From: Salegentibacter sp. R32
Lineage (GTDB): Bacteria > Bacteroidota > Bacteroidia > Flavobacteriales > Flavobacteriaceae
Reading direction: 5' to 3'
Length of the DNA: 64,000 bases
NCBI RefSeq assembly: GCF_008692195.1
Contig: NZ_RXOM01000065.1
Location: forward strand, 62,001-126,000
Below the pieces are notes generated by a model, which did no database searches, was not told the origin of the DNA, and was given only the letters and a program-made list of their open reading frames with translations. Numbering within the stretch: the stretch's first letter is position 1; each line of letters opens with the position of its first letter. Positions 1 to 64,000 of the stretch are shown piece by piece. A program made the translations under genes and the position numbers.

Positions 1-2567
1 TCGTCGAAAGCATCGAGTAAAATAATGCTGTCAGTTGTGATTTTACCGGAAAGAATTTCTTTAGAAAGTTGATTTAAAACTTCTTTCTGAATCGTTCTCT
101 TTACTGGTCTTGCTCCATATTGCGGATCAAATCCTTGTTTTGACAAGTGCTTGATTGCTTCTGGAGTAGCGTCTAAAGTGATATTTTGCTGACTCAACAT
201 TTTGGTTACTCCCCTTAATTGAAGCTCTACTATTTCTGAAATGTTCTCTTGCGTAAGCGGAGTAAACATCACGATATCATCAATTCGGTTTAAGAACTCC
301 GGTCTTACTTGTTGTTTCAGTAAACCAAGAACCTCTACTTTGGCACCTTCCATGGCGGTTTCTACATCATCAAGCGCTTCAAATTTTTCCTGAATAATAT
401 GGCTTCCCATATTGGATGTCATAATGATGATTGTATTTCTAAAGTCTGCTAAACGTCCTTTGTTATCAGTTAACCTTCCTTCATCTAATACTTGAAGGAG
501 AATGTTAAACGTATCGGGATGCGCTTTTTCAATTTCATCTAATAAAACTACCGAATAAGGTTTTCTTCTTACGGCTTCAGTTAGCTGTCCGCCTTCATCG
601 TAACCTACATATCCTGGAGGCGCGCCCACCAATCTGCTCACGCTATGACGTTCTTGATATTCACTCATATCAATACGTGTCATTGCATTATCATCATCAA
701 ATAGGTATTCAGCTAAAGCTTTAGCAAGCTCAGTTTTACCAACACCAGTTGTTCCTAAGAATAAGAACGAACCAATCGGTTTTTTCTGATCTTGTAATCC
801 GGCGCGACTTCTTCTTATCGCATCACTCACGGCTTGGATGGCTTCTTCTTGACCAACTACACGTTTATGTAATTCGTCTTCTAACTTCAGCAGTTTTTCA
901 CGTTCGCTTTGTAGCATTTTTGTCACTGGGATTCCCGTCCATTTGGCAACCACTTCGGCGATATCATCATTGGTGACTTCCTCTTGAATTAAGGATTTCT
1001 TTCCTTCACGTTTTTGTTCTTCTACTTCTTTTTGAAGTTGTTCTAACTTTTCTTGCGCTTCTTTTATTTTTCCGTAGCGTAACTCAGCTACTTTTCCATA
1101 ATCACCTTCACGCTCGGCACGTTCAGCTTCCAGTTTAAAGTTTTCAATATCGGTTTTTACCTGTTGAATATTATCAACTACACCTTTTTCATTTTGCCAT
1201 TGTGCGCTTAATTCTGCTCGCTCTTCTTTTAAATTGGCAAGATCGGCTTTTAACGATTTCAGCTTTGCTTCATCTTTCTCACGTTTAATTGCTTCAATCT
1301 CAATTTCAAGCTGCATAATTTTACGGTCAAGCACATCTAGTTCTTCCGGTTTCGAATTGATTTCCATTCGTAATTTTGAAGCTGCTTCATCCATCAAATC
1401 GATTGCCTTATCGGGTAAAAATCTATTGGTGATGTAGCGTTGCGAAAGTTCTACGGCTGCAATAATCGCTTCATCTTTAATTCTTACCTTATGGTGTGTC
1501 TCGTATTTCTCTTTGATTCCGCGGAGAATAGAAATTGCACTTTCGGTATCAGGTTCATCGACCGTTACTTTCTGGAAACGACGTTCTAAGGCTTTGTCTT
1601 TTTCAAAATATTTTTGGTATTCATCTAAAGTCGTCGCTCCAATGGCTCTTAATTCACCACGGGCTAAAGCTGGTTTTAAAATATTGGCAGCATCCATCGC
1701 TCCTTGTCCACCACCGGCGCCAACTAGGGTGTGAATCTCATCAATGAAAAGAACGATATTTCCATCACTGGTAGTAACTTCTTTAATTACCGCTTTTAAA
1801 CGCTCTTCAAATTCACCTTTATATTTAGCTCCGGCAATCAGCGCTCCCATATCTAGGGAATAAATCTCTTTATTTTTGAGGTTTTCGGGTACGTCACCGG
1901 CAACAATACGGTGGGCTAAACCTTCCGCGATCGCAGTTTTACCGGTTCCGGGTTCACCGACCAGCATCGGGTTGTTTTTGGTTCTTCGCGATAAAATTTG
2001 AAGAATACGTCTAATCTCTTCATCACGACCAATCACGGGATCTAATTTTCCGTTTTCAGCCAACTGATTTAAATTTTTCGCATATTTGTTTAACGAATTA
2101 TAGGTTTCTTCTGCACTTTGCGAAGTAACACGGTCTCCTTTACGAAGTTCTTCAATGGCAGCTTTTAAGCCTTTTTCACTTGCGCCCTGATCTTTTAAAA
2201 TTTGTGCGACTTTACTTTTTGAATTAAAAATGGCCAAAATGAGATGTTCAATAGAAACATATTCATCGTTCATTTTTTTGGCAATGGAAGAAGCCTCGTT
2301 TACCGTTTTTCCGGCTTCTCGTGAAAGTACAATGTCACCTCCGCTTACTTTTGGAAAACTTTCTAAAGTTTTATCTAAGACTTGATTAAATAAACCTACG
2401 TTAATATTTAATTTCTTTAGCAAAAACGGAGTTACGTTCTCATCAACTGAGGTAATGGCTTTAAAAAGATGCTCATTCTCAATTTGTTGGTGGCCCATTT
2501 CCTGAGCAAGCTGTTGTGCTTGCTGGATGGCCTCTTGCGATTTTATGGTAAAATTATTAAAGTTCAT
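1..2567 (-). CDS. clpB: ATP-dependent chaperone ClpB (3' end cut off)
   Basis: Cytosolic Hsp100 disaggregase that works with DnaK to pull proteins out of aggregates. About 855 residues are visible from the ATG at 2567; family length is about 865, so only a short C-terminus lies beyond base 1. Seen in order: N-terminal Clp repeat domain (residues 1-145), first AAA+ module with Walker A GEPGTGKT at 204-211, a long charged coiled-coil middle domain (about 400-525) that separates ClpB from ClpA/ClpC, and a second AAA+ module with GTTGVGKT and the pore segment GYVGYDEGG. Transcribed away from ytxJ. Two copies of a 10-base motif lie in the upstream gap and could carry stress regulation, which is inference. 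Several plus-strand open frames inside are antisense shadows. Confidence 0.97.
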
Positions 2568-2615
2568 CGTTTTATTATTTGTTTTGGAATAGTCAAAATA
2601 TATACCTTTTTTAAA

Positions 2616-2658
2616 AACCGACAAATTGACATATTTTTTCGAATCTTTAACCGACAAA
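2616..2658. promoter_or_regulatory. Paired direct repeat upstream of clpB
   Basis: The 10-mer AACCGACAAA occurs at 2616-2625 and again at 2649-2658, a period of 33 bases or about three helical turns, in the clpB/ytxJ divergent gap. Read on the minus strand (TTTGTCGGTT) both copies lie 49-91 bases upstream of the clpB start. It could be a regulator site or chance in AT-rich DNA; no family is recognised. Confidence 0.3.
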
Positions 2659-2737
2659 ATTACAGTTATTAAATCTTCTATAAAGTTACTACATTGGCAG
2701 TTTTTTATTCTTAATTTTACTTTAAACAATACAGATT

Positions 2738-3133
2738 ATGGGATTTTTAGATAAGATATTTAAAGGGAATGGAGGAGAAGCAGGGAAAAATTCTAAAGCT
2801 CCTTGGAATGATTTACAAACTGAATTAGACTTACATCGATTAGAAGATGAATCGAAGGAAAAAGTGGTCGTGATTTTTAAACACTCTACCCGATGTGGGA
2901 TTAGCCGAATGGCAAAACGACAGTTTGAAAGTGATTACGATTATGATGAAGAAAAAGTGAAATTGTATTATTTAGATTTGATAGCTCATCGTGATATTTC
3001 TAATCTAGTGGCAGAAGATTTTGGAGTGTTTCACGAATCTCCACAATTATTGATTATTAAAGATAAAAATGTGGTTTATCACGCTTCACATAGTAGTATT
3101 AATGCTGAAAAAATAGTGGAGTTTATAAATTGA
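2738..3133 (+). CDS. ytxJ: Bacillithiol-system redox protein YtxJ (monothiol bacilliredoxin)
   Basis: A 131-residue cytosolic thioredoxin-fold protein of the YtxJ/BrxC family, thought to remove bacillithiol from S-bacillithiolated proteins. The single active-site cysteine is in the motif HSTRCGIS (about residues 48-55), where ordinary thioredoxins have CxxC. The conserved proline-containing loop ESPQLLII follows near residue 103. Length and start (ATG at 2738, MGFLDKIFKG) fit the family. It stands alone between divergent clpB and convergent fumarylacetoacetase, with its own terminator. Its presence implies that the host makes bacillithiol; the synthesis genes are not in this window. Family assignment is fairly sure, substrate proteins unknown. 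Confidence 0.88.
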   Translation: MGFLDKIFKGNGGEAGKNSKAPWNDLQTELDLHRLEDESKEKVVVIFKHSTRCGISRMAKRQFESDYDYDEEKVKLYYLDLIAHRDISNLVAEDFGVFHESPQLLIIKDKNVVYHASHSSINAEKIVEFIN

Positions 3134-3162
3134 TATTTTACAACATAAATAAAGCAAAAATA

Positions 3163-3190
3163 AAAAGCCATTCTAGATTGAATGGCTTTT
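3163..3190 (+). terminator. Terminator after ytxJ, shared with the convergent gene
   Basis: A perfect 10-bp stem (AAAAGCCATT / AATGGCTTTT) closes an 8-base loop. A-runs on the left and T-runs on the right let it act in both directions, for ytxJ (+) and fumarylacetoacetase (-). Confidence 0.8.
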
Positions 3191-3216
3191 GTATTATGAA
3201 TATTATATTTGAATTT

Positions 3217-4497
3217 TTATCCTTTATAAGTGGGGAGGAGTTTGGTACTTACTTCACCAAAACCAAGACGAACGTTTTTGTTTTCACAATGTCCGCGGAT
3301 AATTACGGTATCATTATCATTAATGAATTTACGATCACCACCTTCTTTCAATTTTACGGGTTTTTCGCCATTCCAAGACAATTCTAACATCGAACCGAAA
3401 CTCGATTCCTCGGGACCGGAAATGGTTCCGCTTCCCATCATATCACCACTGTTTACCGGGCAACCGTTAATGGTGTGGTGAGCCAATTGCTGACTCATAT
3501 TCCAGTATAAATATTTGAAATTAGAACGACTAACTACGGTTTCATTTTTTCCATCGGGTTGGATGGCGACTTCTAAATCTATATCAAAAGTTTTCTTTCC
3601 TTTAGATTGTAAATAGGGTAGTTGTTTTTTTACCGGTTTTGGTCCTTCGGTCCTAAATGGTTCTAAGGCATCGAGCGTAACAATCCAAGGAGAAACCGAG
3701 GAAGCAAAGTTTTTTGCCAAAAAAGGCCCTAAAGGAACGTATTCCCATTTTTGAATATCACGAGCACTCCAATCGTTAAATAAGACCATTCCGAAGATGT
3801 ATTCTTCAGCATCTTCCACAGCAATTGGTTCTCCCAACGGATTTGCGGCTGTAGTGATAAACGCCATTTCCAGCTCAAAATCTACCAAGCGTGAGGGACC
3901 AAAAATAGGGTCTTCAGAACCCTTGGGTTTCTTTTGTCCTTTTGGTCGGTGTACCGGGATTCCGCTTGGGATGATAGAAGAACTTCTTCCGTGGTAAGCT
4001 ACAGGAACGTGCAGCCAGTTTGGAAGTAAAGCTTCTTCTTTTCCTCTAAACATTTCTCCCACATTCGTAGCGTGTTCTTTACTTGAATAAAAATCGGTAT
4101 AATCACCAACTTGCACAGGCAATTGCATTTCAATTTCATCTAAGGTGAAAAGTACAATGCGTCGATGCTCGTCGTTATCTTTTAAACTTGAATTTTTTTC
4201 ATCAAAAATTTCAGCGATCCTGTTTCTTACCGCTCGCCAGGTTTTTCTTCCATCAGCAATAAAATCATTCAACGTATCTTGAAGAAAAATATCATCGGTT
4301 AAAGGGATTCCTTTAAAGTAACCTAATTGGTGCAGTGCCCCTAAATCTATGGCATAATCACCAATTCGGGTTCCTATGGTTATAACATCATCTCTAGTTA
4401 AAAAGACACCAAAAGGTATATTCTGAATAGGAAAATCTGAATCTTTAGGTACGTCTAACCAGGTTTTTCGTTTTGGGTCGTTAGCAGTAATGGTCAT
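3217..4497 (-). CDS. fahA: Fumarylacetoacetase
   Basis: Last enzyme of tyrosine/homogentisate breakdown: hydrolyses fumarylacetoacetate to fumarate and acetoacetate in the cytosol. The 426-residue length is normal. An N-terminal SH3-like domain (about 1-120) precedes the FAH fold. The segment GDYTDFYSSKEHATNVG (131-147) holds the metal-binding aspartate D132 and the catalytic histidine H142. The substrate-loop motif VAYHGRSSS follows, and the metal ligands sit in DFELEMAF and the NDWSARD segment. The pathway partners hmgA and hppD are not adjacent. A flavobacterial -7 box lies just upstream on the minus strand, giving a leader of roughly 27 bases. Confidence 0.96.
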   Translation of the reverse strand: MTITANDPKRKTWLDVPKDSDFPIQNIPFGVFLTRDDVITIGTRIGDYAIDLGALHQLGYFKGIPLTDDIFLQDTLNDFIADGRKTWRAVRNRIAEIFDEKNSSLKDNDEHRRIVLFTLDEIEMQLPVQVGDYTDFYSSKEHATNVGEMFRGKEEALLPNWLHVPVAYHGRSSSIIPSGIPVHRPKGQKKPKGSEDPIFGPSRLVDFELEMAFITTAANPLGEPIAVEDAEEYIFGMVLFNDWSARDIQKWEYVPLGPFLAKNFASSVSPWIVTLDALEPFRTEGPKPVKKQLPYLQSKGKKTFDIDLEVAIQPDGKNETVVSRSNFKYLYWNMSQQLAHHTINGCPVNSGDMMGSGTISGPEESSFGSMLELSWNGEKPVKLKEGGDRKFINDNDTVIIRGHCENKNVRLGFGEVSTKLLPTYKG

Positions 4498-4530
4498 AAT
4501 TATAATTCAAGTTTTAATAAAGAATGCATT

Positions 4531-4538
4531 CAAATATA
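4531..4538 (-). promoter_or_regulatory. Candidate -7 box for fumarylacetoacetase
   Basis: Read on the minus strand this is TATATTTG, a perfect match to the Bacteroidota -7 consensus TAnnTTTG, 33 bases upstream of the start codon. No TTTG-type -33 element was found at the usual spacing. Confidence 0.45.
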
Positions 4539-4570
4539 TTATTTTCCCACAATTAACCGAATGCTTTTTA

Positions 4571-4578
4571 TATTTTTG
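4571..4578 (+). promoter_or_regulatory. Candidate -7 box for glyA
   Basis: TATTTTTG fits TAnnTTTG and lies 25 bases before the glyA ATG, predicting a leader of about 20 bases. The -33 position holds no clear TTG. Confidence 0.42.
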
Positions 4579-4603
4579 ACAAATATTTTAATAGAAGTTT
4601 ACT

Positions 4604-5881
4604 ATGAATAGCAGAGATACTGAAATTTTTGATTTAATAGAACAAGAAAAAAATCGTCAAATAAATGGTTTAGAGCTTATTGCGAGTGAAAACTTTGTAA
4701 GCGAACAAGTTTTGGAAGCAGCAGGTTCTGTATTGACCAATAAATATGCTGAAGGTTATCCCGGAAAGCGTTATTATGGTGGATGTGAAGTAGTAGATGA
4801 AGTTGAAAATATTGCCATTGAAAGAGCTAAAGAATTATTTGGTGCTGAATATGCCAACGTGCAACCCCACTCTGGTTCACAAGCCAATACAGCAGTTTTT
4901 GCAGCTTGCTTAAAACCGGGCGATAAAATTTTAGGTTTCGACCTTTCTCACGGCGGGCATTTAACTCACGGGTCTCCCGTAAACTTTTCAGGGAAATTAT
5001 ATGAACCTGTATTTTATGGAGTAGATAAAGAAACTGGGAAAATAGATTACGATCACGTTTTGGAAATGGCAAAAAAGGAGCAACCTAAATTGATTATTGC
5101 CGGCGCTTCTGCTTATTCTCGTGAAATTGATTATAAAAAGTTTAGGGAAATTGCCGATGAAGTTGGAGCTATTTTAATGGCCGATATAGCGCATCCTGCC
5201 GGTTTAATTGCCAAAGGATTATTAGCAGACCCAATCCCATATTGTCATATTGTAACCACCACTACCCATAAAACTTTACGTGGCCCAAGAGGAGGTCTTA
5301 TTCTAATAGGTAAAGATTTTGAAAATCCATTTGGATTGAAATTGAAGAGCGGAAAGTTGAAAAAAATGTCAACCTTAATTAATAGCGCTGTTTTCCCAGG
5401 AAACCAAGGCGGACCGTTAGAACACATTATTGCAGCAAAAGCTGTAGCTTTTGGAGAAGCTTTAACCGATGAGTTTTTACACTACATGGTTCAGGTGAAG
5501 AAAAATGCGAAAGCAATGGCAGAAGCTTTTGTTGCGAAAGGTTATGATGTTATTTCCGGAGGAACCGATAACCATATGATGTTGATCGATCTTAGAAATA
5601 AAGGGGTAACCGGAAAGCAAGCAGAAGAAACTTTAGTAAAAGCTGAAATTACCGTCAATAAAAATATGGTTCCGTTTGACGATCAATCGCCTTTTGTTAC
5701 GAGCGGAATTCGTGTAGGAACAGCGGCTATTACCACTCGTGGATTAAAAGAAGAAGATATGAAAACAGTAGTCGATTTGGTGGATAGCGTGATTGCTAAT
5801 ATTGAAGACGAAGCTGTTTTAGAAGAAACAAAAAACAAAATACACTCGATGATGAGTGATAAACCTTTATTTAACCATTAA
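4604..5881 (+). CDS. glyA: Serine hydroxymethyltransferase
   Basis: PLP enzyme that interconverts serine plus tetrahydrofolate with glycine plus 5,10-methylene-THF, the main one-carbon source. At 425 residues it has normal length. The PLP lysine is K223 in [14 protein letters not shown], the cofactor-ring aspartate is D194 in MADIAHPAG, and the N-terminal LELIASENF and [11 protein letters not shown] blocks are intact. The ATG at 4604 is placed right after a -7 box. The DUF2059 gene follows after 13 bases and is probably co-transcribed; the terminator comes only after that gene. Confidence 0.97.
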
Positions 5882-5894
5882 ACATTATTTAAAA

Positions 5895-6305
5895 ATGAAA
5901 AAATTATTAGTAGCCATTGCTTTAGTAAGTATTAGCTTTTCAGGTTTTGCACAAGAAGATGCAGAATTTAAGGCAGAATTAAAAGAACTTATTGAAGCCC
6001 AGGCTGGTGCCACCATGGATTCTGCTTTAGATCAAGTGATCACTATGATTCCTGCAGATAAACAAGAAGCATTTAAAAAAGAAGTTGCAGCCAAAATGCC
6101 ATCTATGTATGAAAAATCTGTAGACCTTTATATTGAGGTTATTGGAAAAGAAGATTTAAAGAAAATGTTAGCATTTTATGATACTCCAGCTGGACAAAGA
6201 ATTCTAGAGAAAACCCCAGAATTGATGACTAAAAGTATGCAATTAGGGCAAACTTGGGCAATGACTAATTTACAACCTATTATTCAAAAATATATGGCTC
6301 AGTAA
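5895..6305 (+). CDS. DUF2059-family exported protein
   Basis: 136 residues from the ATG at 5895. The frame is open further upstream, but the signal peptide MKKLLVAIALVSISFSGFAQ begins here, so the upstream extension that overlaps glyA is rejected. After cleavage (predicted near FAQ|E) the mature protein is small, acidic and helical. It resembles DUF2059: segments such as YEKSVDLYIEVIG and MLAFYDTPAGQRI are the characteristic part. The function of the family is unknown; the protein is probably periplasmic. It sits 13 bases downstream of glyA and before a strong terminator. Confidence 0.8.
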   Translation: MKKLLVAIALVSISFSGFAQEDAEFKAELKELIEAQAGATMDSALDQVITMIPADKQEAFKKEVAAKMPSMYEKSVDLYIEVIGKEDLKKMLAFYDTPAGQRILEKTPELMTKSMQLGQTWAMTNLQPIIQKYMAQ

Positions 6306-6322
6306 TTAATTGAATTAAACTA

Positions 6323-6353
6323 AAAAGCCTGCTAGAAATTGCAGGCTTTTTTT
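6323..6353 (+). terminator. Terminator after glyA-DUF2059
   Basis: A perfect 10-bp stem (AAAAGCCTGC / GCAGGCTTTT) with an 8-base loop is followed by more T residues. It lies between convergent genes and may serve both strands. Confidence 0.82.
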
Positions 6354-6374
6354 ATTATATGTTGTTTTCTTCTT

Positions 6375-7910
6375 TTATTCCTTAGGAAAAGGACTACTTT
6401 CATAAGCTCCGCTATCTGGAGCATTTCCTCTTATAGTTCCTAAGATATCTTGATTAGTAGCTGTAGAAGGATTTGCTAATCCGTTGGCGGGAGATTCTTC
6501 GTTGATGAAAAGCTCATTTTCATAGGGTTCATAAAAATTAGGGTTTTCATTGATGATTGTTCCGGGATAAAGGTTTTCATCTTCAAATGGGTATTCTTCT
6601 GCAAAACTCCCGTCAAAATCATTAAATTTGATTAAGCAGTTTTCAAATTTATAGTTAAAAGCAGCTTCATCACTTCGGCTAAAGAAAAGTTCGCGGTTTT
6701 CATTTCCGTAAATAATGCAATTATTAAAGTTAGCTTCTATTAAATCTGAAACAAAAATCTGATCTGGAGTTTCTAAAAGGTTTTCAACCAAAACTGCCGG
6801 GTAGGGACGGTAACTTTGTGTCCAATAATTAGCAAAGGTACAATTGGTGAAATTATATCTTCCTCCCAGAGAAATATTTAAAGACGACTGTCCGGCTTTA
6901 TTAATAACCAAATTATTACCTTCTACATGACCTGTTCTTGCCAATAAACCCACGTTAGAAGAATTATATATTTTAGAATTATTGATGGTAAGTGTCGGTT
7001 CGTTAGAACCATCGTTAGAGTCCATTAAAACACCAACCGTGGCATTTTTTATGGTCGCGTAATTAATTTGATTGTTGGTGCTTCCTGCCGTAAGCCAAAG
7101 CGCTCCCCATTGTCCGGGAACATCACTAAAACTTGGTTCTAAGCGGTCGCTTTCAAAAATCACTTCATTTTCCAATAGTTCTTGATCGCTACTTAATTCA
7201 CCATTTACGTGAAGCGAACCGTGTTCAGCAACAATAATTCCGCTAGCTTGGTGAAAATGAATCCGTGCTCCGGCTTCAATGTCCAAAGTTCGGTTACCGG
7301 GCACTGCTGCGTAGCCGTAAATTACGTAAGGTTTTTCGTTGGTGAAAGTGAGTTCGGTATCGTCTAAAAAGAAACCTTCAATTAAAACTTCATTTCCTTC
7401 TTCATCAAAACCAAATGAAAGTGATTCGGTAGTGCCATCGTTAAATTTTTCAGGATAAAGAAAAACAGCATCTTGAATTAGGGTAACTAATTCTACTTTT
7501 TGCTGATTTGAACCTGTGTCAAATTCAATAGCATCTGTCAACAGGAATTGATTTTCCTGCGAGAAATTATCAATATTGGTAGTAGACTCTATAAATACAA
7601 AAATGCTATCTTCTGCCAAAATATCTATATTCTCAAAAGATTTACCGGGTAAACCGTCTACATTTAATCGGTAATTAGAGTTTTCTCCTTTTCCTAATTG
7701 AATGGTGGGAATGGTCATATCTTCATCAGACCTATTATAAACGGTAAGTTGATAGGTGCTTGACCCAATATTGGAAAAAACAGTATCCAGGTAAACCGTA
7801 TCTGTTGAAAAAGATAATCTCCCGTTGCTAGGTTCTGTACTAAAATCGTTTCTGCAGGAACTCCACAAAACAATAGAGCAGAGAAGGAGTAAACTATAAA
7901 GGTATTTCAT
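6375..7910 (-). CDS. Lipoprotein with beta-helix-like middle, unknown function
   Basis: 511 residues. The N-terminus is a lipoprotein signal: a hydrophobic stretch ending SSC, with C19 as the lipid-modified residue. Residues about 30-130 look like an immunoglobulin-like domain (LDTVFSNIGSSTYQLTVYN). From about 165 onward short repeats of the type IEAGARIHFHQASGI, NNSKIYNSSNVGLLA and NNCIIYGNE suggest a right-handed parallel beta-helix, as in Bacteroidota surface lipoproteins. The C-terminal NAPDSGAYE ending is common in such proteins. It is separated by one base from the upstream glutaminyl cyclotransferase gene on the same strand, so the two are co-transcribed. No enzyme motif was recognised. 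Confidence 0.72.
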   Translation of the reverse strand: MKYLYSLLLLCSIVLWSSCRNDFSTEPSNGRLSFSTDTVYLDTVFSNIGSSTYQLTVYNRSDEDMTIPTIQLGKGENSNYRLNVDGLPGKSFENIDILAEDSIFVFIESTTNIDNFSQENQFLLTDAIEFDTGSNQQKVELVTLIQDAVFLYPEKFNDGTTESLSFGFDEEGNEVLIEGFFLDDTELTFTNEKPYVIYGYAAVPGNRTLDIEAGARIHFHQASGIIVAEHGSLHVNGELSSDQELLENEVIFESDRLEPSFSDVPGQWGALWLTAGSTNNQINYATIKNATVGVLMDSNDGSNEPTLTINNSKIYNSSNVGLLARTGHVEGNNLVINKAGQSSLNISLGGRYNFTNCTFANYWTQSYRPYPAVLVENLLETPDQIFVSDLIEANFNNCIIYGNENRELFFSRSDEAAFNYKFENCLIKFNDFDGSFAEEYPFEDENLYPGTIINENPNFYEPYENELFINEESPANGLANPSTATNQDILGTIRGNAPDSGAYESSPFPKE

Positions 7911-7911
7911 A

Positions 7912-8952
7912 TTATTTTTCTACAATTTTTACTTCAAAAAGCTTGTCCCAATTTTTACCGGTCACATACAGTTTTTGGGTGTTAGGGTTATAAGCAATCC
8001 CATTTAGTACATCTAATTTTTTATGCTGAGTTACTTTTTCACGCAATCCTCTAAAATCGATTAATCCTTCGACTGCTCCGGTTTCAGGGTCTATAATTAC
8101 CACACCATCTTTTTGCCAAGTGTTGGCGTAAATTTTACCTTCTACCCATTCTAATTCGTTAAGTTTAGTGATGGTAGATTTGTGAGTAACCGGCTGAATG
8201 TAACTTTCTTCTTCTAAAGTTTCCGGATTTAAAATCCAGATTTTTTGGGTTCCATCACTTTTATAAATTTTCTCACCGTTGTTACACAATCCCCAACCCT
8301 CTTTACTGCTGTTGTATTTAAACGTTTCTAATCGTTCAAAAGTATTTACATCATAAATTAATCCGTCACCGGAACGCCAAGTGAGCTGATAAAGTTTATC
8401 GTTAAGAATGGTTAAGCCTTCACCAAAATAAACATCGCTTAATTTTACTTTTTGAAGCACTTCACCGGTTGTATAATCTACTTTTCTAATAGTAGATTTT
8501 CCGTTTAAGCCCGTACTTTCATAGAGTGTATCTTTATAAAATTCCAACCCTTGTGTAAATGCATCTTTATCGTGTGGATAAGTATTTACGATTTCATAAG
8601 TATAGAACTTTGTTTTTTTATTACTGTGAACGACGACTTGCTCTTCAATTTTATATTCTTCGCCATCGCTATAAACTTTTGCGGTAAAAGTATTTTCGCC
8701 CAACGGAAGCTTAAATGTATAGGAATTATTCTTTACCTGAATTTCTTCTCCTGCAAAAGAGTAAATAACTGAATCTATATTTTGTTCTCCTTTGGGGTGA
8801 AGTTGAACTTTTGCGGTTTCTCCTTGCTGTATTTTTTCCGAAGCACCTTCAATTCTTAAGTTAAAAGGAGCTTTATCATCATTTTTTTTATCTCCGCAAG
8901 AATAAGCTAGAACCACTAAAATTAAGGCGTTCAATAAGTTATAAAATCTCAT
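7912..8952 (-). CDS. Glutaminyl-peptide cyclotransferase, lipoprotein
   Basis: 346 residues. A lipoprotein signal ends at YSC (C19), then comes a short immunoglobulin-like domain (about 30-105), then a five-bladed beta-propeller of the plant/bacterial glutamine cyclotransferase family (about 115-346). Diagnostic segments are PHDKDAFTQGLEF, YESTGLNGKSTIRKV, YFGEGLTI and LNGIAYNP. The reaction converts N-terminal glutamine to pyroglutamate, which would protect exported proteins from aminopeptidases. Lipidation places it in the envelope. It is first in a two-gene minus-strand unit with the downstream beta-helix lipoprotein. Confidence 0.87.
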   Translation of the reverse strand: MRFYNLLNALILVVLAYSCGDKKNDDKAPFNLRIEGASEKIQQGETAKVQLHPKGEQNIDSVIYSFAGEEIQVKNNSYTFKLPLGENTFTAKVYSDGEEYKIEEQVVVHSNKKTKFYTYEIVNTYPHDKDAFTQGLEFYKDTLYESTGLNGKSTIRKVDYTTGEVLQKVKLSDVYFGEGLTILNDKLYQLTWRSGDGLIYDVNTFERLETFKYNSSKEGWGLCNNGEKIYKSDGTQKIWILNPETLEEESYIQPVTHKSTITKLNELEWVEGKIYANTWQKDGVVIIDPETGAVEGLIDFRGLREKVTQHKKLDVLNGIAYNPNTQKLYVTGKNWDKLFEVKIVEK

Positions 8953-9006
8953 AAAATTTTAATTAAAAAAGAGTGGCTAATTTAGTCATTTCCTATTAAA
9001 AAATGC

Positions 9007-9036
9007 TTGTAGAAAAAGATAAACCTTGTATATTTG
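9007..9036 (+). promoter_or_regulatory. Promoter of the SRP RNA gene
   Basis: A -33 TTG at 9007-9009 and a perfect -7 element TATATTTG at 9029-9036 are separated by 19 bases, as in Bacteroidota housekeeping promoters. The RNA begins about five bases downstream. Confidence 0.75.
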
Positions 9037-9040
9037 CAGC

Positions 9041-9135
9041 GGCAAGTCCCACACAACCAGCTCCTGTCGAATTCCCCCAGGGCGGGAACGCAGCAAGGGT
9101 AGACGGTCGTAGCGGTGTGATGTGGGTCGCTTGCC
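9041..9135 (+). ncRNA. ffs: Small signal recognition particle RNA (4.5S type)
   Basis: A stretch of about 95 bases whose ends pair (GGCAAG at 9041 with CTTGCC ending 9135). It contains the conserved SRP domain IV: the CAGG segment, a GGAA-type tetraloop in GGCGGGAACG, and the opposing AGCAAGG strand (about 9078-9099), where Ffh binds. The RNA and Ffh target nascent membrane proteins to the Sec translocon. A T-rich tail follows. End coordinates are set by the terminal pairing and may be off by a few bases. Confidence 0.93.
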
Positions 9136-9225
9136 ATTTTTTATTTCCTCTTTTTAAATATTTCCCCTTCAATTTTTAAGCTTTCTATTAAATAATCGAT
9201 ATTTGCGTTTCTATTTTTAGAAGTT

Positions 9226-10032
9226 ATGACAAATAAAGTTGTTTTGATTACCGGAGCATCTTCAGGTATTGGTAAAGCTATCGGAGAGTTTTTGGCTACA
9301 AAAGGTTATCTGGTTTATGGTACGAGTAGAAACCCGAAAGAAAAAGAAAAGAACGGAATTAAGTTTTTAGCTTTGGATGTGACTAAAGTTGAAACTATTC
9401 AGCAAGCAGTCGAAAAAATTCTTCAGCAAGAAAAAAGAATAGATTACTTAATCAATAATGCTGGAATGGGAATTACAGGTCCTATTGAAGAGATTCCCGA
9501 TGAAGAAATCCGTAAGGTTTTTGATACCAATTATTTTGGAGTGATTAACGTCATTAAGGCAGTACTTCCTGCTATGCGTGAACAAAAAGATGGCTTTATT
9601 ATCAATATAACTTCTATTGCCGGATATATGGGATTGCCGTATCGCGGAATTTATTCTGCTACCAAAGGAGCCTTAGAACTTACCACGGAAGCGTTTAGGA
9701 TGGAGCTGAAAGAATTCAATATAAAAATGACCAATATTGCTCCGGGTGATTTTGCCACAAATATTGCTGCCGGAAGATATCACGCTCCTGTTGTTAAAGA
9801 TTCTCCTTACGAGAAAAACTACGGAAATACGCTAAAGTTAATGGATGAACATGTAGATAAGGGAGAAAACCCTATGGTAATGGCCAAAAAAGTTTATGCT
9901 GTGATGCAGGAAAAAAATCCTACCATTCATTATAAAGTGGGGGAAGCTTTACAGAAATTTAGTATTGCCTTAAAGCATATTTTACCCGATAAGATGTATG
10001 AAAAAATGCTAATGAAGCATTATAAACTTTAA
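9226..10032 (+). CDS. SDR-family NAD(P)-dependent oxidoreductase
   Basis: 268 residues, a classical short-chain dehydrogenase. The cofactor motif TGASSGIG is at 9-16, NNAG at 77-80, and the catalytic set S130, Y143, K147 (YSATK) is complete. The residues after the second strand (TSRNPKEK) include an arginine, which favours NADP, by family rule. It resembles the loosely annotated SDRs acting on ketones or acyl chains; the substrate cannot be told. It is transcribed alone; the next gene converges from the right with one base between stop codons. Confidence 0.85.
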   Translation: MTNKVVLITGASSGIGKAIGEFLATKGYLVYGTSRNPKEKEKNGIKFLALDVTKVETIQQAVEKILQQEKRIDYLINNAGMGITGPIEEIPDEEIRKVFDTNYFGVINVIKAVLPAMREQKDGFIINITSIAGYMGLPYRGIYSATKGALELTTEAFRMELKEFNIKMTNIAPGDFATNIAAGRYHAPVVKDSPYEKNYGNTLKLMDEHVDKGENPMVMAKKVYAVMQEKNPTIHYKVGEALQKFSIALKHILPDKMYEKMLMKHYKL

Positions 10033-10033
10033 G

Positions 10034-11461
10034 TTACTGATTTAGGAATTCGAGCAGTTGGTTTTCAAAATTAGGGTCGTAAATATTTAATCCTGCTTTT
10101 TGAATAATCCCTTTTTTATCGATAAGCAAAATTTTATTCAGTAGGTTTTTATATAAGTAGAAATCTGTGCCGCGTTCTCTTATTTTATATTCAAAATCCT
10201 TATTGTAATCAAAATTTTCTAGGGCTTTACGCCAAAGTTCTATAGAGTCTTCATTATCTATGTTTACGCCTAAAAAATCAACTTCAGGATACCTGTTTCG
10301 TAATTCATTTACGCGTTTGTGTTGTCTTTTATGACTGGAAACATAAATGGACCAGGTAAAAGTAATTACAGGTTTGTTTCCTTTTTTAAGAATTTCTTTT
10401 AAAGCATATTTTGTTCCATCCGGGCTAAGCAATTTTGCTCCTGAAACATTATCCCCTTCAAAATAATTTTTTTGTAGCTTTCCTAAGTCTTTGAGTTCTT
10501 GCAGTTGGTCTTTAGGCAAATCAAAATTAGCTAAAAGTTCTAAAGTAGAATCTATTTGTGTTTCATTATCGGCATAATTTATTTGCTTTCTGGCAAAACG
10601 GGTAATAAATCTATTCCTGAGATTTTTAACCTTAAAAAGGCTGTCGGAAATAATTAACCGGTTTTTTAAGTTTGTTACACTTTTAGTGTTGAAGCACTCT
10701 TGAGAATTTGTTTGCTTGAAACATAATTCAATTGCTCGGTTTTTTAGATAATTATCTAGAAAACGTTGATATATGTAATAAGATTGTAGTTCTTTATCGT
10801 TAAAGTTTACTTCACTTCTATATTCAAAAAAATTGGAAGGTATTTTATTTCTAAATTCATTAAAATATCTATTGATAAAAAAAGCATAGCGCTCCCTTAA
10901 ATCGTAATATTCGTAGTCGATGGTCTTTTCAGCTAAATTTAAAAAACCTTCAGAAAATTCATTTTGCTCCTGAAGTTTATCTAGCCTTTTTTCTCGTGAC
11001 TTTTTTATGGAATCTGTTTTTTGAGCAAATTCTTTCGGACTTATTTTATAGTAAGATAAAATAAGGTCATTGTCTTTTTCATTCAACAAATACATTTCCA
11101 TCAGAAAATTATTCTCTCCAGCTTTATCTCCGGTAAACATTAAAGATTCATCAAACTCTTTGGTGTTTACCCTAAATAATAAACTGTCTCCATTTTCTAC
11201 ATAAAAAATTTGACTTTCAGGCGAATATCTAAATGTATAAAGTCCTCGTTTAAAATTTTCCTTTTTAAATTGATAAGAAAATCGTCCATTTTCTTGGATG
11301 GGAATAGAATCTATAAACTCATTATCCTTTTCTAGCGTAAGATAATTGGTGTTTCCGTTAACAATCTCACCGGCAATAAAAGTACCTGTTTTGTTGGAAG
11401 TTTTTTCTTCACAACCTAATAAACTTAACGTAATTACAAAACCAAGTAAAACTTGCCGCAT
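10034..11461 (-). CDS. TlpA-like lipoprotein with thioredoxin fold lacking CxxC
   Basis: 475 residues from the ATG at 11461. A start 30 bases further upstream is possible but would precede the lipoprotein signal MRQVLLGFVITLSLLGC (C17). The N-terminal domain (about 25-120) resembles the DUF4369-type beta domain found in front of Bacteroidota TlpA/AhpC proteins (IVNGNTNYLTLEKDNEFID). A long helical middle part follows. The last 140 residues look like a thioredoxin domain (KPVITFTWSIYVSSHKRQ, then VDFLGVNIDN and KILLIDKKG). Where the family has WCxxC this protein has IYVSSH, so it cannot do dithiol chemistry. Probably a periplasm-facing lipoprotein of unknown role. Confidence 0.72.
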   Translation of the reverse strand: MRQVLLGFVITLSLLGCEEKTSNKTGTFIAGEIVNGNTNYLTLEKDNEFIDSIPIQENGRFSYQFKKENFKRGLYTFRYSPESQIFYVENGDSLLFRVNTKEFDESLMFTGDKAGENNFLMEMYLLNEKDNDLILSYYKISPKEFAQKTDSIKKSREKRLDKLQEQNEFSEGFLNLAEKTIDYEYYDLRERYAFFINRYFNEFRNKIPSNFFEYRSEVNFNDKELQSYYIYQRFLDNYLKNRAIELCFKQTNSQECFNTKSVTNLKNRLIISDSLFKVKNLRNRFITRFARKQINYADNETQIDSTLELLANFDLPKDQLQELKDLGKLQKNYFEGDNVSGAKLLSPDGTKYALKEILKKGNKPVITFTWSIYVSSHKRQHKRVNELRNRYPEVDFLGVNIDNEDSIELWRKALENFDYNKDFEYKIRERGTDFYLYKNLLNKILLIDKKGIIQKAGLNIYDPNFENQLLEFLNQ

Positions 11462-11603
11462 ATAACACAAATCAATTATTGAATAGCTCAAAATTATGAT
11501 AAGCTTAATTATAGTCTTGTTAATTACCCGTTAAATAGAAAACTTAAAAAGTTAATCTTTCAACTTATCAAGTAAATTGGTTACTTTCGCAAAAATTTTA
11601 TAA

Positions 11604-13235
<1,632 letters not shown>

Positions 13236-13294
13236 AAATTATTCTGAATAATTGAGGGTTTTCAAGCCTAATGCATTAAAATACTGTAAATAAT

Positions 13295-13326
13295 AAAAAC
13301 CTTTCTATTAGTTTAGAAAGGTTTTT
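13295..13326 (+). terminator. Terminator after the ABC-F gene
   Basis: A perfect 13-bp stem (AAAAACCTTTCTA / TAGAAAGGTTTTT) around a 6-base loop, ending in a T-run. Confidence 0.85.
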
Positions 13327-13358
13327 CTATTTTTAGTCCGTTAACTAAAAAAGCCAAG

Positions 13359-14675
13359 ATGCATACATTACCAAAAGGAAGTAAAAAATTACTTAACGCC
13401 TGGGCATTTTACGATTGGGCAAATTCGGTTTACAGTTTAGTTATTTCCTCGGCAATCTTTCCCATTTTTTATGGGGCTTTAACCATTACTGAAGAAAACG
13501 GGATTACCAACGATACTGTCTCTTTTCTCGGTATAGATTTTAATAATGATACCTTAATAAGTTATGTAACCGGTTTAGCATTTTTAGTTGTCTCAATATT
13601 GAGCCCGTTTTTAAGTGGTATTGCCGATTATGTAGGAAACAAGAAAAACTTCATGAAGTTCTTTTGTTATATGGGAGCTATTTCCTGTATTGGTTTATTT
13701 TGGTTTAATCTTGAGCAATTGTGGTTTGGTTTACTTTGTTATTTTTTAGCTTTAATTGGTTTTTGGGGAAGTTTGGTATTTTACAATTCTTATTTACCCG
13801 ATATTGCTTTCCCAGAGCAACAAGATAAAATTAGTGCCAAAGGTTATTCTTTAGGATATTTTGGTAGTGTCATCCTTTTGATTTTATGTCTGATGATGAT
13901 TTTAATGTATGATACTTTCGGTTTTGAAAGTAAAGATTTCCCTACCCGGTTATCATTTATATTAACTGGAGTGTGGTGGATTGTTTTTAGTCAGTACACC
14001 TATTATTACTTACCAAAAGGAAATAAAACCAATCAAAAAGTCACCAAAGATGTATTATTCAATGGATTTAGGGAGTTGAAGAAAATTTGGTTCAGAATAA
14101 AGGAAAATTTACAACTTAGAAGATATTTATACGCTTTCTTTTTGTACAGTATGGCCGTACAAACCATTATGCTGATTGCCACTTATTTTGGTATTGAAGA
14201 ATTGGAATGGGGTGAGCAAGATTCAACAACAGGTTTAATCATCAGTATTTTATTAATTCAGTTAGTAGCCATTTTGGGAGCTTTTCTAACATCAAGAGCT
14301 TCTGGGAAATTTGGGAATATTCAAACTTTAATTGTGATTAATTTACTTTGGATAGGCATTTGTGTGTATGCCTATTTTATTACCACACCCTTTCAGTTTT
14401 ATATTGCTGCATCTTTAGTTGGCCTAGTGATGGGCGGTATTCAATCTTTATCAAGATCTACCTATTCAAAATTATTACCTAACGATGCTATCGATACCGC
14501 TTCCTATTTTAGTTTTTATGACGTTTCAGAAAAAATAGGGATTGTTATCGGAATGTTTTCCTACGGTTTTATAGCTCAAATAACTGGAAGTATTCGTTAT
14601 TCAATTCTGTTTTTAATTTTATTTTTTGTGTTGGGAGTGTTCCTTCTTTTAAGAGTTCCTAAAACAAAATTTTAG
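13359..14675 (+). CDS. MFS transporter, UMF1 (Atg22-like) family
   Basis: 438 residues with about 12 hydrophobic membrane spans. The N-terminal signature LLNAWAFYDWANSVYSLVI is typical of the UMF1/Atg22-like branch of the major facilitator superfamily. The segment FLSGIADYVGNKK is the loop 2-3 region, and GGIQSLSRSTYSKLLP is a second conserved stretch near residue 360. The yeast relative exports amino acids from the vacuole; bacterial substrates are not established. It lies between two terminators with its own start at 13359 and is probably monocistronic. Confidence 0.88.
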   Translation: MHTLPKGSKKLLNAWAFYDWANSVYSLVISSAIFPIFYGALTITEENGITNDTVSFLGIDFNNDTLISYVTGLAFLVVSILSPFLSGIADYVGNKKNFMKFFCYMGAISCIGLFWFNLEQLWFGLLCYFLALIGFWGSLVFYNSYLPDIAFPEQQDKISAKGYSLGYFGSVILLILCLMMILMYDTFGFESKDFPTRLSFILTGVWWIVFSQYTYYYLPKGNKTNQKVTKDVLFNGFRELKKIWFRIKENLQLRRYLYAFFLYSMAVQTIMLIATYFGIEELEWGEQDSTTGLIISILLIQLVAILGAFLTSRASGKFGNIQTLIVINLLWIGICVYAYFITTPFQFYIAASLVGLVMGGIQSLSRSTYSKLLPNDAIDTASYFSFYDVSEKIGIVIGMFSYGFIAQITGSIRYSILFLILFFVLGVFLLLRVPKTKF

Positions 14676-14724
14676 TTTAACATTATTTTAATTAAGTTTG
14701 TGTGACCCAAATAAATATACGTTT

Positions 14725-16062
14725 ATGAAAAAAATCTTATATCCTATTTTTTTAGCGCTGTTTACTATAATGGCGTTTTCTTGTGATAATGAACCTTTAG
14801 AAGGAGAGTTCGGAGACCCTAATGGCAGCGGAAGCGGCGGCGGTTCTTTTGTAGCGACCATCGATGGAAATTCTTTTGTGGCAGATGCCCCTTTTGCAGT
14901 AGGAGGTCAATCAAATGGTATTTCACAATTAGCTATTAATGGTATTAATTTGTCTGGAAATTCTATTGTAATACATATTTTTTCTACGGGTACAGGAACT
15001 TATGAATTATCAGAGGTTGAAGATTTTAATGACCATAATGGTTATGGTACATATATTCAACCAAGCAGTCAATCATTTCCTTATAGAACAAATACAAATT
15101 CTACTGGGACTTTACAAATAACAGATTATGATACTGAAAATCTAGTTGTTTCAGGAACTTTTGCTTTTCAGGCAGAAAGAGAAGTGGAAAATGAAGATGG
15201 TTCAATTGATATTGAAACAGTAAGTATCACTGAAGGTGAATTTACTGATGTCCCTTTACAGATAGATGGTGATGGTACTGGAGTGGGGGAAGATCCACTT
15301 TTTGAAGTAGAGTTAGACGGTGAGTTGTTTGAAGGTTCAGAAATTACAGATGCCGTATTGAATGAGGATGGACTTTTAATTAGTGCAACACAAGGAAATA
15401 AGTTAGTTGGTTTTCAAATTTATGATCCTGCTGTAGGAGTTTATGATATTAATGCTGATGCTGAAGAAGGACTTGTGCAATACGATGCTGATATTACAGA
15501 TGATGAAAGTACAGTTTATATTTCAGCATCAGGAACTTTAGAAATTACTGAATTGGACATGGCTAATCGTATTGTTTCTGGTACATTTAGTGGGACTTTA
15601 CAAGACTTGTTTATGGAAGAGGTAGATATTGAAATGACTAACGGAGTTTTTGAAAATATTAGCTTTTCAACTGATGGGCCTACTAATACCGGTTCTGCAA
15701 TAATTGATGGGGAAGATTTTAATGCTAATGTATTTCCTGTAGTTTTTGTAAATGGTCAAATTCAGGTAAGCCTTGATAATGATTTAAATGAAGATATTGT
15801 AATTTATTTTCCTGAAGATATTGCTACAGGAACTTATAGTGTAGGGGATGGAAGTTTAGTTGAAGATTATTCTGCTGCTTATAACGTAGAAGAAGGTGGA
15901 ACGACAACCGAATACCACTCAGTTCCAGATTCTGGAGAAATTGTAGTTGAATCATTTCAAAATGATATAGTTTCGGGAACATTCAGTTTTACAGTTGAAA
16001 ATGATAACGGAGATACAATTACAATAACTGATGGAGAATTTACAGTAGATGTAAGTTTCTAA
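14725..16062 (+). CDS. Lipoprotein with three tandem DUF6252-like repeats
   Basis: 445 residues from the ATG at 14725; the open frame upstream is rejected because the lipoprotein signal MKKILYPIFLALFTIMAFSC starts here (C20). A short glycine/serine linker follows. The rest reads as three diverged copies of one beta-rich domain, at about 38-175, 185-310 and 315-445. Each opens with a strand like FVATIDGNSF / FEVELDGELF / GSAIIDGEDF, contains a VSGTFS-type strand, and closes with a (T/N)GEF- or NGVF-type strand. The domain resembles single-copy DUF6252-type lipoproteins of flavobacteria. Acidic, surface-exposed; function unknown. Confidence 0.72.
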   Translation: MKKILYPIFLALFTIMAFSCDNEPLEGEFGDPNGSGSGGGSFVATIDGNSFVADAPFAVGGQSNGISQLAINGINLSGNSIVIHIFSTGTGTYELSEVEDFNDHNGYGTYIQPSSQSFPYRTNTNSTGTLQITDYDTENLVVSGTFAFQAEREVENEDGSIDIETVSITEGEFTDVPLQIDGDGTGVGEDPLFEVELDGELFEGSEITDAVLNEDGLLISATQGNKLVGFQIYDPAVGVYDINADAEEGLVQYDADITDDESTVYISASGTLEITELDMANRIVSGTFSGTLQDLFMEEVDIEMTNGVFENISFSTDGPTNTGSAIIDGEDFNANVFPVVFVNGQIQVSLDNDLNEDIVIYFPEDIATGTYSVGDGSLVEDYSAAYNVEEGGTTTEYHSVPDSGEIVVESFQNDIVSGTFSFTVENDNGDTITITDGEFTVDVSF

Positions 16063-16083
16063 TTTGTATAAAAATATAATTTT

Positions 16084-16115
16084 AAAACTCCTGAAGTAAA
16101 GCTCGGGAGTTTTTT
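16084..16115 (+). terminator. Terminator between convergent genes
   Basis: An 8-bp core stem AAAACTCC / GGAGTTTT, extended by a wobble and a G-C pair, followed by a T-run. It can act for the lipoprotein gene (+) and, through the A-run, for the murQ operon (-). Confidence 0.7.
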
Positions 16116-16117
16116 GT

Positions 16118-16342
16118 TTAATCAAACAAGGCTTTTATTAAAGTATTGATTCCTTTAAACATCAAGAAAATAGCTCCAGCACAAGCTACAATTCCTAAAA
16201 TAAGAACAGCAACATATAACTGACTTTCTTGATTATGGAAAGCACTGTATAGAATACTTGGTCCAATAAACATTAACGGCAATGCGCCTGCTAAAAACCG
16301 TATCCCTTTTCCTAAGGTTTCTTTATTTGTTCTCTTTGTCAT
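16118..16342 (-). CDS. Small two-helix membrane protein (DUF6095-like)
   Basis: 74 residues, starting at the ATG at 16342 (MTKRTNKETLGKG). A start 39 bases earlier would lie deeper inside murQ. A lysine-rich cytoplasmic N-terminus is followed by two membrane helices: GIRFLAGALPLMFIGPSILY and an alanine/glycine-rich one near residues 42-64. The gene overlaps the last 20 bases of murQ, so translation is likely coupled. It resembles the small DUF6095 proteins often found next to murQ in flavobacteria (recalled, not searched). No function known. Confidence 0.7.
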   Translation of the reverse strand: MTKRTNKETLGKGIRFLAGALPLMFIGPSILYSAFHNQESQLYVAVLILGIVACAGAIFLMFKGINTLIKALFD

Positions 16343-17159
16343 TTTCCTGTAAATATTGGATAGCTTTTCTAACGTTACCAAATTTCTGTAACGCTTCTTT
16401 TGAAATTTCTTGTGTTTCTCCGGTGGCTTCCTGAATCATCTTTGTACCCCGTTCAATTAGTTTTTGGTTGCTTAATTGCATATCAACCATTCGGTTACCT
16501 TTTACACGCCCTAACTGAATCATCGTTGTCGTGGAAATCATATTTAAAACCATTTTTTGAGCGGTGCCTGCTTTCATTCTAGAACTTCCGGTTACAAATT
16601 CAGGTCCTACGACTACTTCAATAGGAAATTGGGCGGCATTCGCTAACGGACTATTTTCATTACAAGTAATACATCCGGTAGGGATATTCTGTTCATTGCA
16701 TTTCTCCAAAGCTTTAATTACATAAGGTGTGGTCCCGGATGCCGCAATGCCAACAACCACATCTTTTGAAGAAATTTGATGAGACTTTAAATCTTCCCAG
16801 CCTTGTAATGAATTATCTTCAGCATTTTCTACAGCATTTCTAATAGCAGTATCGCCACCGGCAATAATGCCTTGTACCAAATCTGCTGAAACTCCAAAAG
16901 TGGGTGGGCATTCACTAGCATCTAAAATTCCGAGTCTTCCGCTGGTTCCGGCACCAATATAAAATAGACGTCCGCCATTTTTTAATTGCTCGACTACTTT
17001 TTCAATTAAGCTTTCAATTTTAGGAAGTACTTTTTCTATAGCTAAAGCAACTTTTTTATCTTCCGTATTTATATGTTCAACCACTTGAGCAATACTCATT
17101 TCTTCTAGGTGATCATAATTAGAAGCTTGCTCGGTAGTTTTTATAAATTCTTTATTCAT
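16323..17159 (-). CDS. murQ: N-acetylmuramic acid 6-phosphate etherase
   Basis: Cleaves the lactyl ether of MurNAc-6-phosphate to give GlcNAc-6-phosphate and D-lactate, in cell-wall recycling. The 278-residue SIS-domain protein carries GAGTSGRLG and DASECPPTFG with E83, plus E114 in ENAEDN; these correspond to the acid/base pair described for the E. coli enzyme. Its ATG overlaps the stop codon of the upstream DUF4249 gene by one base (TAATG), so translation is coupled. No MurNAc kinase or GlcNAc-6-P deacetylase is nearby. The sequential TonB receptor > DUF4249 > murQ order is unusual. Confidence 0.95.
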   Translation of the reverse strand: MNKEFIKTTEQASNYDHLEEMSIAQVVEHINTEDKKVALAIEKVLPKIESLIEKVVEQLKNGGRLFYIGAGTSGRLGILDASECPPTFGVSADLVQGIIAGGDTAIRNAVENAEDNSLQGWEDLKSHQISSKDVVVGIAASGTTPYVIKALEKCNEQNIPTGCITCNENSPLANAAQFPIEVVVGPEFVTGSSRMKAGTAQKMVLNMISTTTMIQLGRVKGNRMVDMQLSNQKLIERGTKMIQEATGETQEISKEALQKFGNVRKAIQYLQENDKENK

Positions 17160-17959
17160 TATTTAACTCTATAAATGGTATCAAACTGTTGAGACATTCT
17201 AAAATATCCAAATGCAAATTTATCTGGATTTTCGGGATTTATCACATTTCCTCTAATAGAAACCGGATTTGTGGAAAAAGGGTTGTTTGAAAAGCTACTT
17301 TCAGATATAATTAAACCAATGTAATTGTTAAAACGTTTGCTAATGCCTTCAATAGTGATATAAATATTATCATTAGGTTCAAATTCATCAGCGTAATAGG
17401 TAGAGATTTCATTACCATTAAAAAGCTCGTCGTCTGTATTATCTGCTAGTCTCCCGTATCTTTCAGAAACAAATTCAAAATAATAATAGTTTTCTTCTTC
17501 AGCAGGGTCGGTAAAATAGGCGTTGATTGTGGTATAGTTTTCATCCAAAGAATTAGTAGTCTGTTCTATGCGATTAAAAGGTACGGTTTTGTAGAGTTGG
17601 GTGGTAGCTTGGTATTGTTCCCCTTCAAAATTGACAGTTAAAGTGTAATCTTCATTATAAACTGCAGGAAGTGTATCTGTATATTGTAAAATATTATCCT
17701 GATTGTTTTGTAAGGGATAAGTTTGGTTATTCAACTCTAAAAACATTTCAGCATTCTCAAAATAGTCTATCGAATTATTGTAATAGGAAGTGGTTTTAGA
17801 GATGTTTCCTCTAACGATTACTTCATCGCTATAAGCTTGCTGTATTCCGGTTACTTCAATTACTACACGAGGTTCTTCATTTTCCAAGTCAACATCTACA
17901 ATATCTTCACACGAACAGCAAAGTAAACATAAGTAAAATACCATTATTAAATTCTTCAT
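17159..17959 (-). CDS. DUF4249 lipoprotein
   Basis: 266 residues. The signal MKNLIMVFYLCLLCCSC places the lipidated cysteine at 17. The segment EDIVDVDLENEEPRVVIEV right after it, and the later beta-rich repeats, are typical of DUF4249 proteins. These are almost always encoded directly after a TonB receptor of the carboxypeptidase-regulatory type, as here (3 bases separate them). The likely role is a surface lipoprotein partner of that receptor, comparable in position to SusD but unrelated in sequence. It overlaps the start of murQ by one base. Confidence 0.87.
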   Translation of the reverse strand: MKNLIMVFYLCLLCCSCEDIVDVDLENEEPRVVIEVTGIQQAYSDEVIVRGNISKTTSYYNNSIDYFENAEMFLELNNQTYPLQNNQDNILQYTDTLPAVYNEDYTLTVNFEGEQYQATTQLYKTVPFNRIEQTTNSLDENYTTINAYFTDPAEEENYYYFEFVSERYGRLADNTDDELFNGNEISTYYADEFEPNDNIYITIEGISKRFNNYIGLIISESSFSNNPFSTNPVSIRGNVINPENPDKFAFGYFRMSQQFDTIYRVK

Positions 17960-17962
17960 ATT

Positions 17963-20341
17963 CTAAAATTTAAAATTATAAGAAACCGAAGGAATAATCC
18001 CGAAAATAGATAACCTAACTGCTTCATTTTGAAAATTGGTATCTTCATTATTTTGAAAACTTATAGAGGCTGCATTTCTTCGGTTATAAAGATTGTAAAT
18101 ACTAAAAATCCACTCACTTTTCCAATTTCTGTTTTGGTTCTTTTTTGGAGTTAGCGTTGCCGAAATATCTAAATGATGAAAAGAAGGAAGTCTATTGGCA
18201 TTTCTGCTTCTATAGTTGGGTATTTCAAAGCTGTTATATCTGTAAACTGAAATAGGATAAGTAGCCGGTCTTCCGGTTTGGTAAACAAAACTGGCATTGA
18301 ACGACCATTTTTTACTGAACTCATAATTTCCTACCAAAGAAATATCATGGGTTTTGTCCCAAGCGGTGTTGTACCAATTTCCGTTGTTTATTCCGGTTTC
18401 CTGTGGCGTTCTTCCTGGTGTTTTTTGTTCACTTCTAGAAAGCGTATAAGCCAACCAACCGGTAAATTTTCCCTTATTTTTTCTGAATAAAAACTCTAAA
18501 CCATAAGCACGTGATTCTCCACTTAAAATCACTTTCTCGATAGCATCGTTGGCAATTAGTTCAGCGCCGTCGATATAATCTATTCTGTTATTTATTTTTT
18601 TATAGAAAACTTCGGTTTCTAAACTATAATCTTTCTGAATTTGATTATTGACATAACCAAAAGAAACTTGATCGCCCTGTTGAGGTTGAATGTACTTCCC
18701 ACTGGGAGCCCAAATATCTAATGGAGTAGGGGTGTTGGAATTGGAAAGCAAATGAATGTATTGATTAATTCGTTGATAATTCGCTTTAATTAATTCTTGA
18801 TTGTTCAATGAATAGGAAACAGAAACCCTTGGCTCTAGGTTAAGAAAGCTTTCAGTAACTTCACTTTTACTTGTGGAATAGGTTTCTTGAATTTCAGCAC
18901 TTTCATAAATTTGAAGTTGTTCGTTGAAAACGACAGGCTGATTATTTTCATAAAGATTAATCTCATCTTGCCCCATTCTTAAAAATTGATTCAGCCTTAA
19001 CCCATAACCTAAAGTAAAATCATCCAATTCTTGATTGACTTGAACGTAAGCTGAATTTTCAAAAGCGTATTTTTTACTTAGTTGATCTCGCTCTATTCCT
19101 GAATCCTTCCGTGAAGGTTCAATATAGCCGGGATTAAAATTGTAGTAAATTCCCTGCACTCCATAATCCAAACTTATAGTTTCTGAAAGTTGTTGTTGAA
19201 GGTTATATTTTAAATTGAAATTTTTAATCCCGCTATCCCAATTAAAACCAATAAAGTCGATGGTTAACCCAAATTGATAATTAGAGAAAATTAAGGAAAG
19301 TTCAGAATTTAAAGTAGTTGAAAAATTATGTTTCCACTGAAGGTTTGCTAAGGTATTTCCGTAAATATTTTTGAAGCTATCGTTTATTTTAAAAACATCC
19401 CTACCAAAATACCCCGATAAAGAAAGGGTATTGTTTTCATTGATGATGAAATTCAGTTTTGAATTTAAATCGTAGAAAAACGCTGAATTCGGATTGTCAA
19501 TTAACTTTAAAAATAGATGGGCATAAGAAGTTCTGCCGGAAACCAAGAATGAACTTTTGTTTTTTTCAATAGGACCTTCCACCGTTAATTTACTGCTTAC
19601 CAAGCCAATCCCACCATTTACTTTTAAATTAGTTAAATCTCCTGTTTTTTGTGAAATATCCAAAACCGAAGAAGCGCGTCCACCAAAATTACTGGGAATT
19701 CCACCTTTGTATAATTGCAAATTAGAAACCGCATCTGGATTAAAAATAGAGAAAAAACCGAATAAATGAGACTCGTTAAACATCATCGCATTATCCAACA
19801 AAATCAAGTTTTGGTCTGCGGCCCCGCCCCGCACGTGCAATCCGCCGGAAGCTTCTCCCGCACCAGTTATCCCAGGCAGAAGCTTGAGAGATTTAATAAC
19901 ATCGCTTTCCCCTAAAACAGTAGGGATTTTTTTAATACTTTCAGCATCCAACTTGTTCACGCTCATCGTAAGTTGGCGTTTTGTTTTTTGCTGAAAGTCT
20001 TGCTTAATAATCACTTCGTCTAAATTTTCAGTTGAAGCGAGTAATTGAAAACTCAAAGTTAGATTTTGGTTTACCTTTATTTCTTCAGAATATTTTTCGT
20101 AACCTAAATAAGTTATTACAAGCATATAAGTACCGGAAGGTAAGTGAAGTTGAAAATATCCATCTTCATCAGTAGAAGTACCTTTATTTAATTCTTCAAC
20201 AAAAATATTTACATCAGAAAGTGAAGCAGAAGTATTGAAGTCTTTAATGCTCCCTTTTACCAAATATCTATTTTGCGACCAACTTTTCTGCACAAAAAAA
20301 CTCGCAATTAACATACATAAAAGGAGTCGGGATAAAGGCAT
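17963..20341 (-). CDS. TonB-dependent receptor with carboxypeptidase-like N-domain
   Basis: 792 residues. Signal peptide (1-22, ending KSWSQ), a CarboxypepD_reg-like domain (about 26-105, DEDGYFQLHLPSGTYML), a plug domain (about 120-230, with LPGITGAGEASGGLHVRGG and the TonB-receptor stretch ILLDNAMMFN), then a 22-stranded outer membrane barrel ending in an aromatic residue (SYNFKF). This class is paired with DUF4249 lipoproteins; substrate not known. It is first in a minus-strand operon with DUF4249, murQ and a small membrane protein, which hints at muropeptide-derived ligands, but that is inference. The regulatory gap upstream is shared with the lysozyme-fold gene. Confidence 0.9.
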   Translation of the reverse strand: MPLSRLLLCMLIASFFVQKSWSQNRYLVKGSIKDFNTSASLSDVNIFVEELNKGTSTDEDGYFQLHLPSGTYMLVITYLGYEKYSEEIKVNQNLTLSFQLLASTENLDEVIIKQDFQQKTKRQLTMSVNKLDAESIKKIPTVLGESDVIKSLKLLPGITGAGEASGGLHVRGGAADQNLILLDNAMMFNESHLFGFFSIFNPDAVSNLQLYKGGIPSNFGGRASSVLDISQKTGDLTNLKVNGGIGLVSSKLTVEGPIEKNKSSFLVSGRTSYAHLFLKLIDNPNSAFFYDLNSKLNFIINENNTLSLSGYFGRDVFKINDSFKNIYGNTLANLQWKHNFSTTLNSELSLIFSNYQFGLTIDFIGFNWDSGIKNFNLKYNLQQQLSETISLDYGVQGIYYNFNPGYIEPSRKDSGIERDQLSKKYAFENSAYVQVNQELDDFTLGYGLRLNQFLRMGQDEINLYENNQPVVFNEQLQIYESAEIQETYSTSKSEVTESFLNLEPRVSVSYSLNNQELIKANYQRINQYIHLLSNSNTPTPLDIWAPSGKYIQPQQGDQVSFGYVNNQIQKDYSLETEVFYKKINNRIDYIDGAELIANDAIEKVILSGESRAYGLEFLFRKNKGKFTGWLAYTLSRSEQKTPGRTPQETGINNGNWYNTAWDKTHDISLVGNYEFSKKWSFNASFVYQTGRPATYPISVYRYNSFEIPNYRSRNANRLPSFHHLDISATLTPKKNQNRNWKSEWIFSIYNLYNRRNAASISFQNNEDTNFQNEAVRLSIFGIIPSVSYNFKF

Positions 20342-20640
20342 TAATTTTTTGCTTTTAAAGATACATTTTAAGCTGAAATTCGACTTTATTTTTACGTTAA
20401 AATCATAAACTTTAGCTAAAAAAAATCGACATGTTTGGCTCTAATTTGATGTCTTTCAACTTTCATTAACATCAAAACCGCTCTATTTTAGCGGGTTTTA
20501 ATAAAATATTTTGTTTTGATTATCAGTGTTTTAGAGGTGTTTTTGAGCTTGGGAATAATTTAACACCTTTTTTGTTTCCGCATTAAAAAATGGTATATAT
20601 TTGCCCCGCTAATTTAAAGGCGTGAAGCTTTTGCAAAAAA
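20342..20640. other. Divergent intergenic region
   Basis: 299 bases between the TonB receptor (-) and the lysozyme-fold gene (+). It holds a good promoter for the plus gene (20571-20603). A bulged hairpin at 20474-20499 (AAAACCGCT / AGCGGGTTTT) lacks a clean T-run. No open frame, tRNA or repeat was seen. A weak TATCTTTA element on the minus strand near the receptor start may be its -7 box. Confidence 0.5.
20571..20603 (+). promoter_or_regulatory. Promoter of the lysozyme-fold gene
   Basis: TTTG at 20571-20574 and a perfect -7 element TATATTTG at 20596-20603 with a 21-base spacer match the Bacteroidota promoter pattern. Predicted transcription start is near 20609, about 30 bases before the GTG start. 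Confidence 0.65.
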
Positions 20641-21339
20641 GTGCCTTTTAAACAATTTGTGTTGAGAAGTATTTTTACAAAAATAATTTCTATACCAGTA
20701 ATTGTTGGAGTGTTTTTATTATCTGGATTCTCCAATAAAAACGAAGCGATTGTTGCTAGTGTTACAACGAACAATCTTCCAGAATATTATACTGTAAAAG
20801 TTAAAGACAGTATTCTTAATGAACAAATTATCTACCCTGTACTCAAGAAAACTTATTTAGGATTTAGAGAAGCCATTGGCTTTAAAGAGTCGGGAGGTAG
20901 TTACAACGTAATAAATCAGTTTGGATATTTAGGAAAATACCAATTTGGAAAAGGAACTTTAAAACTGATTGGAATTTACGATACCCAAGAATTTTTAAAT
21001 AACCCAGCCCTTCAAGAAGCTGCCTTTTACGCTAATGCTTCTAGAAATAAATGGATTTTAAGACGGGATATTAAATGGTTTGCAGGAAAAACCATTGCCG
21101 GAATTGAAGTAACCGAATCTGGGATTTTGGCTGCAGCTCACTTAGCCGGACCTGGAAGCGTAAAAAAATTCTTGAGAAGTGGTGGAAGCGAAGTTTTTTC
21201 TGATGCTTTTGGAACAAGTATTAAATATTACTTGAACCGTTTTAAAGGTTATGATACTTCTTTTGTTGAACCTAATAGAAAAGCAAAAGCGGAACTTCCA
21301 AAACCTCATAAGTTTTTTACTGCTCTTTCTGAAAAATAA
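20641..21339 (+). CDS. Lysozyme-fold (lytic transglycosylase-like) exported protein
   Basis: 232 residues, GTG start at 20641 chosen because it follows a promoter and precedes a hydrophobic export segment (IISIPVIVGVFLLSGF, about 15-30). Residues about 75-215 resemble a goose-lysozyme/SLT fold. GFREAIGFKESGGSYNVIN contains a glutamate in the position of the catalytic acid, followed by YLGKYQFGKGTL and, later, AAHLAGPGSVKKFL. The likely role is cleaving or binding peptidoglycan in the periplasm. Homologues are sometimes labelled LysM/peptidoglycan-binding, but no LysM repeat is visible here. The 3' end overlaps the convergent methyltransferase gene by 23 bases. Confidence 0.68.
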   Translation: MPFKQFVLRSIFTKIISIPVIVGVFLLSGFSNKNEAIVASVTTNNLPEYYTVKVKDSILNEQIIYPVLKKTYLGFREAIGFKESGGSYNVINQFGYLGKYQFGKGTLKLIGIYDTQEFLNNPALQEAAFYANASRNKWILRRDIKWFAGKTIAGIEVTESGILAAAHLAGPGSVKKFLRSGGSEVFSDAFGTSIKYYLNRFKGYDTSFVEPNRKAKAELPKPHKFFTALSEK

Positions 21340-22048
21340 ATATACTAGGCCTCTTTTGGAGGTCTATTTTTATTTTCTTCCATTCCTGTACCGTTCTTGT
21401 TAAAATAAATTCAGTGGAATGAGTTACGTCACAACCAACGCATAAAGTGGTGTGCGGATGCAGGTATTGAAGTAAATCTGCAAAAAACTTCTCGTTTCGA
21501 TAAGGCGTTTCAATGAATATTTGTGCTTGATTATTTTCCAACGACTGTTTTTCAAAAGCTCGAATGGCACTTTTTCGTTCATTTTTATCGATAGGAAGAT
21601 AACCGTGAAAGGCAAAATTTTGTCCGTTGAGGCCGCTGCTCATCATCGTTAAAAATATCGAGGAAGGCCCTACTAAAGGTACGACTTTAATATTTTTAGA
21701 ATGAGCCAATTTTACAATATCAGCTCCGGGGTCGGCAATACCGGGACAACCAGCTTCACTAATTACGCCCATGTCTTTGCCTTCTAGACAAGCCGTTAAA
21801 AATTCAGGTAAATCTTCGGGTTTTGTGTATTTGTTAATAATGCTGAAGTTTAAAGAAGGTTGTGATTTTCCGGGAACCATTTTTTTAATGAACCTTCGCG
21901 CTGTTTTTTCATTTTCAACAATATAATCGTTAATGTCTTCAATTTTCTTTTTTACGCTAAGTGGTAAAACTTCAAGTGGAGCAGAACCTCCTAAATCGTT
22001 AGGGATAAGATAAAGTTTCCCGGATTCAAAATTATAGGCTTCAGGCAT
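21317..22048 (-). CDS. RsmI-family SAM-dependent methyltransferase
   Basis: 243 residues of the tetrapyrrole-methylase fold. The motif VISEAGCPGIADPG (about residues 91-104) is the signature of the RsmI (YraL) branch, which 2'-O-methylates C1402 of 16S rRNA; LVGPSSIFLTMMSSG and FIETPYRNEKFFADLL also fit. It is shorter than E. coli RsmI (286) and has an atypical N-terminus (LYLIPNDLGG). Flavobacteria often carry such a short paralogue beside an LMW phosphatase and dnaA, so the exact target is uncertain. Confidence 0.82.
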   Translation of the reverse strand: MPEAYNFESGKLYLIPNDLGGSAPLEVLPLSVKKKIEDINDYIVENEKTARRFIKKMVPGKSQPSLNFSIINKYTKPEDLPEFLTACLEGKDMGVISEAGCPGIADPGADIVKLAHSKNIKVVPLVGPSSIFLTMMSSGLNGQNFAFHGYLPIDKNERKSAIRAFEKQSLENNQAQIFIETPYRNEKFFADLLQYLHPHTTLCVGCDVTHSTEFILTRTVQEWKKIKIDLQKRPSIFIFQKEQ

Positions 22049-22055
22049 TCAATAG

Positions 22056-23423
22056 TTATTTTATGATGAGCTGCTTGGTGGCAGTTTCTTCTTCGTGATT
22101 GGTAAATTTAAGTAAATATAAACCACTTGTTAAATTAGAAAATGCTAATTTTTGAGAAGAATTATTATCAAAGCTATTTTTTACAAGTAATTTCCCTTCA
22201 ATAGAAAATAATTCAACTTGTTTAATATTTTCTGTAGTGCTTAAAAATATTTCTCCGGAAGTGGGATTGGGGTATAGCGTCAAATTTTCAAAAGAATTAT
22301 TTTTTACCGCTAAACTTTCATCAATTACTTTGTAAATCGTTCCGCTGGAAATTCCCGCCACATATAAATTATTGTTCTGGTCAACGCCGAAGGAAGAAAA
22401 ATTATTTCCCGAAAATGGTCCAAAATAAGTTATGTTTCCAGTATTATCTACGATTCCTATTTCATCGCTACAATAATCTGCAAATACATAATTACCCACA
22501 AGATTAGGAAATTCTGTGCCACGATAAACAAATCCGCCAGTAACGGAACATTTAAAAGCTCCTGAATTGTTATGGGTGTATTCAGTAAAAGGAAATGTAA
22601 GTTGATTATTGGCTGGACAATCTCCTGATGTATCATAAACCTGATTTCCTTCATAGCAACGCCAACCATAATTTAAACCTGCCGCATTATTGGTTTTATT
22701 AATTTCTTCAATTTCATTTTGTCCAACATCAGCAATCCAGATTTCTCCGGTCGAACTATCAAATGAAAATTTCCAAGGATTTCTAACGCCGGAAGCCCAA
22801 ATTTCATCTAAAGCATTGTTATCATTTACATACGGATTATCGGAAGGGATATAAGGAGCGGAAATATCTACATTCAATCTCAAAATTTTTCCTAATAAAG
22901 TATTTAGGTTTTGAGCATTATCATTTGGGTCACCGGCACTTCCTCCATCACCGGTGGCTACATAAAGCATTCCGTCAGGACCAAAAGTAATACAACCGCC
23001 ATTATGATTGCTGAAAGGCTGAGTGATAGAAAGTAAATTTACTTCAGAAGAAGCATCAGCAACATCAGGATTATTGCTATCTACCGTAAATTCTGAAAGT
23101 TGTGATTCTCCATTGGTATCAGTATAATAAATATAGAATTTTCCATTGGTTTGATAATTGGGATGAAAGGCTAAACCTAATAATCCGCGTTCACCACTGC
23201 TGGAAATTTGGTCGGAAATATCTAAAAAGGGAGTAGAGTTGGTGCTGCCGTTATCGATAATTTTAATGAGTCCACCTTGTTCGACAACAAACAAACGTTC
23301 ATCACCTGCATTTTGAATATTTAACGGACTGGAAAAACCGGTAGCGAATTCTTCAATGTTTAGTTGCTGAGCAAACGAACTTTGAATCAATAAATAAAGG
23401 GAAAGGATAAGTAACTTTTTCAT
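22056..23423 (-). CDS. Secreted PQQ-dependent sugar dehydrogenase with T9SS sorting domain
   Basis: 455 residues. Signal peptide MKKLLILSLYLLIQSSFAQ, then a six-bladed propeller of the soluble glucose/sorbosone dehydrogenase family (about 22-345). Its segments ERGLLGLAFHPNY, SNHNGGCITFGPDG, YVATGDGGSAGDPND and ASGVRNPWKFSFD carry the cofactor and calcium region. The last 80 residues (LYPNPTSGEIFLS to ATKQLIIK) are a type A sorting domain for type IX secretion, so the protein is sent to the surface or medium. Substrate sugar unknown; PQQ dependence is by family. It lies between the RsmI-like gene (7-base gap) and the phosphatase gene. Confidence 0.88.
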   Translation of the reverse strand: MKKLLILSLYLLIQSSFAQQLNIEEFATGFSSPLNIQNAGDERLFVVEQGGLIKIIDNGSTNSTPFLDISDQISSSGERGLLGLAFHPNYQTNGKFYIYYTDTNGESQLSEFTVDSNNPDVADASSEVNLLSITQPFSNHNGGCITFGPDGMLYVATGDGGSAGDPNDNAQNLNTLLGKILRLNVDISAPYIPSDNPYVNDNNALDEIWASGVRNPWKFSFDSSTGEIWIADVGQNEIEEINKTNNAAGLNYGWRCYEGNQVYDTSGDCPANNQLTFPFTEYTHNNSGAFKCSVTGGFVYRGTEFPNLVGNYVFADYCSDEIGIVDNTGNITYFGPFSGNNFSSFGVDQNNNLYVAGISSGTIYKVIDESLAVKNNSFENLTLYPNPTSGEIFLSTTENIKQVELFSIEGKLLVKNSFDNNSSQKLAFSNLTSGLYLLKFTNHEEETATKQLIIK

Positions 23424-23462
23424 AACCAGAAGCTTGTTTTCTCTAAAGATAAGAAAAAACTT

Positions 23463-23921
23463 CTAGTTGTTTAATTCTTTGGCAATTACATCTGTAGCCT
23501 CATCTAACATATTATAGACATTTTCAAATCCGTGTTCTCCGCCGTGGTATGGATCAGGAACGGAAGCACCTTCATTCGGGAAAATTTTATCGAGAATAAG
23601 CGAAACTTTTTCTTGGTCTTTTTCGTTTCTGGCAAGTAATGTAACATTTCTGTAATTGGAATTATCCATCACATAAATATAGTCAAACTCTTCAAAATCG
23701 TCTTTAGTAAATTGTCTTCCTAATTGGTCGGTAATATCCAAACCGTATTTTCTGGCTACTGCAATAGATCTAGGATCGGGAGTATCGCCAATATGGTAAT
23801 TAGAGGTTCCGGCAGAATCTACCATCACTTTATTAGAGTCAACTTTAGATTTAAGTAGGCCTTCTGCCAACGGTGATCGGCAAATATTACCTAAACAAAC
23901 CATTAGCACTTTTGTTTTCAT
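23463..23921 (-). CDS. Low molecular weight protein-tyrosine phosphatase
   Basis: 152 residues. The P-loop CLGNICRS (C9 nucleophile, R15) lies at the N-terminus and the general acid D123 is in VPDPYHGG, both as required. Cytosolic enzyme that removes phosphate from phosphotyrosine proteins. Five bases separate it from the upstream dnaA gene, so it is probably read from the dnaA transcript. It may also act as an arginine phosphatase-like enzyme, which the sequence cannot decide. Confidence 0.93.
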   Translation of the reverse strand: MKTKVLMVCLGNICRSPLAEGLLKSKVDSNKVMVDSAGTSNYHIGDTPDPRSIAVARKYGLDITDQLGRQFTKDDFEEFDYIYVMDNSNYRNVTLLARNEKDQEKVSLILDKIFPNEGASVPDPYHGGEHGFENVYNMLDEATDVIAKELNN

Positions 23922-23926
23922 AAAGA

Positions 23927-25354
23927 TTACAAGGTTAGTTTTTTGTGAAGGTCTTCTACAAACTTCTTAAACTGTTTATCGGTGCTTGAAAGATTATCTA
24001 CTGTTTTGCAAGCGTGTAAAACTGTGGCGTGATCGCGTTTGCCAATTTGAGTACCAATACTTGCTAACGAAGCTTTGGTTAATTTTTTAGCAAAGAACAT
24101 CGCCAATTGTCTAGCCTGAACAATATGCCGCTTTCTGGTTTTTGATTGAAGAGTATCTACATCCATCTGGAAGTAATCACTTACCACTTTTTGAATGTAT
24201 TCAATAGAAACTTCTTTCTTGGTATTTTTAACGTAGTTTTCTACGATTTTTTTAGCCAGTTCTAGCGTGATATCCTTTTTATTGAAAGAAGAATGTGCGA
24301 TTAACGAAATAATGGCTCCTTCCAATTCACGGATATTGGTTTTAATATTATTGGCTAGATATTCAATAATTTCTTCTGGCATTTCAACACCATCTCTATA
24401 CAATTTGTTTTTAATGATAGAAATGCGCGTTTCAAAATCGGGATGTTGTAATTCAGCAGAAAGTCCCCATTTAAAACGAGACAGCAAGCGTTGTTCAATA
24501 TCTTGCATATCTACCGGAGCTTTGTCACTGGTAAGAATTACTTGTTTTCCATTTTGATGTAAATGATTGAAAATATGGAAAAACACATCTTGCGTTCCGG
24601 CTTTTCCTGATAATAATTGAATATCATCAACAATTAATACATCTATAATTTGATAGAAATGAATAAAATCGTTTCTATTATTCTTTTTAACCGATTCGAT
24701 ATATTGTTGCGTAAATTTTTCAGCAGAAATATAAAGAACTGTTTTTTCTGGGTATTTATCTTTAATCTCAACTCCAATTGCGTGAGCTAAATGGGTTTTT
24801 CCTAAACCAACACCACCAAAAATCAATAACGGATTGAAAGAAGTACCTCCCGGTCGGTTGGCTACTGCTAATCCTGCAGATCTTGCCAAGCGGTTAGAGT
24901 CTCCTTCTAAAAAGTTATCAAAACTGTAATTAGGATTAAGTTGAGAATCTATTTTTACATTTCTAATCCCGGGAATAATAAAGGGGTTTTTAAGTTCCGG
25001 ACTTTTATTTTTTACAGGAACATCTATTTCCTGTGAAGAAACATTGCTACGCTGTGAACTAGGTATTTTTTCGGTAAATGGTTGTTTGTTCCCGTAGGTG
25101 TTTTCCATTTTGATTACATAAACCAATTTCGCTTTCTCGCCAAGTTCTTTAGTTAAAGACACTTTAAGCAATTTTACATAGTGCTCTTCCAACCATTCAT
25201 AGAAAAATTTAGAAGGTACTTGAATACTTAAAGCATTATCGGTAAGCTTAACTGCTTTGATGGGTTCAAACCAAGTTTTGTAGGCTTGGGGAGTAATATT
25301 GTCTTGAATAAAAGATAGACAATTTTCCCAAACTGATTCAGCAGTTTTACTCAT
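23927..25354 (-). CDS. dnaA: Chromosomal replication initiator DnaA
   Basis: 475 residues. Domain I (1-85) binds helicase and partners, domain II (86-135) is a variable linker, and domain III is the AAA+ core with Walker A GGVGLGKT (180-187) and Walker B LIVDD near 240. Domain IV has the DNA-binding signature RDHATVLHAC near the C-terminus. It opens the origin by binding DnaA boxes. No cluster of DnaA boxes was seen in the 213 bases upstream or elsewhere in the window, so the origin need not be here. First gene of a minus-strand group with the LMW phosphatase. Confidence 0.97.
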   Translation of the reverse strand: MSKTAESVWENCLSFIQDNITPQAYKTWFEPIKAVKLTDNALSIQVPSKFFYEWLEEHYVKLLKVSLTKELGEKAKLVYVIKMENTYGNKQPFTEKIPSSQRSNVSSQEIDVPVKNKSPELKNPFIIPGIRNVKIDSQLNPNYSFDNFLEGDSNRLARSAGLAVANRPGGTSFNPLLIFGGVGLGKTHLAHAIGVEIKDKYPEKTVLYISAEKFTQQYIESVKKNNRNDFIHFYQIIDVLIVDDIQLLSGKAGTQDVFFHIFNHLHQNGKQVILTSDKAPVDMQDIEQRLLSRFKWGLSAELQHPDFETRISIIKNKLYRDGVEMPEEIIEYLANNIKTNIRELEGAIISLIAHSSFNKKDITLELAKKIVENYVKNTKKEVSIEYIQKVVSDYFQMDVDTLQSKTRKRHIVQARQLAMFFAKKLTKASLASIGTQIGKRDHATVLHACKTVDNLSSTDKQFKKFVEDLHKKLTL

Positions 25355-25567
25355 AGTTTTTAGTTAAATTTTTGTGTTAGATGCCGTATTAAAATGGAAA
25401 TGAATTGCTTAAAATATTTTAGCTAGTTATCATTTCGGAGGAACAAATATGTGAACAAAAAAAGTAAAAAAAAAACCCAATTGGTATTGAATTTATTCTT
25501 TTTTTTTCTCATACTTAAATTCTCTATAAACATACAAAATCTAATTCAAAATTCTTTTATAAAATTT

Positions 25568-25963
25568 ATGAAATCTTCTCAAACTTCCGTCAGAGTCCGA
25601 TATGCAGAAACCGATCAAATGGGTGTGGTCCACCATGGTAACTACGCTCAGTATCTGGAAATTGCACGAATTGAATGGCTAGAACAGTTTGGAGTTTCTT
25701 ACAAATCAATGGAAGAAGAAGGGATTATGTTGCCGGTTTACGAAATGAATTTTAAATACAAACGTCCGGCACATTTTGATGAACATTTAACGGTAGAAAC
25801 CAGTCTGGAAGAAAAGCCTGATGTTCGAATAAAATTTAATTATAAAATTTACCGAGGAAAGGAGTTATTAACCATAGCAAAAACGACTTTGGTCTTTATG
25901 GATTCAAAAACTAAGAAACCAGTTTCCTGTCCTCCTCATATTTTAAAAGCGATCGGTTTTTAA
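25568..25963 (+). CDS. Acyl-CoA thioesterase, YbgC/FadM type (4HBT fold)
   Basis: 131 residues from the ATG at 25568. The frame is open 39 codons further upstream, but that part is an AT-rich, phenylalanine-stuttering translation of intergenic DNA, while MKSSQTSVRVRYAETDQMG is the normal family start. Hot-dog fold; the catalytic aspartate is in AETDQMGVVHHGNYAQYLE. It hydrolyses acyl-CoA or acyl-ACP thioesters in the cytosol. Placed divergently from dnaA; the 213 bases between have no clear promoter match. Confidence 0.88.
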   Translation: MKSSQTSVRVRYAETDQMGVVHHGNYAQYLEIARIEWLEQFGVSYKSMEEEGIMLPVYEMNFKYKRPAHFDEHLTVETSLEEKPDVRIKFNYKIYRGKELLTIAKTTLVFMDSKTKKPVSCPPHILKAIGF

Positions 25964-26035
25964 ATCTTTTGAAGTTGAATATGAAATCGAAGGTGAAAAC
26001 TTTGCAATCAATTCAGAAAATAAAAGTTTCCTAAT

Positions 26036-26647
26036 TCATTCTATTTCTTCAATTTTAACCCCGTAAATGCCTTCAAACTTATCGTAGATGTTTTCGGCTT
26101 CATTTTCACGAACCGAAATAAAAATCTGGCAATCCATCTCTAAAATTTGATTGGTGACATTTAGGTTTTTCTCCTTGATTACCCGCATCACTTTATTCAT
26201 ATTTGGGTAATCACAAGTCACTTTGTATTCGGTATTAATGGTTTTGGTTTTAATAGCTGAAGCTTCCAAAGCCATTTGTGCCGTAGTTTTATAAGCATTA
26301 ATTAATCCGCCAACCCCAAGCTTTGTGCCTCCAAAATAACGGACCACTACCACCAGAATATTAGTAACTTCAAACGATTGTAACTGCCCGTAAATAGGCA
26401 TTCCTGCAGAATTAGAAGGTTCTCCATCGTCATTAGCACGGTAATGTTCGTAGCGTTTTCCCAGTTGCCAAGCATAACACCAATGCCGTGCTTTGTGGTG
26501 TTTGCTTTTCATTTCTTCTAGGGCTAAATTAATTTCATCTTCGTTTTTCACCGGAAAGGCATAGCCAAAAAACTTGCTGCCTTTGTCTTTAAACAAAACT
26601 TCTTCGCTGGGAGTGAAAATGGTTTTATAGAGGTCTTCTGCTTCCAA
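26036..26647 (-). CDS. YigZ/IMPACT family protein
   Basis: 203 residues. The signature is the N-terminal IMPACT (UPF0029) domain: EVLFKDKGSKFFGYAF, HHKARHWCYAWQLG, NDDGEPSNSAGMPI and VVVVRYFGGTKLGVGGL. The C-terminal DUF1949 ferredoxin-like domain spans about 135-200. Molecular role in bacteria unsettled; eukaryotic IMPACT binds Gcn1. It is the last gene of the ribD > HAD > EamA > yigZ run, 2 bases after the EamA stop. Confidence 0.9.
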   Translation of the reverse strand: MEAEDLYKTIFTPSEEVLFKDKGSKFFGYAFPVKNEDEINLALEEMKSKHHKARHWCYAWQLGKRYEHYRANDDGEPSNSAGMPIYGQLQSFEVTNILVVVVRYFGGTKLGVGGLINAYKTTAQMALEASAIKTKTINTEYKVTCDYPNMNKVMRVIKEKNLNVTNQILEMDCQIFISVRENEAENIYDKFEGIYGVKIEEIE

Positions 26648-26649
26648 AA

Positions 26650-27519
26650 TTATCGGGTTGTGAATGCCACTAAAATAATACTTACCACGGCCAATACAAT
26701 ACCAATCCAGTTTTTTCTAAGTAATTTTTCTTTAAACAAGAAGATTCCCAGTATGGTAGAAAATAACACGATCGCCACATTATTCAATATAAAAACCGTG
26801 GTGCTGGGCATCCCGCTGCGAAGGGCGTGAATAAAAAAGTAAATAGAATAATAATTGGGAATCCCCAAAGCAATTCCGCCCAATAATTCTTTATAGGTGA
26901 ATTTTATTTTTTTCTTTAGAAATTGAATGACTCCGGCAATAATTCCAACAATAGCAGCACAAGCAAAAACCGAAGTAGAAAATAAAGCCACATCTTCTTG
27001 GGCTACATAATTTTGTTCAAGGAATTTAATAAGGGTTTCTACAATACCACTTCCTAAAAAGACTAGTAACGGGAAAATAAGCGTGTCTTTTTCCAGTGGA
27101 ATTCCGCTTTTGGTTTTTAAGGAAGAAAGGTACACTGCCACCAAAGCAAGAATAATTCCGAAGATTTTTAAAAACCCGATAGGTTCATCGTAATAAAAAA
27201 TAATAAACAGAATAGGAATCGCAACACTCATTTTACTGGCGACCGAAACCGCTGAAAGTCCGCTTTTCTGTGTGGTTAATGCCATTAAATTGAACACGGT
27301 AATAAACAAAATCCCTAAAATGCTGGCACCTAAAATCCAATCTTGAGCTAGTGTATCTTCTATAGAAAAAGAACGTTCTAGACCAAAATAACCGGCTACA
27401 CAAGCGGTAAAATAATTAATGATTATCGCGTAAAGTGAATTGATGCGAAATTTATCAAGCAATTTAAAGACAACGTAAATCGCACACGAAGACAATATAC
27501 TCAGTAAAAGATAAATCAA
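26650..27519 (-). CDS. EamA/DMT-family transporter
   Basis: 289 residues with about ten membrane helices in two homologous halves, the drug/metabolite transporter layout. Segments such as AVSVASKMSVAIPILFI and STTVFILNNVAIVLFSTILG are typical of the EamA repeat ends. Substrate unknown. The start overlaps the HAD gene stop by 4 bases (ATGA), so it is translationally coupled. Confidence 0.85.
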   Translation of the reverse strand: MIYLLLSILSSCAIYVVFKLLDKFRINSLYAIIINYFTACVAGYFGLERSFSIEDTLAQDWILGASILGILFITVFNLMALTTQKSGLSAVSVASKMSVAIPILFIIFYYDEPIGFLKIFGIILALVAVYLSSLKTKSGIPLEKDTLIFPLLVFLGSGIVETLIKFLEQNYVAQEDVALFSTSVFACAAIVGIIAGVIQFLKKKIKFTYKELLGGIALGIPNYYSIYFFIHALRSGMPSTTVFILNNVAIVLFSTILGIFLFKEKLLRKNWIGIVLAVVSIILVAFTTR

Positions 27520-28124
27520 AAGAGTTCAGCTTTTATGTTGAATAAATTCACGATGTCTTCCCGACTGGGATCGATGTTCCAAGTATGGATTCCTAAACTT
27601 TTTGCCGCTTCGGTGTTTTCCTTCGTATCATCAATAAACAAAATTTCTTCCGGTTGAAGCTGATGTTCTTCTAAGACAAACTCATAAATATCGTCATTTG
27701 GTTTTCTAAAGTTAATTTCGTGGGAAAGGTAAAACGCATCAAAACAAGACTTAAACTCAACAAACGATTCAATATTTTCTTCCACCCAAGAAATGTGTAA
27801 ATCGTTGGTGTTGCTTAACAAAATAAGTTGAAATTTATTTTCTGCTTTTAATTGCTGAAGAAATTCTAGTCGATGTTCAGGCAAATCCAACAAGATAGCA
27901 TTCCAAGCGTTGATTAAAGATGAAGAAGAATTTTCAGGAAGTTGCTGAAGATAAAACTCTACAAACTTTTCAGAAGAAATTTTACCCATTTCATAAAGTT
28001 GGTTCTGTTGAATCATTTCCGAAGAAAAATCATTCAAGCCTAATTTATTCAATTCCCGAAATGTGGCTGCTTTGTCTAAATTGAGAAATACATCACCAAA
28101 ATCAAAAAGTAAGGTTTTAATCAT
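27516..28124 (-). CDS. HAD-superfamily hydrolase, YihX-like
   Basis: 202 residues. Motif I is LLFDFGDVFLNLD, in which the nucleophile aspartate D8 is kept and the usual second aspartate is glycine, as in the YihX (glucose-1-phosphatase) branch. Motif II LILLSNTNDLH and motif IV LFIDDTKENTEAAKSLG are intact, and a helical cap lies between. Probably a cytosolic sugar- or nucleotide-phosphate phosphatase. Because it sits in the ribD transcript (8-base overlap with the ribD stop), dephosphorylation of the riboflavin intermediate 5-amino-6-ribitylamino-uracil phosphate is an attractive but unproven role. Confidence 0.83.
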   Translation of the reverse strand: MIKTLLFDFGDVFLNLDKAATFRELNKLGLNDFSSEMIQQNQLYEMGKISSEKFVEFYLQQLPENSSSSLINAWNAILLDLPEHRLEFLQQLKAENKFQLILLSNTNDLHISWVEENIESFVEFKSCFDAFYLSHEINFRKPNDDIYEFVLEEHQLQPEEILFIDDTKENTEAAKSLGIHTWNIDPSREDIVNLFNIKAELF

Positions 28125-29169
28125 TCTTGTAAATTTCTAGTTGGTCGGTTGCAATTTGACGTTTTTCTATCAATTTTCCACTAAAGGTTGGTGCTTTAAT
28201 TCCGTTTTTAAAAAAAGATTTTCCCGTAAAAACCCTTGCTTCATCCCAAAGATTTGTATTGATAAAAGTTTGCAGAGTTTGTTTCCCGCCTTCAATAATC
28301 ACTGATTGCAGTTCATGCTGAAAAAGTATTTTGCAAATTTCTTCCGCTAAATTCAAGTCGAAATTTACCTTCTCTATATGGATATTTTCTTTTTTCAATA
28401 CTGAAGGAATTTCAGTTTCAACATCAATAAGAACAATCGTTTTAATACTTCCGTCAAACAAATGAGAAGCTTGCGGAATCCGTGAATTTCTATCTAAAAC
28501 CACTCTCACGGGGTTTTTACCTTCCCAGAGTCGGGTATTCAGTTTTGGGTTATCTTTTATCGCAGTTTCGGTACCAACTAAAATACTCTGTTCTTCGCTA
28601 CGCCATTTATGCACCAATTGTTTTGAATTAGAATTGGTAATCCAAACCGGTTCTCTAGTGTTCTGTGTTTCCGGTGCTAGAAAACCATCTTGCGTTTGAG
28701 CCCATTTTAAAATAATGTACGGGCGTTGGTGTTGATGAAAAGTGAAAAAGCGTTTGTTCAGTTCTTGACATTCTTTTTCTAACACACCCAGAATAACTTC
28801 ACAACCGGCATTCATTAATTTTTGAATTCCACGTCCTTGTACTTTCGCAAACGGGTCCATTGTCCCAATTACCACTCGTTTAATTTTACTTTCAATTATT
28901 AAATCGCTACAAGGTGGTGTTTTCCCAAAATGTGAACACGGTTCTAAACTCACGTAAATCGTAGCTTTTTTTAGAAGTTTTTTATCGGTAACCGAGTTAA
29001 TTGCATTTACTTCCGCATGTGGTTCACCGGCTTTTTTATGCCAGCCTTCCCCAATAATCTTGTCATCGTAAACAATTACACTTCCCACCAATGGATTAGG
29101 GTAGGTATTTCCAGTAGCAATTTTAGCCAACTGAATACAGCGTTGTAAATAGAATTCGTGTTTTTTCAC
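28117..29169 (-). CDS. ribD: Bifunctional deaminase/reductase RibD
   Basis: Catalyses steps two and three of riboflavin synthesis: deamination, then NADPH-dependent reduction of the pyrimidine. The 350-residue protein has a zinc deaminase domain (1-145) with HAEVNAI and PCSHFGKTPPC supplying the zinc ligands, and a reductase domain (about 147-350) with LKWAQTQDGFLA and VIIEGGKQTLQTFI. First of four tightly packed genes. No FMN riboswitch was seen upstream. Confidence 0.94.
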   Translation of the reverse strand: MKKHEFYLQRCIQLAKIATGNTYPNPLVGSVIVYDDKIIGEGWHKKAGEPHAEVNAINSVTDKKLLKKATIYVSLEPCSHFGKTPPCSDLIIESKIKRVVIGTMDPFAKVQGRGIQKLMNAGCEVILGVLEKECQELNKRFFTFHQHQRPYIILKWAQTQDGFLAPETQNTREPVWITNSNSKQLVHKWRSEEQSILVGTETAIKDNPKLNTRLWEGKNPVRVVLDRNSRIPQASHLFDGSIKTIVLIDVETEIPSVLKKENIHIEKVNFDLNLAEEICKILFQHELQSVIIEGGKQTLQTFINTNLWDEARVFTGKSFFKNGIKAPTFSGKLIEKRQIATDQLEIYKND

Positions 29170-29244
29170 TTCCTTATTTTTCTAAGTCAAAATCTTAAAA
29201 TTATTTAGAACTTTGCAATCCAAAAATAGCATGAATAATTTACA

Positions 29245-29733
29245 ATGAAGCAACCCATTATACGTTCCATTCAACAAAAAGATAATCCGTTTGTGGCGCA
29301 GATGATTCGTGAAGTTTTGGTAGAATCCGAAGCTCCGAAAGTGGGAACAGCCTACGAAGACAAAACTTTAGATAAAATGTTCGAGGCTTATGCTGAAGAA
29401 CGTTCCGCCTATTTTGTAGTAGAAGAGGCGGGTGAAATTATTGGTAGTGCCGGTATCGCTCCGTTAGCCGGGGAAAAAGAGCAAATTTGTGAGTTGCAGA
29501 AAATGTACTTTTCAGCTAAAGCGCGTGGTAGAGGTTTAGGAAGTGAAATGATGAAAGTTTGTTTAGATTTTGCCAAAGAGCAAAAGTTTACGCAATGTTA
29601 CTTGGAAACTTTACCTTATATGACAGCGGCTCAGAAATTGTACAAAAGAACAGGGTTTCAAGAAATTGACCACCGAATGGGAAGTACGGGACACTACTCC
29701 TGTAATGTTTGGATGTTGAAAGAACTAGATTAG
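29245..29733 (+). CDS. GNAT-family N-acetyltransferase
   Basis: 162 residues, a single GNAT fold. The acetyl-CoA loop is in ELQKMYFSAKARGRGLGSEMM (R/Q-x-x-G-x-G/A motif as RGRGLG), with the C-terminal strand ETLPYMTAAQKLYKRTGFQEI. Substrate unknown; it could acetylate an amino acid, amine or antibiotic. Single gene between ribD (divergent) and a repeat element. Confidence 0.85.
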   Translation: MKQPIIRSIQQKDNPFVAQMIREVLVESEAPKVGTAYEDKTLDKMFEAYAEERSAYFVVEEAGEIIGSAGIAPLAGEKEQICELQKMYFSAKARGRGLGSEMMKVCLDFAKEQKFTQCYLETLPYMTAAQKLYKRTGFQEIDHRMGSTGHYSCNVWMLKELD

Positions 29734-29751
29734 GAGTTAGGTGATAGGATA

Positions 29752-29850
29752 GGTTGTAGGATTGTCACTTCGAGCAGAGTCGAGAAGTTTTTATCTTATT
29801 AAATGATTATTAGTAGGATGAGATGTTGAAACAAGTTCAACATGACGAAA
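29752..29850. repeat. REP-like flavobacterial intergenic repeat
   Basis: Two short palindromes form a recognisable unit: CACTTCGAGCAGAGTCGAGA at about 29766-29785, and ATGTTGAA-ACAAG-TTCAACAT (29823-29843, perfect 8-bp stem). Similar units are scattered between genes in many flavobacterial genomes (recalled). The second palindrome contains an ATG in frame with prmC and would encode the tell-tale peptide MLKQVQHDE. Confidence 0.65.
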
Positions 29851-29870
29851 ATTATAAATTAAAAACAAAC

Positions 29871-30731
29871 TTGAAATTAAAAGAATTTAAAACCGATTTT
29901 TTTTCAAAGCTGCTTCCGCTGTTTCCAGAGACAGAAGTGGAATCGTTCTTCTATTTGTTAACCGAAACTTATTTGAAGAAAAAGAGAATTCAGTTGGCCT
30001 TGGAACCAGATTTGGAAATAAATGAAGAACAGCATCAGCAGTATCAGAAAGCTTTAAGACGATTACTTCAGCAAGAACCCATTCAATATATTTTGGGCGA
30101 TACCGAGTTTTTTGGTTATCCGTTTCAAGTGAATCAACATACCTTAATTCCGAGACCAGAAACCGAAGAATTAGTCGCTTGGATTATTGAAGATTGTAAA
30201 TTCAACATTCAAAATTCAACATTCAAAATTTTAGATATTGGCACGGGCAGCGGTTGCATTCCCATTAGTTTGGCTAAGGAACTTCCACAGGCAAAAGTCA
30301 GTTCGATGGATGTTTCCGAAGAGGCTTTAAAAGTGGCGCAAATCAATTCAACATTAAATCAGGCGGAAGTTAAATTGATTCAGCAAGACATTTTACAAAC
30401 CGAAAGTTTACTGGGAAAGTATGATGTAATTGTTTCTAATCCGCCGTATGTCCGAGAATTGGAAAAAGAACAAATGCATAATAACGTGCTTGGTTTTGAA
30501 CCGGAATTAGCTTTGTTTGTTGCTGATGAAGACCCACTAATTTTCTACCGAAAAATAGCTCAATTAGCCAAAGAGGCTTTAACCGAAAATGGGAGTTTAT
30601 ATTTTGAAATCAATGAATATTTGCCTGAAGAATTGGTATCTTTGTTAGAAGAAATAGGTTATCAAAATGTCGAATTAAAAAAGGATATTTTCGGTAAATA
30701 TAGAATGTGTAAAGCGTCTTTCCGTGCTTGA
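29871..30731 (+). CDS. prmC: Peptide chain release factor N5-glutamine methyltransferase PrmC
   Basis: Methylates the glutamine of the GGQ motif in release factors RF1/RF2. I place the start at TTG 29871 (LKLKEFKTDFF), which matches the family's first residues and gives 286 residues (E. coli 277). An ATG at 29823 is in frame but its first nine codons are repeat DNA. An N-terminal helical domain (FFYLLTETYL, EPIQYILGDTEFFG) is followed by a SAM-binding domain with LDIGTGSGCIP and the catalytic SNPPYV. The C-terminal CKASFRA also runs into repeat sequence, and a 2 x 14-base tandem repeat lies in the inter-domain linker. Confidence 0.9.
   Translation: MKLKEFKTDFFSKLLPLFPETEVESFFYLLTETYLKKKRIQLALEPDLEINEEQHQQYQKALRRLLQQEPIQYILGDTEFFGYPFQVNQHTLIPRPETEELVAWIIEDCKFNIQNSTFKILDIGTGSGCIPISLAKELPQAKVSSMDVSEEALKVAQINSTLNQAEVKLIQQDILQTESLLGKYDVIVSNPPYVRELEKEQMHNNVLGFEPELALFVADEDPLIFYRKIAQLAKEALTENGSLYFEINEYLPEELVSLLEEIGYQNVELKKDIFGKYRMCKASFRA
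30201..30228 (+). repeat. Tandem 14-base repeat inside prmC
   Basis: The unit TTCAACATTCAAAA occurs twice back to back. It encodes part of KFNIQNSTFK, the linker just before the SAM-binding glycine loop. The unit is not a multiple of three, but two copies remain in frame with the gene. Confidence 0.75.
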
Positions 30732-30790
30732 CTCGGAATCTCATCCGATAAGGAAATGAGATAGATGAAGAACGTTTGAACCGTTCAAAC
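30719..30790. repeat. REP-like repeat overlapping the prmC 3' end
   Basis: It contains TTCCGTGCTTGACTCGGAA, then ATCTCAT (30738-30744) pairing with ATGAGAT (30756-30762). A second perfect stem GTTTGAA-CCG-TTCAAAC lies at 30774-30790. It looks like a degenerate copy of a flavobacterial intergenic palindrome. It supplies the stop codon and last residues of prmC and fills the gap to the LOG gene. Confidence 0.6.
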
Positions 30791-30824
30791 TAGAAAAAGA
30801 CGGAAGGGTAAAAAACTAATCCAT

Positions 30825-31442
30825 ATGAATTCAACAAAAAAATCTTCTCCCAACTTCATCAAGAGTATTGCGGTGTTCTGCGGAAGTAGCGATAGCAACG
30901 ATGAATTTATTTATAGTCAGGCTTACGAATTGGGACGTACACTGGCCAACAAAAATATAGATTTGGTGTACGGCGGAAGTAAACTTGGTCTCATGGGACA
31001 AGTAGCCAGAGGAACTTTGGAAAACGACGGACTCGCTTTTGGCGTGATTCCTGAATTTTTGAAAACCAAAGAAATTGTTCATCGGGAATTAACCGAACTT
31101 ATTACTGTGCAAGACATGCATGAACGCAAATTGAAAATGCACGAAATAAGTGACGGTTTTATTATGCTTCCGGGCGGTTTTGGGACTTTTGAAGAATTTT
31201 TTGAAATAGTTACTTGGGGTCAATTGGGCTTGCATCAAAAACCGATTGGGGTTTTAAACACCGAAGGTTATTACAACGATTTGCTCATGATGTTCAACAA
31301 TATGGTAACCAAAGGCTTGCTGAAAAAAGAGAATTTGGACTTGATTTTGGTATCCGATTCAATTGAAATTTTACTGGATAAAATGCATAACTACGAATCG
31401 AATGTAGAAGCGAAATGGTTAACCAGTAAAGAACAGACCTAA
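30825..31442 (+). CDS. LOG-family protein (TIGR00730)
   Basis: 205 residues. The Rossmann-like phosphoribohydrolase signature is complete: GGSKLGLMG (about 46-54) and the catalytic PGGFGTFEEFFE (about 117-128). These proteins release the free base from nucleoside 5'-monophosphates (cytokinin riboside phosphates in plants; AMP-like substrates in bacteria). The stop codon overlaps the ATG of the VOC gene (TAATG), so the two are coupled. Confidence 0.9.
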   Translation: MNSTKKSSPNFIKSIAVFCGSSDSNDEFIYSQAYELGRTLANKNIDLVYGGSKLGLMGQVARGTLENDGLAFGVIPEFLKTKEIVHRELTELITVQDMHERKLKMHEISDGFIMLPGGFGTFEEFFEIVTWGQLGLHQKPIGVLNTEGYYNDLLMMFNNMVTKGLLKKENLDLILVSDSIEILLDKMHNYESNVEAKWLTSKEQT

Positions 31443-32107
31443 TGAAGATTAAACAACTTCACATTTATACCCAAAATCTCCAAGAACAGAAGAGGTTCTA
31501 TACCGATGTTTTAGAACTTCCCGTAAGACAAATTGGTACCAATATGATTCAAATCCTGTTAGGTTTTTCTGAAATTTTTATGGAAGAAAAATCAACAGCC
31601 AAACCTTATCATATCGCTTTTCATATAATGCCCGATAAAATTGAAGAAGCTCAATATTGGTTAAATGAAAAAGTGGATTGCTTGACTTTTGAAGAGAAAC
31701 CAATTATTAAATTTCCCAACTGGAATGCAAGATCTCTTTATTTTTATGATGAAAATGAAAATATTGTAGAGTTCATTTCCCGCAAAGATTTATTCCCTAA
31801 AACAGAGAAGACTTTTGATGCCGAACAAATTTTAGGAATCGCAGAAGTTGGTTTGGTAACCGATGATGTAAAAGAAAAATTCAATTTTCTTCACCAGAAT
31901 TTCGGATTGGAAAAATATGATGGCGATCTCGAAAAATTTTGTCCCATAGGGGAAGATCTAGGCTTATTCATTACCATTGATCATCAAGAAAAGGATTGGT
32001 TTCCTACCAACGATAAAGCTTTTGTGGCAGATTTTCAAGTAGCTATTGAACATCAAGAAAAAGACTTTACTTTTCGCTTCGAAAATAATAAATTGAGCAA
32101 GATTTAG
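31442..32107 (+). CDS. VOC-superfamily (glyoxalase-like) protein
   Basis: 221 residues, made of two vicinal-oxygen-chelate modules: LHIYTQNLQEQKRFYTDVLE near the N-terminus and GLVTDDVKEKFNFLHQNFG from about 138. Potential metal ligands are a histidine in PYHIAFHI and a glutamate in ENIVEFISRK. The activity cannot be told from sequence; relatives include glyoxalase I, dioxygenases and antibiotic-binding proteins. It is coupled to the LOG gene by a one-base stop/start overlap and ends 33 bases before ligA. Confidence 0.8.
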   Translation: MKIKQLHIYTQNLQEQKRFYTDVLELPVRQIGTNMIQILLGFSEIFMEEKSTAKPYHIAFHIMPDKIEEAQYWLNEKVDCLTFEEKPIIKFPNWNARSLYFYDENENIVEFISRKDLFPKTEKTFDAEQILGIAEVGLVTDDVKEKFNFLHQNFGLEKYDGDLEKFCPIGEDLGLFITIDHQEKDWFPTNDKAFVADFQVAIEHQEKDFTFRFENNKLSKI

Positions 32108-32137
32108 CATTATGCTATTTCAAGCTAAGGATTATAA

Positions 32138-34572
<2,435 letters not shown>

Positions 34573-34573
<1 letters not shown>

Positions 34574-35421
34574 TGATAAATGACTACGTAGCTTTTGATT
34601 TTGAAACTGCATCAGGGAAAAATCCCTGTTCAATTGGTATAATTGAATTTCGTAAAGGTGAAATAGTCAATACTTTTTATTCTCTTATAAACCCTGAGAT
34701 AGATAAGTTTAATCCTATTGCTAAAAGGATACACGGTATATCGGAAGCGGATGTTCTAGGTAAAGATAATTTTGAAATTCTTTGGCAAGAAATATCTCAT
34801 TTTTTTGAAAATAGAATAATTATTAGCCATAATTCTAGTTTCGATATTTCTGTTTTACATCACACTTTGAATAGATATAAATTAAAAGTACCTAAATATG
34901 AATGTTTCTGTACATTGAGGCTTTCCCGGAAATTTTTAAGTCTTCCTAATTATAAATTAAGTTCTTTAGCTAACCATTATAATATTGAACAAAATAACTA
35001 CCACAATGCATTAGAAGATGCTCTTGTATGTGGAAAAGTATTTTTTAGCATTTTAGAGAATATTTCAGATTTTGATAATTTTAAAAAAGAAAATCAATAC
35101 ATACCAGGAAAATCTTCTTCCTTTAAGAAAAAGAAAAATGATAGTAAGGTTATAAAGCCTTCATTTGATTTAGTTGATATTCCAGAGACAAATAAATTAA
35201 GTGATTTAAGGTTTGTGGTTTCCGGGGTTTTTGAAAAAGTTTCCCGTTCAGAATTAAAGAAAATAATTGAAACCAACGGCGGAAAAGTGACCGGGTCTAT
35301 TTCAGCAAAAACCAATTATCTGGTCGCCGGGGAAAATATGGGACCAAGTAAACTCGCCAAAGCTGAAAAATTAGGAACAAACATTGTCTCTGAAGATGAA
35401 TTTTTAGCGATGGTGGAGTGA
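34573..35421 (+). CDS. DEDDh 3'-5' exonuclease fused to a BRCT domain
   Basis: 282 residues. The N-terminal DnaQ-like exonuclease (1-165) has all five metal/acid residues: D9 and E11 (FDFETASG), D91 (HNSSFDISVL), H144 and D149 (YHNALEDA). A lysine-rich linker (about 180-200) leads to a BRCT domain (about 211-282) that is very like that of LigA: GPSKLAKAEKLG against [12 protein letters not shown] in the neighbouring ligase. Base composition is AT-rich up to about 35210 and recovers inside the BRCT (27 of 60 G+C at 35281). So the BRCT-coding end may be the leftover 3' end of an original ligA. Coupled to ligA (TAATG). Repair or proofreading role inferred. Confidence 0.85.
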
Positions 35422-36020
35422 AGCAAATTCCTTACATTTTAATTTATAGTCGAATTATATTTGCAATACTCATCATTTTATTGCTTTCTTTCCCTTATAT
35501 AGGAAGTGATTATTGGGTGGTTGGCTTGATGGTTTTCGCAATTTTAACAGATGTTTTCGATGGAATCATTGCTCGAAGAATAGGAGTTTCTTCAGAAAGG
35601 TTAAGAGTTTTAGATTCGAATGTCGATCAATTTTTCTGGTTGGTTACTGTTGTAAGTGTTTTTTATGATAGCAAAGAGTTTATTCTTGCTGAAATAGTAT
35701 GGATTGGAATTATTCTTCTGTTGGAGTTATCAACTTACATGGTGAGTTACTTCAAATTCCGAAGGACTATAGCAACTCATTCTATTTTGGCGAAATTTTG
35801 GACAATTTCACTTCTAATTTTTTTAATAGACCTTGTGCTAAATAATCAAAGTTTTTATCCATTTCTTGTATGTGTGATTTTAGGGATTATTTCCCGAATA
35901 GAAATTTTATTAATTATTGTACGATTGAAAAAATGGGTTACCGATGTTCCTTCGATATTTTCAGTTTCTAAATTAAATAGAGGTGAAGAAATTAAACGGA
36001 ATAAACTTTTTAATGGTTAG
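35418..36020 (+). CDS. CDP-alcohol phosphatidyltransferase family protein
   Basis: 200 residues, GTG start overlapping the exonuclease stop (GTGA). Five or six membrane helices. The catalytic block DVFDGIIARRIGVSSERLRV followed by LDSNVD matches D-x2-D-G-x2-A-R-x8-G-x3-D-x3-D except that the second glycine is leucine; all four aspartates remain. Such enzymes join a CDP-linked lipid to an alcohol to make phospholipids. The alcohol acceptor is unknown. The short C-terminal tail is charged and cytoplasmic. Confidence 0.8.
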   Translation: MKQIPYILIYSRIIFAILIILLLSFPYIGSDYWVVGLMVFAILTDVFDGIIARRIGVSSERLRVLDSNVDQFFWLVTVVSVFYDSKEFILAEIVWIGIILLLELSTYMVSYFKFRRTIATHSILAKFWTISLLIFLIDLVLNNQSFYPFLVCVILGIISRIEILLIIVRLKKWVTDVPSIFSVSKLNRGEEIKRNKLFNG

Positions 36021-36041
36021 TTTCTTCTCTGTTTAATATTT

Positions 36042-36100
36042 CGACTCCGCTAGAGGTGACATCAATTGGAATTATAAGAGATTCCTGCCTGTGCAGGAAT
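36042..36100. repeat. REP-like repeat remnant
   Basis: Starts with TTTCGACTCCGCTAGAGGTGACA, partly cut, and ends with a perfect 8-bp palindrome ATTCCTGC-CTGT-GCAGGAAT (36081-36100). It fills the gap between the convergent CDP-alcohol and nucleotidase genes and touches the stop codon of the latter. It may double as a terminator hairpin. Confidence 0.55.
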
Positions 36101-37011
36101 TAGACTTCAATCGCAACACCGTCTGCAGAAATATTGTTTTCTTCATCTAAATAAAAATCGATTCTTCCTAAATTGATTCCTGCCCAACCAGTTTGATTCA
36201 CTAAAACTTTATTGCCTTCCACGTTTTTAGTTACGGTAGGTTTGGGTAAAAATGTATGCGTGTGTCCGCCAATAATTAAATCGATATCTTTGGTTTTTGA
36301 AGCTAATTTAAGATCATCAATTTTATCGGAATCATATTTGTAACCTAAATGAGAAAGACAAATTACCAAATCGCATTTTTCTTCTTGCTTTAGTTTTTTG
36401 GTCATTTCCTGAGTGATTTCCACCGGATTTAGATATTGGGTTTCTTTGTAGTTTTTCTTGCTCACTAATCCGTCAAGTTCGATTCCTAAACCAAAAACGC
36501 CAATTTTCATTCCGTCTTTAGTAAAAACTTGGTAATCTTTAACCTTTCCGTCAAGCACCGTGTTTGAAAAATCGTAGTTAGAACTGATAAAACTAAAATC
36601 TGCGTGAGGTAATTGCGCATTAAAACCATCTATGCCATTATCAAAATCGTGATTTCCTAAAGTTGCAGCGTCGTACTTGAGTTTACTCATCAATTTGAAT
36701 TCAATTTCACCTCCATAAAAATTGAAAAATGGGGTTCCCTGAAAAATATCTCCGGCATCCAATAAAAGCGTATTCGGATTTTCTTTTCTAATGTTTTCAA
36801 TTAAGGTATATCTACGAGAAATTCCGCCCAGATTTGGGTATTTAGCATCGTCTGCCGGAAAAGGTTCAATATGGCTATGCACATCGTTTGTGTGCAAAAT
36901 GGTAATATGTTTTGCAGGTATTTTGAAAGAAGAAGATAGTAATCCCAATCCACCAATTCCTGTGAGAATTCCGGCTGAAGCTGTGTTTTGTATAAAGGTT
37001 TTTCTTTTCAT
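36100..37011 (-). CDS. 5'-nucleotidase/UshA-type metallophosphoesterase domain protein
   Basis: 303 residues: the catalytic half of a UshA-like nucleotidase. An N-terminal export segment (KTFIQNTASAGILTGIGGLG) precedes the dimetal phosphoesterase motifs: D43 and H45 in TNDVHSH, D88 in DAGDIFQG, N120-H-D in LGNHDFDNG, and GGHTHTF. The substrate-binding C-terminal domain is missing here but is encoded by the gene immediately upstream (one base between them). The two products probably work together in the periplasm to strip phosphate from nucleotides. This split is common in Bacteroidota. Confidence 0.88.
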   Translation of the reverse strand: MKRKTFIQNTASAGILTGIGGLGLLSSSFKIPAKHITILHTNDVHSHIEPFPADDAKYPNLGGISRRYTLIENIRKENPNTLLLDAGDIFQGTPFFNFYGGEIEFKLMSKLKYDAATLGNHDFDNGIDGFNAQLPHADFSFISSNYDFSNTVLDGKVKDYQVFTKDGMKIGVFGLGIELDGLVSKKNYKETQYLNPVEITQEMTKKLKQEEKCDLVICLSHLGYKYDSDKIDDLKLASKTKDIDLIIGGHTHTFLPKPTVTKNVEGNKVLVNQTGWAGINLGRIDFYLDEENNISADGVAIEV

Positions 37012-37012
37012 C

Positions 37013-37777
37013 TTACTTTTCTAATTTAATAAAACGTTCGTCCCTCACCGGAGCAATAGTATCTTTCTTCTTAAAATAATCAATAAACAGATTTCGCAGT
37101 TTATAATCCATATTGATGATGGTATCGGTTTTCGCCAAAAAATCCATATGGTCGCCACCTTGTTGTAGATAATCGTTGGTAGCGATGTAATAAGTATTTC
37201 CTTTATTTAAGCGTTGACCTTGGATGGTAGCTTTGTTGATGCTTCCATCTTTGTTCAAAATAAGTTGCATTCCTGCGATGGGATGAGCGGTTTGGTTCTC
37301 AGCTAAATAATTAAACAATTCCTGCATCGTTTCCGCAGATAAACGGACCACGACCGCTTCATTTTCAAAAGGCATAATGTTGTAGCCTGTTTTGGTAGTC
37401 ACATTTCCTTGGTTGATTGTGGAACGTATTCCGCCGTAATTCAATAAAACACCATCAATACTATCTTTGATTCGGGAAACAAAAATAGGTTGAAGCATTT
37501 CCATCACCGCATCGGCTTCCATATTTCCGATGGCAGTGTTGTATTTTGCATCAGATTTCGCAAGAGCTTTGGGAGCATAAGCCAGAGTAGCGCTCATTTC
37601 TTCTTCAATATGATTGGCGTACGGCGCTATAAATTCATCTAATTCTTTATTTGAAGCAATAGAATCGGTCACCTTAATTTCTTTTCCTTCAATTTTAGAA
37701 ACCGCTAGTGGGTGTTCTTTACAAGACTGAAAGAAAATAATGGAACAAACCGAAAGGAAAAAAGCAATTTTTTTCAT
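37013..37777 (-). CDS. 5'-nucleotidase C-terminal domain lipoprotein
   Basis: 254 residues. Lipoprotein signal ending FFQSC (C19), then a 5'-nucleotidase C-terminal domain (about 60-240): NTAIGNMEADAVME, LLNYGGIRSTINQGNVTTK, AVVVRLSAETMQELF and YYIATNDYLQQGGDHM are the nucleoside-recognition segments. It lacks the metallophosphoesterase half, which follows as a separate gene. Promoter region shared divergently with the M61 peptidase gene. Confidence 0.88.
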   Translation of the reverse strand: MKKIAFFLSVCSIIFFQSCKEHPLAVSKIEGKEIKVTDSIASNKELDEFIAPYANHIEEEMSATLAYAPKALAKSDAKYNTAIGNMEADAVMEMLQPIFVSRIKDSIDGVLLNYGGIRSTINQGNVTTKTGYNIMPFENEAVVVRLSAETMQELFNYLAENQTAHPIAGMQLILNKDGSINKATIQGQRLNKGNTYYIATNDYLQQGGDHMDFLAKTDTIINMDYKLRNLFIDYFKKKDTIAPVRDERFIKLEK

Positions 37778-37866
37778 TTAAAATAAATTTAAAGGCAAAG
37801 ATAAGAAGAGAAACAGTATTCAATTGCTAAAAACCAAAAAGCTAATACAATCTTAATCTTTGAAAT

Positions 37867-37899
37867 TTTGGGTAATGATGTAACTTTTTAGCATGTTTG
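37867..37899 (+). promoter_or_regulatory. Promoter of the M61 peptidase gene
   Basis: TTTG at 37867-37870 and CATGTTTG at 37892-37899 (one mismatch to TAnnTTTG) with a 21-base spacer. The start codon is 28 bases further on. Confidence 0.5.
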
Positions 37900-37927
37900 C
37901 AGTCTTATGTTTAAAATAATTTAATTG

Positions 37928-39796
37928 ATGAAAAAAATAATTTATGCTGTTGCGGCGGTAGCGACCTTGGTAGGTTGTAAATCGACGCAACAAAACGCCG
38001 ACAAAGATTTAGTAGTTGCCAATTTAGATTTGGTAAATGTGGAAGATGATAAAGTGATGGTAAGCGTAGATCCCGGGAAATTCATTACCGAAGAAACTAC
38101 ATTCTACATCCCGAAAACTGTACCGGGAACTTACTCTACCGACAATTACGGAAAATTTGTGGAAGGTGTAAAAGCTATTGATTATAAAGGAAATGAATTG
38201 AGCGTTTCTAAAATTGATGAAAATTCTTGGAAGATTGCCAATGCTAAAGAATTAGATAAGGTTACCTATTGGGTAAACGATTCTTACGATATTGAAGGTG
38301 AAGAAGGTGTTTTTTCTCCGGCAGGAACCAATATTGCTGCTGATGAAAACTTTATGCTGAATTTACACGGGTTTATTGGTTATTTTAAAGGAATGTCTGA
38401 AAAACCTTATCAATTGGTCATCAAGCATCCAAAAGATTTAATTGCGGGAACTTCTTTAAAGAAAATAGCCGTAGCTTCTGAGGATGGAGCAGATTATGAA
38501 ACCGATCAATTTAACGTAGATCGTTATTTTCAAGTGACCGATCATCCTATTATGTATTCAGCTCCAGATACTACGAGTTTTCAATTGCAAGGGATGAAGG
38601 TGAAGTTGCAAGTATATTCTCCTAACAATACGTATACGGTAAAAGACATTGCGCCAAAATTAAAAGAGATGATGCAAGCGCAAAAAGACTTTTTAGGAGA
38701 TATCAATAATACCGATGTATATTCGGTTTTATTATATCTTTCTGATGTAAACGGTCAAGATGCAAAAGGTTTTGGGGCTTTAGAACATCATACTTCAACT
38801 ACTGTTGTACTTCCTGAATCTATGCAATTGGCTCAGTTGAATGAAACTATGAAAGATGTGGTTTCTCACGAATTTTTCCATATTATTACTCCGTTGAGTG
38901 TTCATTCCAATGAAGTTCATTATTTTGATTATAACGACCCGGAAATGTCTCAGCATCTTTGGATGTATGAAGGAGTAACTGAATATTTTGCCAACTTATT
39001 TCAGGTGAAAGAAGGTTTAATCGATCATCAGGCTTTTTACGATCGTATGGCTGAAAAAATTGCTACTTCTAAGCAGTTTGACGACACAATGCCTTTCACG
39101 GTAATGAGTGAAAATATTTTAGATGAAGAATACGAAGATAGTTACTATAATGTTTACCAAAAAGGCGCTTTAATTGGAATGTGTTTGGATATCCGTTTGC
39201 GTGAACTAAGCAATGGTGAAATGGGAATTTTAGACTTAATGAAAAAATTAAGTGATAAATATGGAAAAGATAAACCATTTGAAGATGAAGAATTAATTCC
39301 TGCAATTGTTGAATTAACGTATCCTGAAATTCAAACTTTCTTTGATACTTACGTTAGTGGAACTACACCAATTCCTTACGGTGAGTTTTTTGCAAAAGTA
39401 GGAGTAGAAGAAAAAGAATCTGAAGTACAGACTGGGGTTTTCTTAAAAGGTCAGCAGCCTTACATTGATGGAAATCCACAAACCAAAGAATTATTCTTTA
39501 GAGAAGGTATCGCGTTCAACTCTTTCTTAGAAGAATTAGGAGCAGAACCAAAGGATGTTATTAAATCTATCAACGGTCAAGAATACAACGTAGAGAATGT
39601 TTATGCCCTAATTATGGGATCTCGCTCTTGGAAAGAAGGTGATGAGGTAACTATGGTTATCGAGCGTGACGGCGAAGAAAAAAAGCTGAAAGCAACTTTT
39701 AAAACACCAACCGATAAAGAAACCAAACTTTCTGAAATGGAATTGCCGGAAAGCAATCCAAAAGTACAGTTAAGAAAAGCTTGGTTAGAGCAATAA
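37928..39796 (+). CDS. M61-family metallopeptidase lipoprotein with PDZ domain
   Basis: 622 residues from the ATG at 37928 (a TTG one codon earlier is ignored). Lipoprotein signal MKKIIYAVAAVATLVGC (C17). The N-terminal beta domain is followed by the zinc site H314-E-F-F-H318 with a likely third ligand E348 in MYEGVTEYFA. This is the glycyl aminopeptidase (M61) arrangement. A PDZ domain near the C-terminus (about 515-600, PKDVIKSINGQEY) would bind substrate ends. Acts in the envelope on peptides. Monocistronic, with its own promoter and terminator. Confidence 0.88.
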   Translation: MKKIIYAVAAVATLVGCKSTQQNADKDLVVANLDLVNVEDDKVMVSVDPGKFITEETTFYIPKTVPGTYSTDNYGKFVEGVKAIDYKGNELSVSKIDENSWKIANAKELDKVTYWVNDSYDIEGEEGVFSPAGTNIAADENFMLNLHGFIGYFKGMSEKPYQLVIKHPKDLIAGTSLKKIAVASEDGADYETDQFNVDRYFQVTDHPIMYSAPDTTSFQLQGMKVKLQVYSPNNTYTVKDIAPKLKEMMQAQKDFLGDINNTDVYSVLLYLSDVNGQDAKGFGALEHHTSTTVVLPESMQLAQLNETMKDVVSHEFFHIITPLSVHSNEVHYFDYNDPEMSQHLWMYEGVTEYFANLFQVKEGLIDHQAFYDRMAEKIATSKQFDDTMPFTVMSENILDEEYEDSYYNVYQKGALIGMCLDIRLRELSNGEMGILDLMKKLSDKYGKDKPFEDEELIPAIVELTYPEIQTFFDTYVSGTTPIPYGEFFAKVGVEEKESEVQTGVFLKGQQPYIDGNPQTKELFFREGIAFNSFLEELGAEPKDVIKSINGQEYNVENVYALIMGSRSWKEGDEVTMVIERDGEEKKLKATFKTPTDKETKLSEMELPESNPKVQLRKAWLEQ

Positions 39797-39816
39797 AAAA
39801 TGAGTTTTCACACTTT

Positions 39817-39847
39817 AAAAGCTGTCTAAAACTTAGACAGCTTTTTT
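39817..39847 (+). terminator. Terminator after the M61 peptidase gene
   Basis: A perfect 12-bp stem (AAAAGCTGTCTA / TAGACAGCTTTT) with a 5-base loop and a T-run. Confidence 0.85.
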
Positions 39848-39906
39848 TGTTTATTAGGTTATGAATTTATCTTCTTATATATTTTAAAAAATTATTAGAT
39901 AAACCT

Positions 39907-39914
39907 TACATTTG
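39907..39914 (+). promoter_or_regulatory. -7 box for the DUF6913-like/dapA unit
   Basis: TACATTTG fits TAnnTTTG exactly, 17 bases before the start codon. No TTG at -33, but the region is very AT-rich. Confidence 0.5.
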
Positions 39915-39930
39915 TGCGGCTTTAACAAAA

Positions 39931-40434
39931 ATGTCCATGCTTCAAAAATTCAAAATTAATTCTGCTAAAAAGGTGATAGAAGAAAAACTTCTTTCACGTA
40001 GGCCGAAAGCTATACAAAAAATGCAGAAAGTTGGAGTGATTGTAGATGCCGAATTATTACAAAACCTTGAGCTAAAAAGGTTGAAAAATGCCATTCAATC
40101 TTTATCTGATTCAGTAACTTTTATTATCCTTTCGGAAACAGAAATTGAAGGTGAACAGGTTTTTAAAAGAAAAGATTTAGCTTGGAAAGCTTCCTTTAAA
40201 CCGGAAACAGCAGCAAATGAATTTCAACAACAAGAATTCGATTTGCTGATTAATTATTTTAAGGAAGTGAAACCTGCCTTATTTGTGTTGAGCGGAAGCA
40301 CTTCAGCAAAACTAAAAACAGGATTTAGTTTGGAAGATAAACAAATGAATGATTTAGAAATAAATGTAAAACCGGAAGAAGTGAGTTTGTTCACTTCAGA
40401 AGTAAAAAAATATTTAGCAATTATAAACCAGTAA
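39931..40434 (+). CDS. Conserved hypothetical protein (DUF6913-like)
   Basis: 167 residues, basic N-terminus, mixed alpha/beta, no signal or membrane segment. Motifs visible are KVGVIVDAELLQN and FDLLINYFKEVKPALFVLSG, which recur in flavobacterial proteins encoded just upstream of dapA (DUF6913, recalled). An in-frame ATG two codons later is an alternative start. Three bases separate it from dapA, so co-transcription is near certain. Function unknown. Confidence 0.7.
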   Translation: MSMLQKFKINSAKKVIEEKLLSRRPKAIQKMQKVGVIVDAELLQNLELKRLKNAIQSLSDSVTFIILSETEIEGEQVFKRKDLAWKASFKPETAANEFQQQEFDLLINYFKEVKPALFVLSGSTSAKLKTGFSLEDKQMNDLEINVKPEEVSLFTSEVKKYLAIINQ

Positions 40435-40437
40435 TCA

Positions 40438-41316
40438 ATGAAAAAGTTTGTAGGTACCGGAGTAGCTTTAATTACCCCATTTAAAGAAGACCGCTCTGTA
40501 GATGTAGAAGCTTTAAAAAGACTTGTACGTTTTCAAAAAGAAAATGGGATAAACTATATTGTAGTTTTAGGAACTACAGGAGAATATGCAACCCTTACCA
40601 AAGAAGAAAAACAACTGGTTAAGAAAACAATTGTTGAAGCAAATAATGGAGCTTTACCTTTGGTTTTAGGAATAGGAGGGAATAATACCCAAGCAGTTTG
40701 TGATCAAATTAAAACCGAAAATTTAGAAGGTTTTGATGCAATTCTTTCAGTTTCACCATATTATGTAAAACCTACGCAAGAAGGGATTTATCAGCATTTT
40801 AAAAAAGTGTCACAAGTTTCAACTTTACCCGTCATTTTGTATAACGTACCGGGAAGAACCAGCTCTAATATGTTACCAAAAACGGTAGCGAGATTAGCCA
40901 AAGATTGTGAAAATATTATTGGAATTAAAGAAGCAGCTGGAGATATCGTTCAAGCGATGCAAATGATAGCTCAAACTCCAGATGATTTCTTGGTAATTTC
41001 CGGGGACGATATGGTTACCTTGCCGATGGTTTTAGCAGGTGGGGCAGGAGTAATTTCTGTTATTGCTGAAGGTTTCCCAAAGCAGTTTTCAGAAATGGTT
41101 CAGTTAGGTTTGAGCAGGAATGTAGATGAAGCTTATAAAATTCATTACCAAATTGCTCCCGCTATCGATTTAATTTTTGCTGAAGGAAATCCAGCGGGAA
41201 TTAAAGCTGTATTTAAAAAGTTGGGATTGGCAGAAGATTATGTTCGTTTACCGTTGGTAGAAGCCAGTGAAGAACTAACGGCAAAAATTTCAGCTTTTGT
41301 AGATGAAAATAAATAA
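40438..41316 (+). CDS. dapA: 4-hydroxy-tetrahydrodipicolinate synthase
   Basis: Condenses pyruvate with aspartate semialdehyde, the first committed step toward diaminopimelate and lysine. 292 residues, TIM barrel. The Schiff-base lysine is K164 ([10 protein letters not shown]), the catalytic triad tyrosine is Y135 ([11 protein letters not shown]) with R140 for substrate carboxylate, and T46-T47 are in GTTGEY. Complete and typical. Confidence 0.95.
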
Positions 41317-41335
41317 GTAGGATGATGAAATATAC

Positions 41336-41352
41336 CTGCTTTTTAGCAGTTT
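41336..41352 (+). terminator. Weak terminator candidate after dapA
   Basis: A 5-bp stem CTGCT / AGCAG with a TTTT loop followed by TTT. The stem is short, so read-through into bamD is possible. Confidence 0.3.
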
Positions 41353-41394
41353 AAATTATAGATTTAGAAATTTTTATAATCCATAATATTAAAG

Positions 41395-41402
41395 TACTTT
41401 TG
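41395..41402 (+). promoter_or_regulatory. -7 box for the bamD operon
   Basis: TACTTTTG fits TAnnTTTG. The predicted transcription start is at about 41407-41409, on top of the first in-frame ATG, which argues for the ATG at 41419. Confidence 0.55.
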
Positions 41403-41418
41403 CAAGATGTTTTTAAAA

Positions 41419-42243
41419 ATGCGTAATATAACTTTTATTCTTTTGTTTGCTTTATCCCTAGGTGCTTGTAGTGAGTACCAAAAGGTGCTGAAGGAAGACG
41501 ATATTAAAGCTAAATATGTGATGGCTGATAGTCTTTATAACCAAGGGAAAAAACAAGATAAGAAAAGCAAACTGAAGAAGTCACTTCGATTGTTAGACCA
41601 AATTGTACCTCAATACCGTGGCAAACCACAAGGGGAACGTTTGGCTTATATCTATGCAGATACGTATTATCAATTAGAAAGTTACTTTGATTCTGGGTAT
41701 CAATTTGAGCGTTTCACGAAAGCATATCCTAGAAGTGAAAAAGTAGAAGAAGCTTATTACAAAGGAGCTGAAAGTTATTATGAAGTTTCGCCTAGATATA
41801 GTTTAGACCAAACAGAAACGCATAAAGCCATTAATAAATTTCAAGAATATATTTCCCGTTTTCCTGATGGTGAATATATAGGGAAAGCGAATGAATTGGT
41901 AGGTGATCTTCGTGATAAGTTAGATAAAAAAGAATACGAGATTGCCAAACAATACCATCATACTGAAGATTATAAAGCTGCCATTGCTGCTTTCAATAAT
42001 TTTATTGAAGATAATCCCGGTTCAAAATATATAGAAAAAGCTTATTTCTATAAATTAGATGCCGCTTATACATTGGCAATTAATAGTTATCGCCAATTAG
42101 TTCCGGGACGTTTAAAAGCGGCTAAAGAATATTACGATGATTACTTTAAGTATTATCCTGACGGAGAGTTTTCAACGAGGGCAGGAGAGATTTCAACAGA
42201 TATAGAAAACAGATTGCAGAACATTAATAATTCTAATTCATAA
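41419..42243 (+). CDS. bamD: Outer membrane assembly factor BamD
   Basis: TPR lipoprotein of the BAM complex that folds outer membrane proteins. 274 residues from the ATG at 41419 (MRNITFILLFALSLGAC, lipid cysteine C17). The earlier ATG at 41407 coincides with the predicted transcription start. Tandem tetratricopeptide helices follow: RLAYIYADTYYQLESY, YRGKPQGERL, EEAYYKGAESYYEVSP and KYIEKAYFYKLDAAY. First of a conserved run bamD > rpoZ > coaBC > DUF4835. Confidence 0.93.
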   Translation: MRNITFILLFALSLGACSEYQKVLKEDDIKAKYVMADSLYNQGKKQDKKSKLKKSLRLLDQIVPQYRGKPQGERLAYIYADTYYQLESYFDSGYQFERFTKAYPRSEKVEEAYYKGAESYYEVSPRYSLDQTETHKAINKFQEYISRFPDGEYIGKANELVGDLRDKLDKKEYEIAKQYHHTEDYKAAIAAFNNFIEDNPGSKYIEKAYFYKLDAAYTLAINSYRQLVPGRLKAAKEYYDDYFKYYPDGEFSTRAGEISTDIENRLQNINNSNS

Positions 42244-42246
42244 ATT

Positions 42247-42573
42247 ATGGATTTAAAAAATACAAAAGCGCCAGATTCAACAACTACTATCGATAAGAAT
42301 CTAGTAGATAAGCCAACAGATAATATCTATGAGGCAATTTCTATTGTGGCGAAAAGAGCATCTCAAATTAACACAGAAATTAAAAAAGAGCTGTTAGAAA
42401 AGTTAGATGAGTTTGCTACTTACAATGATAGTTTAGATGAAATCTTTGAGAACAAAGAACAAATTGAAGTTTCTAAGTTCTACGAAAGATTACCTAAACC
42501 ACAATCATTAGCAGTACAAGAGTGGTTAGAAGACAAAATCTACTTTAGAAATACAAAAAGTAATTTAGACTAA
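42247..42573 (+). CDS. rpoZ: RNA polymerase omega subunit (Bacteroidota type)
   Basis: 108 residues. The omega core is NIYEAISIVAKRASQINTEI, the helix that clamps the C-terminus of beta-prime. The longer C-terminal tail with SKFYERLPKPQSLAVQEWL is characteristic of Bacteroidota omega. It promotes polymerase assembly. Three bases after bamD and one base before coaBC. Confidence 0.92.
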   Translation: MDLKNTKAPDSTTTIDKNLVDKPTDNIYEAISIVAKRASQINTEIKKELLEKLDEFATYNDSLDEIFENKEQIEVSKFYERLPKPQSLAVQEWLEDKIYFRNTKSNLD

Positions 42574-42574
42574 C

Positions 42575-43777
42575 ATGTCTGTTTTAAGCGGTAAAAAAGT
42601 TTTACTTGGCGTTACTGCAGGTATTGCTGCTTATAAAACCGCTTATATTGTAAGGCTTTTTATAAAAGCCGGTGCAGAGGTAAGAGTAGTAATGACTCCG
42701 GAAGCAAAGGAGTTTGTTACTCCTCTTACCCTTTCTACTTTATCGAAGAATGAAGTGGTTTCTTCTTTCACTAATGAAGAAGGAGAAACTTGGAACAATC
42801 ATGTGGACTTAGGTTTGTGGGCAGATTTTATGTTAATTGCCCCGGCCACGGCCAATAGCCTATCTAAAATGGCAAATGGCCATAGCGATAATATTCTTTT
42901 AGCAACTTACCTGTCCGCTAAATGTCCGGTTTATTTTGCCCCTGCGATGGATTTAGATATGTATAAACATCCATCTACCAAAAAGAGCATTCAGCAATTA
43001 GAGAGTTTTCAGAATAAAATGATTCCGGTGGGTTCTGGTGAATTGGCTAGCGGATTAAGCGGCGAAGGAAGAATGGCCGAACCTGAAGAAATCGTTCAGT
43101 TTATTGAGAACGATTTGAAAGCTCAATTACCCCTTTACGGCAAAAAAATACTCATTACCGCCGGTCCTACATACGAAGCTATTGATCCGGTACGTTATAT
43201 TGGTAATCATTCCAGCGGAAAAATGGGGTATGCACTAGCCGAAGAAGCTGCTAGTTTGGGAGCCGAAGTGATTTTAGTAAGTGGTCCTACAGCGTTACAA
43301 GTTGAAAATAATAGTATAAACCTTTGTCGAGTTACCAGTACGCAGGAAATGTACGAAGAAGTGCACAAGTTTTATACTGAAGTAGATGTAGCTATTGCTG
43401 CTGCTGCGGTTTCCGATTACAGGCCCAAGCAAGTTGCCAGTCAGAAAATTAAAAAAGCTGATGCTGAAATTTCTATTCAATTAGAAAAAACACAAGATAT
43501 TTTACTCTCTTTAGGGGAAGCTAAAAAGCATCAACTCTTGGTGGGTTTTGCGCTGGAAACCGAAAATGAAGTAGAAAACGCCCGAGGAAAACTACAGCGT
43601 AAGAATTTAGATTTTATTGTATTGAATTCTTTAAATGATAAAGGCGCCGGGTTTAAGCAACCAACAAATAAAATAAGGATAATTTATCCTGACCAAATAA
43701 AAGAGTTTGGGTTAAAAACAAAGCAAGAAGTTGCAAAAGATATTTTAAATGAAGTAATTTACCATTATGAAGATTAG
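42575..43777 (+). CDS. coaBC: Bifunctional CoaBC (phosphopantothenoylcysteine synthetase/decarboxylase)
   Basis: Two steps of coenzyme A synthesis. 400 residues: FMN-binding decarboxylase CoaC (1-185), with the catalytic histidine in NHVDLGLWAD and the PAMDLDMY segment, then CTP-dependent synthetase CoaB (about 190-400), with ITAGPTYEAIDPVRYIGN and SSGKMGYALAEEA. The stop overlaps the next start by 11 bases. coaE, the final CoA step, is about 7 kb downstream in the same orientation. Confidence 0.95.
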   Translation: MSVLSGKKVLLGVTAGIAAYKTAYIVRLFIKAGAEVRVVMTPEAKEFVTPLTLSTLSKNEVVSSFTNEEGETWNNHVDLGLWADFMLIAPATANSLSKMANGHSDNILLATYLSAKCPVYFAPAMDLDMYKHPSTKKSIQQLESFQNKMIPVGSGELASGLSGEGRMAEPEEIVQFIENDLKAQLPLYGKKILITAGPTYEAIDPVRYIGNHSSGKMGYALAEEAASLGAEVILVSGPTALQVENNSINLCRVTSTQEMYEEVHKFYTEVDVAIAAAAVSDYRPKQVASQKIKKADAEISIQLEKTQDILLSLGEAKKHQLLVGFALETENEVENARGKLQRKNLDFIVLNSLNDKGAGFKQPTNKIRIIYPDQIKEFGLKTKQEVAKDILNEVIYHYED

Positions 43778-44651
43778 ATTTAGTTTTTTATTACTTTTTA
43801 TTTCCATAGCAACTTTTGCGCAAGAATTTAATGCTACCGTTACGGTAAATGCAGAACAAACAGGAAGGACTAAGCTTTCAATTTTTAAAACTTTGGAAGG
43901 TGCAGTTCAAGACTTAATTAATCAAAATAACTGGACCGATAAAGAATTGGAGAGTTACGAGAAAATAGATTGTAATTTCTTTATTAACGTATCACAATAC
44001 TCTTCAGATAATTTTACGGCAACTATTCAAGTACAAGCTTCGCGTCCGGTTTATGGTTCAACTACATCAACACCAATTTTCAATTTTAAAGACAATCAGT
44101 TTAACTTTCGTTATACCGAGTTTCAACCTTTAGATTATAATCCCAACACTTATTCATCTAACTTAGTTTCAACAATTAGCTTTTACCTTTATACTATTTT
44201 AGGAATCGATGGTGATACCTTTGCACCCATGGGTGGGGAGAATTATCACCAAGAAGCCAAGTTAATTGTCAATACCGCACAAGGTAGGGCAGAAGGTTGG
44301 CAGCCTAATGATGGCAACCAATCACGTTTTCGGTTAAACGCAGATTTTTTATCCAATAACTTTTCAAGATATCGGGAAGCTTTATACACGTATCATCGAG
44401 CAGGTTTAGATATGATGTACACTGATGTGGAAGCCGGTAAACAAAAAATTGTAGAAGCGATTCAAACACTACGGGAGGTAAATAATTCAAGACCCAATTC
44501 CATTTTAATGCGAAGCTTTTTTGATGCTAAAAACGATGAAATTACCCGAATTTTTAGCGGGGGCCCACAAGTTGCTTTAAATGATGTGTTGGATAACCTT
44601 AAACGAATTGCACCGCTTTATAACAAAAAGTGGAATGCTATTAGAAATTAA
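43767..44651 (+). CDS. DUF4835 protein, putative T9SS component
   Basis: 294 residues. Signal peptide MKIRFSFLLLFISIATFAQ. The rest is a DUF4835 domain: INVSQYSSDNFTATIQVQAS, a Y-rich stretch about an outer-membrane-type FYLYTILGIDGDTFAPMGG, and RAEGWQPNDG. The family is linked to type IX secretion and has been named PorD in some annotations (recalled, not certain). The link fits the two T9SS cargo proteins in this window. It overlaps coaBC by 11 bases and lies before recN. Confidence 0.8.
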   Translation: MKIRFSFLLLFISIATFAQEFNATVTVNAEQTGRTKLSIFKTLEGAVQDLINQNNWTDKELESYEKIDCNFFINVSQYSSDNFTATIQVQASRPVYGSTTSTPIFNFKDNQFNFRYTEFQPLDYNPNTYSSNLVSTISFYLYTILGIDGDTFAPMGGENYHQEAKLIVNTAQGRAEGWQPNDGNQSRFRLNADFLSNNFSRYREALYTYHRAGLDMMYTDVEAGKQKIVEAIQTLREVNNSRPNSILMRSFFDAKNDEITRIFSGGPQVALNDVLDNLKRIAPLYNKKWNAIRN

Positions 44652-44716
44652 TTTTCCTTTTGCTTCACATAAAGCAAAAATTCCCTTGTATATTTACATA
44701 AAAAATAACTAAGGAA

Positions 44717-46369
44717 TTGCTTACATCACTTTCTATAAAGAATTTTGCTTTAATTGAAGATGTAAATCTTCAGCTTCAGGATAAATTTACCATTATTACA
44801 GGTGAAACCGGTGCGGGAAAATCTATTTTACTGGGAGCTTTATCCTTGCTTTTAGGAAAGCGTGCCGATTTAAGTGCGATTAGAAACCCTGATAAAAAAT
44901 GCGTGGTTGAAGGTGTTTTTCAAATTGAAAATTACCATTTGCAATCACTTTTTGAAACTAACGATTTAGATTACGAGCCTCAAACCATTATTAGAAGGGA
45001 AATTCTACCGAGCGGAAAATCCCGTGCTTTTATCAACGATACGCCGGCAACCCTTCAGAAACTTTCCTTATTGGGAAATCAGCTGGTAGATATTCACAGT
45101 CAGCATGAAACTTTATTTATAGGAGATGCCAACTATCAATTTCAGGTAATTGATGCTTTTGCAAATCATAAAGATTTACTTCAGGAATACCGAAAATCCT
45201 ATAAAAATTATCAGCGTTTACTTCAGCAATTAGCAAAACTCAAAGAAGAACAACGCGAAGCGGCTGCGGCTTACGATTATAATTTATTTCTTTTGAATGA
45301 GCTGCGCGAAGCAGAACTGAAAGAAGGAATGCAGGAAGAGTTGGAAACGCAATACCAAGAGCTGAACAACGTTGAAGAATTAAAAGAAAATCTTTCTGCG
45401 GCTGCCCATCAATTACAGCAAGAAGAGATTGGCGGAATTTTCAACTTACAGGAAGTAAAAAATCGATTAAATGCCTTGCGTAATTACGGCGAACAATATA
45501 AATCTCTTTCCGAACGTATTGAAAGCGTTTTAATTGAAGTGGAAGATATGGCCGTGGAGATTGAACGTTTGGAAAACAAAGTAGAAGCCGACCCTGAAAC
45601 TTTAGATTTTATAAACGATAAACTTCAGCAATTATATAACCTTCAGAAAAAACATCATTTAGATTCAGAAGAAGAGTTAATGCAGCTTCAGCAAGAACTG
45701 GAAGAAAAAGTAGCTACTTCAGAAAACGCCGAAGAAGAGATTTCAGCTTTAACTAAAAAGATAGAAGAAGCTAAAAAGCAAACGAATCAATTAGCAAAAT
45801 CTATTTATGAAAACCGTAAAAAGGTAATTCCTAACTTTATCAAATCGGTTGAAGAAATATTGACTCAAGTTGGAATGCCCGATGCGCAACTAAAAGTAGA
45901 ATTGAAGCATACCGAAGACTTTTCGAATAATGGTTCAGACCAAATGCAATGGTTATTGGCTGCTAATAAAGGAGGTAATTTTAACGAAATGAGAAAAGCA
46001 GCTTCCGGAGGCGAACTTTCCCGAATAACGCTAGCCATAAAAAGTATATTGGCTAAATACAGTAAATTGCCTACAATTATTTTTGATGAAATAGATACTG
46101 GTGTTTCAGGAGATATTGCACAGAAAATGGCAGTAATTATGAATAATATGGGGAAAGAAATGCAAGTTTTATCGATTACCCATTTACCTCAAATAGCCGC
46201 CAAAGGAAATCATCATTTTAAAGTGTACAAAGAAACGGAAGGTAACACCACCAAAACTAATATTGTTGAACTTAAAGGTGAGACTAGGGTAGAGGAGTTG
46301 GCAGAAATGCTCGGCGGAAAAGATAAATCTGCTTCCGCTATTGCCCACGCAAAAGAATTACTGAACTAG
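44717..46369 (+). CDS. recN: DNA repair protein RecN
   Basis: SMC-like ATPase in recombinational repair of double-strand breaks. 550 residues with a TTG start at 44717, fixed by the family N-terminus (LTSLSIKNFALIEDVNL). Walker A GETGAGKS is at about 29-36, long coiled coils span 150-370, and the C-terminal signature GGELSRITLAIKS is followed by Walker B IIFDEIDTGVSG. Separate from the DUF4835 gene by 65 bases, with a near-consensus TATATTTA box. Confidence 0.95.
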   Translation: MLTSLSIKNFALIEDVNLQLQDKFTIITGETGAGKSILLGALSLLLGKRADLSAIRNPDKKCVVEGVFQIENYHLQSLFETNDLDYEPQTIIRREILPSGKSRAFINDTPATLQKLSLLGNQLVDIHSQHETLFIGDANYQFQVIDAFANHKDLLQEYRKSYKNYQRLLQQLAKLKEEQREAAAAYDYNLFLLNELREAELKEGMQEELETQYQELNNVEELKENLSAAAHQLQQEEIGGIFNLQEVKNRLNALRNYGEQYKSLSERIESVLIEVEDMAVEIERLENKVEADPETLDFINDKLQQLYNLQKKHHLDSEEELMQLQQELEEKVATSENAEEEISALTKKIEEAKKQTNQLAKSIYENRKKVIPNFIKSVEEILTQVGMPDAQLKVELKHTEDFSNNGSDQMQWLLAANKGGNFNEMRKAASGGELSRITLAIKSILAKYSKLPTIIFDEIDTGVSGDIAQKMAVIMNNMGKEMQVLSITHLPQIAAKGNHHFKVYKETEGNTTKTNIVELKGETRVEELAEMLGGKDKSASAIAHAKELLN

Positions 46370-46416
46370 TTCAAGTTTTATTATATTTACACGCAACTAA
46401 AAATAAAAATCAATCC

Positions 46417-47229
46417 ATGTCATATAATTTATTAAAAGGAAAAAGAGGAATAATTTTCGGAGCTTTAGATGAAAATTCGATAGCTTGGAAAACGGCAGAA
46501 AAAGTTCACGAACAAGGTGGTGAATTTGTGTTGACCAATGCTCCGGTAGCAATGAGAATGGGAGCTATAAAAGAGTTAGCAGAAAAAACCGGTGCAGAGA
46601 TTATTCCGGCAGATGCCACGAAAGTAGAAGACTTAGAAAATTTAGTTGAAAAAGCCCAAGAAATTTTAGGAGGTAAATTAGATTTCGTGCTTCATTCTAT
46701 TGGGATGTCTGTGAATGTGAGAAAAGGAAAACATTACACCGACCAAAATTATGATTGGACTGCAAAAGGTTGGGATGTTTCTGCTGTTTCATTCCACAAA
46801 ACTATGAGGGTTCTTTATGAAAAAGATGCGATGAACGAATGGGGAAGCATTGTGGCGTTAACCTATATGGCAGCACAGCGTGTATTCCCGGATTATAATG
46901 ATATGGCAGATAACAAAGCCTATTTAGAGTCGATTGCACGAAGCTTTGGTTATTTCTTCGGAACCGATAAAAAAGTCCGCGTAAATACGATTTCTCAATC
47001 ACCAACACCAACAACTGCAGGACAAGGAGTAAAAGGTTTTGATGGTTTTATAAAATATGCTGATGAAATGTCTCCGCTAGGAAATGCTTCTGCAGATGAC
47101 TGTGCAGATTACACCCTTACTTTATTTTCAGACTTGACTAAGAAAGTAACTTTACAGAATCTTTTTCACGATGGAGGATTCTCGAATATGGGAGTGAGTG
47201 CCAAAGTGATGGAGAGGTTTATAGAGTAA
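46417..47229 (+). CDS. fabI: Enoyl-ACP reductase FabI
   Basis: Reduces trans-2-enoyl-ACP in the last step of each fatty-acid elongation round. 270 residues, SDR fold with the divergent FabI signature GALDENSIAWKTAE for NADH binding. The active-site tyrosine/lysine pair is in YMAAQRVFPDYNDMADNKA, and the substrate loop has SPTPTTAGQGVKGFD. The common antibacterial target (triclosan) family member. Single gene with a terminator. Confidence 0.95.
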   Translation: MSYNLLKGKRGIIFGALDENSIAWKTAEKVHEQGGEFVLTNAPVAMRMGAIKELAEKTGAEIIPADATKVEDLENLVEKAQEILGGKLDFVLHSIGMSVNVRKGKHYTDQNYDWTAKGWDVSAVSFHKTMRVLYEKDAMNEWGSIVALTYMAAQRVFPDYNDMADNKAYLESIARSFGYFFGTDKKVRVNTISQSPTPTTAGQGVKGFDGFIKYADEMSPLGNASADDCADYTLTLFSDLTKKVTLQNLFHDGGFSNMGVSAKVMERFIE

Positions 47230-47260
47230 TTACTGATTTAATATTAATATATATTTATGG

Positions 47261-47289
47261 AAAGCTCGATCTTAGGTTGAGCTTTTTTT
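47261..47289 (+). terminator. Terminator after fabI
   Basis: A 7-bp stem AAAGCTC / GAGCTTT, extended by a G-U and an A-U pair, followed by a T-run. Confidence 0.75.
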
Positions 47290-47335
47290 ATTTATTTTAG
47301 TTTTTAAAACTAAAATAATTTGAAATGGGTTGCCT

Positions 47336-49105
47336 ATGAAAAGAATTACGTTAATAACTTTTTTTCTTTTAGCAAATATATCGTTGGGTCAAATTCAGTT
47401 AAATGAAGATTTCGATCAATCTAATTTACCTACTGGGTGGACTACTAATGGATTGTTTTCCTCTACCAATATAGCTACATGCCAAGGTAATAGTTTAAGG
47501 GTTAATCTTAATAATCAACATCAAGCAGATACAATATATAGTCCTTTGATAGGAGGATTATCCAATGGTAAAGTAGTTAATATTCAATTTGACTATAAAG
47601 TTTTGGATAATGCAGGAACTAGTATTCCTAATGTAGCAACATCTAATGGCTGGGGAAATTTTATTTTTTCTTACAGTATAGATCAAGGTTCAACTTGGAA
47701 TGATTTTTATACGATTGATAATAATAATTATAACCAATCGAATACTTGTACAACAGTTTTAACCACCAATAGTAATATGATTCCTATTGGAGCAGATTTT
47801 CAACTAAGGATAAAAGCTGAATGGCTTCAAGGAGATTATTTTATTTATATAGATAATTTAAATATTAATCAAATTGTAAATGGTGCCCCTAACTGTGATG
47901 CTACTTTAATTACACCTAGTAATGGTAGCAATGGTGTAGATATAAATCCGGTAATACAGTGGCAACACGCAACCGGTGGACCCATAGCTTATAAATTATC
48001 TATCGGAACTACTTCTGGCGGTACAGATATAGCAAATAATGTAGTTGTAAGTGGAGGGGCAACCACATATAGTCCTCCCACTTTAAATGAATTGACCACT
48101 TACTATCTAACAATTATCCCTTTCAATCTTCTAGGAGATGCAACTGGCTGTACAGAATATACCTTTACAACAGAGGAAGTCTGTGAAGTGCCTACAAATG
48201 TTGCTTTTAATGGAGTAACTCCCTACGAAGTAAATGTTTCTTGGATTGAAGTAGGTTCTTCAACTGAATGGGAAATACTTTATGGAGAAGAAAATTTTGA
48301 TATTTCCACTCAAGGAACATTAATAGTAGATAACGACGCAACCCCAGATCAATTGATTGACAATTTAAGTCCAAATACAACATATGATGTATATGTAAGG
48401 TCAATTTGTAGTTTGTCAAATAGTGATTGGACGGTTAAAGAGAGTTTTACAACATTGGTACTTCCTGTAAATGATGAATGTATAAACGCCATTCAAGTAC
48501 AGAGTTTACCATACAATAACTCGCAAGATGCAACTTGGGCAACAAATAATGATGGATTTATTTCAGCGTGTGGAGGTTTAGGAATGAATGATGGCGTATG
48601 GTATACTTTTTCGGGTGATAATGACGAAATCTATATCACCATAGAAGAGACTAGTAATTGGGACTCTGAAATAGCTCTATACAGCGGAGATTGTTCTAAT
48701 TTAGTTTGTGTAAATTCAGTAGATTTAGCTGAGGATGTACAGGTCCTTTCATTTTCATCTCAATTGAATAAGACTTATTATTTAAATATTGGTTATTATA
48801 GCGGAACCATGGATAATCCTGAAGGAGCTTTTAAGATTGAAATAAGTAATAATTTAAGTACCAACAAAGAAGTTTTCAATAGCTTCAATTACTATCCCAA
48901 TCCTGTTAGCTCTACCTTAAATCTTGAAGCAGATAAAATAATCAATCAAATAGAAATTTTTTCAGTTACGGGAAGAAGAGTAATGTTGATTCAACCCAAT
49001 TCTTTAATCAAAGAAGTGAATTTAGAATCGATGGCTAACGGAATTTATTTAATGAAAATTACTATTGAAAATCAAACCAAGACATTTAAAATTTTAAAAG
49101 AATAA
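47336..49105 (+). CDS. Secreted T9SS cargo protein with fibronectin III domain
   Basis: 589 residues from the ATG at 47336. Signal peptide MKRITLITFFLLANISLGQ, then a jelly-roll module (about 20-180, LNEDFDQSNLPTGWTTNG, a cleaved-adhesin/choice-of-anchor-like fold), a beta-sandwich (185-280), a fibronectin III domain (about 285-370, TNVAFNGVTPYEVNVSWIE), a pre-peptidase-like beta domain (about 378-500) and a type A sorting domain (NYYPNPVSSTLNLEA). No catalytic motif; probably an adhesin or surface-attached protein. Confidence 0.82.
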   Translation: MKRITLITFFLLANISLGQIQLNEDFDQSNLPTGWTTNGLFSSTNIATCQGNSLRVNLNNQHQADTIYSPLIGGLSNGKVVNIQFDYKVLDNAGTSIPNVATSNGWGNFIFSYSIDQGSTWNDFYTIDNNNYNQSNTCTTVLTTNSNMIPIGADFQLRIKAEWLQGDYFIYIDNLNINQIVNGAPNCDATLITPSNGSNGVDINPVIQWQHATGGPIAYKLSIGTTSGGTDIANNVVVSGGATTYSPPTLNELTTYYLTIIPFNLLGDATGCTEYTFTTEEVCEVPTNVAFNGVTPYEVNVSWIEVGSSTEWEILYGEENFDISTQGTLIVDNDATPDQLIDNLSPNTTYDVYVRSICSLSNSDWTVKESFTTLVLPVNDECINAIQVQSLPYNNSQDATWATNNDGFISACGGLGMNDGVWYTFSGDNDEIYITIEETSNWDSEIALYSGDCSNLVCVNSVDLAEDVQVLSFSSQLNKTYYLNIGYYSGTMDNPEGAFKIEISNNLSTNKEVFNSFNYYPNPVSSTLNLEADKIINQIEIFSVTGRRVMLIQPNSLIKEVNLESMANGIYLMKITIENQTKTFKILKE

Positions 49106-49129
49106 ATAATCTTTTATTTTAAATTATAT

Positions 49130-49160
49130 AAACCCGAAATTATACATTTTGGGTTTTTTA
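49130..49160 (+). terminator. Terminator after the T9SS cargo gene
   Basis: A stem of 11 pairs including one G-U (AAACCCGAAAT / ATTTTGGGTTT) around a 5-base loop, then TTTT. Confidence 0.75.
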
Positions 49161-49179
49161 GTTTGTGTATTTTAGCAAA

Positions 49180-50178
49180 ATGAAAGTAAAGTATTCTTTT
49201 ATAATCCCAGTTTATAACCGACCTGATGAAGTAAATGAGCTTCTACAGAGTTTTTATGAAATGAAAACTCAGATTCCCTATGAAATTGTAATAGTAGAGG
49301 ATGGTTCAATAATCTCTTCAAAAGAAATTATAAAAGAATACCATTCTGTATTAAACATTCAATATTTAGAAAAAGAAAACACCGGTCCCGGTGATTCCCG
49401 AAATTATGGAATGAAAAAAGCGAATGGTGAATACTTTATTATTTTAGATAGTGATGTGGTGATGCCCAGTCATTATCTTAATTCTGTAGAGGGATTTTTA
49501 AAAGAAAATCCTGTAGATTGTTTTGGAGGACCCGATGCCGCTAAGGAAAACTTTTCAGAAATACAGAAAGCCATTAATTTTGTGATGACTTCCTTCTTAA
49601 CTACAGGCGGAATTAGAGGCAAAGAAAAGTCCATTAAAAATTATGAACCCCGTAGTTTTAATATGGGTATTTCCAGAGAAGCATTTCAAAAAACAGGAGG
49701 TTTCGGTACTATTCATCCGGGTGAAGACCCCGATTTATCTATTAGAATTAAAGAAGCGGGTTTTAAAATAGGATTTATAAAAGAGGCTTACGTCTATCAC
49801 AAAAGGAGAATCAGTTGGAAAAAATTCTACATACAAGTCAACAAATTTGGCAAAGTAAGGCCTATCCTTAACTCTTGGCACCCACAAACCGCAAGTGTAG
49901 TTTTTTGGTTTCCCAGTGTATTTTCCTTAGGAGTATTTATAAGTCTTCTCTTCGCAATTTTTCACATTTTTTGGCCCATTTTACTATATGGAATATATCT
50001 ATTTTTAATTTTTGTTTTATCAACCATCGAAAATAAATCGTCAAAAATAGGTTTCTTCAGTCTAAGGGCAACATTAACACAGTTTTTTGGTTACGGTTTT
50101 GGCTTTTTTAAATCTACCTACTATATTAGACTATTAGGCAAGGATCCCAAACAAGTGTTTCCTGAATTATTTTTTTAA
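49180..50178 (+). CDS. Family 2 glycosyltransferase, membrane-anchored
   Basis: 332 residues from the ATG at 49180; a GTG five codons earlier is less likely. GT-A fold: FIIPVYNRPDEV at the start, EDGS, and ILDSDVVMP as the metal-binding aspartates. A basic stretch RRISWKKFYIQVNKFG leads to two or three C-terminal membrane helices (about 245-295). It probably extends a lipid-linked or surface glycan. Donor and acceptor unknown. Three bases before the YbbR-like gene. Confidence 0.87.
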   Translation: MKVKYSFIIPVYNRPDEVNELLQSFYEMKTQIPYEIVIVEDGSIISSKEIIKEYHSVLNIQYLEKENTGPGDSRNYGMKKANGEYFIILDSDVVMPSHYLNSVEGFLKENPVDCFGGPDAAKENFSEIQKAINFVMTSFLTTGGIRGKEKSIKNYEPRSFNMGISREAFQKTGGFGTIHPGEDPDLSIRIKEAGFKIGFIKEAYVYHKRRISWKKFYIQVNKFGKVRPILNSWHPQTASVVFWFPSVFSLGVFISLLFAIFHIFWPILLYGIYLFLIFVLSTIENKSSKIGFFSLRATLTQFFGYGFGFFKSTYYIRLLGKDPKQVFPELFF

Positions 50179-50181
50179 TCT

Positions 50182-51138
50182 ATGAAGAACTTTTTTAAAA
50201 GGCTTAGATCTACCGTATTCAAAAAAACCAATTTTAAGACTTTTTTCTTCTTTCTGTTTTTTTCGGTTCTTATTTGGGTGCTTGTTCAGTTCAGTAAAAA
50301 TTACCGCCAAGTAATTAGTATAAATGTTGAATATATTAATGCCCCGAAAGATAAAATTGTCAAAAAGAAAAACGATGCTTTTGAAGTAAGAATGAACGAT
50401 AACGGATTTAATATTGCGTGGTTCAGCTTTCTAAAACCAAGCATTCAAGTGGGGTTGGACGATTTGGAAGTAAGAGAAGATTATTTGGTTTATAAATTAG
50501 AAGAAAATAAGCTCGAATTACAACAACAATTAGATATAGATTTAGAAGAACTAACTTTCTTACAAGACACCTTGGCCATTCCTTTCGTACAAAAAAAAGT
50601 AAGAAAAATTCCCATAAAACCTCAAATTGAAGTCAACTTCGCGCCGGGTTATTCCTCTAATGAAGAATTGGTTATTAAACCGGATTCCATACAAGTAAGT
50701 GGAGCATCAGAAGAAATAGATTCCCTAAAATATCTTTATACCGAAAAGCTAAGATTAACCAATGTTCAAAATGATTTAAGCGGAAGAGTCCGTCTAGACA
50801 CCATTGATAAAAAACATATTACTTTTTACAGAAATGAGGTCAATTACTCGCTAAAAGTTGAAAAATTTACAGAAGGTAGGGCAGAGGTTCCCATTGAAGT
50901 TATTAACGCACCTTCAAACATTAACCTGAGTATATTTCCTAAACAAGTAGTAGTAACCTATGGGGTTAGCTTAGAAAATTATAAAACACTTAATAAAAAT
51001 GGGTTTAAAGTAATTTGTGATTATGGGGAGGTTTCAGGAAATCAGACCTTTTTAATTCCAAAGCTGGTAGAAAAACCGGCAGGCGTTACTTCTTCCAGAT
51101 TAAATATTAATAAAGTTCAATTCGTAATTAAAAAATAA
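50182..51138 (+). CDS. YbbR/CdaR-like membrane protein
   Basis: 318 residues. One N-terminal membrane helix (FFFFLFFSVLIWVLVQFS, about 22-40), then extracytoplasmic YbbR-like beta repeats (about 45-310, with KPDSIQVSGASEEIDSL and VEVINAPSNI-type units). In Firmicutes CdaR regulates a diadenylate cyclase; no cyclase is adjacent here, and Bacteroidota versions are uncharacterised. It is coupled to coaE by a one-base TAATG overlap. Confidence 0.78.
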   Translation: MKNFFKRLRSTVFKKTNFKTFFFFLFFSVLIWVLVQFSKNYRQVISINVEYINAPKDKIVKKKNDAFEVRMNDNGFNIAWFSFLKPSIQVGLDDLEVREDYLVYKLEENKLELQQQLDIDLEELTFLQDTLAIPFVQKKVRKIPIKPQIEVNFAPGYSSNEELVIKPDSIQVSGASEEIDSLKYLYTEKLRLTNVQNDLSGRVRLDTIDKKHITFYRNEVNYSLKVEKFTEGRAEVPIEVINAPSNINLSIFPKQVVVTYGVSLENYKTLNKNGFKVICDYGEVSGNQTFLIPKLVEKPAGVTSSRLNINKVQFVIKK

Positions 51139-51728
51139 TGATTGTTGGCTTAACCGGCGGGATTGGTAGCGGAAAAACAACCGTTGCCAAAATGTTCGAA
51201 GAATTGGGCATCGCTATTTTTGTAGCAGATACTGAAGCTAAAAAGCTAATGGAAAATTCAGCCGAAATCCATCAAGAGCTTATTAAGCTTTTTGGAGAAG
51301 AAGTAATGGATAAAAATGATCTGCCTAACCGAAAATTTATAGCCGGTAAAGTATTTAAAGACAAAGATCTTTTAGAAAAATTAAATCAAATTATCCACCC
51401 GCGTGTGGCCGACTATTTTCAAACTTGGAAAACTGAACAAAACACGCCCTATATTATTTATGAAGCGGCTATCATTTTCGAAAAAAATCTTCAAGATAGA
51501 TTTGATTATACCATTATTGTAACTGCTCCCAAAGAAGAAAAACTTCAACGAGTGGTTCAACGGGATCAAACTTCTAAAGAAGAAGTGGTGGAAAGAATGA
51601 AAAATCAATGGTCTGATAACAAAAAGATTGAGCTTGCTGATTTTCAAATAGAAAATAAAGATTTAGAACATACAAAAAAGATTGTTCTTCAACTTCATAA
51701 ACATCTCTTAAGCCTTGTGAACGCTTGA
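51138..51728 (+). CDS. coaE: Dephospho-CoA kinase
   Basis: Final step of coenzyme A synthesis: phosphorylates the 3'-OH of dephospho-CoA with ATP. 196 residues, P-loop GLTGGIGSGKTTVAK at the N-terminus, conserved FVADTEAKKL and the lid RVVQRDQ. Complete. Coupled to the YbbR-like gene upstream. Confidence 0.94.
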   Translation: MIVGLTGGIGSGKTTVAKMFEELGIAIFVADTEAKKLMENSAEIHQELIKLFGEEVMDKNDLPNRKFIAGKVFKDKDLLEKLNQIIHPRVADYFQTWKTEQNTPYIIYEAAIIFEKNLQDRFDYTIIVTAPKEEKLQRVVQRDQTSKEEVVERMKNQWSDNKKIELADFQIENKDLEHTKKIVLQLHKHLLSLVNA

Positions 51729-51783
51729 TTTGAGCGTATGTTAACATTTGGTTAAACCGTTTAATCTGTAAATGTTAAAGCTT

Positions 51784-51791
51784 TACATTTG
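51784..51791 (+). promoter_or_regulatory. -7 box within an imperfect palindrome before the histidine kinase
   Basis: TACATTTG fits TAnnTTTG and ends five bases before the ATG at 51797, predicting a leaderless or nearly leaderless mRNA. It overlaps an imperfect inverted repeat, AAATGTTAAAG / CTTTACATTT (51770-51790), and the word ACATTTGG also appears about 40 bases upstream. Confidence 0.5.
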
Positions 51792-51796
51792 GCGGT

Positions 51797-53359
51797 ATGA
51801 ATAAAAAATTGTTTTTAATCCTCATACTGCTCATGAGCCTATCATTAATAGGGATAATCTTTGTACAAGGTTATTGGATTAAAAACTCCGTTGAAACCAA
51901 TGAAGAACAATTTTCTTTCAACGCAAAACAAGTTCTCATCAATGTTTCAGAACAACTGGAAAGACAAGAGTTAGATAAGTATTATGTACAGTATGCTACC
52001 TTGGCAGATTCTACCATGCCAACTACGGCAAGGTTAAGTGAGCTATTTCAAATTAAACAAAGTGAACTTACCAATGAAACCTTTTACTTTTCCAACAGTC
52101 TATTACAAGAAGATTATAAACTCTCTTCTAATTTTTTAACCGAAGAGAAAGATTCAATAGATTTTAAAAAACTCGTTTCTAGTAAAGTAACGCGTATTGT
52201 TAGGAACGACCAGTTTGATAGCAGTAAAAAACTAAGTGCCGAAGAACGTTTTGAGCGTATTTCCAGGTTAGAAGAAAATGAAAAGCTCTTGTTATTAGAA
52301 GCCATTAAAGAAAAAGCAGCAGAATTGCCTATTTATAAACGAGTGGATAGTTCAATTATAAAAGATTTAATTGAAGCGCAATTAATGGCACGTGATATAG
52401 CTTCTGATTATGAATATGCTATTTACAGCGGGGGGCTGGCCACTAAAATAAAGAGTGAAGAATTTAAAAAGGATTCACCGGGAACTTACGGAATTCCCAT
52501 TTTTGAATCGAAGAAAACCAACTATGAGTTTTATATAAATTTCATTGATAAGAAAAAAGAAATTTTAAGCTCAATAGCGTTGATGGCACTGTTAAGTATA
52601 GTTTTTACATTAATTATAATTGTAGCCTATTCAAGTGCCTTATCACAATTAATTAAGCAGCGCCAAATATCTCAAATAAAGACAGATTTTATCAATAATA
52701 TGACGCACGAGTTTAAAACGCCCATTGCGACTATTAATTTGGCGTTAGACTCGGTAAAAAACCCAAAAATTGCCGGAGATCCCGAGAAGGTAAAAAGGTA
52801 TATGGGAATGATTAGGGACGAAAATAGACGAATGCACGCACAAGTAGAAAATGTGCTACGGATGTCTAAGTTGGAAAAGAACGAATTAAATATTAAAAAA
52901 GAACGCTTAGATCTTCATGAATTGGTAGAAGAAGCGATAAATCATATTGAATTAATTGTAGATGACCGCAACGGTTATGTTCAAACCCATTTCGGTGCTT
53001 TACAATCTTCTGTTTTGGCTAACGAATCGCATTTTACCAACGTGATTGTAAATATGCTGGACAATGCCGTAAAATATTCCCCCGGAAAGCCAAAAATTGA
53101 TATCTACACAGAAAATGTAAAAAACTACATTATTCTTAAAATTAGAGATCAAGGGAAGGGAATGAGTAAGTCGGTTCAGAAAAAAGTATTTGAAAAATTT
53201 TATAGAGAACATACCGGAGATATTCACGATGTGAAAGGTCACGGTCTGGGTCTCGCCTATGTGAAACAAATTGTTATGGACCACCACGGTCAAGTGATGG
53301 TTGAAAGTGACAAAGGAAAAGGTAGTACCTTTATAATTAAATTACCACTAATATCTTAA
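51797..53359 (+). CDS. Sensor histidine kinase, RprX-like
   Basis: 520 residues. TM1 is at about 6-28 and TM2 at about 257-279, with a 225-residue periplasmic sensor between them. HisKA has the phosphorylated H304 in FINNMTHEFKTPIATINLA. The ATPase domain has N-box N419/N423, G1 DQGKG (451-455) and G2 GHGLGLA (481-487). It phosphorylates the response regulator encoded 4 bases downstream. Length and layout match Bacteroides RprX (recalled). Signal unknown. Confidence 0.92.
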   Translation: MNKKLFLILILLMSLSLIGIIFVQGYWIKNSVETNEEQFSFNAKQVLINVSEQLERQELDKYYVQYATLADSTMPTTARLSELFQIKQSELTNETFYFSNSLLQEDYKLSSNFLTEEKDSIDFKKLVSSKVTRIVRNDQFDSSKKLSAEERFERISRLEENEKLLLLEAIKEKAAELPIYKRVDSSIIKDLIEAQLMARDIASDYEYAIYSGGLATKIKSEEFKKDSPGTYGIPIFESKKTNYEFYINFIDKKKEILSSIALMALLSIVFTLIIIVAYSSALSQLIKQRQISQIKTDFINNMTHEFKTPIATINLALDSVKNPKIAGDPEKVKRYMGMIRDENRRMHAQVENVLRMSKLEKNELNIKKERLDLHELVEEAINHIELIVDDRNGYVQTHFGALQSSVLANESHFTNVIVNMLDNAVKYSPGKPKIDIYTENVKNYIILKIRDQGKGMSKSVQKKVFEKFYREHTGDIHDVKGHGLGLAYVKQIVMDHHGQVMVESDKGKGSTFIIKLPLIS

Positions 53360-53363
53360 TATA

Positions 53364-54086
53364 ATGGAAACTGAAAACAAGAAAATTTTATTAGTAGAAG
53401 ACGATCCAAATTTTGGGATTGTATTAAAAGATTATTTAGCGATGAACGACTATGAAGTAACTCACGCTAAAAACGGGATGGAAGGTTTTGAAAAGTTTAA
53501 AAAAGACGATTACGATCTTTGTATCTTAGACGTAATGATGCCTTACAAAGACGGCTTTACATTGGCCAAAGAAATCAGAGAGAAAAACGAAGATGTGCCT
53601 ATTATTTTCTTAACCGCAAAAGCGATGAAAGAAGATGTATTAAAAGGTTACAAAGTTGGGGCAGACGATTACCTAAACAAACCTTTTGATAGTGAAGTAC
53701 TTCTTATGAAAATTAAAGCTATTATGCAACGTAAAGCTACCGATAGTATTGCAGATAGCAAACAATTTGAATTCCAAATCGGAGGTTTTCACTTAAACTC
53801 TAAATTAAGATTTTTGACTTTTAAGGAAGAAGAGCCAATAAAACTTTCTCCTAAGGAAAATGAATTATTACGCTTATTGGCGTTACACGAAAATGACTTA
53901 ATGCCACGTGAATTAGCATTGACAAAAATCTGGAGAGATGATAACTATTTTACCTCTAGAAGTATGGATGTTTATATCGCTAAACTGCGTAAATACCTTA
54001 AAAAGGATGAAAACGTAGAGATTTTAAATATCCACGGAGAAGGATTTAGACTTGTTATAAGAAATCAAGAAGAAACGAATGCTTAA
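53364..54086 (+). CDS. OmpR-family response regulator, RprY-like
   Basis: 240 residues. Receiver domain (about 5-122) with acidic pocket D13-D14, phosphoacceptor D56 (LCILDVMMP), T84 and K106. A winged-helix DNA-binding domain (about 135-235) has LSPKENELLRLLALHEND and the RSMDVYIAKLRKYL recognition region. Paired with the preceding kinase. Similar in length to Bacteroides RprY. Targets unknown. Confidence 0.93.
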   Translation: METENKKILLVEDDPNFGIVLKDYLAMNDYEVTHAKNGMEGFEKFKKDDYDLCILDVMMPYKDGFTLAKEIREKNEDVPIIFLTAKAMKEDVLKGYKVGADDYLNKPFDSEVLLMKIKAIMQRKATDSIADSKQFEFQIGGFHLNSKLRFLTFKEEEPIKLSPKENELLRLLALHENDLMPRELALTKIWRDDNYFTSRSMDVYIAKLRKYLKKDENVEILNIHGEGFRLVIRNQEETNA

Positions 54087-54111
54087 TTATTGGTAATTAA
54101 AAGTTTCAGTT

Positions 54112-54147
54112 TCAAAAATATTCCCGAGGTAAAACACTTATCTCGGG
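54112..54147 (-). terminator. Terminator for miaA
   Basis: On the minus strand a CCCGAG / CTCGGG-centred stem overlaps the end of miaA and is followed by ATATTTTT. The plus-strand flank has no T-run, so it mainly serves miaA. Confidence 0.55.
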
Positions 54148-55049
54148 GACATTTTGAAATCGATGAAATTTATAATTTCTTGTGGTTCTACATCATAGTT
54201 AAACCATTTAATTTCTTCATCTTTTCTAAACCAGGTTAACTGTCGCTTGGCAAAACGTCTGGTATTCTTTTTAATTTCAGCAATCGCAAAATCAAGCGTC
54301 CAATTTCCATCAAAAAATTGGAAGATTTCTTTATACCCAACGGTATTTAGCGCATTCAAATCTCGTTTTTCGTAAATACGTTTTACCTCATCTAACAAGC
54401 CTTGTTCGATCATCAGATCGACACGTTTTTCAATTCGCTCATAAATTAACTCACGCGGAGCGGTTAAACCAATTTTTATAGTGTAGAAGTTTCTTTCTGC
54501 GGAAGAATTATTTAAAAAACTAGAATAAGGTTGACCACTACCTATACAAATTTCTAGAGCTCGAATTACTCGATGCGGATTTTCTAGATCTACCTTTTCA
54601 GCATAAACAGGATCTAATTCTTTTAATTGTTGCTGAAGTTTTTCTATTCCTTCTTTTTCTAATTGAAGATTTAATTGTTCTCTAACGGAAGCTTCAACTT
54701 TTGGAAAATAATCTAGCCCTTCTAAAATCGCTTTTACATACAAACCGCTGCCACCAACCATTAATACTTGATTATGTTGCTGAAATAATTCATTCAGCTT
54801 CTCGATTGCTTCAGTTTCAAAATCTCCTACAGAATATTCCTCTTCCACAGAAATATGTTGAATAAAATGATGTTTAGCTTCCGCTAATTCTTCCGAAGAA
54901 GGAACCGCAGTACCAATTTCCATTTCTTTAAAAAACTGTCTAGAATCGGCTGAAATAATTTCAGTTTGGTAATGTTGGGCTAATGCAATACCGGTAGAAG
55001 TTTTACCGATAGCCGTTGGGCCGACAATAGAGATTAATGATGTTTTCAT
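54138..55049 (-). CDS. miaA: tRNA dimethylallyltransferase
   Basis: Adds a dimethylallyl group to N6 of A37 in tRNAs that read codons starting with U. 303 residues. P-loop GPTAIGKTSTGIAL (about 9-22), DSRQFFKEMEIGTA for substrate binding, then VGGSGLYVKAILEGL, and the C-terminal TRRFAKRQLTWFR that grips the tRNA. It ends the housekeeping stretch; the LacI gene lies 29 bases upstream in the same direction. Confidence 0.95.
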   Translation of the reverse strand: MKTSLISIVGPTAIGKTSTGIALAQHYQTEIISADSRQFFKEMEIGTAVPSSEELAEAKHHFIQHISVEEEYSVGDFETEAIEKLNELFQQHNQVLMVGGSGLYVKAILEGLDYFPKVEASVREQLNLQLEKEGIEKLQQQLKELDPVYAEKVDLENPHRVIRALEICIGSGQPYSSFLNNSSAERNFYTIKIGLTAPRELIYERIEKRVDLMIEQGLLDEVKRIYEKRDLNALNTVGYKEIFQFFDGNWTLDFAIAEIKKNTRRFAKRQLTWFRKDEEIKWFNYDVEPQEIINFIDFKMSPR

Positions 55050-55078
55050 TATTAAAAATTAGCTTTAAAATTACAATG

Positions 55079-56101
55079 TTATAATTTTAAAGTAGATTCT
55101 CTAACCACTAAATGCGTTTTTATTTCTACAGTTTTGCTAATTACCTGGTTTTCATTATTAATTTCTTCAACTAAGTACTTTACAGAGGTAGCACCAATTT
55201 TTTGCCCTGGTTGATCTACTGTTGTTAATTTAGGTGAAATAATTGTAGAGTTAAGCGAGTTACTAAAGCCTAAAACCGCTATATCATCTGGTATTTTAAT
55301 TTGTAGTTTTTTAAAGGTTTTTATTACTCCTATTGCACAATCGTCGGTAATTGTAAAAACTGCATCAGGCCTTTTTTGCAAGCTTAAAATTTGATAAGCT
55401 AGTCGTTGCCCGTGTTGCAAAGAAATATCTTCTGTGCTTAATATATATTGTTCATCTATAGGTAGATTATGTTTTTTTAATGCTTTTAGGTATCCTCTAT
55501 AACGCATTTCAGAATTAAAACTTTTTTCTGTTTCTTTTATAATGGCTATATTTTTTTTGCCAGTGTGTATAAGATGCTCTACTGCCTCAAACGCGGCTTG
55601 TTCTTCGTTTATAATTATATGAGTACAAGGTATTTTGTTAGATACCTTATCTAATAATACTAATGGTATACGCTCTGCAGCTGCAATAATATTTTGAACA
55701 TTTTTTGTTTTTCTTGTTAGCGAGAGTAACAAACCATCAACACCAAACTGCCGCATCATTTGTATGAGTTCTTCTTGTTTATCTGGGCGGTTTTTAGATT
55801 CAGAAACAATAACGCGATAACCCTTTTCTTCTGCTTCTTGTAAAACACCTTCTATTACTGTTGAAGTAAAATAATTTGAAATTTGTGGCACTATTAAGCC
55901 AATAATATGAGTTTTTTGAGATCTAAATCCTTTAGCAAATAAATTAGGAAAATAGTTCATCTTTTTCGCATAACTGCAAACCAGCTCTTTGGTATCAGCA
56001 CTAATATCTTGATGATTATTTAGTGCTCTAGAGACAGTAGAAACAGAAAGGTTTAAATCTTCGGCTAAATGTTTTAAAGTAATGGTAGTTTTTTTTCTCA
56101 T
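55079..56101 (-). CDS. LacI-family transcriptional regulator
   Basis: 340 residues from the ATG at 56101. A start ten codons earlier would translate part of the operator region. Helix-turn-helix (about 6-28, LKHLAEDLNLSVSTVSRALNN) and hinge (YFPNLFAKGF), then a periplasmic-binding-protein-like ligand domain (62-340) with IGLIVPQISNYFTS and DAVFTITDDCAIGV. Divergent from the TonB receptor gene. Two perfect inverted repeats lie in the gap, so it most likely controls both itself and the catabolic operon. Inducer not known; from context a glycosylglycerate or its sugar. Confidence 0.93.
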   Translation of the reverse strand: MRKKTTITLKHLAEDLNLSVSTVSRALNNHQDISADTKELVCSYAKKMNYFPNLFAKGFRSQKTHIIGLIVPQISNYFTSTVIEGVLQEAEEKGYRVIVSESKNRPDKQEELIQMMRQFGVDGLLLSLTRKTKNVQNIIAAAERIPLVLLDKVSNKIPCTHIIINEEQAAFEAVEHLIHTGKKNIAIIKETEKSFNSEMRYRGYLKALKKHNLPIDEQYILSTEDISLQHGQRLAYQILSLQKRPDAVFTITDDCAIGVIKTFKKLQIKIPDDIAVLGFSNSLNSTIISPKLTTVDQPGQKIGATSVKYLVEEINNENQVISKTVEIKTHLVVRESTLKL

Positions 56102-56109
56102 AATAACTA

Positions 56110-56123
56110 TTACGTTTTCGTAA
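56110..56123. promoter_or_regulatory. Putative LacI operator 1
   Basis: TTACG-TTTT-CGTAA is a perfect inverted repeat 9 bases upstream of the LacI start codon. It shares the core ACGTTTTCGT with the second site. Confidence 0.6.
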
Positions 56124-56148
56124 AAATACATATTTCAAACGTTCCCGG

Positions 56149-56162
56149 TAACGTTTTCGTTA
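56149..56162. promoter_or_regulatory. Putative LacI operator 2
   Basis: TAACG-TTTT-CGTTA is a perfect inverted repeat centred 39 bases from operator 1. An overlapping imperfect palindrome CGTTCCCGGTAACG lies just before it (56140-56153). It is 85 bases before the TonB receptor start, suited to block that promoter. Confidence 0.62.
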
Positions 56163-56247
56163 TAAATTGTTATTTTTTGATATTAAACAATGTTAAATAA
56201 TAATAATTTCACAAAAAAGAACACATATATAACCAAAATTATTAATT

Positions 56248-58842
56248 ATGAATAAATATATTCTTACAGCTTTCCTTTTATTAAGTGGTTTGTTCGCCAT
56301 TGGACAAACCCAAATTTCTGGTCAGATTACAGATCCATCAGGAATGGCAATTCCTGGAGTAAATGTTGTTGTTAAAGGAACCTCTGATGGAGGCATAACA
56401 GATTTAGATGGTAATTTTTCATTTCAAACAATGGCCACGGGAAAACAAACAATACAAGCATCCTATGTTGGCTTTGAAGTTTATGAAAAAATTGAAACAC
56501 TAACCGGTAAGGCTATCGTATTAAGTATACAAATGCAAACAAGCTCAGAGCAATTAAATGAAGTAGTTTTAACGGCAACCTCTACTCGACGTAGTCAAAA
56601 AGAAACTCCATTATCTATTACTTCTTTTGGTCAAAAAGAGTTAGCCGAAAAAAACACAGGAAGCCAAGCAGATATTTTGCGTAGTGTACCTGGTATTACT
56701 GCAGAAGGTGGTGGTGGTGAAGTTGGGGCTAATGTTTTTGTTAGAGGGTTACCTTCTGGCGGGCAGTATCAATTTAATCCAATTCAAATCGATGGTATGC
56801 CTGTATTGGGTACTTTTGGTTTAAACTCTTCTGCACATGATGTTTACTTTAGAAACGATTTAGGTATGAGAAGTTTAGAATTTGTAAGAGGTGGTTCTTC
56901 TATTCTTTATGGTGTAGGTTCTGTTGCAGGTATTATAAACTATACTAGTGTAACAGGAAGCGCTCAGCCTAAAACAACATTGCGTTTAGAAACTGCAACA
57001 AACTCTCGTTATAAAGCAGATTTTGTAACAAGTGGACCGTTAGGAGCAGAAGATTCAGATTTATTTTATGCATTTTCAGGATTTTATAGATACGATGAAG
57101 GCCCTTTAAAAACAGGACTTACTACTAGAGGTTTTCAATTAAGAGGAAATATTAAAAAAGTTTTTGAAAACGGTTCATTCACTTTATCTGCACAAGCTAT
57201 AGACGATAAGGTACAATTTTTTCTTCCTTATCCTTTAGAAGGAGGTTCTCGAGAAAGACCAACCGGTAATGATGGAGAAACTATTTATACACTGCAAACA
57301 GCTGCAGCTTCAGATTTTTCGTATCTAACACCTAACGGCATGTACCGTTCTCCCATTGATGATGGTGTAAAAACTAAAGGAGGATATTTTCTAGCCAACT
57401 ACATATATAATTTTGAAGATGATTTGAAATTAGATGCTAAGTTAAGATATAGTAAGTACCAACATGAATTTAATTTCTTTTTAGACGGAAGCGGTTTAGC
57501 AGATGCTAACGTAGTAGAAACTCAAGCAGAATATTTGGCAGCTAGAAATTTGAGTAGTGGAGAATTTACTTATCTAAACGGTGAAGCTTTAGCAAGCGAT
57601 GCTTTATTATTTGAAAATAGAGTTTTAGATAGAGATAGACCTATTCAAGAACTAATGGCAGATATAAAATTAGTAAAAGCTATAGATGCTCATACTTTTA
57701 CACTGGGTTCTTTTATGTCTCACTCAGAAGCAGACGATGTAAATTTTATTACTAGCTACTTAAGCGAATATAATGATCGTCCAGACTTAATCGATGTATC
57801 TGGTTATACTGTTAATGGTATCACTAATAGAGGAGCAAGTTATAGTAATAGAAGTGTAATAAGTAATAAAATTGCAGTTTATCTAGCAGATGAAATAAGG
57901 TTAGATAAATGGAATTTTGATATTGGTTTTCGATACGAAAGAGCTTCTGGAGATGTAAAGATAGAAGGTACAGAAAGTTATGAGGTAGATAACACAGGTA
58001 TAGCAAACATAGATAATGTAATGTGGGGTAATGGTAGCTATACCAGAGGTCACGTAACAGCAGATGGTTTTGCAGTAGCACTTGCTGCACTTTACAAAAT
58101 AAACGATGCTTATAGCGTCTACGGAAATTTCTCTAAAGGTTATTTTTTCCCTGAACTTAGAAGTATAAGCTTTGATAATTTAGGAAACCCATCTTCTTAC
58201 AAACCAGAAAATATTGTACAAGCCGAAGCAGGGTTAAAGTACGGTAAAGGTAAATTATCTGGAACTGTAGCTTTATATGGAGTAAGCCTAACAGATAGAA
58301 GGTCTATAACTTTTGTAAATACAGATGATGGTGGCGCTACAGAACAGGTAGATATTCAAGATAGTGAAACTTATGGTGCAGAATTTACTTGGAACTATAA
58401 GTTTATTAAAAATTTTAATTTCGGAGGTTCTATAACTTATCAAGATCATCAATTAACAAAATCTGAAGGTAATCCAGAATTTGTAGGTAATGAGTTAAGA
58501 AGACAACCAAATGTATTAGGTACAGCCAATTTAGGGTATAATAACAATAAAATAGATGCTTCATTTATATATAATTATACTGGAGAAAAGTATAGCAACG
58601 ATGCTAATACTATTTTATTAGATGCTTTTGGTTTAGCTTCTTTAAATTTAGGTTATACATTTACTATGTCTGAAAATTTAGAAACTATACGTTTAGGTGC
58701 TCGAGTATATAACCTGTTTGATAGTCAAGGTATAACAGAAGGTTCTCCTAGAATGGCAAATAACCAAACAGAAGAAGCATTTTTTGTGGGACGCCCAGTA
58801 TTACCAACACGTCTGTTTTTATCGGCAACATTCAACTTTTAA
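56248..58842 (+). CDS. TonB-dependent receptor of the glycosylglycerate locus
   Basis: 864 residues. Signal peptide MNKYILTAFLLLSGLFAIGQ, a CarboxypepD_reg-like domain (about 22-105, DPSGMAIPGVNVVVKGTSDG), a plug (about 120-235, ILRSVPGITAEGGGGEVGAN and VRGGSSILYGVGS) and a barrel ending SATFNF. No SusD partner follows, so it is a stand-alone importer suited to a small solute. Divergent from the LacI gene. The 63 bases to the next gene hold a perfect 11-bp hairpin, so the receptor may be expressed more strongly than the enzymes. Confidence 0.9.
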   Translation: MNKYILTAFLLLSGLFAIGQTQISGQITDPSGMAIPGVNVVVKGTSDGGITDLDGNFSFQTMATGKQTIQASYVGFEVYEKIETLTGKAIVLSIQMQTSSEQLNEVVLTATSTRRSQKETPLSITSFGQKELAEKNTGSQADILRSVPGITAEGGGGEVGANVFVRGLPSGGQYQFNPIQIDGMPVLGTFGLNSSAHDVYFRNDLGMRSLEFVRGGSSILYGVGSVAGIINYTSVTGSAQPKTTLRLETATNSRYKADFVTSGPLGAEDSDLFYAFSGFYRYDEGPLKTGLTTRGFQLRGNIKKVFENGSFTLSAQAIDDKVQFFLPYPLEGGSRERPTGNDGETIYTLQTAAASDFSYLTPNGMYRSPIDDGVKTKGGYFLANYIYNFEDDLKLDAKLRYSKYQHEFNFFLDGSGLADANVVETQAEYLAARNLSSGEFTYLNGEALASDALLFENRVLDRDRPIQELMADIKLVKAIDAHTFTLGSFMSHSEADDVNFITSYLSEYNDRPDLIDVSGYTVNGITNRGASYSNRSVISNKIAVYLADEIRLDKWNFDIGFRYERASGDVKIEGTESYEVDNTGIANIDNVMWGNGSYTRGHVTADGFAVALAALYKINDAYSVYGNFSKGYFFPELRSISFDNLGNPSSYKPENIVQAEAGLKYGKGKLSGTVALYGVSLTDRRSITFVNTDDGGATEQVDIQDSETYGAEFTWNYKFIKNFNFGGSITYQDHQLTKSEGNPEFVGNELRRQPNVLGTANLGYNNNKIDASFIYNYTGEKYSNDANTILLDAFGLASLNLGYTFTMSENLETIRLGARVYNLFDSQGITEGSPRMANNQTEEAFFVGRPVLPTRLFLSATFNF

Positions 58843-58863
58843 AAAAAACAATTTGTAATAATT

Positions 58864-58891
58864 TGGTTGCCTTTATAATTAAAGGCAACCA
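58864..58891 (+). promoter_or_regulatory. Intercistronic hairpin between receptor and hydrolase genes
   Basis: A perfect 11-bp stem (TGGTTGCCTTT / AAAGGCAACCA) with a 6-base loop. The following bases are only weakly T-rich, so partial termination or a 3' mRNA stabiliser are both possible. Confidence 0.6.
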
Positions 58892-58905
58892 TTATATTCT
58901 TAGTT

Positions 58906-60216
58906 ATGAAAGAAAAATTAATAGAAAAAGCTACACAAATTTTAAATAATAATAATAAAGGAGGGTTTACTATACCTTCAGAAGGGCTGTATCCTTTTCA
59001 ATGGAATTGGGATTCAGGGTTTATAGCTATAGGTTTAGCCCATATAAATATTGAATTAGCAAAAAAAGAACTAGAATCTTTACTTGATGCTCAATGGGAA
59101 AACGGATTTGTACCTCATATAGTGTTTCATAATGATTCTGATAGCTATTTCCCTGGTCCAGATTTTCATCTTTCCAAATTGCACCCAGAAGCTTCTAAAA
59201 AATATAGAACAACGGGTATGACGCAACCTCCGGTATTAGGTTTTGTACTACAAGAGTTATACAAAATTGCAGAAGATAAAAAAGCTATTTTAGAGTTTAT
59301 AGATTCTATTATCGATAAGGTGTTTAAAAAACATACATACCTTTATGAAAATCGAGATCCAAACAACGAAGGCTTAATGTATATTTGGCATAATTGGGAG
59401 TCGGGTACAGATAATTCTCCCATTTGGGATGAGGTTTGGTCTAAAATGAAAAATGTACCCAAGTACACTTTTAAACGTAAAGATACTACACATATAGACG
59501 CATCGCAACGCCCTTCTAATGAGGAGTATAATAATTATTTGCATCTTATAGAAATTGCAAAATCACATAATTATAATGAGCAAAAAATTGCAGAAAATTC
59601 ACCCTTTTTAATCCAAGACCCTCTTTTTAATGCAATGCTAATAGCTTCAAATGAGGCTTTAATAGAGTTATATACTAAATTAGGAAGAGAAGAAAATATA
59701 GATCAATTAAAGGCTTGGCAGTCTAAAACAATTAAAAATTTCAACGAAAAATTATTTGATGAAAATTTAGGAGCATATATACATTATGATCTAAGAAATA
59801 ATACACATATTCGTAAAATTACTTCTTCTTCATTTGCTCCATTATTTACAAGTGCACCAAGTACAAAACAATTAGAGCTAATGCAAAATTGTTATTCAGA
59901 AAAATTTGATACTTCAGATTTATATGCTTGTGCATCTTTCGATCCTACCCACCAAGATTTTAATCCCAAAAAATACTGGCGTGGCCCAGTATGGATAAAT
60001 TTAAATTGGATAATTTATAAAGGCTTTTTAAAACACGATAAGCAAAAGCTAGCCGAAAAAATAAAAAATGACTCTATAGAATTAATTGAGAAATTCGGTT
60101 TTTACGAATATTTTAATCCTCATAGAAAATTAAATAATTCTGAAGAAAGCAATGGTTGCGGAGGAGCTAATTTTTCTTGGTCTGCAGCTTTACTATTAGA
60201 TATCTTGAACGCTTAA
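58906..60216 (+). CDS. GH63-type alpha-glycosylglycerate hydrolase
   Basis: 436 residues, no signal peptide, so cytosolic. An (alpha/alpha)6-barrel of the GH63/trehalase clan: YPFQWNWDSGFIAIGL (29-44), FVPHIVFHND, SYFPGPDF, HNWESGTDNSPIWDEV (163-178), YWRGPVWINLNW (357-368) and FYEYFNPHRK. Length and motif order match bacterial mannosyl-/glucosyl-glycerate hydrolases of about 410-450 residues. Candidate catalytic acid is D169 and base E401; Y29, W33, Y81, R202, Y208 and W363 would line the glycerate pocket, by recalled comparison with the glucosylglycerate hydrolase structure. Predicted products are a hexose plus D-glycerate; the glycerate kinase two genes on supports this. Mannose versus glucose cannot be decided. 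Confidence 0.82.
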   Translation: MKEKLIEKATQILNNNNKGGFTIPSEGLYPFQWNWDSGFIAIGLAHINIELAKKELESLLDAQWENGFVPHIVFHNDSDSYFPGPDFHLSKLHPEASKKYRTTGMTQPPVLGFVLQELYKIAEDKKAILEFIDSIIDKVFKKHTYLYENRDPNNEGLMYIWHNWESGTDNSPIWDEVWSKMKNVPKYTFKRKDTTHIDASQRPSNEEYNNYLHLIEIAKSHNYNEQKIAENSPFLIQDPLFNAMLIASNEALIELYTKLGREENIDQLKAWQSKTIKNFNEKLFDENLGAYIHYDLRNNTHIRKITSSSFAPLFTSAPSTKQLELMQNCYSEKFDTSDLYACASFDPTHQDFNPKKYWRGPVWINLNWIIYKGFLKHDKQKLAEKIKNDSIELIEKFGFYEYFNPHRKLNNSEESNGCGGANFSWSAALLLDILNA

Positions 60217-60220
60217 ACCT

Positions 60221-61828
60221 ATGAATTATTTAGATTATATAATTATAGCTGTTTATTTACTAGGCTTTTTAGGAATAGGTTATTTCTTTAAAGAAAATAA
60301 AAATTCAAGCGATTATTTTTTAGGAGGAAGATCTATTGGTTGGTTTCCGTTAAGTTTATCTACAATGGCAACGCAACTTTCAGCAATCAGCTTTATTTCT
60401 GCTCCTGCTTTTGTAGGTTTAAAAGAGGGTGGAGGTTTGCAATGGCTTACCTATGAGCTAGCAGTACCTTTAGCAATGGCTTTTTTGTTAGTCATGATTA
60501 TTCCTACTTTATACAAATCAGGAATTATTAGTGTTTATGAATTTTTAGAAAAAAGATTCGATGCATCTTCACGCTTATTAATAGCATTTGTTTTTCAGAT
60601 AAGCAGGTCTGTAGCAACTGGAGTAATGGTGTATACGATGGCTTTAATTTTACAGGCAACTACAGGTATCGAGTTTTGGATCTCTGTTATTTTAATAGGT
60701 ATTATTACCATGATTTATTCCTTTCAAGGAGGAATGAAAGCCGTTATTTGGGGAGATGTAATACAAATGTGTATTCTTTTCTTCGGAATTGTGATCTGCT
60801 TGGGTTATGGTTTAAGTGAGTTAGGTGGAGTTTCTAATTTTTTAACCGAAGTAGATTCAGATCGTTTAGTGGCTATAGATTTTACAAAATGGGGATTTAA
60901 TAACGCAGATGGTAACGATGAGTTTGGTTTTTGGCCTATGATTATAGGTGGTTTCTTTTTATATGCTTCTTATTATGGTACAGATCAAACACAATCTCAA
61001 CGTTTGCTTTCTTCTAAAGATATGCCTACTATTAAAAGATTATTGTTAGCCAATGGTATATTTCGTTTTCCTATAACACTTACCTATTGTTTTATGGGGC
61101 TTGTTTTAGGTACTTTATTACTGCAAGATGTTGGTTTTCAAAATTTATTAGATGCTACTTACCAAGAAAATATAGGAAGTCTTGCTGGTAAAAAAGCAGA
61201 TTTAATGGTACCTATTTTTATTATTAAATACTTGCCTAATGGTATTATTGGTATTTTAATAGTAGCAATTATGTCTGCCGCAATGTCTTCTTTAAGCTCT
61301 ACTGTAAATTCTTTATCTGCAGTTACCTTGGAAGATTTCGTAAAACGTTTTAAACCAAATGTAACAGATAACGAGTATGTAAAGTACTCTAGATTTATCT
61401 CTCTATTTTGGGGATTAGTTTGTTTAGGTTTTGCATTTTTTGCAGGTAGTATAGAAGGTACCGTAATAGAAGTAATTAATAAAATTAGTTCTGTTTTTTA
61501 CGGACCAATATTGGCAGCTTTTATATTGGCGATTGCTTCTAAAAAAGTGCAAGCCATAGGTGCCAATATAGGTATTGTTGCAGGTGTAGGTCTTAATATT
61601 TATTTATGGCTGGCTGTACCAGAAGTTTTTTGGTTCTGGTGGAATGCTATTGGTTGCTTAACTACCATTATAGTTGCTATAGTAATTAGTAGTTTTATAA
61701 GAAATAAGAAAAGCAAAACCATTGAAGTGGTTTGGTATAAAAATGCAAAATCTGCAGTGATAACTTTATTGGCTTACTTTGTAATTATTGCGGTTTTAGC
61801 CTGGTCACTTTCAAAAATATTAAGTTAA
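60221..61828 (+). CDS. Sodium/solute symporter (SSS family)
   Basis: 535 residues, about 14 membrane helices. LGGRSIGWFPLSLSTMATQ and the Na+-site stretch IMSAAMSSLSSTVNSLSAV are typical of the SSS (SGLT-like) family, closest by eye to the sugar-type members. Likely moves the glycosylglycerate across the inner membrane with Na+, since the hydrolase is cytosolic. Four bases after the hydrolase stop and directly against the kinase start, so one transcript. Confidence 0.88.
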   Translation: MNYLDYIIIAVYLLGFLGIGYFFKENKNSSDYFLGGRSIGWFPLSLSTMATQLSAISFISAPAFVGLKEGGGLQWLTYELAVPLAMAFLLVMIIPTLYKSGIISVYEFLEKRFDASSRLLIAFVFQISRSVATGVMVYTMALILQATTGIEFWISVILIGIITMIYSFQGGMKAVIWGDVIQMCILFFGIVICLGYGLSELGGVSNFLTEVDSDRLVAIDFTKWGFNNADGNDEFGFWPMIIGGFFLYASYYGTDQTQSQRLLSSKDMPTIKRLLLANGIFRFPITLTYCFMGLVLGTLLLQDVGFQNLLDATYQENIGSLAGKKADLMVPIFIIKYLPNGIIGILIVAIMSAAMSSLSSTVNSLSAVTLEDFVKRFKPNVTDNEYVKYSRFISLFWGLVCLGFAFFAGSIEGTVIEVINKISSVFYGPILAAFILAIASKKVQAIGANIGIVAGVGLNIYLWLAVPEVFWFWWNAIGCLTTIIVAIVISSFIRNKKSKTIEVVWYKNAKSAVITLLAYFVIIAVLAWSLSKILS

Positions 61829-62974
61829 ATGAAATTTGTAATAGCTCCAGATAAATTTAAAGGATCGTTAACTGGTTTTGAATTCTGTACTGCAGTAGAA
61901 AAAGGATTAGTAAAAGTATTTCCTCAAGCAGAAATAATTCATCTACCCTTAGCAGATGGAGGTGATGGTACCTTAGAAATTGCGCAGCATCATTTAAAAG
62001 GTACTAAAATTGAGATCTTAGTAAACGATCCTTTTTTTAGAAAAATAAAGGCTTCTTATGTTTTTTCTAAAGATACAGAAATTGCGTATATAGAAATGGC
62101 AGAAGCTTCTGGCTTAAAACGTATTGCAGAAAATGAAAAAAATGTAATGCGAGCAACTTCCTTCGGTACAGGAGAATTAATTCTGCACGCTATAGAAAAA
62201 GGAGCTAAGCATATATTATTGGGTATAGGCGGAAGCGCCACTAACGATTGTGGTATGGGGATGGCCGCTGCATTAGGCTATTCATTTTTAGATGCAAATG
62301 GGCAAAAGTTAAAACCTATTGGAGCTAATTTGACACAAGTAGAAACAATAGATGTTTCTAATGTGCAAGAAAAATTAAAAAATATAAAATTTTCTATAGC
62401 TTGTGATGTACAAAATCCGTTATACGGAAATGAGGGAGCTGCTTTTGTGTATGCAGAGCAAAAGGGGGCAAGTATAGAAAACATTTTGCAATTAGATAGA
62501 GGCTTGCAGCATTTTGCAAACATATTACAACAACAGTTTGGAGTAGATTGTCAGCAAATTAACGGAGCAGGTGCAGCTGGAGGGGTTGGTGCTGGAAGCA
62601 TAGTTTTTTTAAACGGTAATTTAGTTTCTGGAATAGAGCTTATTAAAAATATAAGTAATTTTGATGAGGTTATACAAGATGCAGATTGGTTAATTACTGG
62701 AGAAGGAAAACTTGACGAGCAAACTTTTTACGGAAAAACCATACAAGGTGTTATTAACTCTGCAAAGCAAAATAATATACCAGTAGCTGCTTTTTGTGGA
62801 GCAATTTCTTTAAATATAGAGCAACAACAGAAAATGGGGTTAACCTACTGTACTTCCATTTTAAAAACTATTTCTAGTTTACAAGAGGCAATAAATTATT
62901 CAGAAGAAAATCTTATTCATTCTGTATATAATTTTGCAAACCTTATAAAATTCAGAAAAAAATTAAGTGATTAA
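61829..62974 (+). CDS. Glycerate kinase (GlxK/GarK family)
   Basis: 381 residues. Family signature from the first residues, MKFVIAPDKFKGSLTG, then LADGGDGTLE, the nucleotide/substrate block IGGSATNDCGMGMAAALG (about 131-148), ACDVQNPLYGNEGAA, GAGAAGGVGAG and ITGEGKLDEQTFYGKT. Phosphorylates D-glycerate, mostly to 2-phosphoglycerate in this class, feeding enolase. It starts on the base after the symporter stop. No tartronate or glyoxylate genes are nearby, so glycerate most likely comes from the GH63 hydrolase. Confidence 0.93.
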   Translation: MKFVIAPDKFKGSLTGFEFCTAVEKGLVKVFPQAEIIHLPLADGGDGTLEIAQHHLKGTKIEILVNDPFFRKIKASYVFSKDTEIAYIEMAEASGLKRIAENEKNVMRATSFGTGELILHAIEKGAKHILLGIGGSATNDCGMGMAAALGYSFLDANGQKLKPIGANLTQVETIDVSNVQEKLKNIKFSIACDVQNPLYGNEGAAFVYAEQKGASIENILQLDRGLQHFANILQQQFGVDCQQINGAGAAGGVGAGSIVFLNGNLVSGIELIKNISNFDEVIQDADWLITGEGKLDEQTFYGKTIQGVINSAKQNNIPVAAFCGAISLNIEQQQKMGLTYCTSILKTISSLQEAINYSEENLIHSVYNFANLIKFRKKLSD

Positions 62975-63009
62975 CTTTATCAATAAGTTTTAGTGTTAAT
63001 AGGTATTGG

Positions 63010-63030
63010 TAATTGCTTGCAATTATTTCT
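63010..63030 (+). terminator. Terminator candidate after the glycerate kinase
   Basis: A 6-bp stem TAATTG / CAATTA with loop CTTG, then TTTCT. It overlaps the stop of the convergent ion channel gene. Confidence 0.4.
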
Positions 63031-63859
63031 CACGATTTAAAGGATAACCACAATTGTGGCAAAACTCTGCACCATCTAAATGTTTAGTTTCATTACAATG
63101 ATAGCACGATTGAGTGTTTGTAGATGGTTTCTTTTCACCTTTAGAAAATTCTGCACTTACAATTCCTGTAGGGACGGCAATTACACCGTAACCTAAAATC
63201 ATAATCACAGAGGCTAAAAACTGACCAAGTGGAGTTATAGGGTGAATATCTCCAAACCCAACAGTAGTTAGTGTTACAATACACCAATATAGACTTACAG
63301 GAATGTTGGTAAAACCGCTTTCTGCACCTTCGATCATATACATCGCTGTCCCGAAAATGAGGCAAAGAATAAGCACGGCAAATAGAAAAACTGAAATTTT
63401 TGCGCGACTATCTTTTAACGCTTGCATTAAACGATCGCCTTCACCAATATATCTACTTACTTTTAAAATTCTGAATACACGTAACAAGCGTAAAGCTCTT
63501 ACCGTGATTAATGCGCTACCGCTGCCTGGTAATAAAAAAGAAACATATAGCGGAATGGTCGAGAAAAAATCGATTAAACCGTAAAAACTAAAAATATAGC
63601 GTTTTGGTTTTTGTATGCAAATTACGCGAGCAATATATTCTAAGCTAAAAAGAATGGTAATGATCCACTCGGCCACATACATATATTCGTAAATCCAAGG
63701 ATCAAGACCTTTTACACTCTCGAGCATAACAAAAATGATACTCAAAAAGATGATGATGAGTAAAACTACATCAAAAGCTTTACCAGCCGGCGTGTCTGCT
63801 TCATAAATTACTTCGTGTAATTTTTCTCGCCAAGAGCTATTTTTAGAGGTAGTTTTCAA
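63023..63859 (-). CDS. Voltage-gated-type K+ channel with C-terminal zinc ribbon
   Basis: 278 residues, six membrane helices. S4 carries a charge at every third residue (R121, R124, R127, R130, K133, R136) and the pore has the K+ filter TTVGFGD (198-204), so it resembles Kv channels. After S6 a short linker leads to CYHC near 252-255 and CHNC near 267-270, a zinc ribbon with C252, C255, C267 and C270. Inner-membrane K+ conductance is expected; the ribbon may mediate assembly or sensing. Convergent with the glycerate kinase. Confidence 0.9.
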   Translation of the reverse strand: MKTTSKNSSWREKLHEVIYEADTPAGKAFDVVLLIIIFLSIIFVMLESVKGLDPWIYEYMYVAEWIITILFSLEYIARVICIQKPKRYIFSFYGLIDFFSTIPLYVSFLLPGSGSALITVRALRLLRVFRILKVSRYIGEGDRLMQALKDSRAKISVFLFAVLILCLIFGTAMYMIEGAESGFTNIPVSLYWCIVTLTTVGFGDIHPITPLGQFLASVIMILGYGVIAVPTGIVSAEFSKGEKKPSTNTQSCYHCNETKHLDGAEFCHNCGYPLNREK

Positions 63860-64000
63860 TAAATTTTAGTTTTATGTTTTTAGTCAAGCTGAAGTGTTTT
63901 GGGCAGCTTCAACAAGACAACATCGAAAATATTATAAATTAGTTACAAATAAAACTTTAATTAAAACTCTACAATTTTATAAGGTTTATTCTTGCGCAAG
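63860..64000. other. Upstream region of the ion channel gene
   Basis: 141 AT-rich bases with no clear open frame, RNA or promoter match; ends at the window edge. Confidence 0.4.

Follow-up and report, generated by a model that had tools for sequence, protein, structure and literature searches.

Which solute is taken up and broken down by the five genes that Salegentibacter sp. R32 carries in one tight block beside miaA? The question is raised by a stretch of 64,000 nucleotides of its genome (positions 62,001 to 126,000 of contig NZ_RXOM01000065.1; hereafter the window), for which an original prediction named an alpha-glycosylglycerate. Mannosylglycerate (digeneaside) and glucosylglycerate are salt-protecting sugars of algae and cyanobacteria. 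Drawing on a computed basis of gene identities, an active-site match, a conserved operator, conservation of the cassette, co-occurrence of the kinase and an empty site in a relative, we consider it highly probable that the block serves, as a self-contained operon, to scavenge 2-O-alpha-glycosyl-D-glycerates, most probably mannosylglycerate and possibly glucosylglycerate too.

The cassette opens with a LacI-family transcriptional regulator on the minus strand (55079..56131; PF00356, PF13377), divergent from an operon that runs along the plus strand through a TonB-dependent receptor of 864 aa (56248..58842; CarbopepD_reg_2, plug and barrel, non-SusC), a predicted GH63 MGH1-like alpha-glycosylglycerate hydrolase (58906..60216; assigned by PF22422, active site and structure model), a Na+/solute symporter of the SSF type (60221..61828) and a GlxK-type glycerate kinase (61829..62974), with intergenic gaps from receptor to kinase of 63, 4 and 0 bases. 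The symporter matches PF00474 and reaches 248.8 bits on TIGR00813 in a profile search (cut-off 184), and the kinase, by PF02595 (463.5 bits) and TIGR00045 (447.2 bits, cut-off 168.45), belongs to its family and is the sole PF02595 match in the Salegentibacter sp. R32 genome. Coordinates and Pfam/TIGR profile scores thus bear out the five gene identities and positions originally given. The cassette has been inserted next to miaA. In the near relative G005, 7 bases replace 55035..63022 (as delimited by the alignment ends), and a comparison at the miaA/ion-channel boundary, suggested along with the original prediction, finds miaA adjoining the ion-channel gene, and the cassette missing there, in 13 of the 14 other miaA-bearing genus mates.

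The hydrolase, in which no signal peptide was seen on inspection by eye, belongs to the MGH1-like GH63 family (PF22422, 296.7 bits against a cut-off of 27, E 4.3e-88). Its closest solved protein by sequence is the Thermus mannosylglycerate hydrolase (2z07/4wva, E=2.8e-89), followed by a mycobacterial glucosylglycerate hydrolase (E about 1e-67), and in alignment to the solved enzymes its catalytic pair, D169 and E401, is conserved. All 11 substrate residues named in section 3.2 of PMC6608630 are identical in the window hydrolase, as are both catalytic residues. The structure model (pLDDT 93.5) finds 4wva as its best Foldseek match (E 9.5e-33), and its TMq of 0.88 to 4wva_B and 0.93 to 5ohc_A suggests that the fold is shared with both enzymes. 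With the GH63 mannosylglycerate hydrolase of Thermus thermophilus HB8 (PDB 4wva/4wvc) it has 166 identities over 428 aligned columns and agrees at 18 of 19 compared positions, the exception being position 422 (Asn in the window, Gly in Thermus); this comparison covers the protein alone, whereas the window gene is part of an uptake operon. The mycobacterial enzyme MhGgH (PDB 5ohc) has the fold, the catalytic pair and the glycerate contacts in common with the window hydrolase but carries Gln434 where the latter has Phe423, the Thermus state; of the 126 sequences in the alignment, 125 have Phe at this position and the remaining one has a gap. Active site and modelled fold therefore fit known enzymes and lend support to the predicted alpha-glycosylglycerate hydrolase. 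That the enzyme acts instead on another small alpha-glycoside, e.g., trehalose or another glycosylated acid, strikes us as very improbable: although its weaker trehalase and general GH63 matches exceed the Pfam cut-offs, the entire glycerate-binding set is conserved, a glycerate kinase is tightly linked, and trehalases are, by Foldseek on the model, much more distant folds.

Does the gene set hold together beyond this genome? In a family sample of 397 genomes, 57 (about one in seven) have a near orthologue of the hydrolase, and 56 of the loci were fetched, a fragmentary hydrolase match (G294) being counted in the 57 and left out of the 56. The five-gene order recurs in 28 of the 56 and in 18 of the 80 loci of a second sample, which partly overlaps with the first (as contigs of equal length reveal, e.g., L172/L018 at 168022 and L187/L033 at 76990), so that the two are not independent; given this recurrence, the order is not due to chance, and the search for it in other Bacteroidota, likewise proposed at the outset, succeeds. 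A glycerate kinase is encoded in 57 of 57 family genomes with the near-orthologous hydrolase versus 125 of 340 others (Fisher p 1.8e-22, kinship ignored), the 57 kinase calls having been matched by hand between two genome listings whose draws of 397 were taken as identical (same handles, same tallies). This co-occurrence, together with the two profile scores above cut-off, upholds the glycerate kinase claim. Seven of the 56 loci have no kinase in the fetched stretch, and all seven genomes have a glycerate kinase. Loci without the kinase but keeping the rest, a case named as contradicting the prediction, were sought among the 56: L164 keeps LacI and receptor and its contig ends inside the symporter, and in the other six neither LacI nor a window-type receptor was seen, the contigs of L167, L168 and L170 ending 0.9 to 3.3 kb upstream. 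In Saprospiraceae and kin, the cassette occurs with a regulator of another cluster replacing LacI (of the AraC type, judging by the Pfam matches of one representative). Unlabelled neighbouring genes of the two samples were scanned with Pfam in part (10, some of 8, and 20), and most of the 20 are unrelated to sugars. The symporter of L153 is split into three ORFs.

From these parts a complete route can be proposed, in which the TonB receptor would carry the solute across the outer membrane and the SSF symporter would move it intact across the inner membrane, whereupon a cytosolic, inverting GH63 hydrolase would yield mannose (or glucose) and D-glycerate. The kinase would turn the D-glycerate into 2-phosphoglycerate, the product characteristic of GlxK-type enzymes, and the hexose would pass to a sugar kinase and a mannose-6-phosphate isomerase whose genes lie outside the cassette; the genome holds one isomerase match and one ROK match. 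Might the cassette rather turn over the cell's own osmolyte, with the transporters serving other solutes? Such turnover is the role proposed for the mycobacterial enzyme (PMC6608630), but here we regard it as very unlikely and set it aside: a mannosyl-3-phosphoglycerate synthase (MpgS) search of the genome gave no match where a Thermus composti positive control was found, which, on this search alone, fits scavenging more than own turnover, the symporter lies beside the hydrolase in all 56 fetched family loci, and the LacI control appears to be local.

If scavenging is the function, which of the two solutes is scavenged? Homology is unable to choose between them, because the Thermus and Selaginella enzymes, relatives of the window hydrolase, split mannosyl- and glucosylglycerate about equally efficiently (PMC6608630). 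That dual activity leaves room for cyanobacterial glucosylglycerate instead of mannosylglycerate as the physiological substrate, a tentative alternative to which we assign a real but lesser likelihood. It gains from a report of glucosylglycerate from a marine cyanobacterium (PMC11009771), from the nearest NCBIfam model being the glucosylglycerate hydrolase equivalog NF047898, though at 349.5 bits the score is below its cut-off of 550, from the modelled TM-score being slightly nearer the mycobacterial than the Thermus enzyme, and from L162, where a GH13_18-like (sucrose-phosphorylase-like) gene between symporter and kinase fits a glucoside. No homologue of this phosphorylase was found in the Salegentibacter sp. 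R32 genome, in a search run without a positive control, and weaker homologues of the L162 protein sit outside the gene run in L153, L168 and L173. Against a glucoside stand Phe423, as in the mannosylglycerate enzyme, and the gene that comes after the kinase: mannose-6-phosphate isomerase follows it immediately in 5 of the 56 loci (4 genera), compared with a phosphorylase within the gene run in 1 of 56. The isomerase directly follows the kinase in Winogradskyella L004 and L006, too, and in Opitutus L080 a single 894-aa ORF joining a ROK kinase portion to an isomerase-like one lies between hydrolase and kinase; a search of the 56 fetched loci turned up no ROK homologue. With the five isomerase loci set against the one phosphorylase-like locus, mannosylglycerate is the more likely sugar, although loci of this kind are a minority and the window's own cassette has no such genes.

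How would the operon be switched on? A near-palindrome, AAACGTTCCCGGTAACGTTT, at 56137..56156 is a predicted LacI-type operator whose pattern (AAWCGWTnnCGnnAWCGWTT) is conserved in related loci: a LacI homologue is present in 31 of the 56 fetched family loci, and the pattern occurs in 28 of these 31 versus none of the 25 without LacI seen, with 0 matches in one shuffle of 801508 bases. In the Salegentibacter sp. R32 genome, AAACGTTnnCGnnAACGTTT has one exact match, at the cassette. A wider regulon sought in the same genome with up to two mismatches gave 3 places per strand versus 9 for a reversed-pattern control, so the exact match at the locus alone counts. The palindrome within the divergent promoter points to a LacI-regulated local operon, and local LacI control, as originally proposed, is supported by the divergent gene and the conserved operator sequence; LacI may bind the palindrome before the receptor gene and be released by the solute or a product.

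Two known arrangements can be ruled out for the cassette, both in line with the original prediction. It is not a SusCD-type polysaccharide utilization locus, as the receptor's match to the SusC/RagA model TIGR04056 amounts to 89.2 bits, far below the cut-off of 368.25, and the Pfam matches (E <= 0.001) of the five proteins include no SusD family. Escherichia coli mngAB likewise takes up and breaks down mannosylglycerate, by way of a PTS that phosphorylates the solute during transport and an enzyme of family GH38; the cassette differs from this route, neither a PTS permease nor a GH38 family being found in the Pfam matches of its five proteins. To our knowledge, a charged glycoside osmolyte is a recorded substrate of neither the SSF nor the TonB family. 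We infer the specificity of receptor and symporter for glycosylglycerate from their gene neighborhood. The symporters form two separate sets, 69–98% and 52–56% identical to the window symporter, and two receptor sets accompany the same hydrolase. It is an evenly balanced proposition, in our judgment, that the SSF and TonB proteins are dedicated carriers of charged glycoside osmolytes with exchangeable slots and, where LacI is present, a shared operator, which would make the cassette a modular, horizontally moving osmolyte-scavenging island.

The further claim that no system of this composition had been described in Bacteroidota is not supported, since the cassette is widespread and digeneaside degradation had been predicted earlier (PMC8072126, PMC6298971) for Zobellia galactanivorans, Maribacter dokdonensis and North Sea Flavobacteriia, cases that agree with the present one in phylum and solute and may concern the same genes. 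No paper on this five-gene set was among the matches listed in the open-licence literature. The pathway reading is sound; its novelty was overstated. If right, it would provide a gene marker for microbes feeding on the mannosyl- and glucosylglycerate that red algae and cyanobacteria release; the chemistry of this carbon flow is known, but its consumers are hard to assign. As 57 of 397 family genomes carry the near-orthologous hydrolase, the trait can be mapped now in existing genomes, and the operator and the empty site make the operon an easy target for genetics.

First, the anatomy of the locus is as originally predicted. The LacI regulator (55079–56131, minus strand) and, on the plus strand, the TonB receptor (56248–58842), GH63 hydrolase (58906–60216), SSF symporter (60221–61828) and GlxK-type kinase (61829–62974) have the positions, strands and, by profile matches, the families claimed, and the plus-strand gaps measure 63, 4 and 0 bases. 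The hydrolase matches PF22422 (mannosylglycerate hydrolase MGH1-like) in Pfam at 296.7 bits; by sequence, the Thermus mannosylglycerate hydrolase ranks first among the solved proteins (2.8e-89), followed by the glucosylglycerate hydrolase of mycobacteria (6g3n at 1.2e-68, 5ohc at 1.8e-67). Because at 349.5 bits it stays below the 550 that NCBIfam requires of a glucosylglycerate hydrolase, we file it under PF22422 and not as that equivalog. PMC6608630 gives Asp182 and Glu419 as the catalytic pair and lists 11 substrate residues shared by the characterised enzymes; in our alignment all 13 are identical in the window's hydrolase. Gln434 of the mycobacterial enzyme corresponds to Phe423 here, and the Thermus enzyme also has Phe. 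Among 126 distinct hydrolase sequences, taken from both locus samples and counting that of the window, D169 and E401 are kept in 126 and Phe423 in 125, the remaining one having a gap; elsewhere, His71 becomes Gln in two and Gln107 Asn in one, besides gaps. An AlphaFold model built from 32 sequences has a mean pLDDT of 93.5; Foldseek against the PDB ranks the Thermus entries 4wva and 4wvc as the first four matches by E-value, whereas the mycobacterial enzyme is slightly nearer by TM-score (0.93 vs. 0.86–0.89). With no signal peptide seen on inspection by eye, the hydrolase should split its glycoside in the cytosol.

Second, the cassette is common in the family. Some hydrolase match at E ≤ 0.001 occurs in 109 of 397 sampled genomes of the same family, and a near orthologue, by our own cut of E ≤ 5e-97 (next match 2.4e-29), in 57. 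We fetched 56 loci, from 55 of these 57 (leaving out the own genome and G294, with a hydrolase fragment) and from the genus mate G007. The symporter is present in 56/56, counting L153, where it lies in three ORFs (a broken gene or an assembly error), the kinase in 49, LacI in 31 and the window-type receptor in 29; the five-gene order, whose search in other marine Bacteroidota the original prediction had proposed, is complete in 28. As 10 of the 56 stretches reach less than 4.2 kb before the hydrolase start or less than 4.3 kb beyond it, these absences are upper bounds. In a second, partly overlapping sample, the best 80 of at least 571 relatives, the symporter is found in 73, the kinase in 60, the receptor in 42, the five-gene order in 18, and the four genes, irrespective of the regulator, in 36. 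Of those 36, 17 contain a regulator from a different cluster, assigned to the AraC type from the Pfam result of a single representative (L036); in one of the 17, the LacI locus L009, this regulator lies far from the cassette. Many of L016–L033 carry, next to the hydrolase and symporter, a different receptor together with DUF4249 and MurQ-like etherase genes, the family names coming from L020 alone, and L042 holds a tandem pair of hydrolase genes within a single cassette (6623–9308).

The kinase co-occurs closely with the hydrolase. PF02595 occurs in 182/397 family genomes, namely 57/57 with the hydrolase versus 125/340 others (Fisher p 1.8e-22, not corrected for kinship), and most kinases in the hydrolase genomes are the cassette gene itself. 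A local kinase is absent in seven of the 56 loci (L158, L164, L166, L167, L168, L170 and L180), in L164 with the contig end falling within the symporter gene; each of the seven genomes has a PF02595 kinase, on a different contig in the five with a listed place. After the symporter, in the kinase's place, L017 has a GntP-family permease (Pfam) and L180 an ORF of that permease's size.

A putative LacI operator, AAACGTTCCCGGTAACGTTT (56137–56156), lies between the LacI and receptor genes. AAWCGWTnnCGnnAWCGWTT, a pattern that we derived by eye from these very spacers, occurs in 28 of 31 LacI-bearing loci (exceptions L131, L136 and L159). It has no match in any of the 25 loci where LacI was not seen, nor in a single shuffle of 801508 bases. 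In L152 and L169, LacI directly precedes the hydrolase, and the pattern is located there. A narrower pattern has one exact match in the own genome, at 56137–56156.

Third, the locus has a patchy distribution and possibly a composite history. Within the genus, the hydrolase occurs in 2/16 genomes and miaA in 15/16; at the miaA/ion-channel boundary, which the original prediction had singled out for comparison, the two genes are directly adjacent in 13 of the 14 other miaA-bearing genomes of the genus. The genus mate G005 has 7 bases in place of 55035–63022, and in G007 LacI and the receptor lie beside miaA as in the window. Compared at the DNA level, the own genome and G007 (L131) share 93.5% identity in the symporter gene, 87.7% for the kinase, 83.1% for the receptor, 80.5% for LacI and 78.8% for the hydrolase, and in the flanks 87.5% for the response regulator, 80.3% for the histidine kinase, 77.9% for the ion channel and 75.0% for miaA. 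The symporter's excess over miaA and the hydrolase suggests a likely exchange of the symporter part. Across the 56 loci, symporters fall into two sets, with 69–98% (25 loci) and 52–56% (31 loci) identity to the window's and nothing between, and the hydrolase identities of these sets overlap; the receptors likewise form two sets (62–88% and 44–48%).

As to the sugar, the neighbouring genes point both ways. For mannose we count a mannose-6-phosphate isomerase right after the kinase in 5 of the 56 loci (L141, L142, L144, L146 and L165), another after the kinase in L004 and L006, and ROK kinases between symporter and kinase in the second sample (L036, L044 and L073, with L046 and L057 identified by BLAST only). 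We also count a single 894 aa ORF between hydrolase and glycerate kinase (L080, 7805–10489) that joins a ROK kinase to a mannose-6-phosphate-isomerase-like part, the latter by BLAST at 29% identity and not by Pfam. A ROK kinase by itself cannot separate mannose from glucose, and no ROK homologue was found in any of the 56 fetched loci. For glucose we count a GH13 protein between symporter and kinase (L162, 4619–6313), nearest to glucosylglycerol and sucrose phosphorylases, whose subfamily includes glucosylglycerate phosphorylases according to PMC8950772; L153, L168 and L173 carry weaker homologues of this GH13 protein that are not part of the gene run. Sister enzymes of the hydrolase use both solutes (PMC6608630). 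We hold mannosylglycerate to be the likelier of two close solutes, both being quite possible.

Finally, the claim that no such system had been described in Bacteroidota does not hold as written, because digeneaside use, possibly through this gene set, was already predicted: PMC8072126 reports homologues of Zobellia digeneaside degradation genes in Maribacter dokdonensis, and PMC6298971 includes digeneaside in its list of other potential PUL substrates for North Sea Flavobacteriia. The reading of the locus as an alpha-glycosylglycerate pathway is very likely right, and the cassette is of a widespread kind, predicted in part before.
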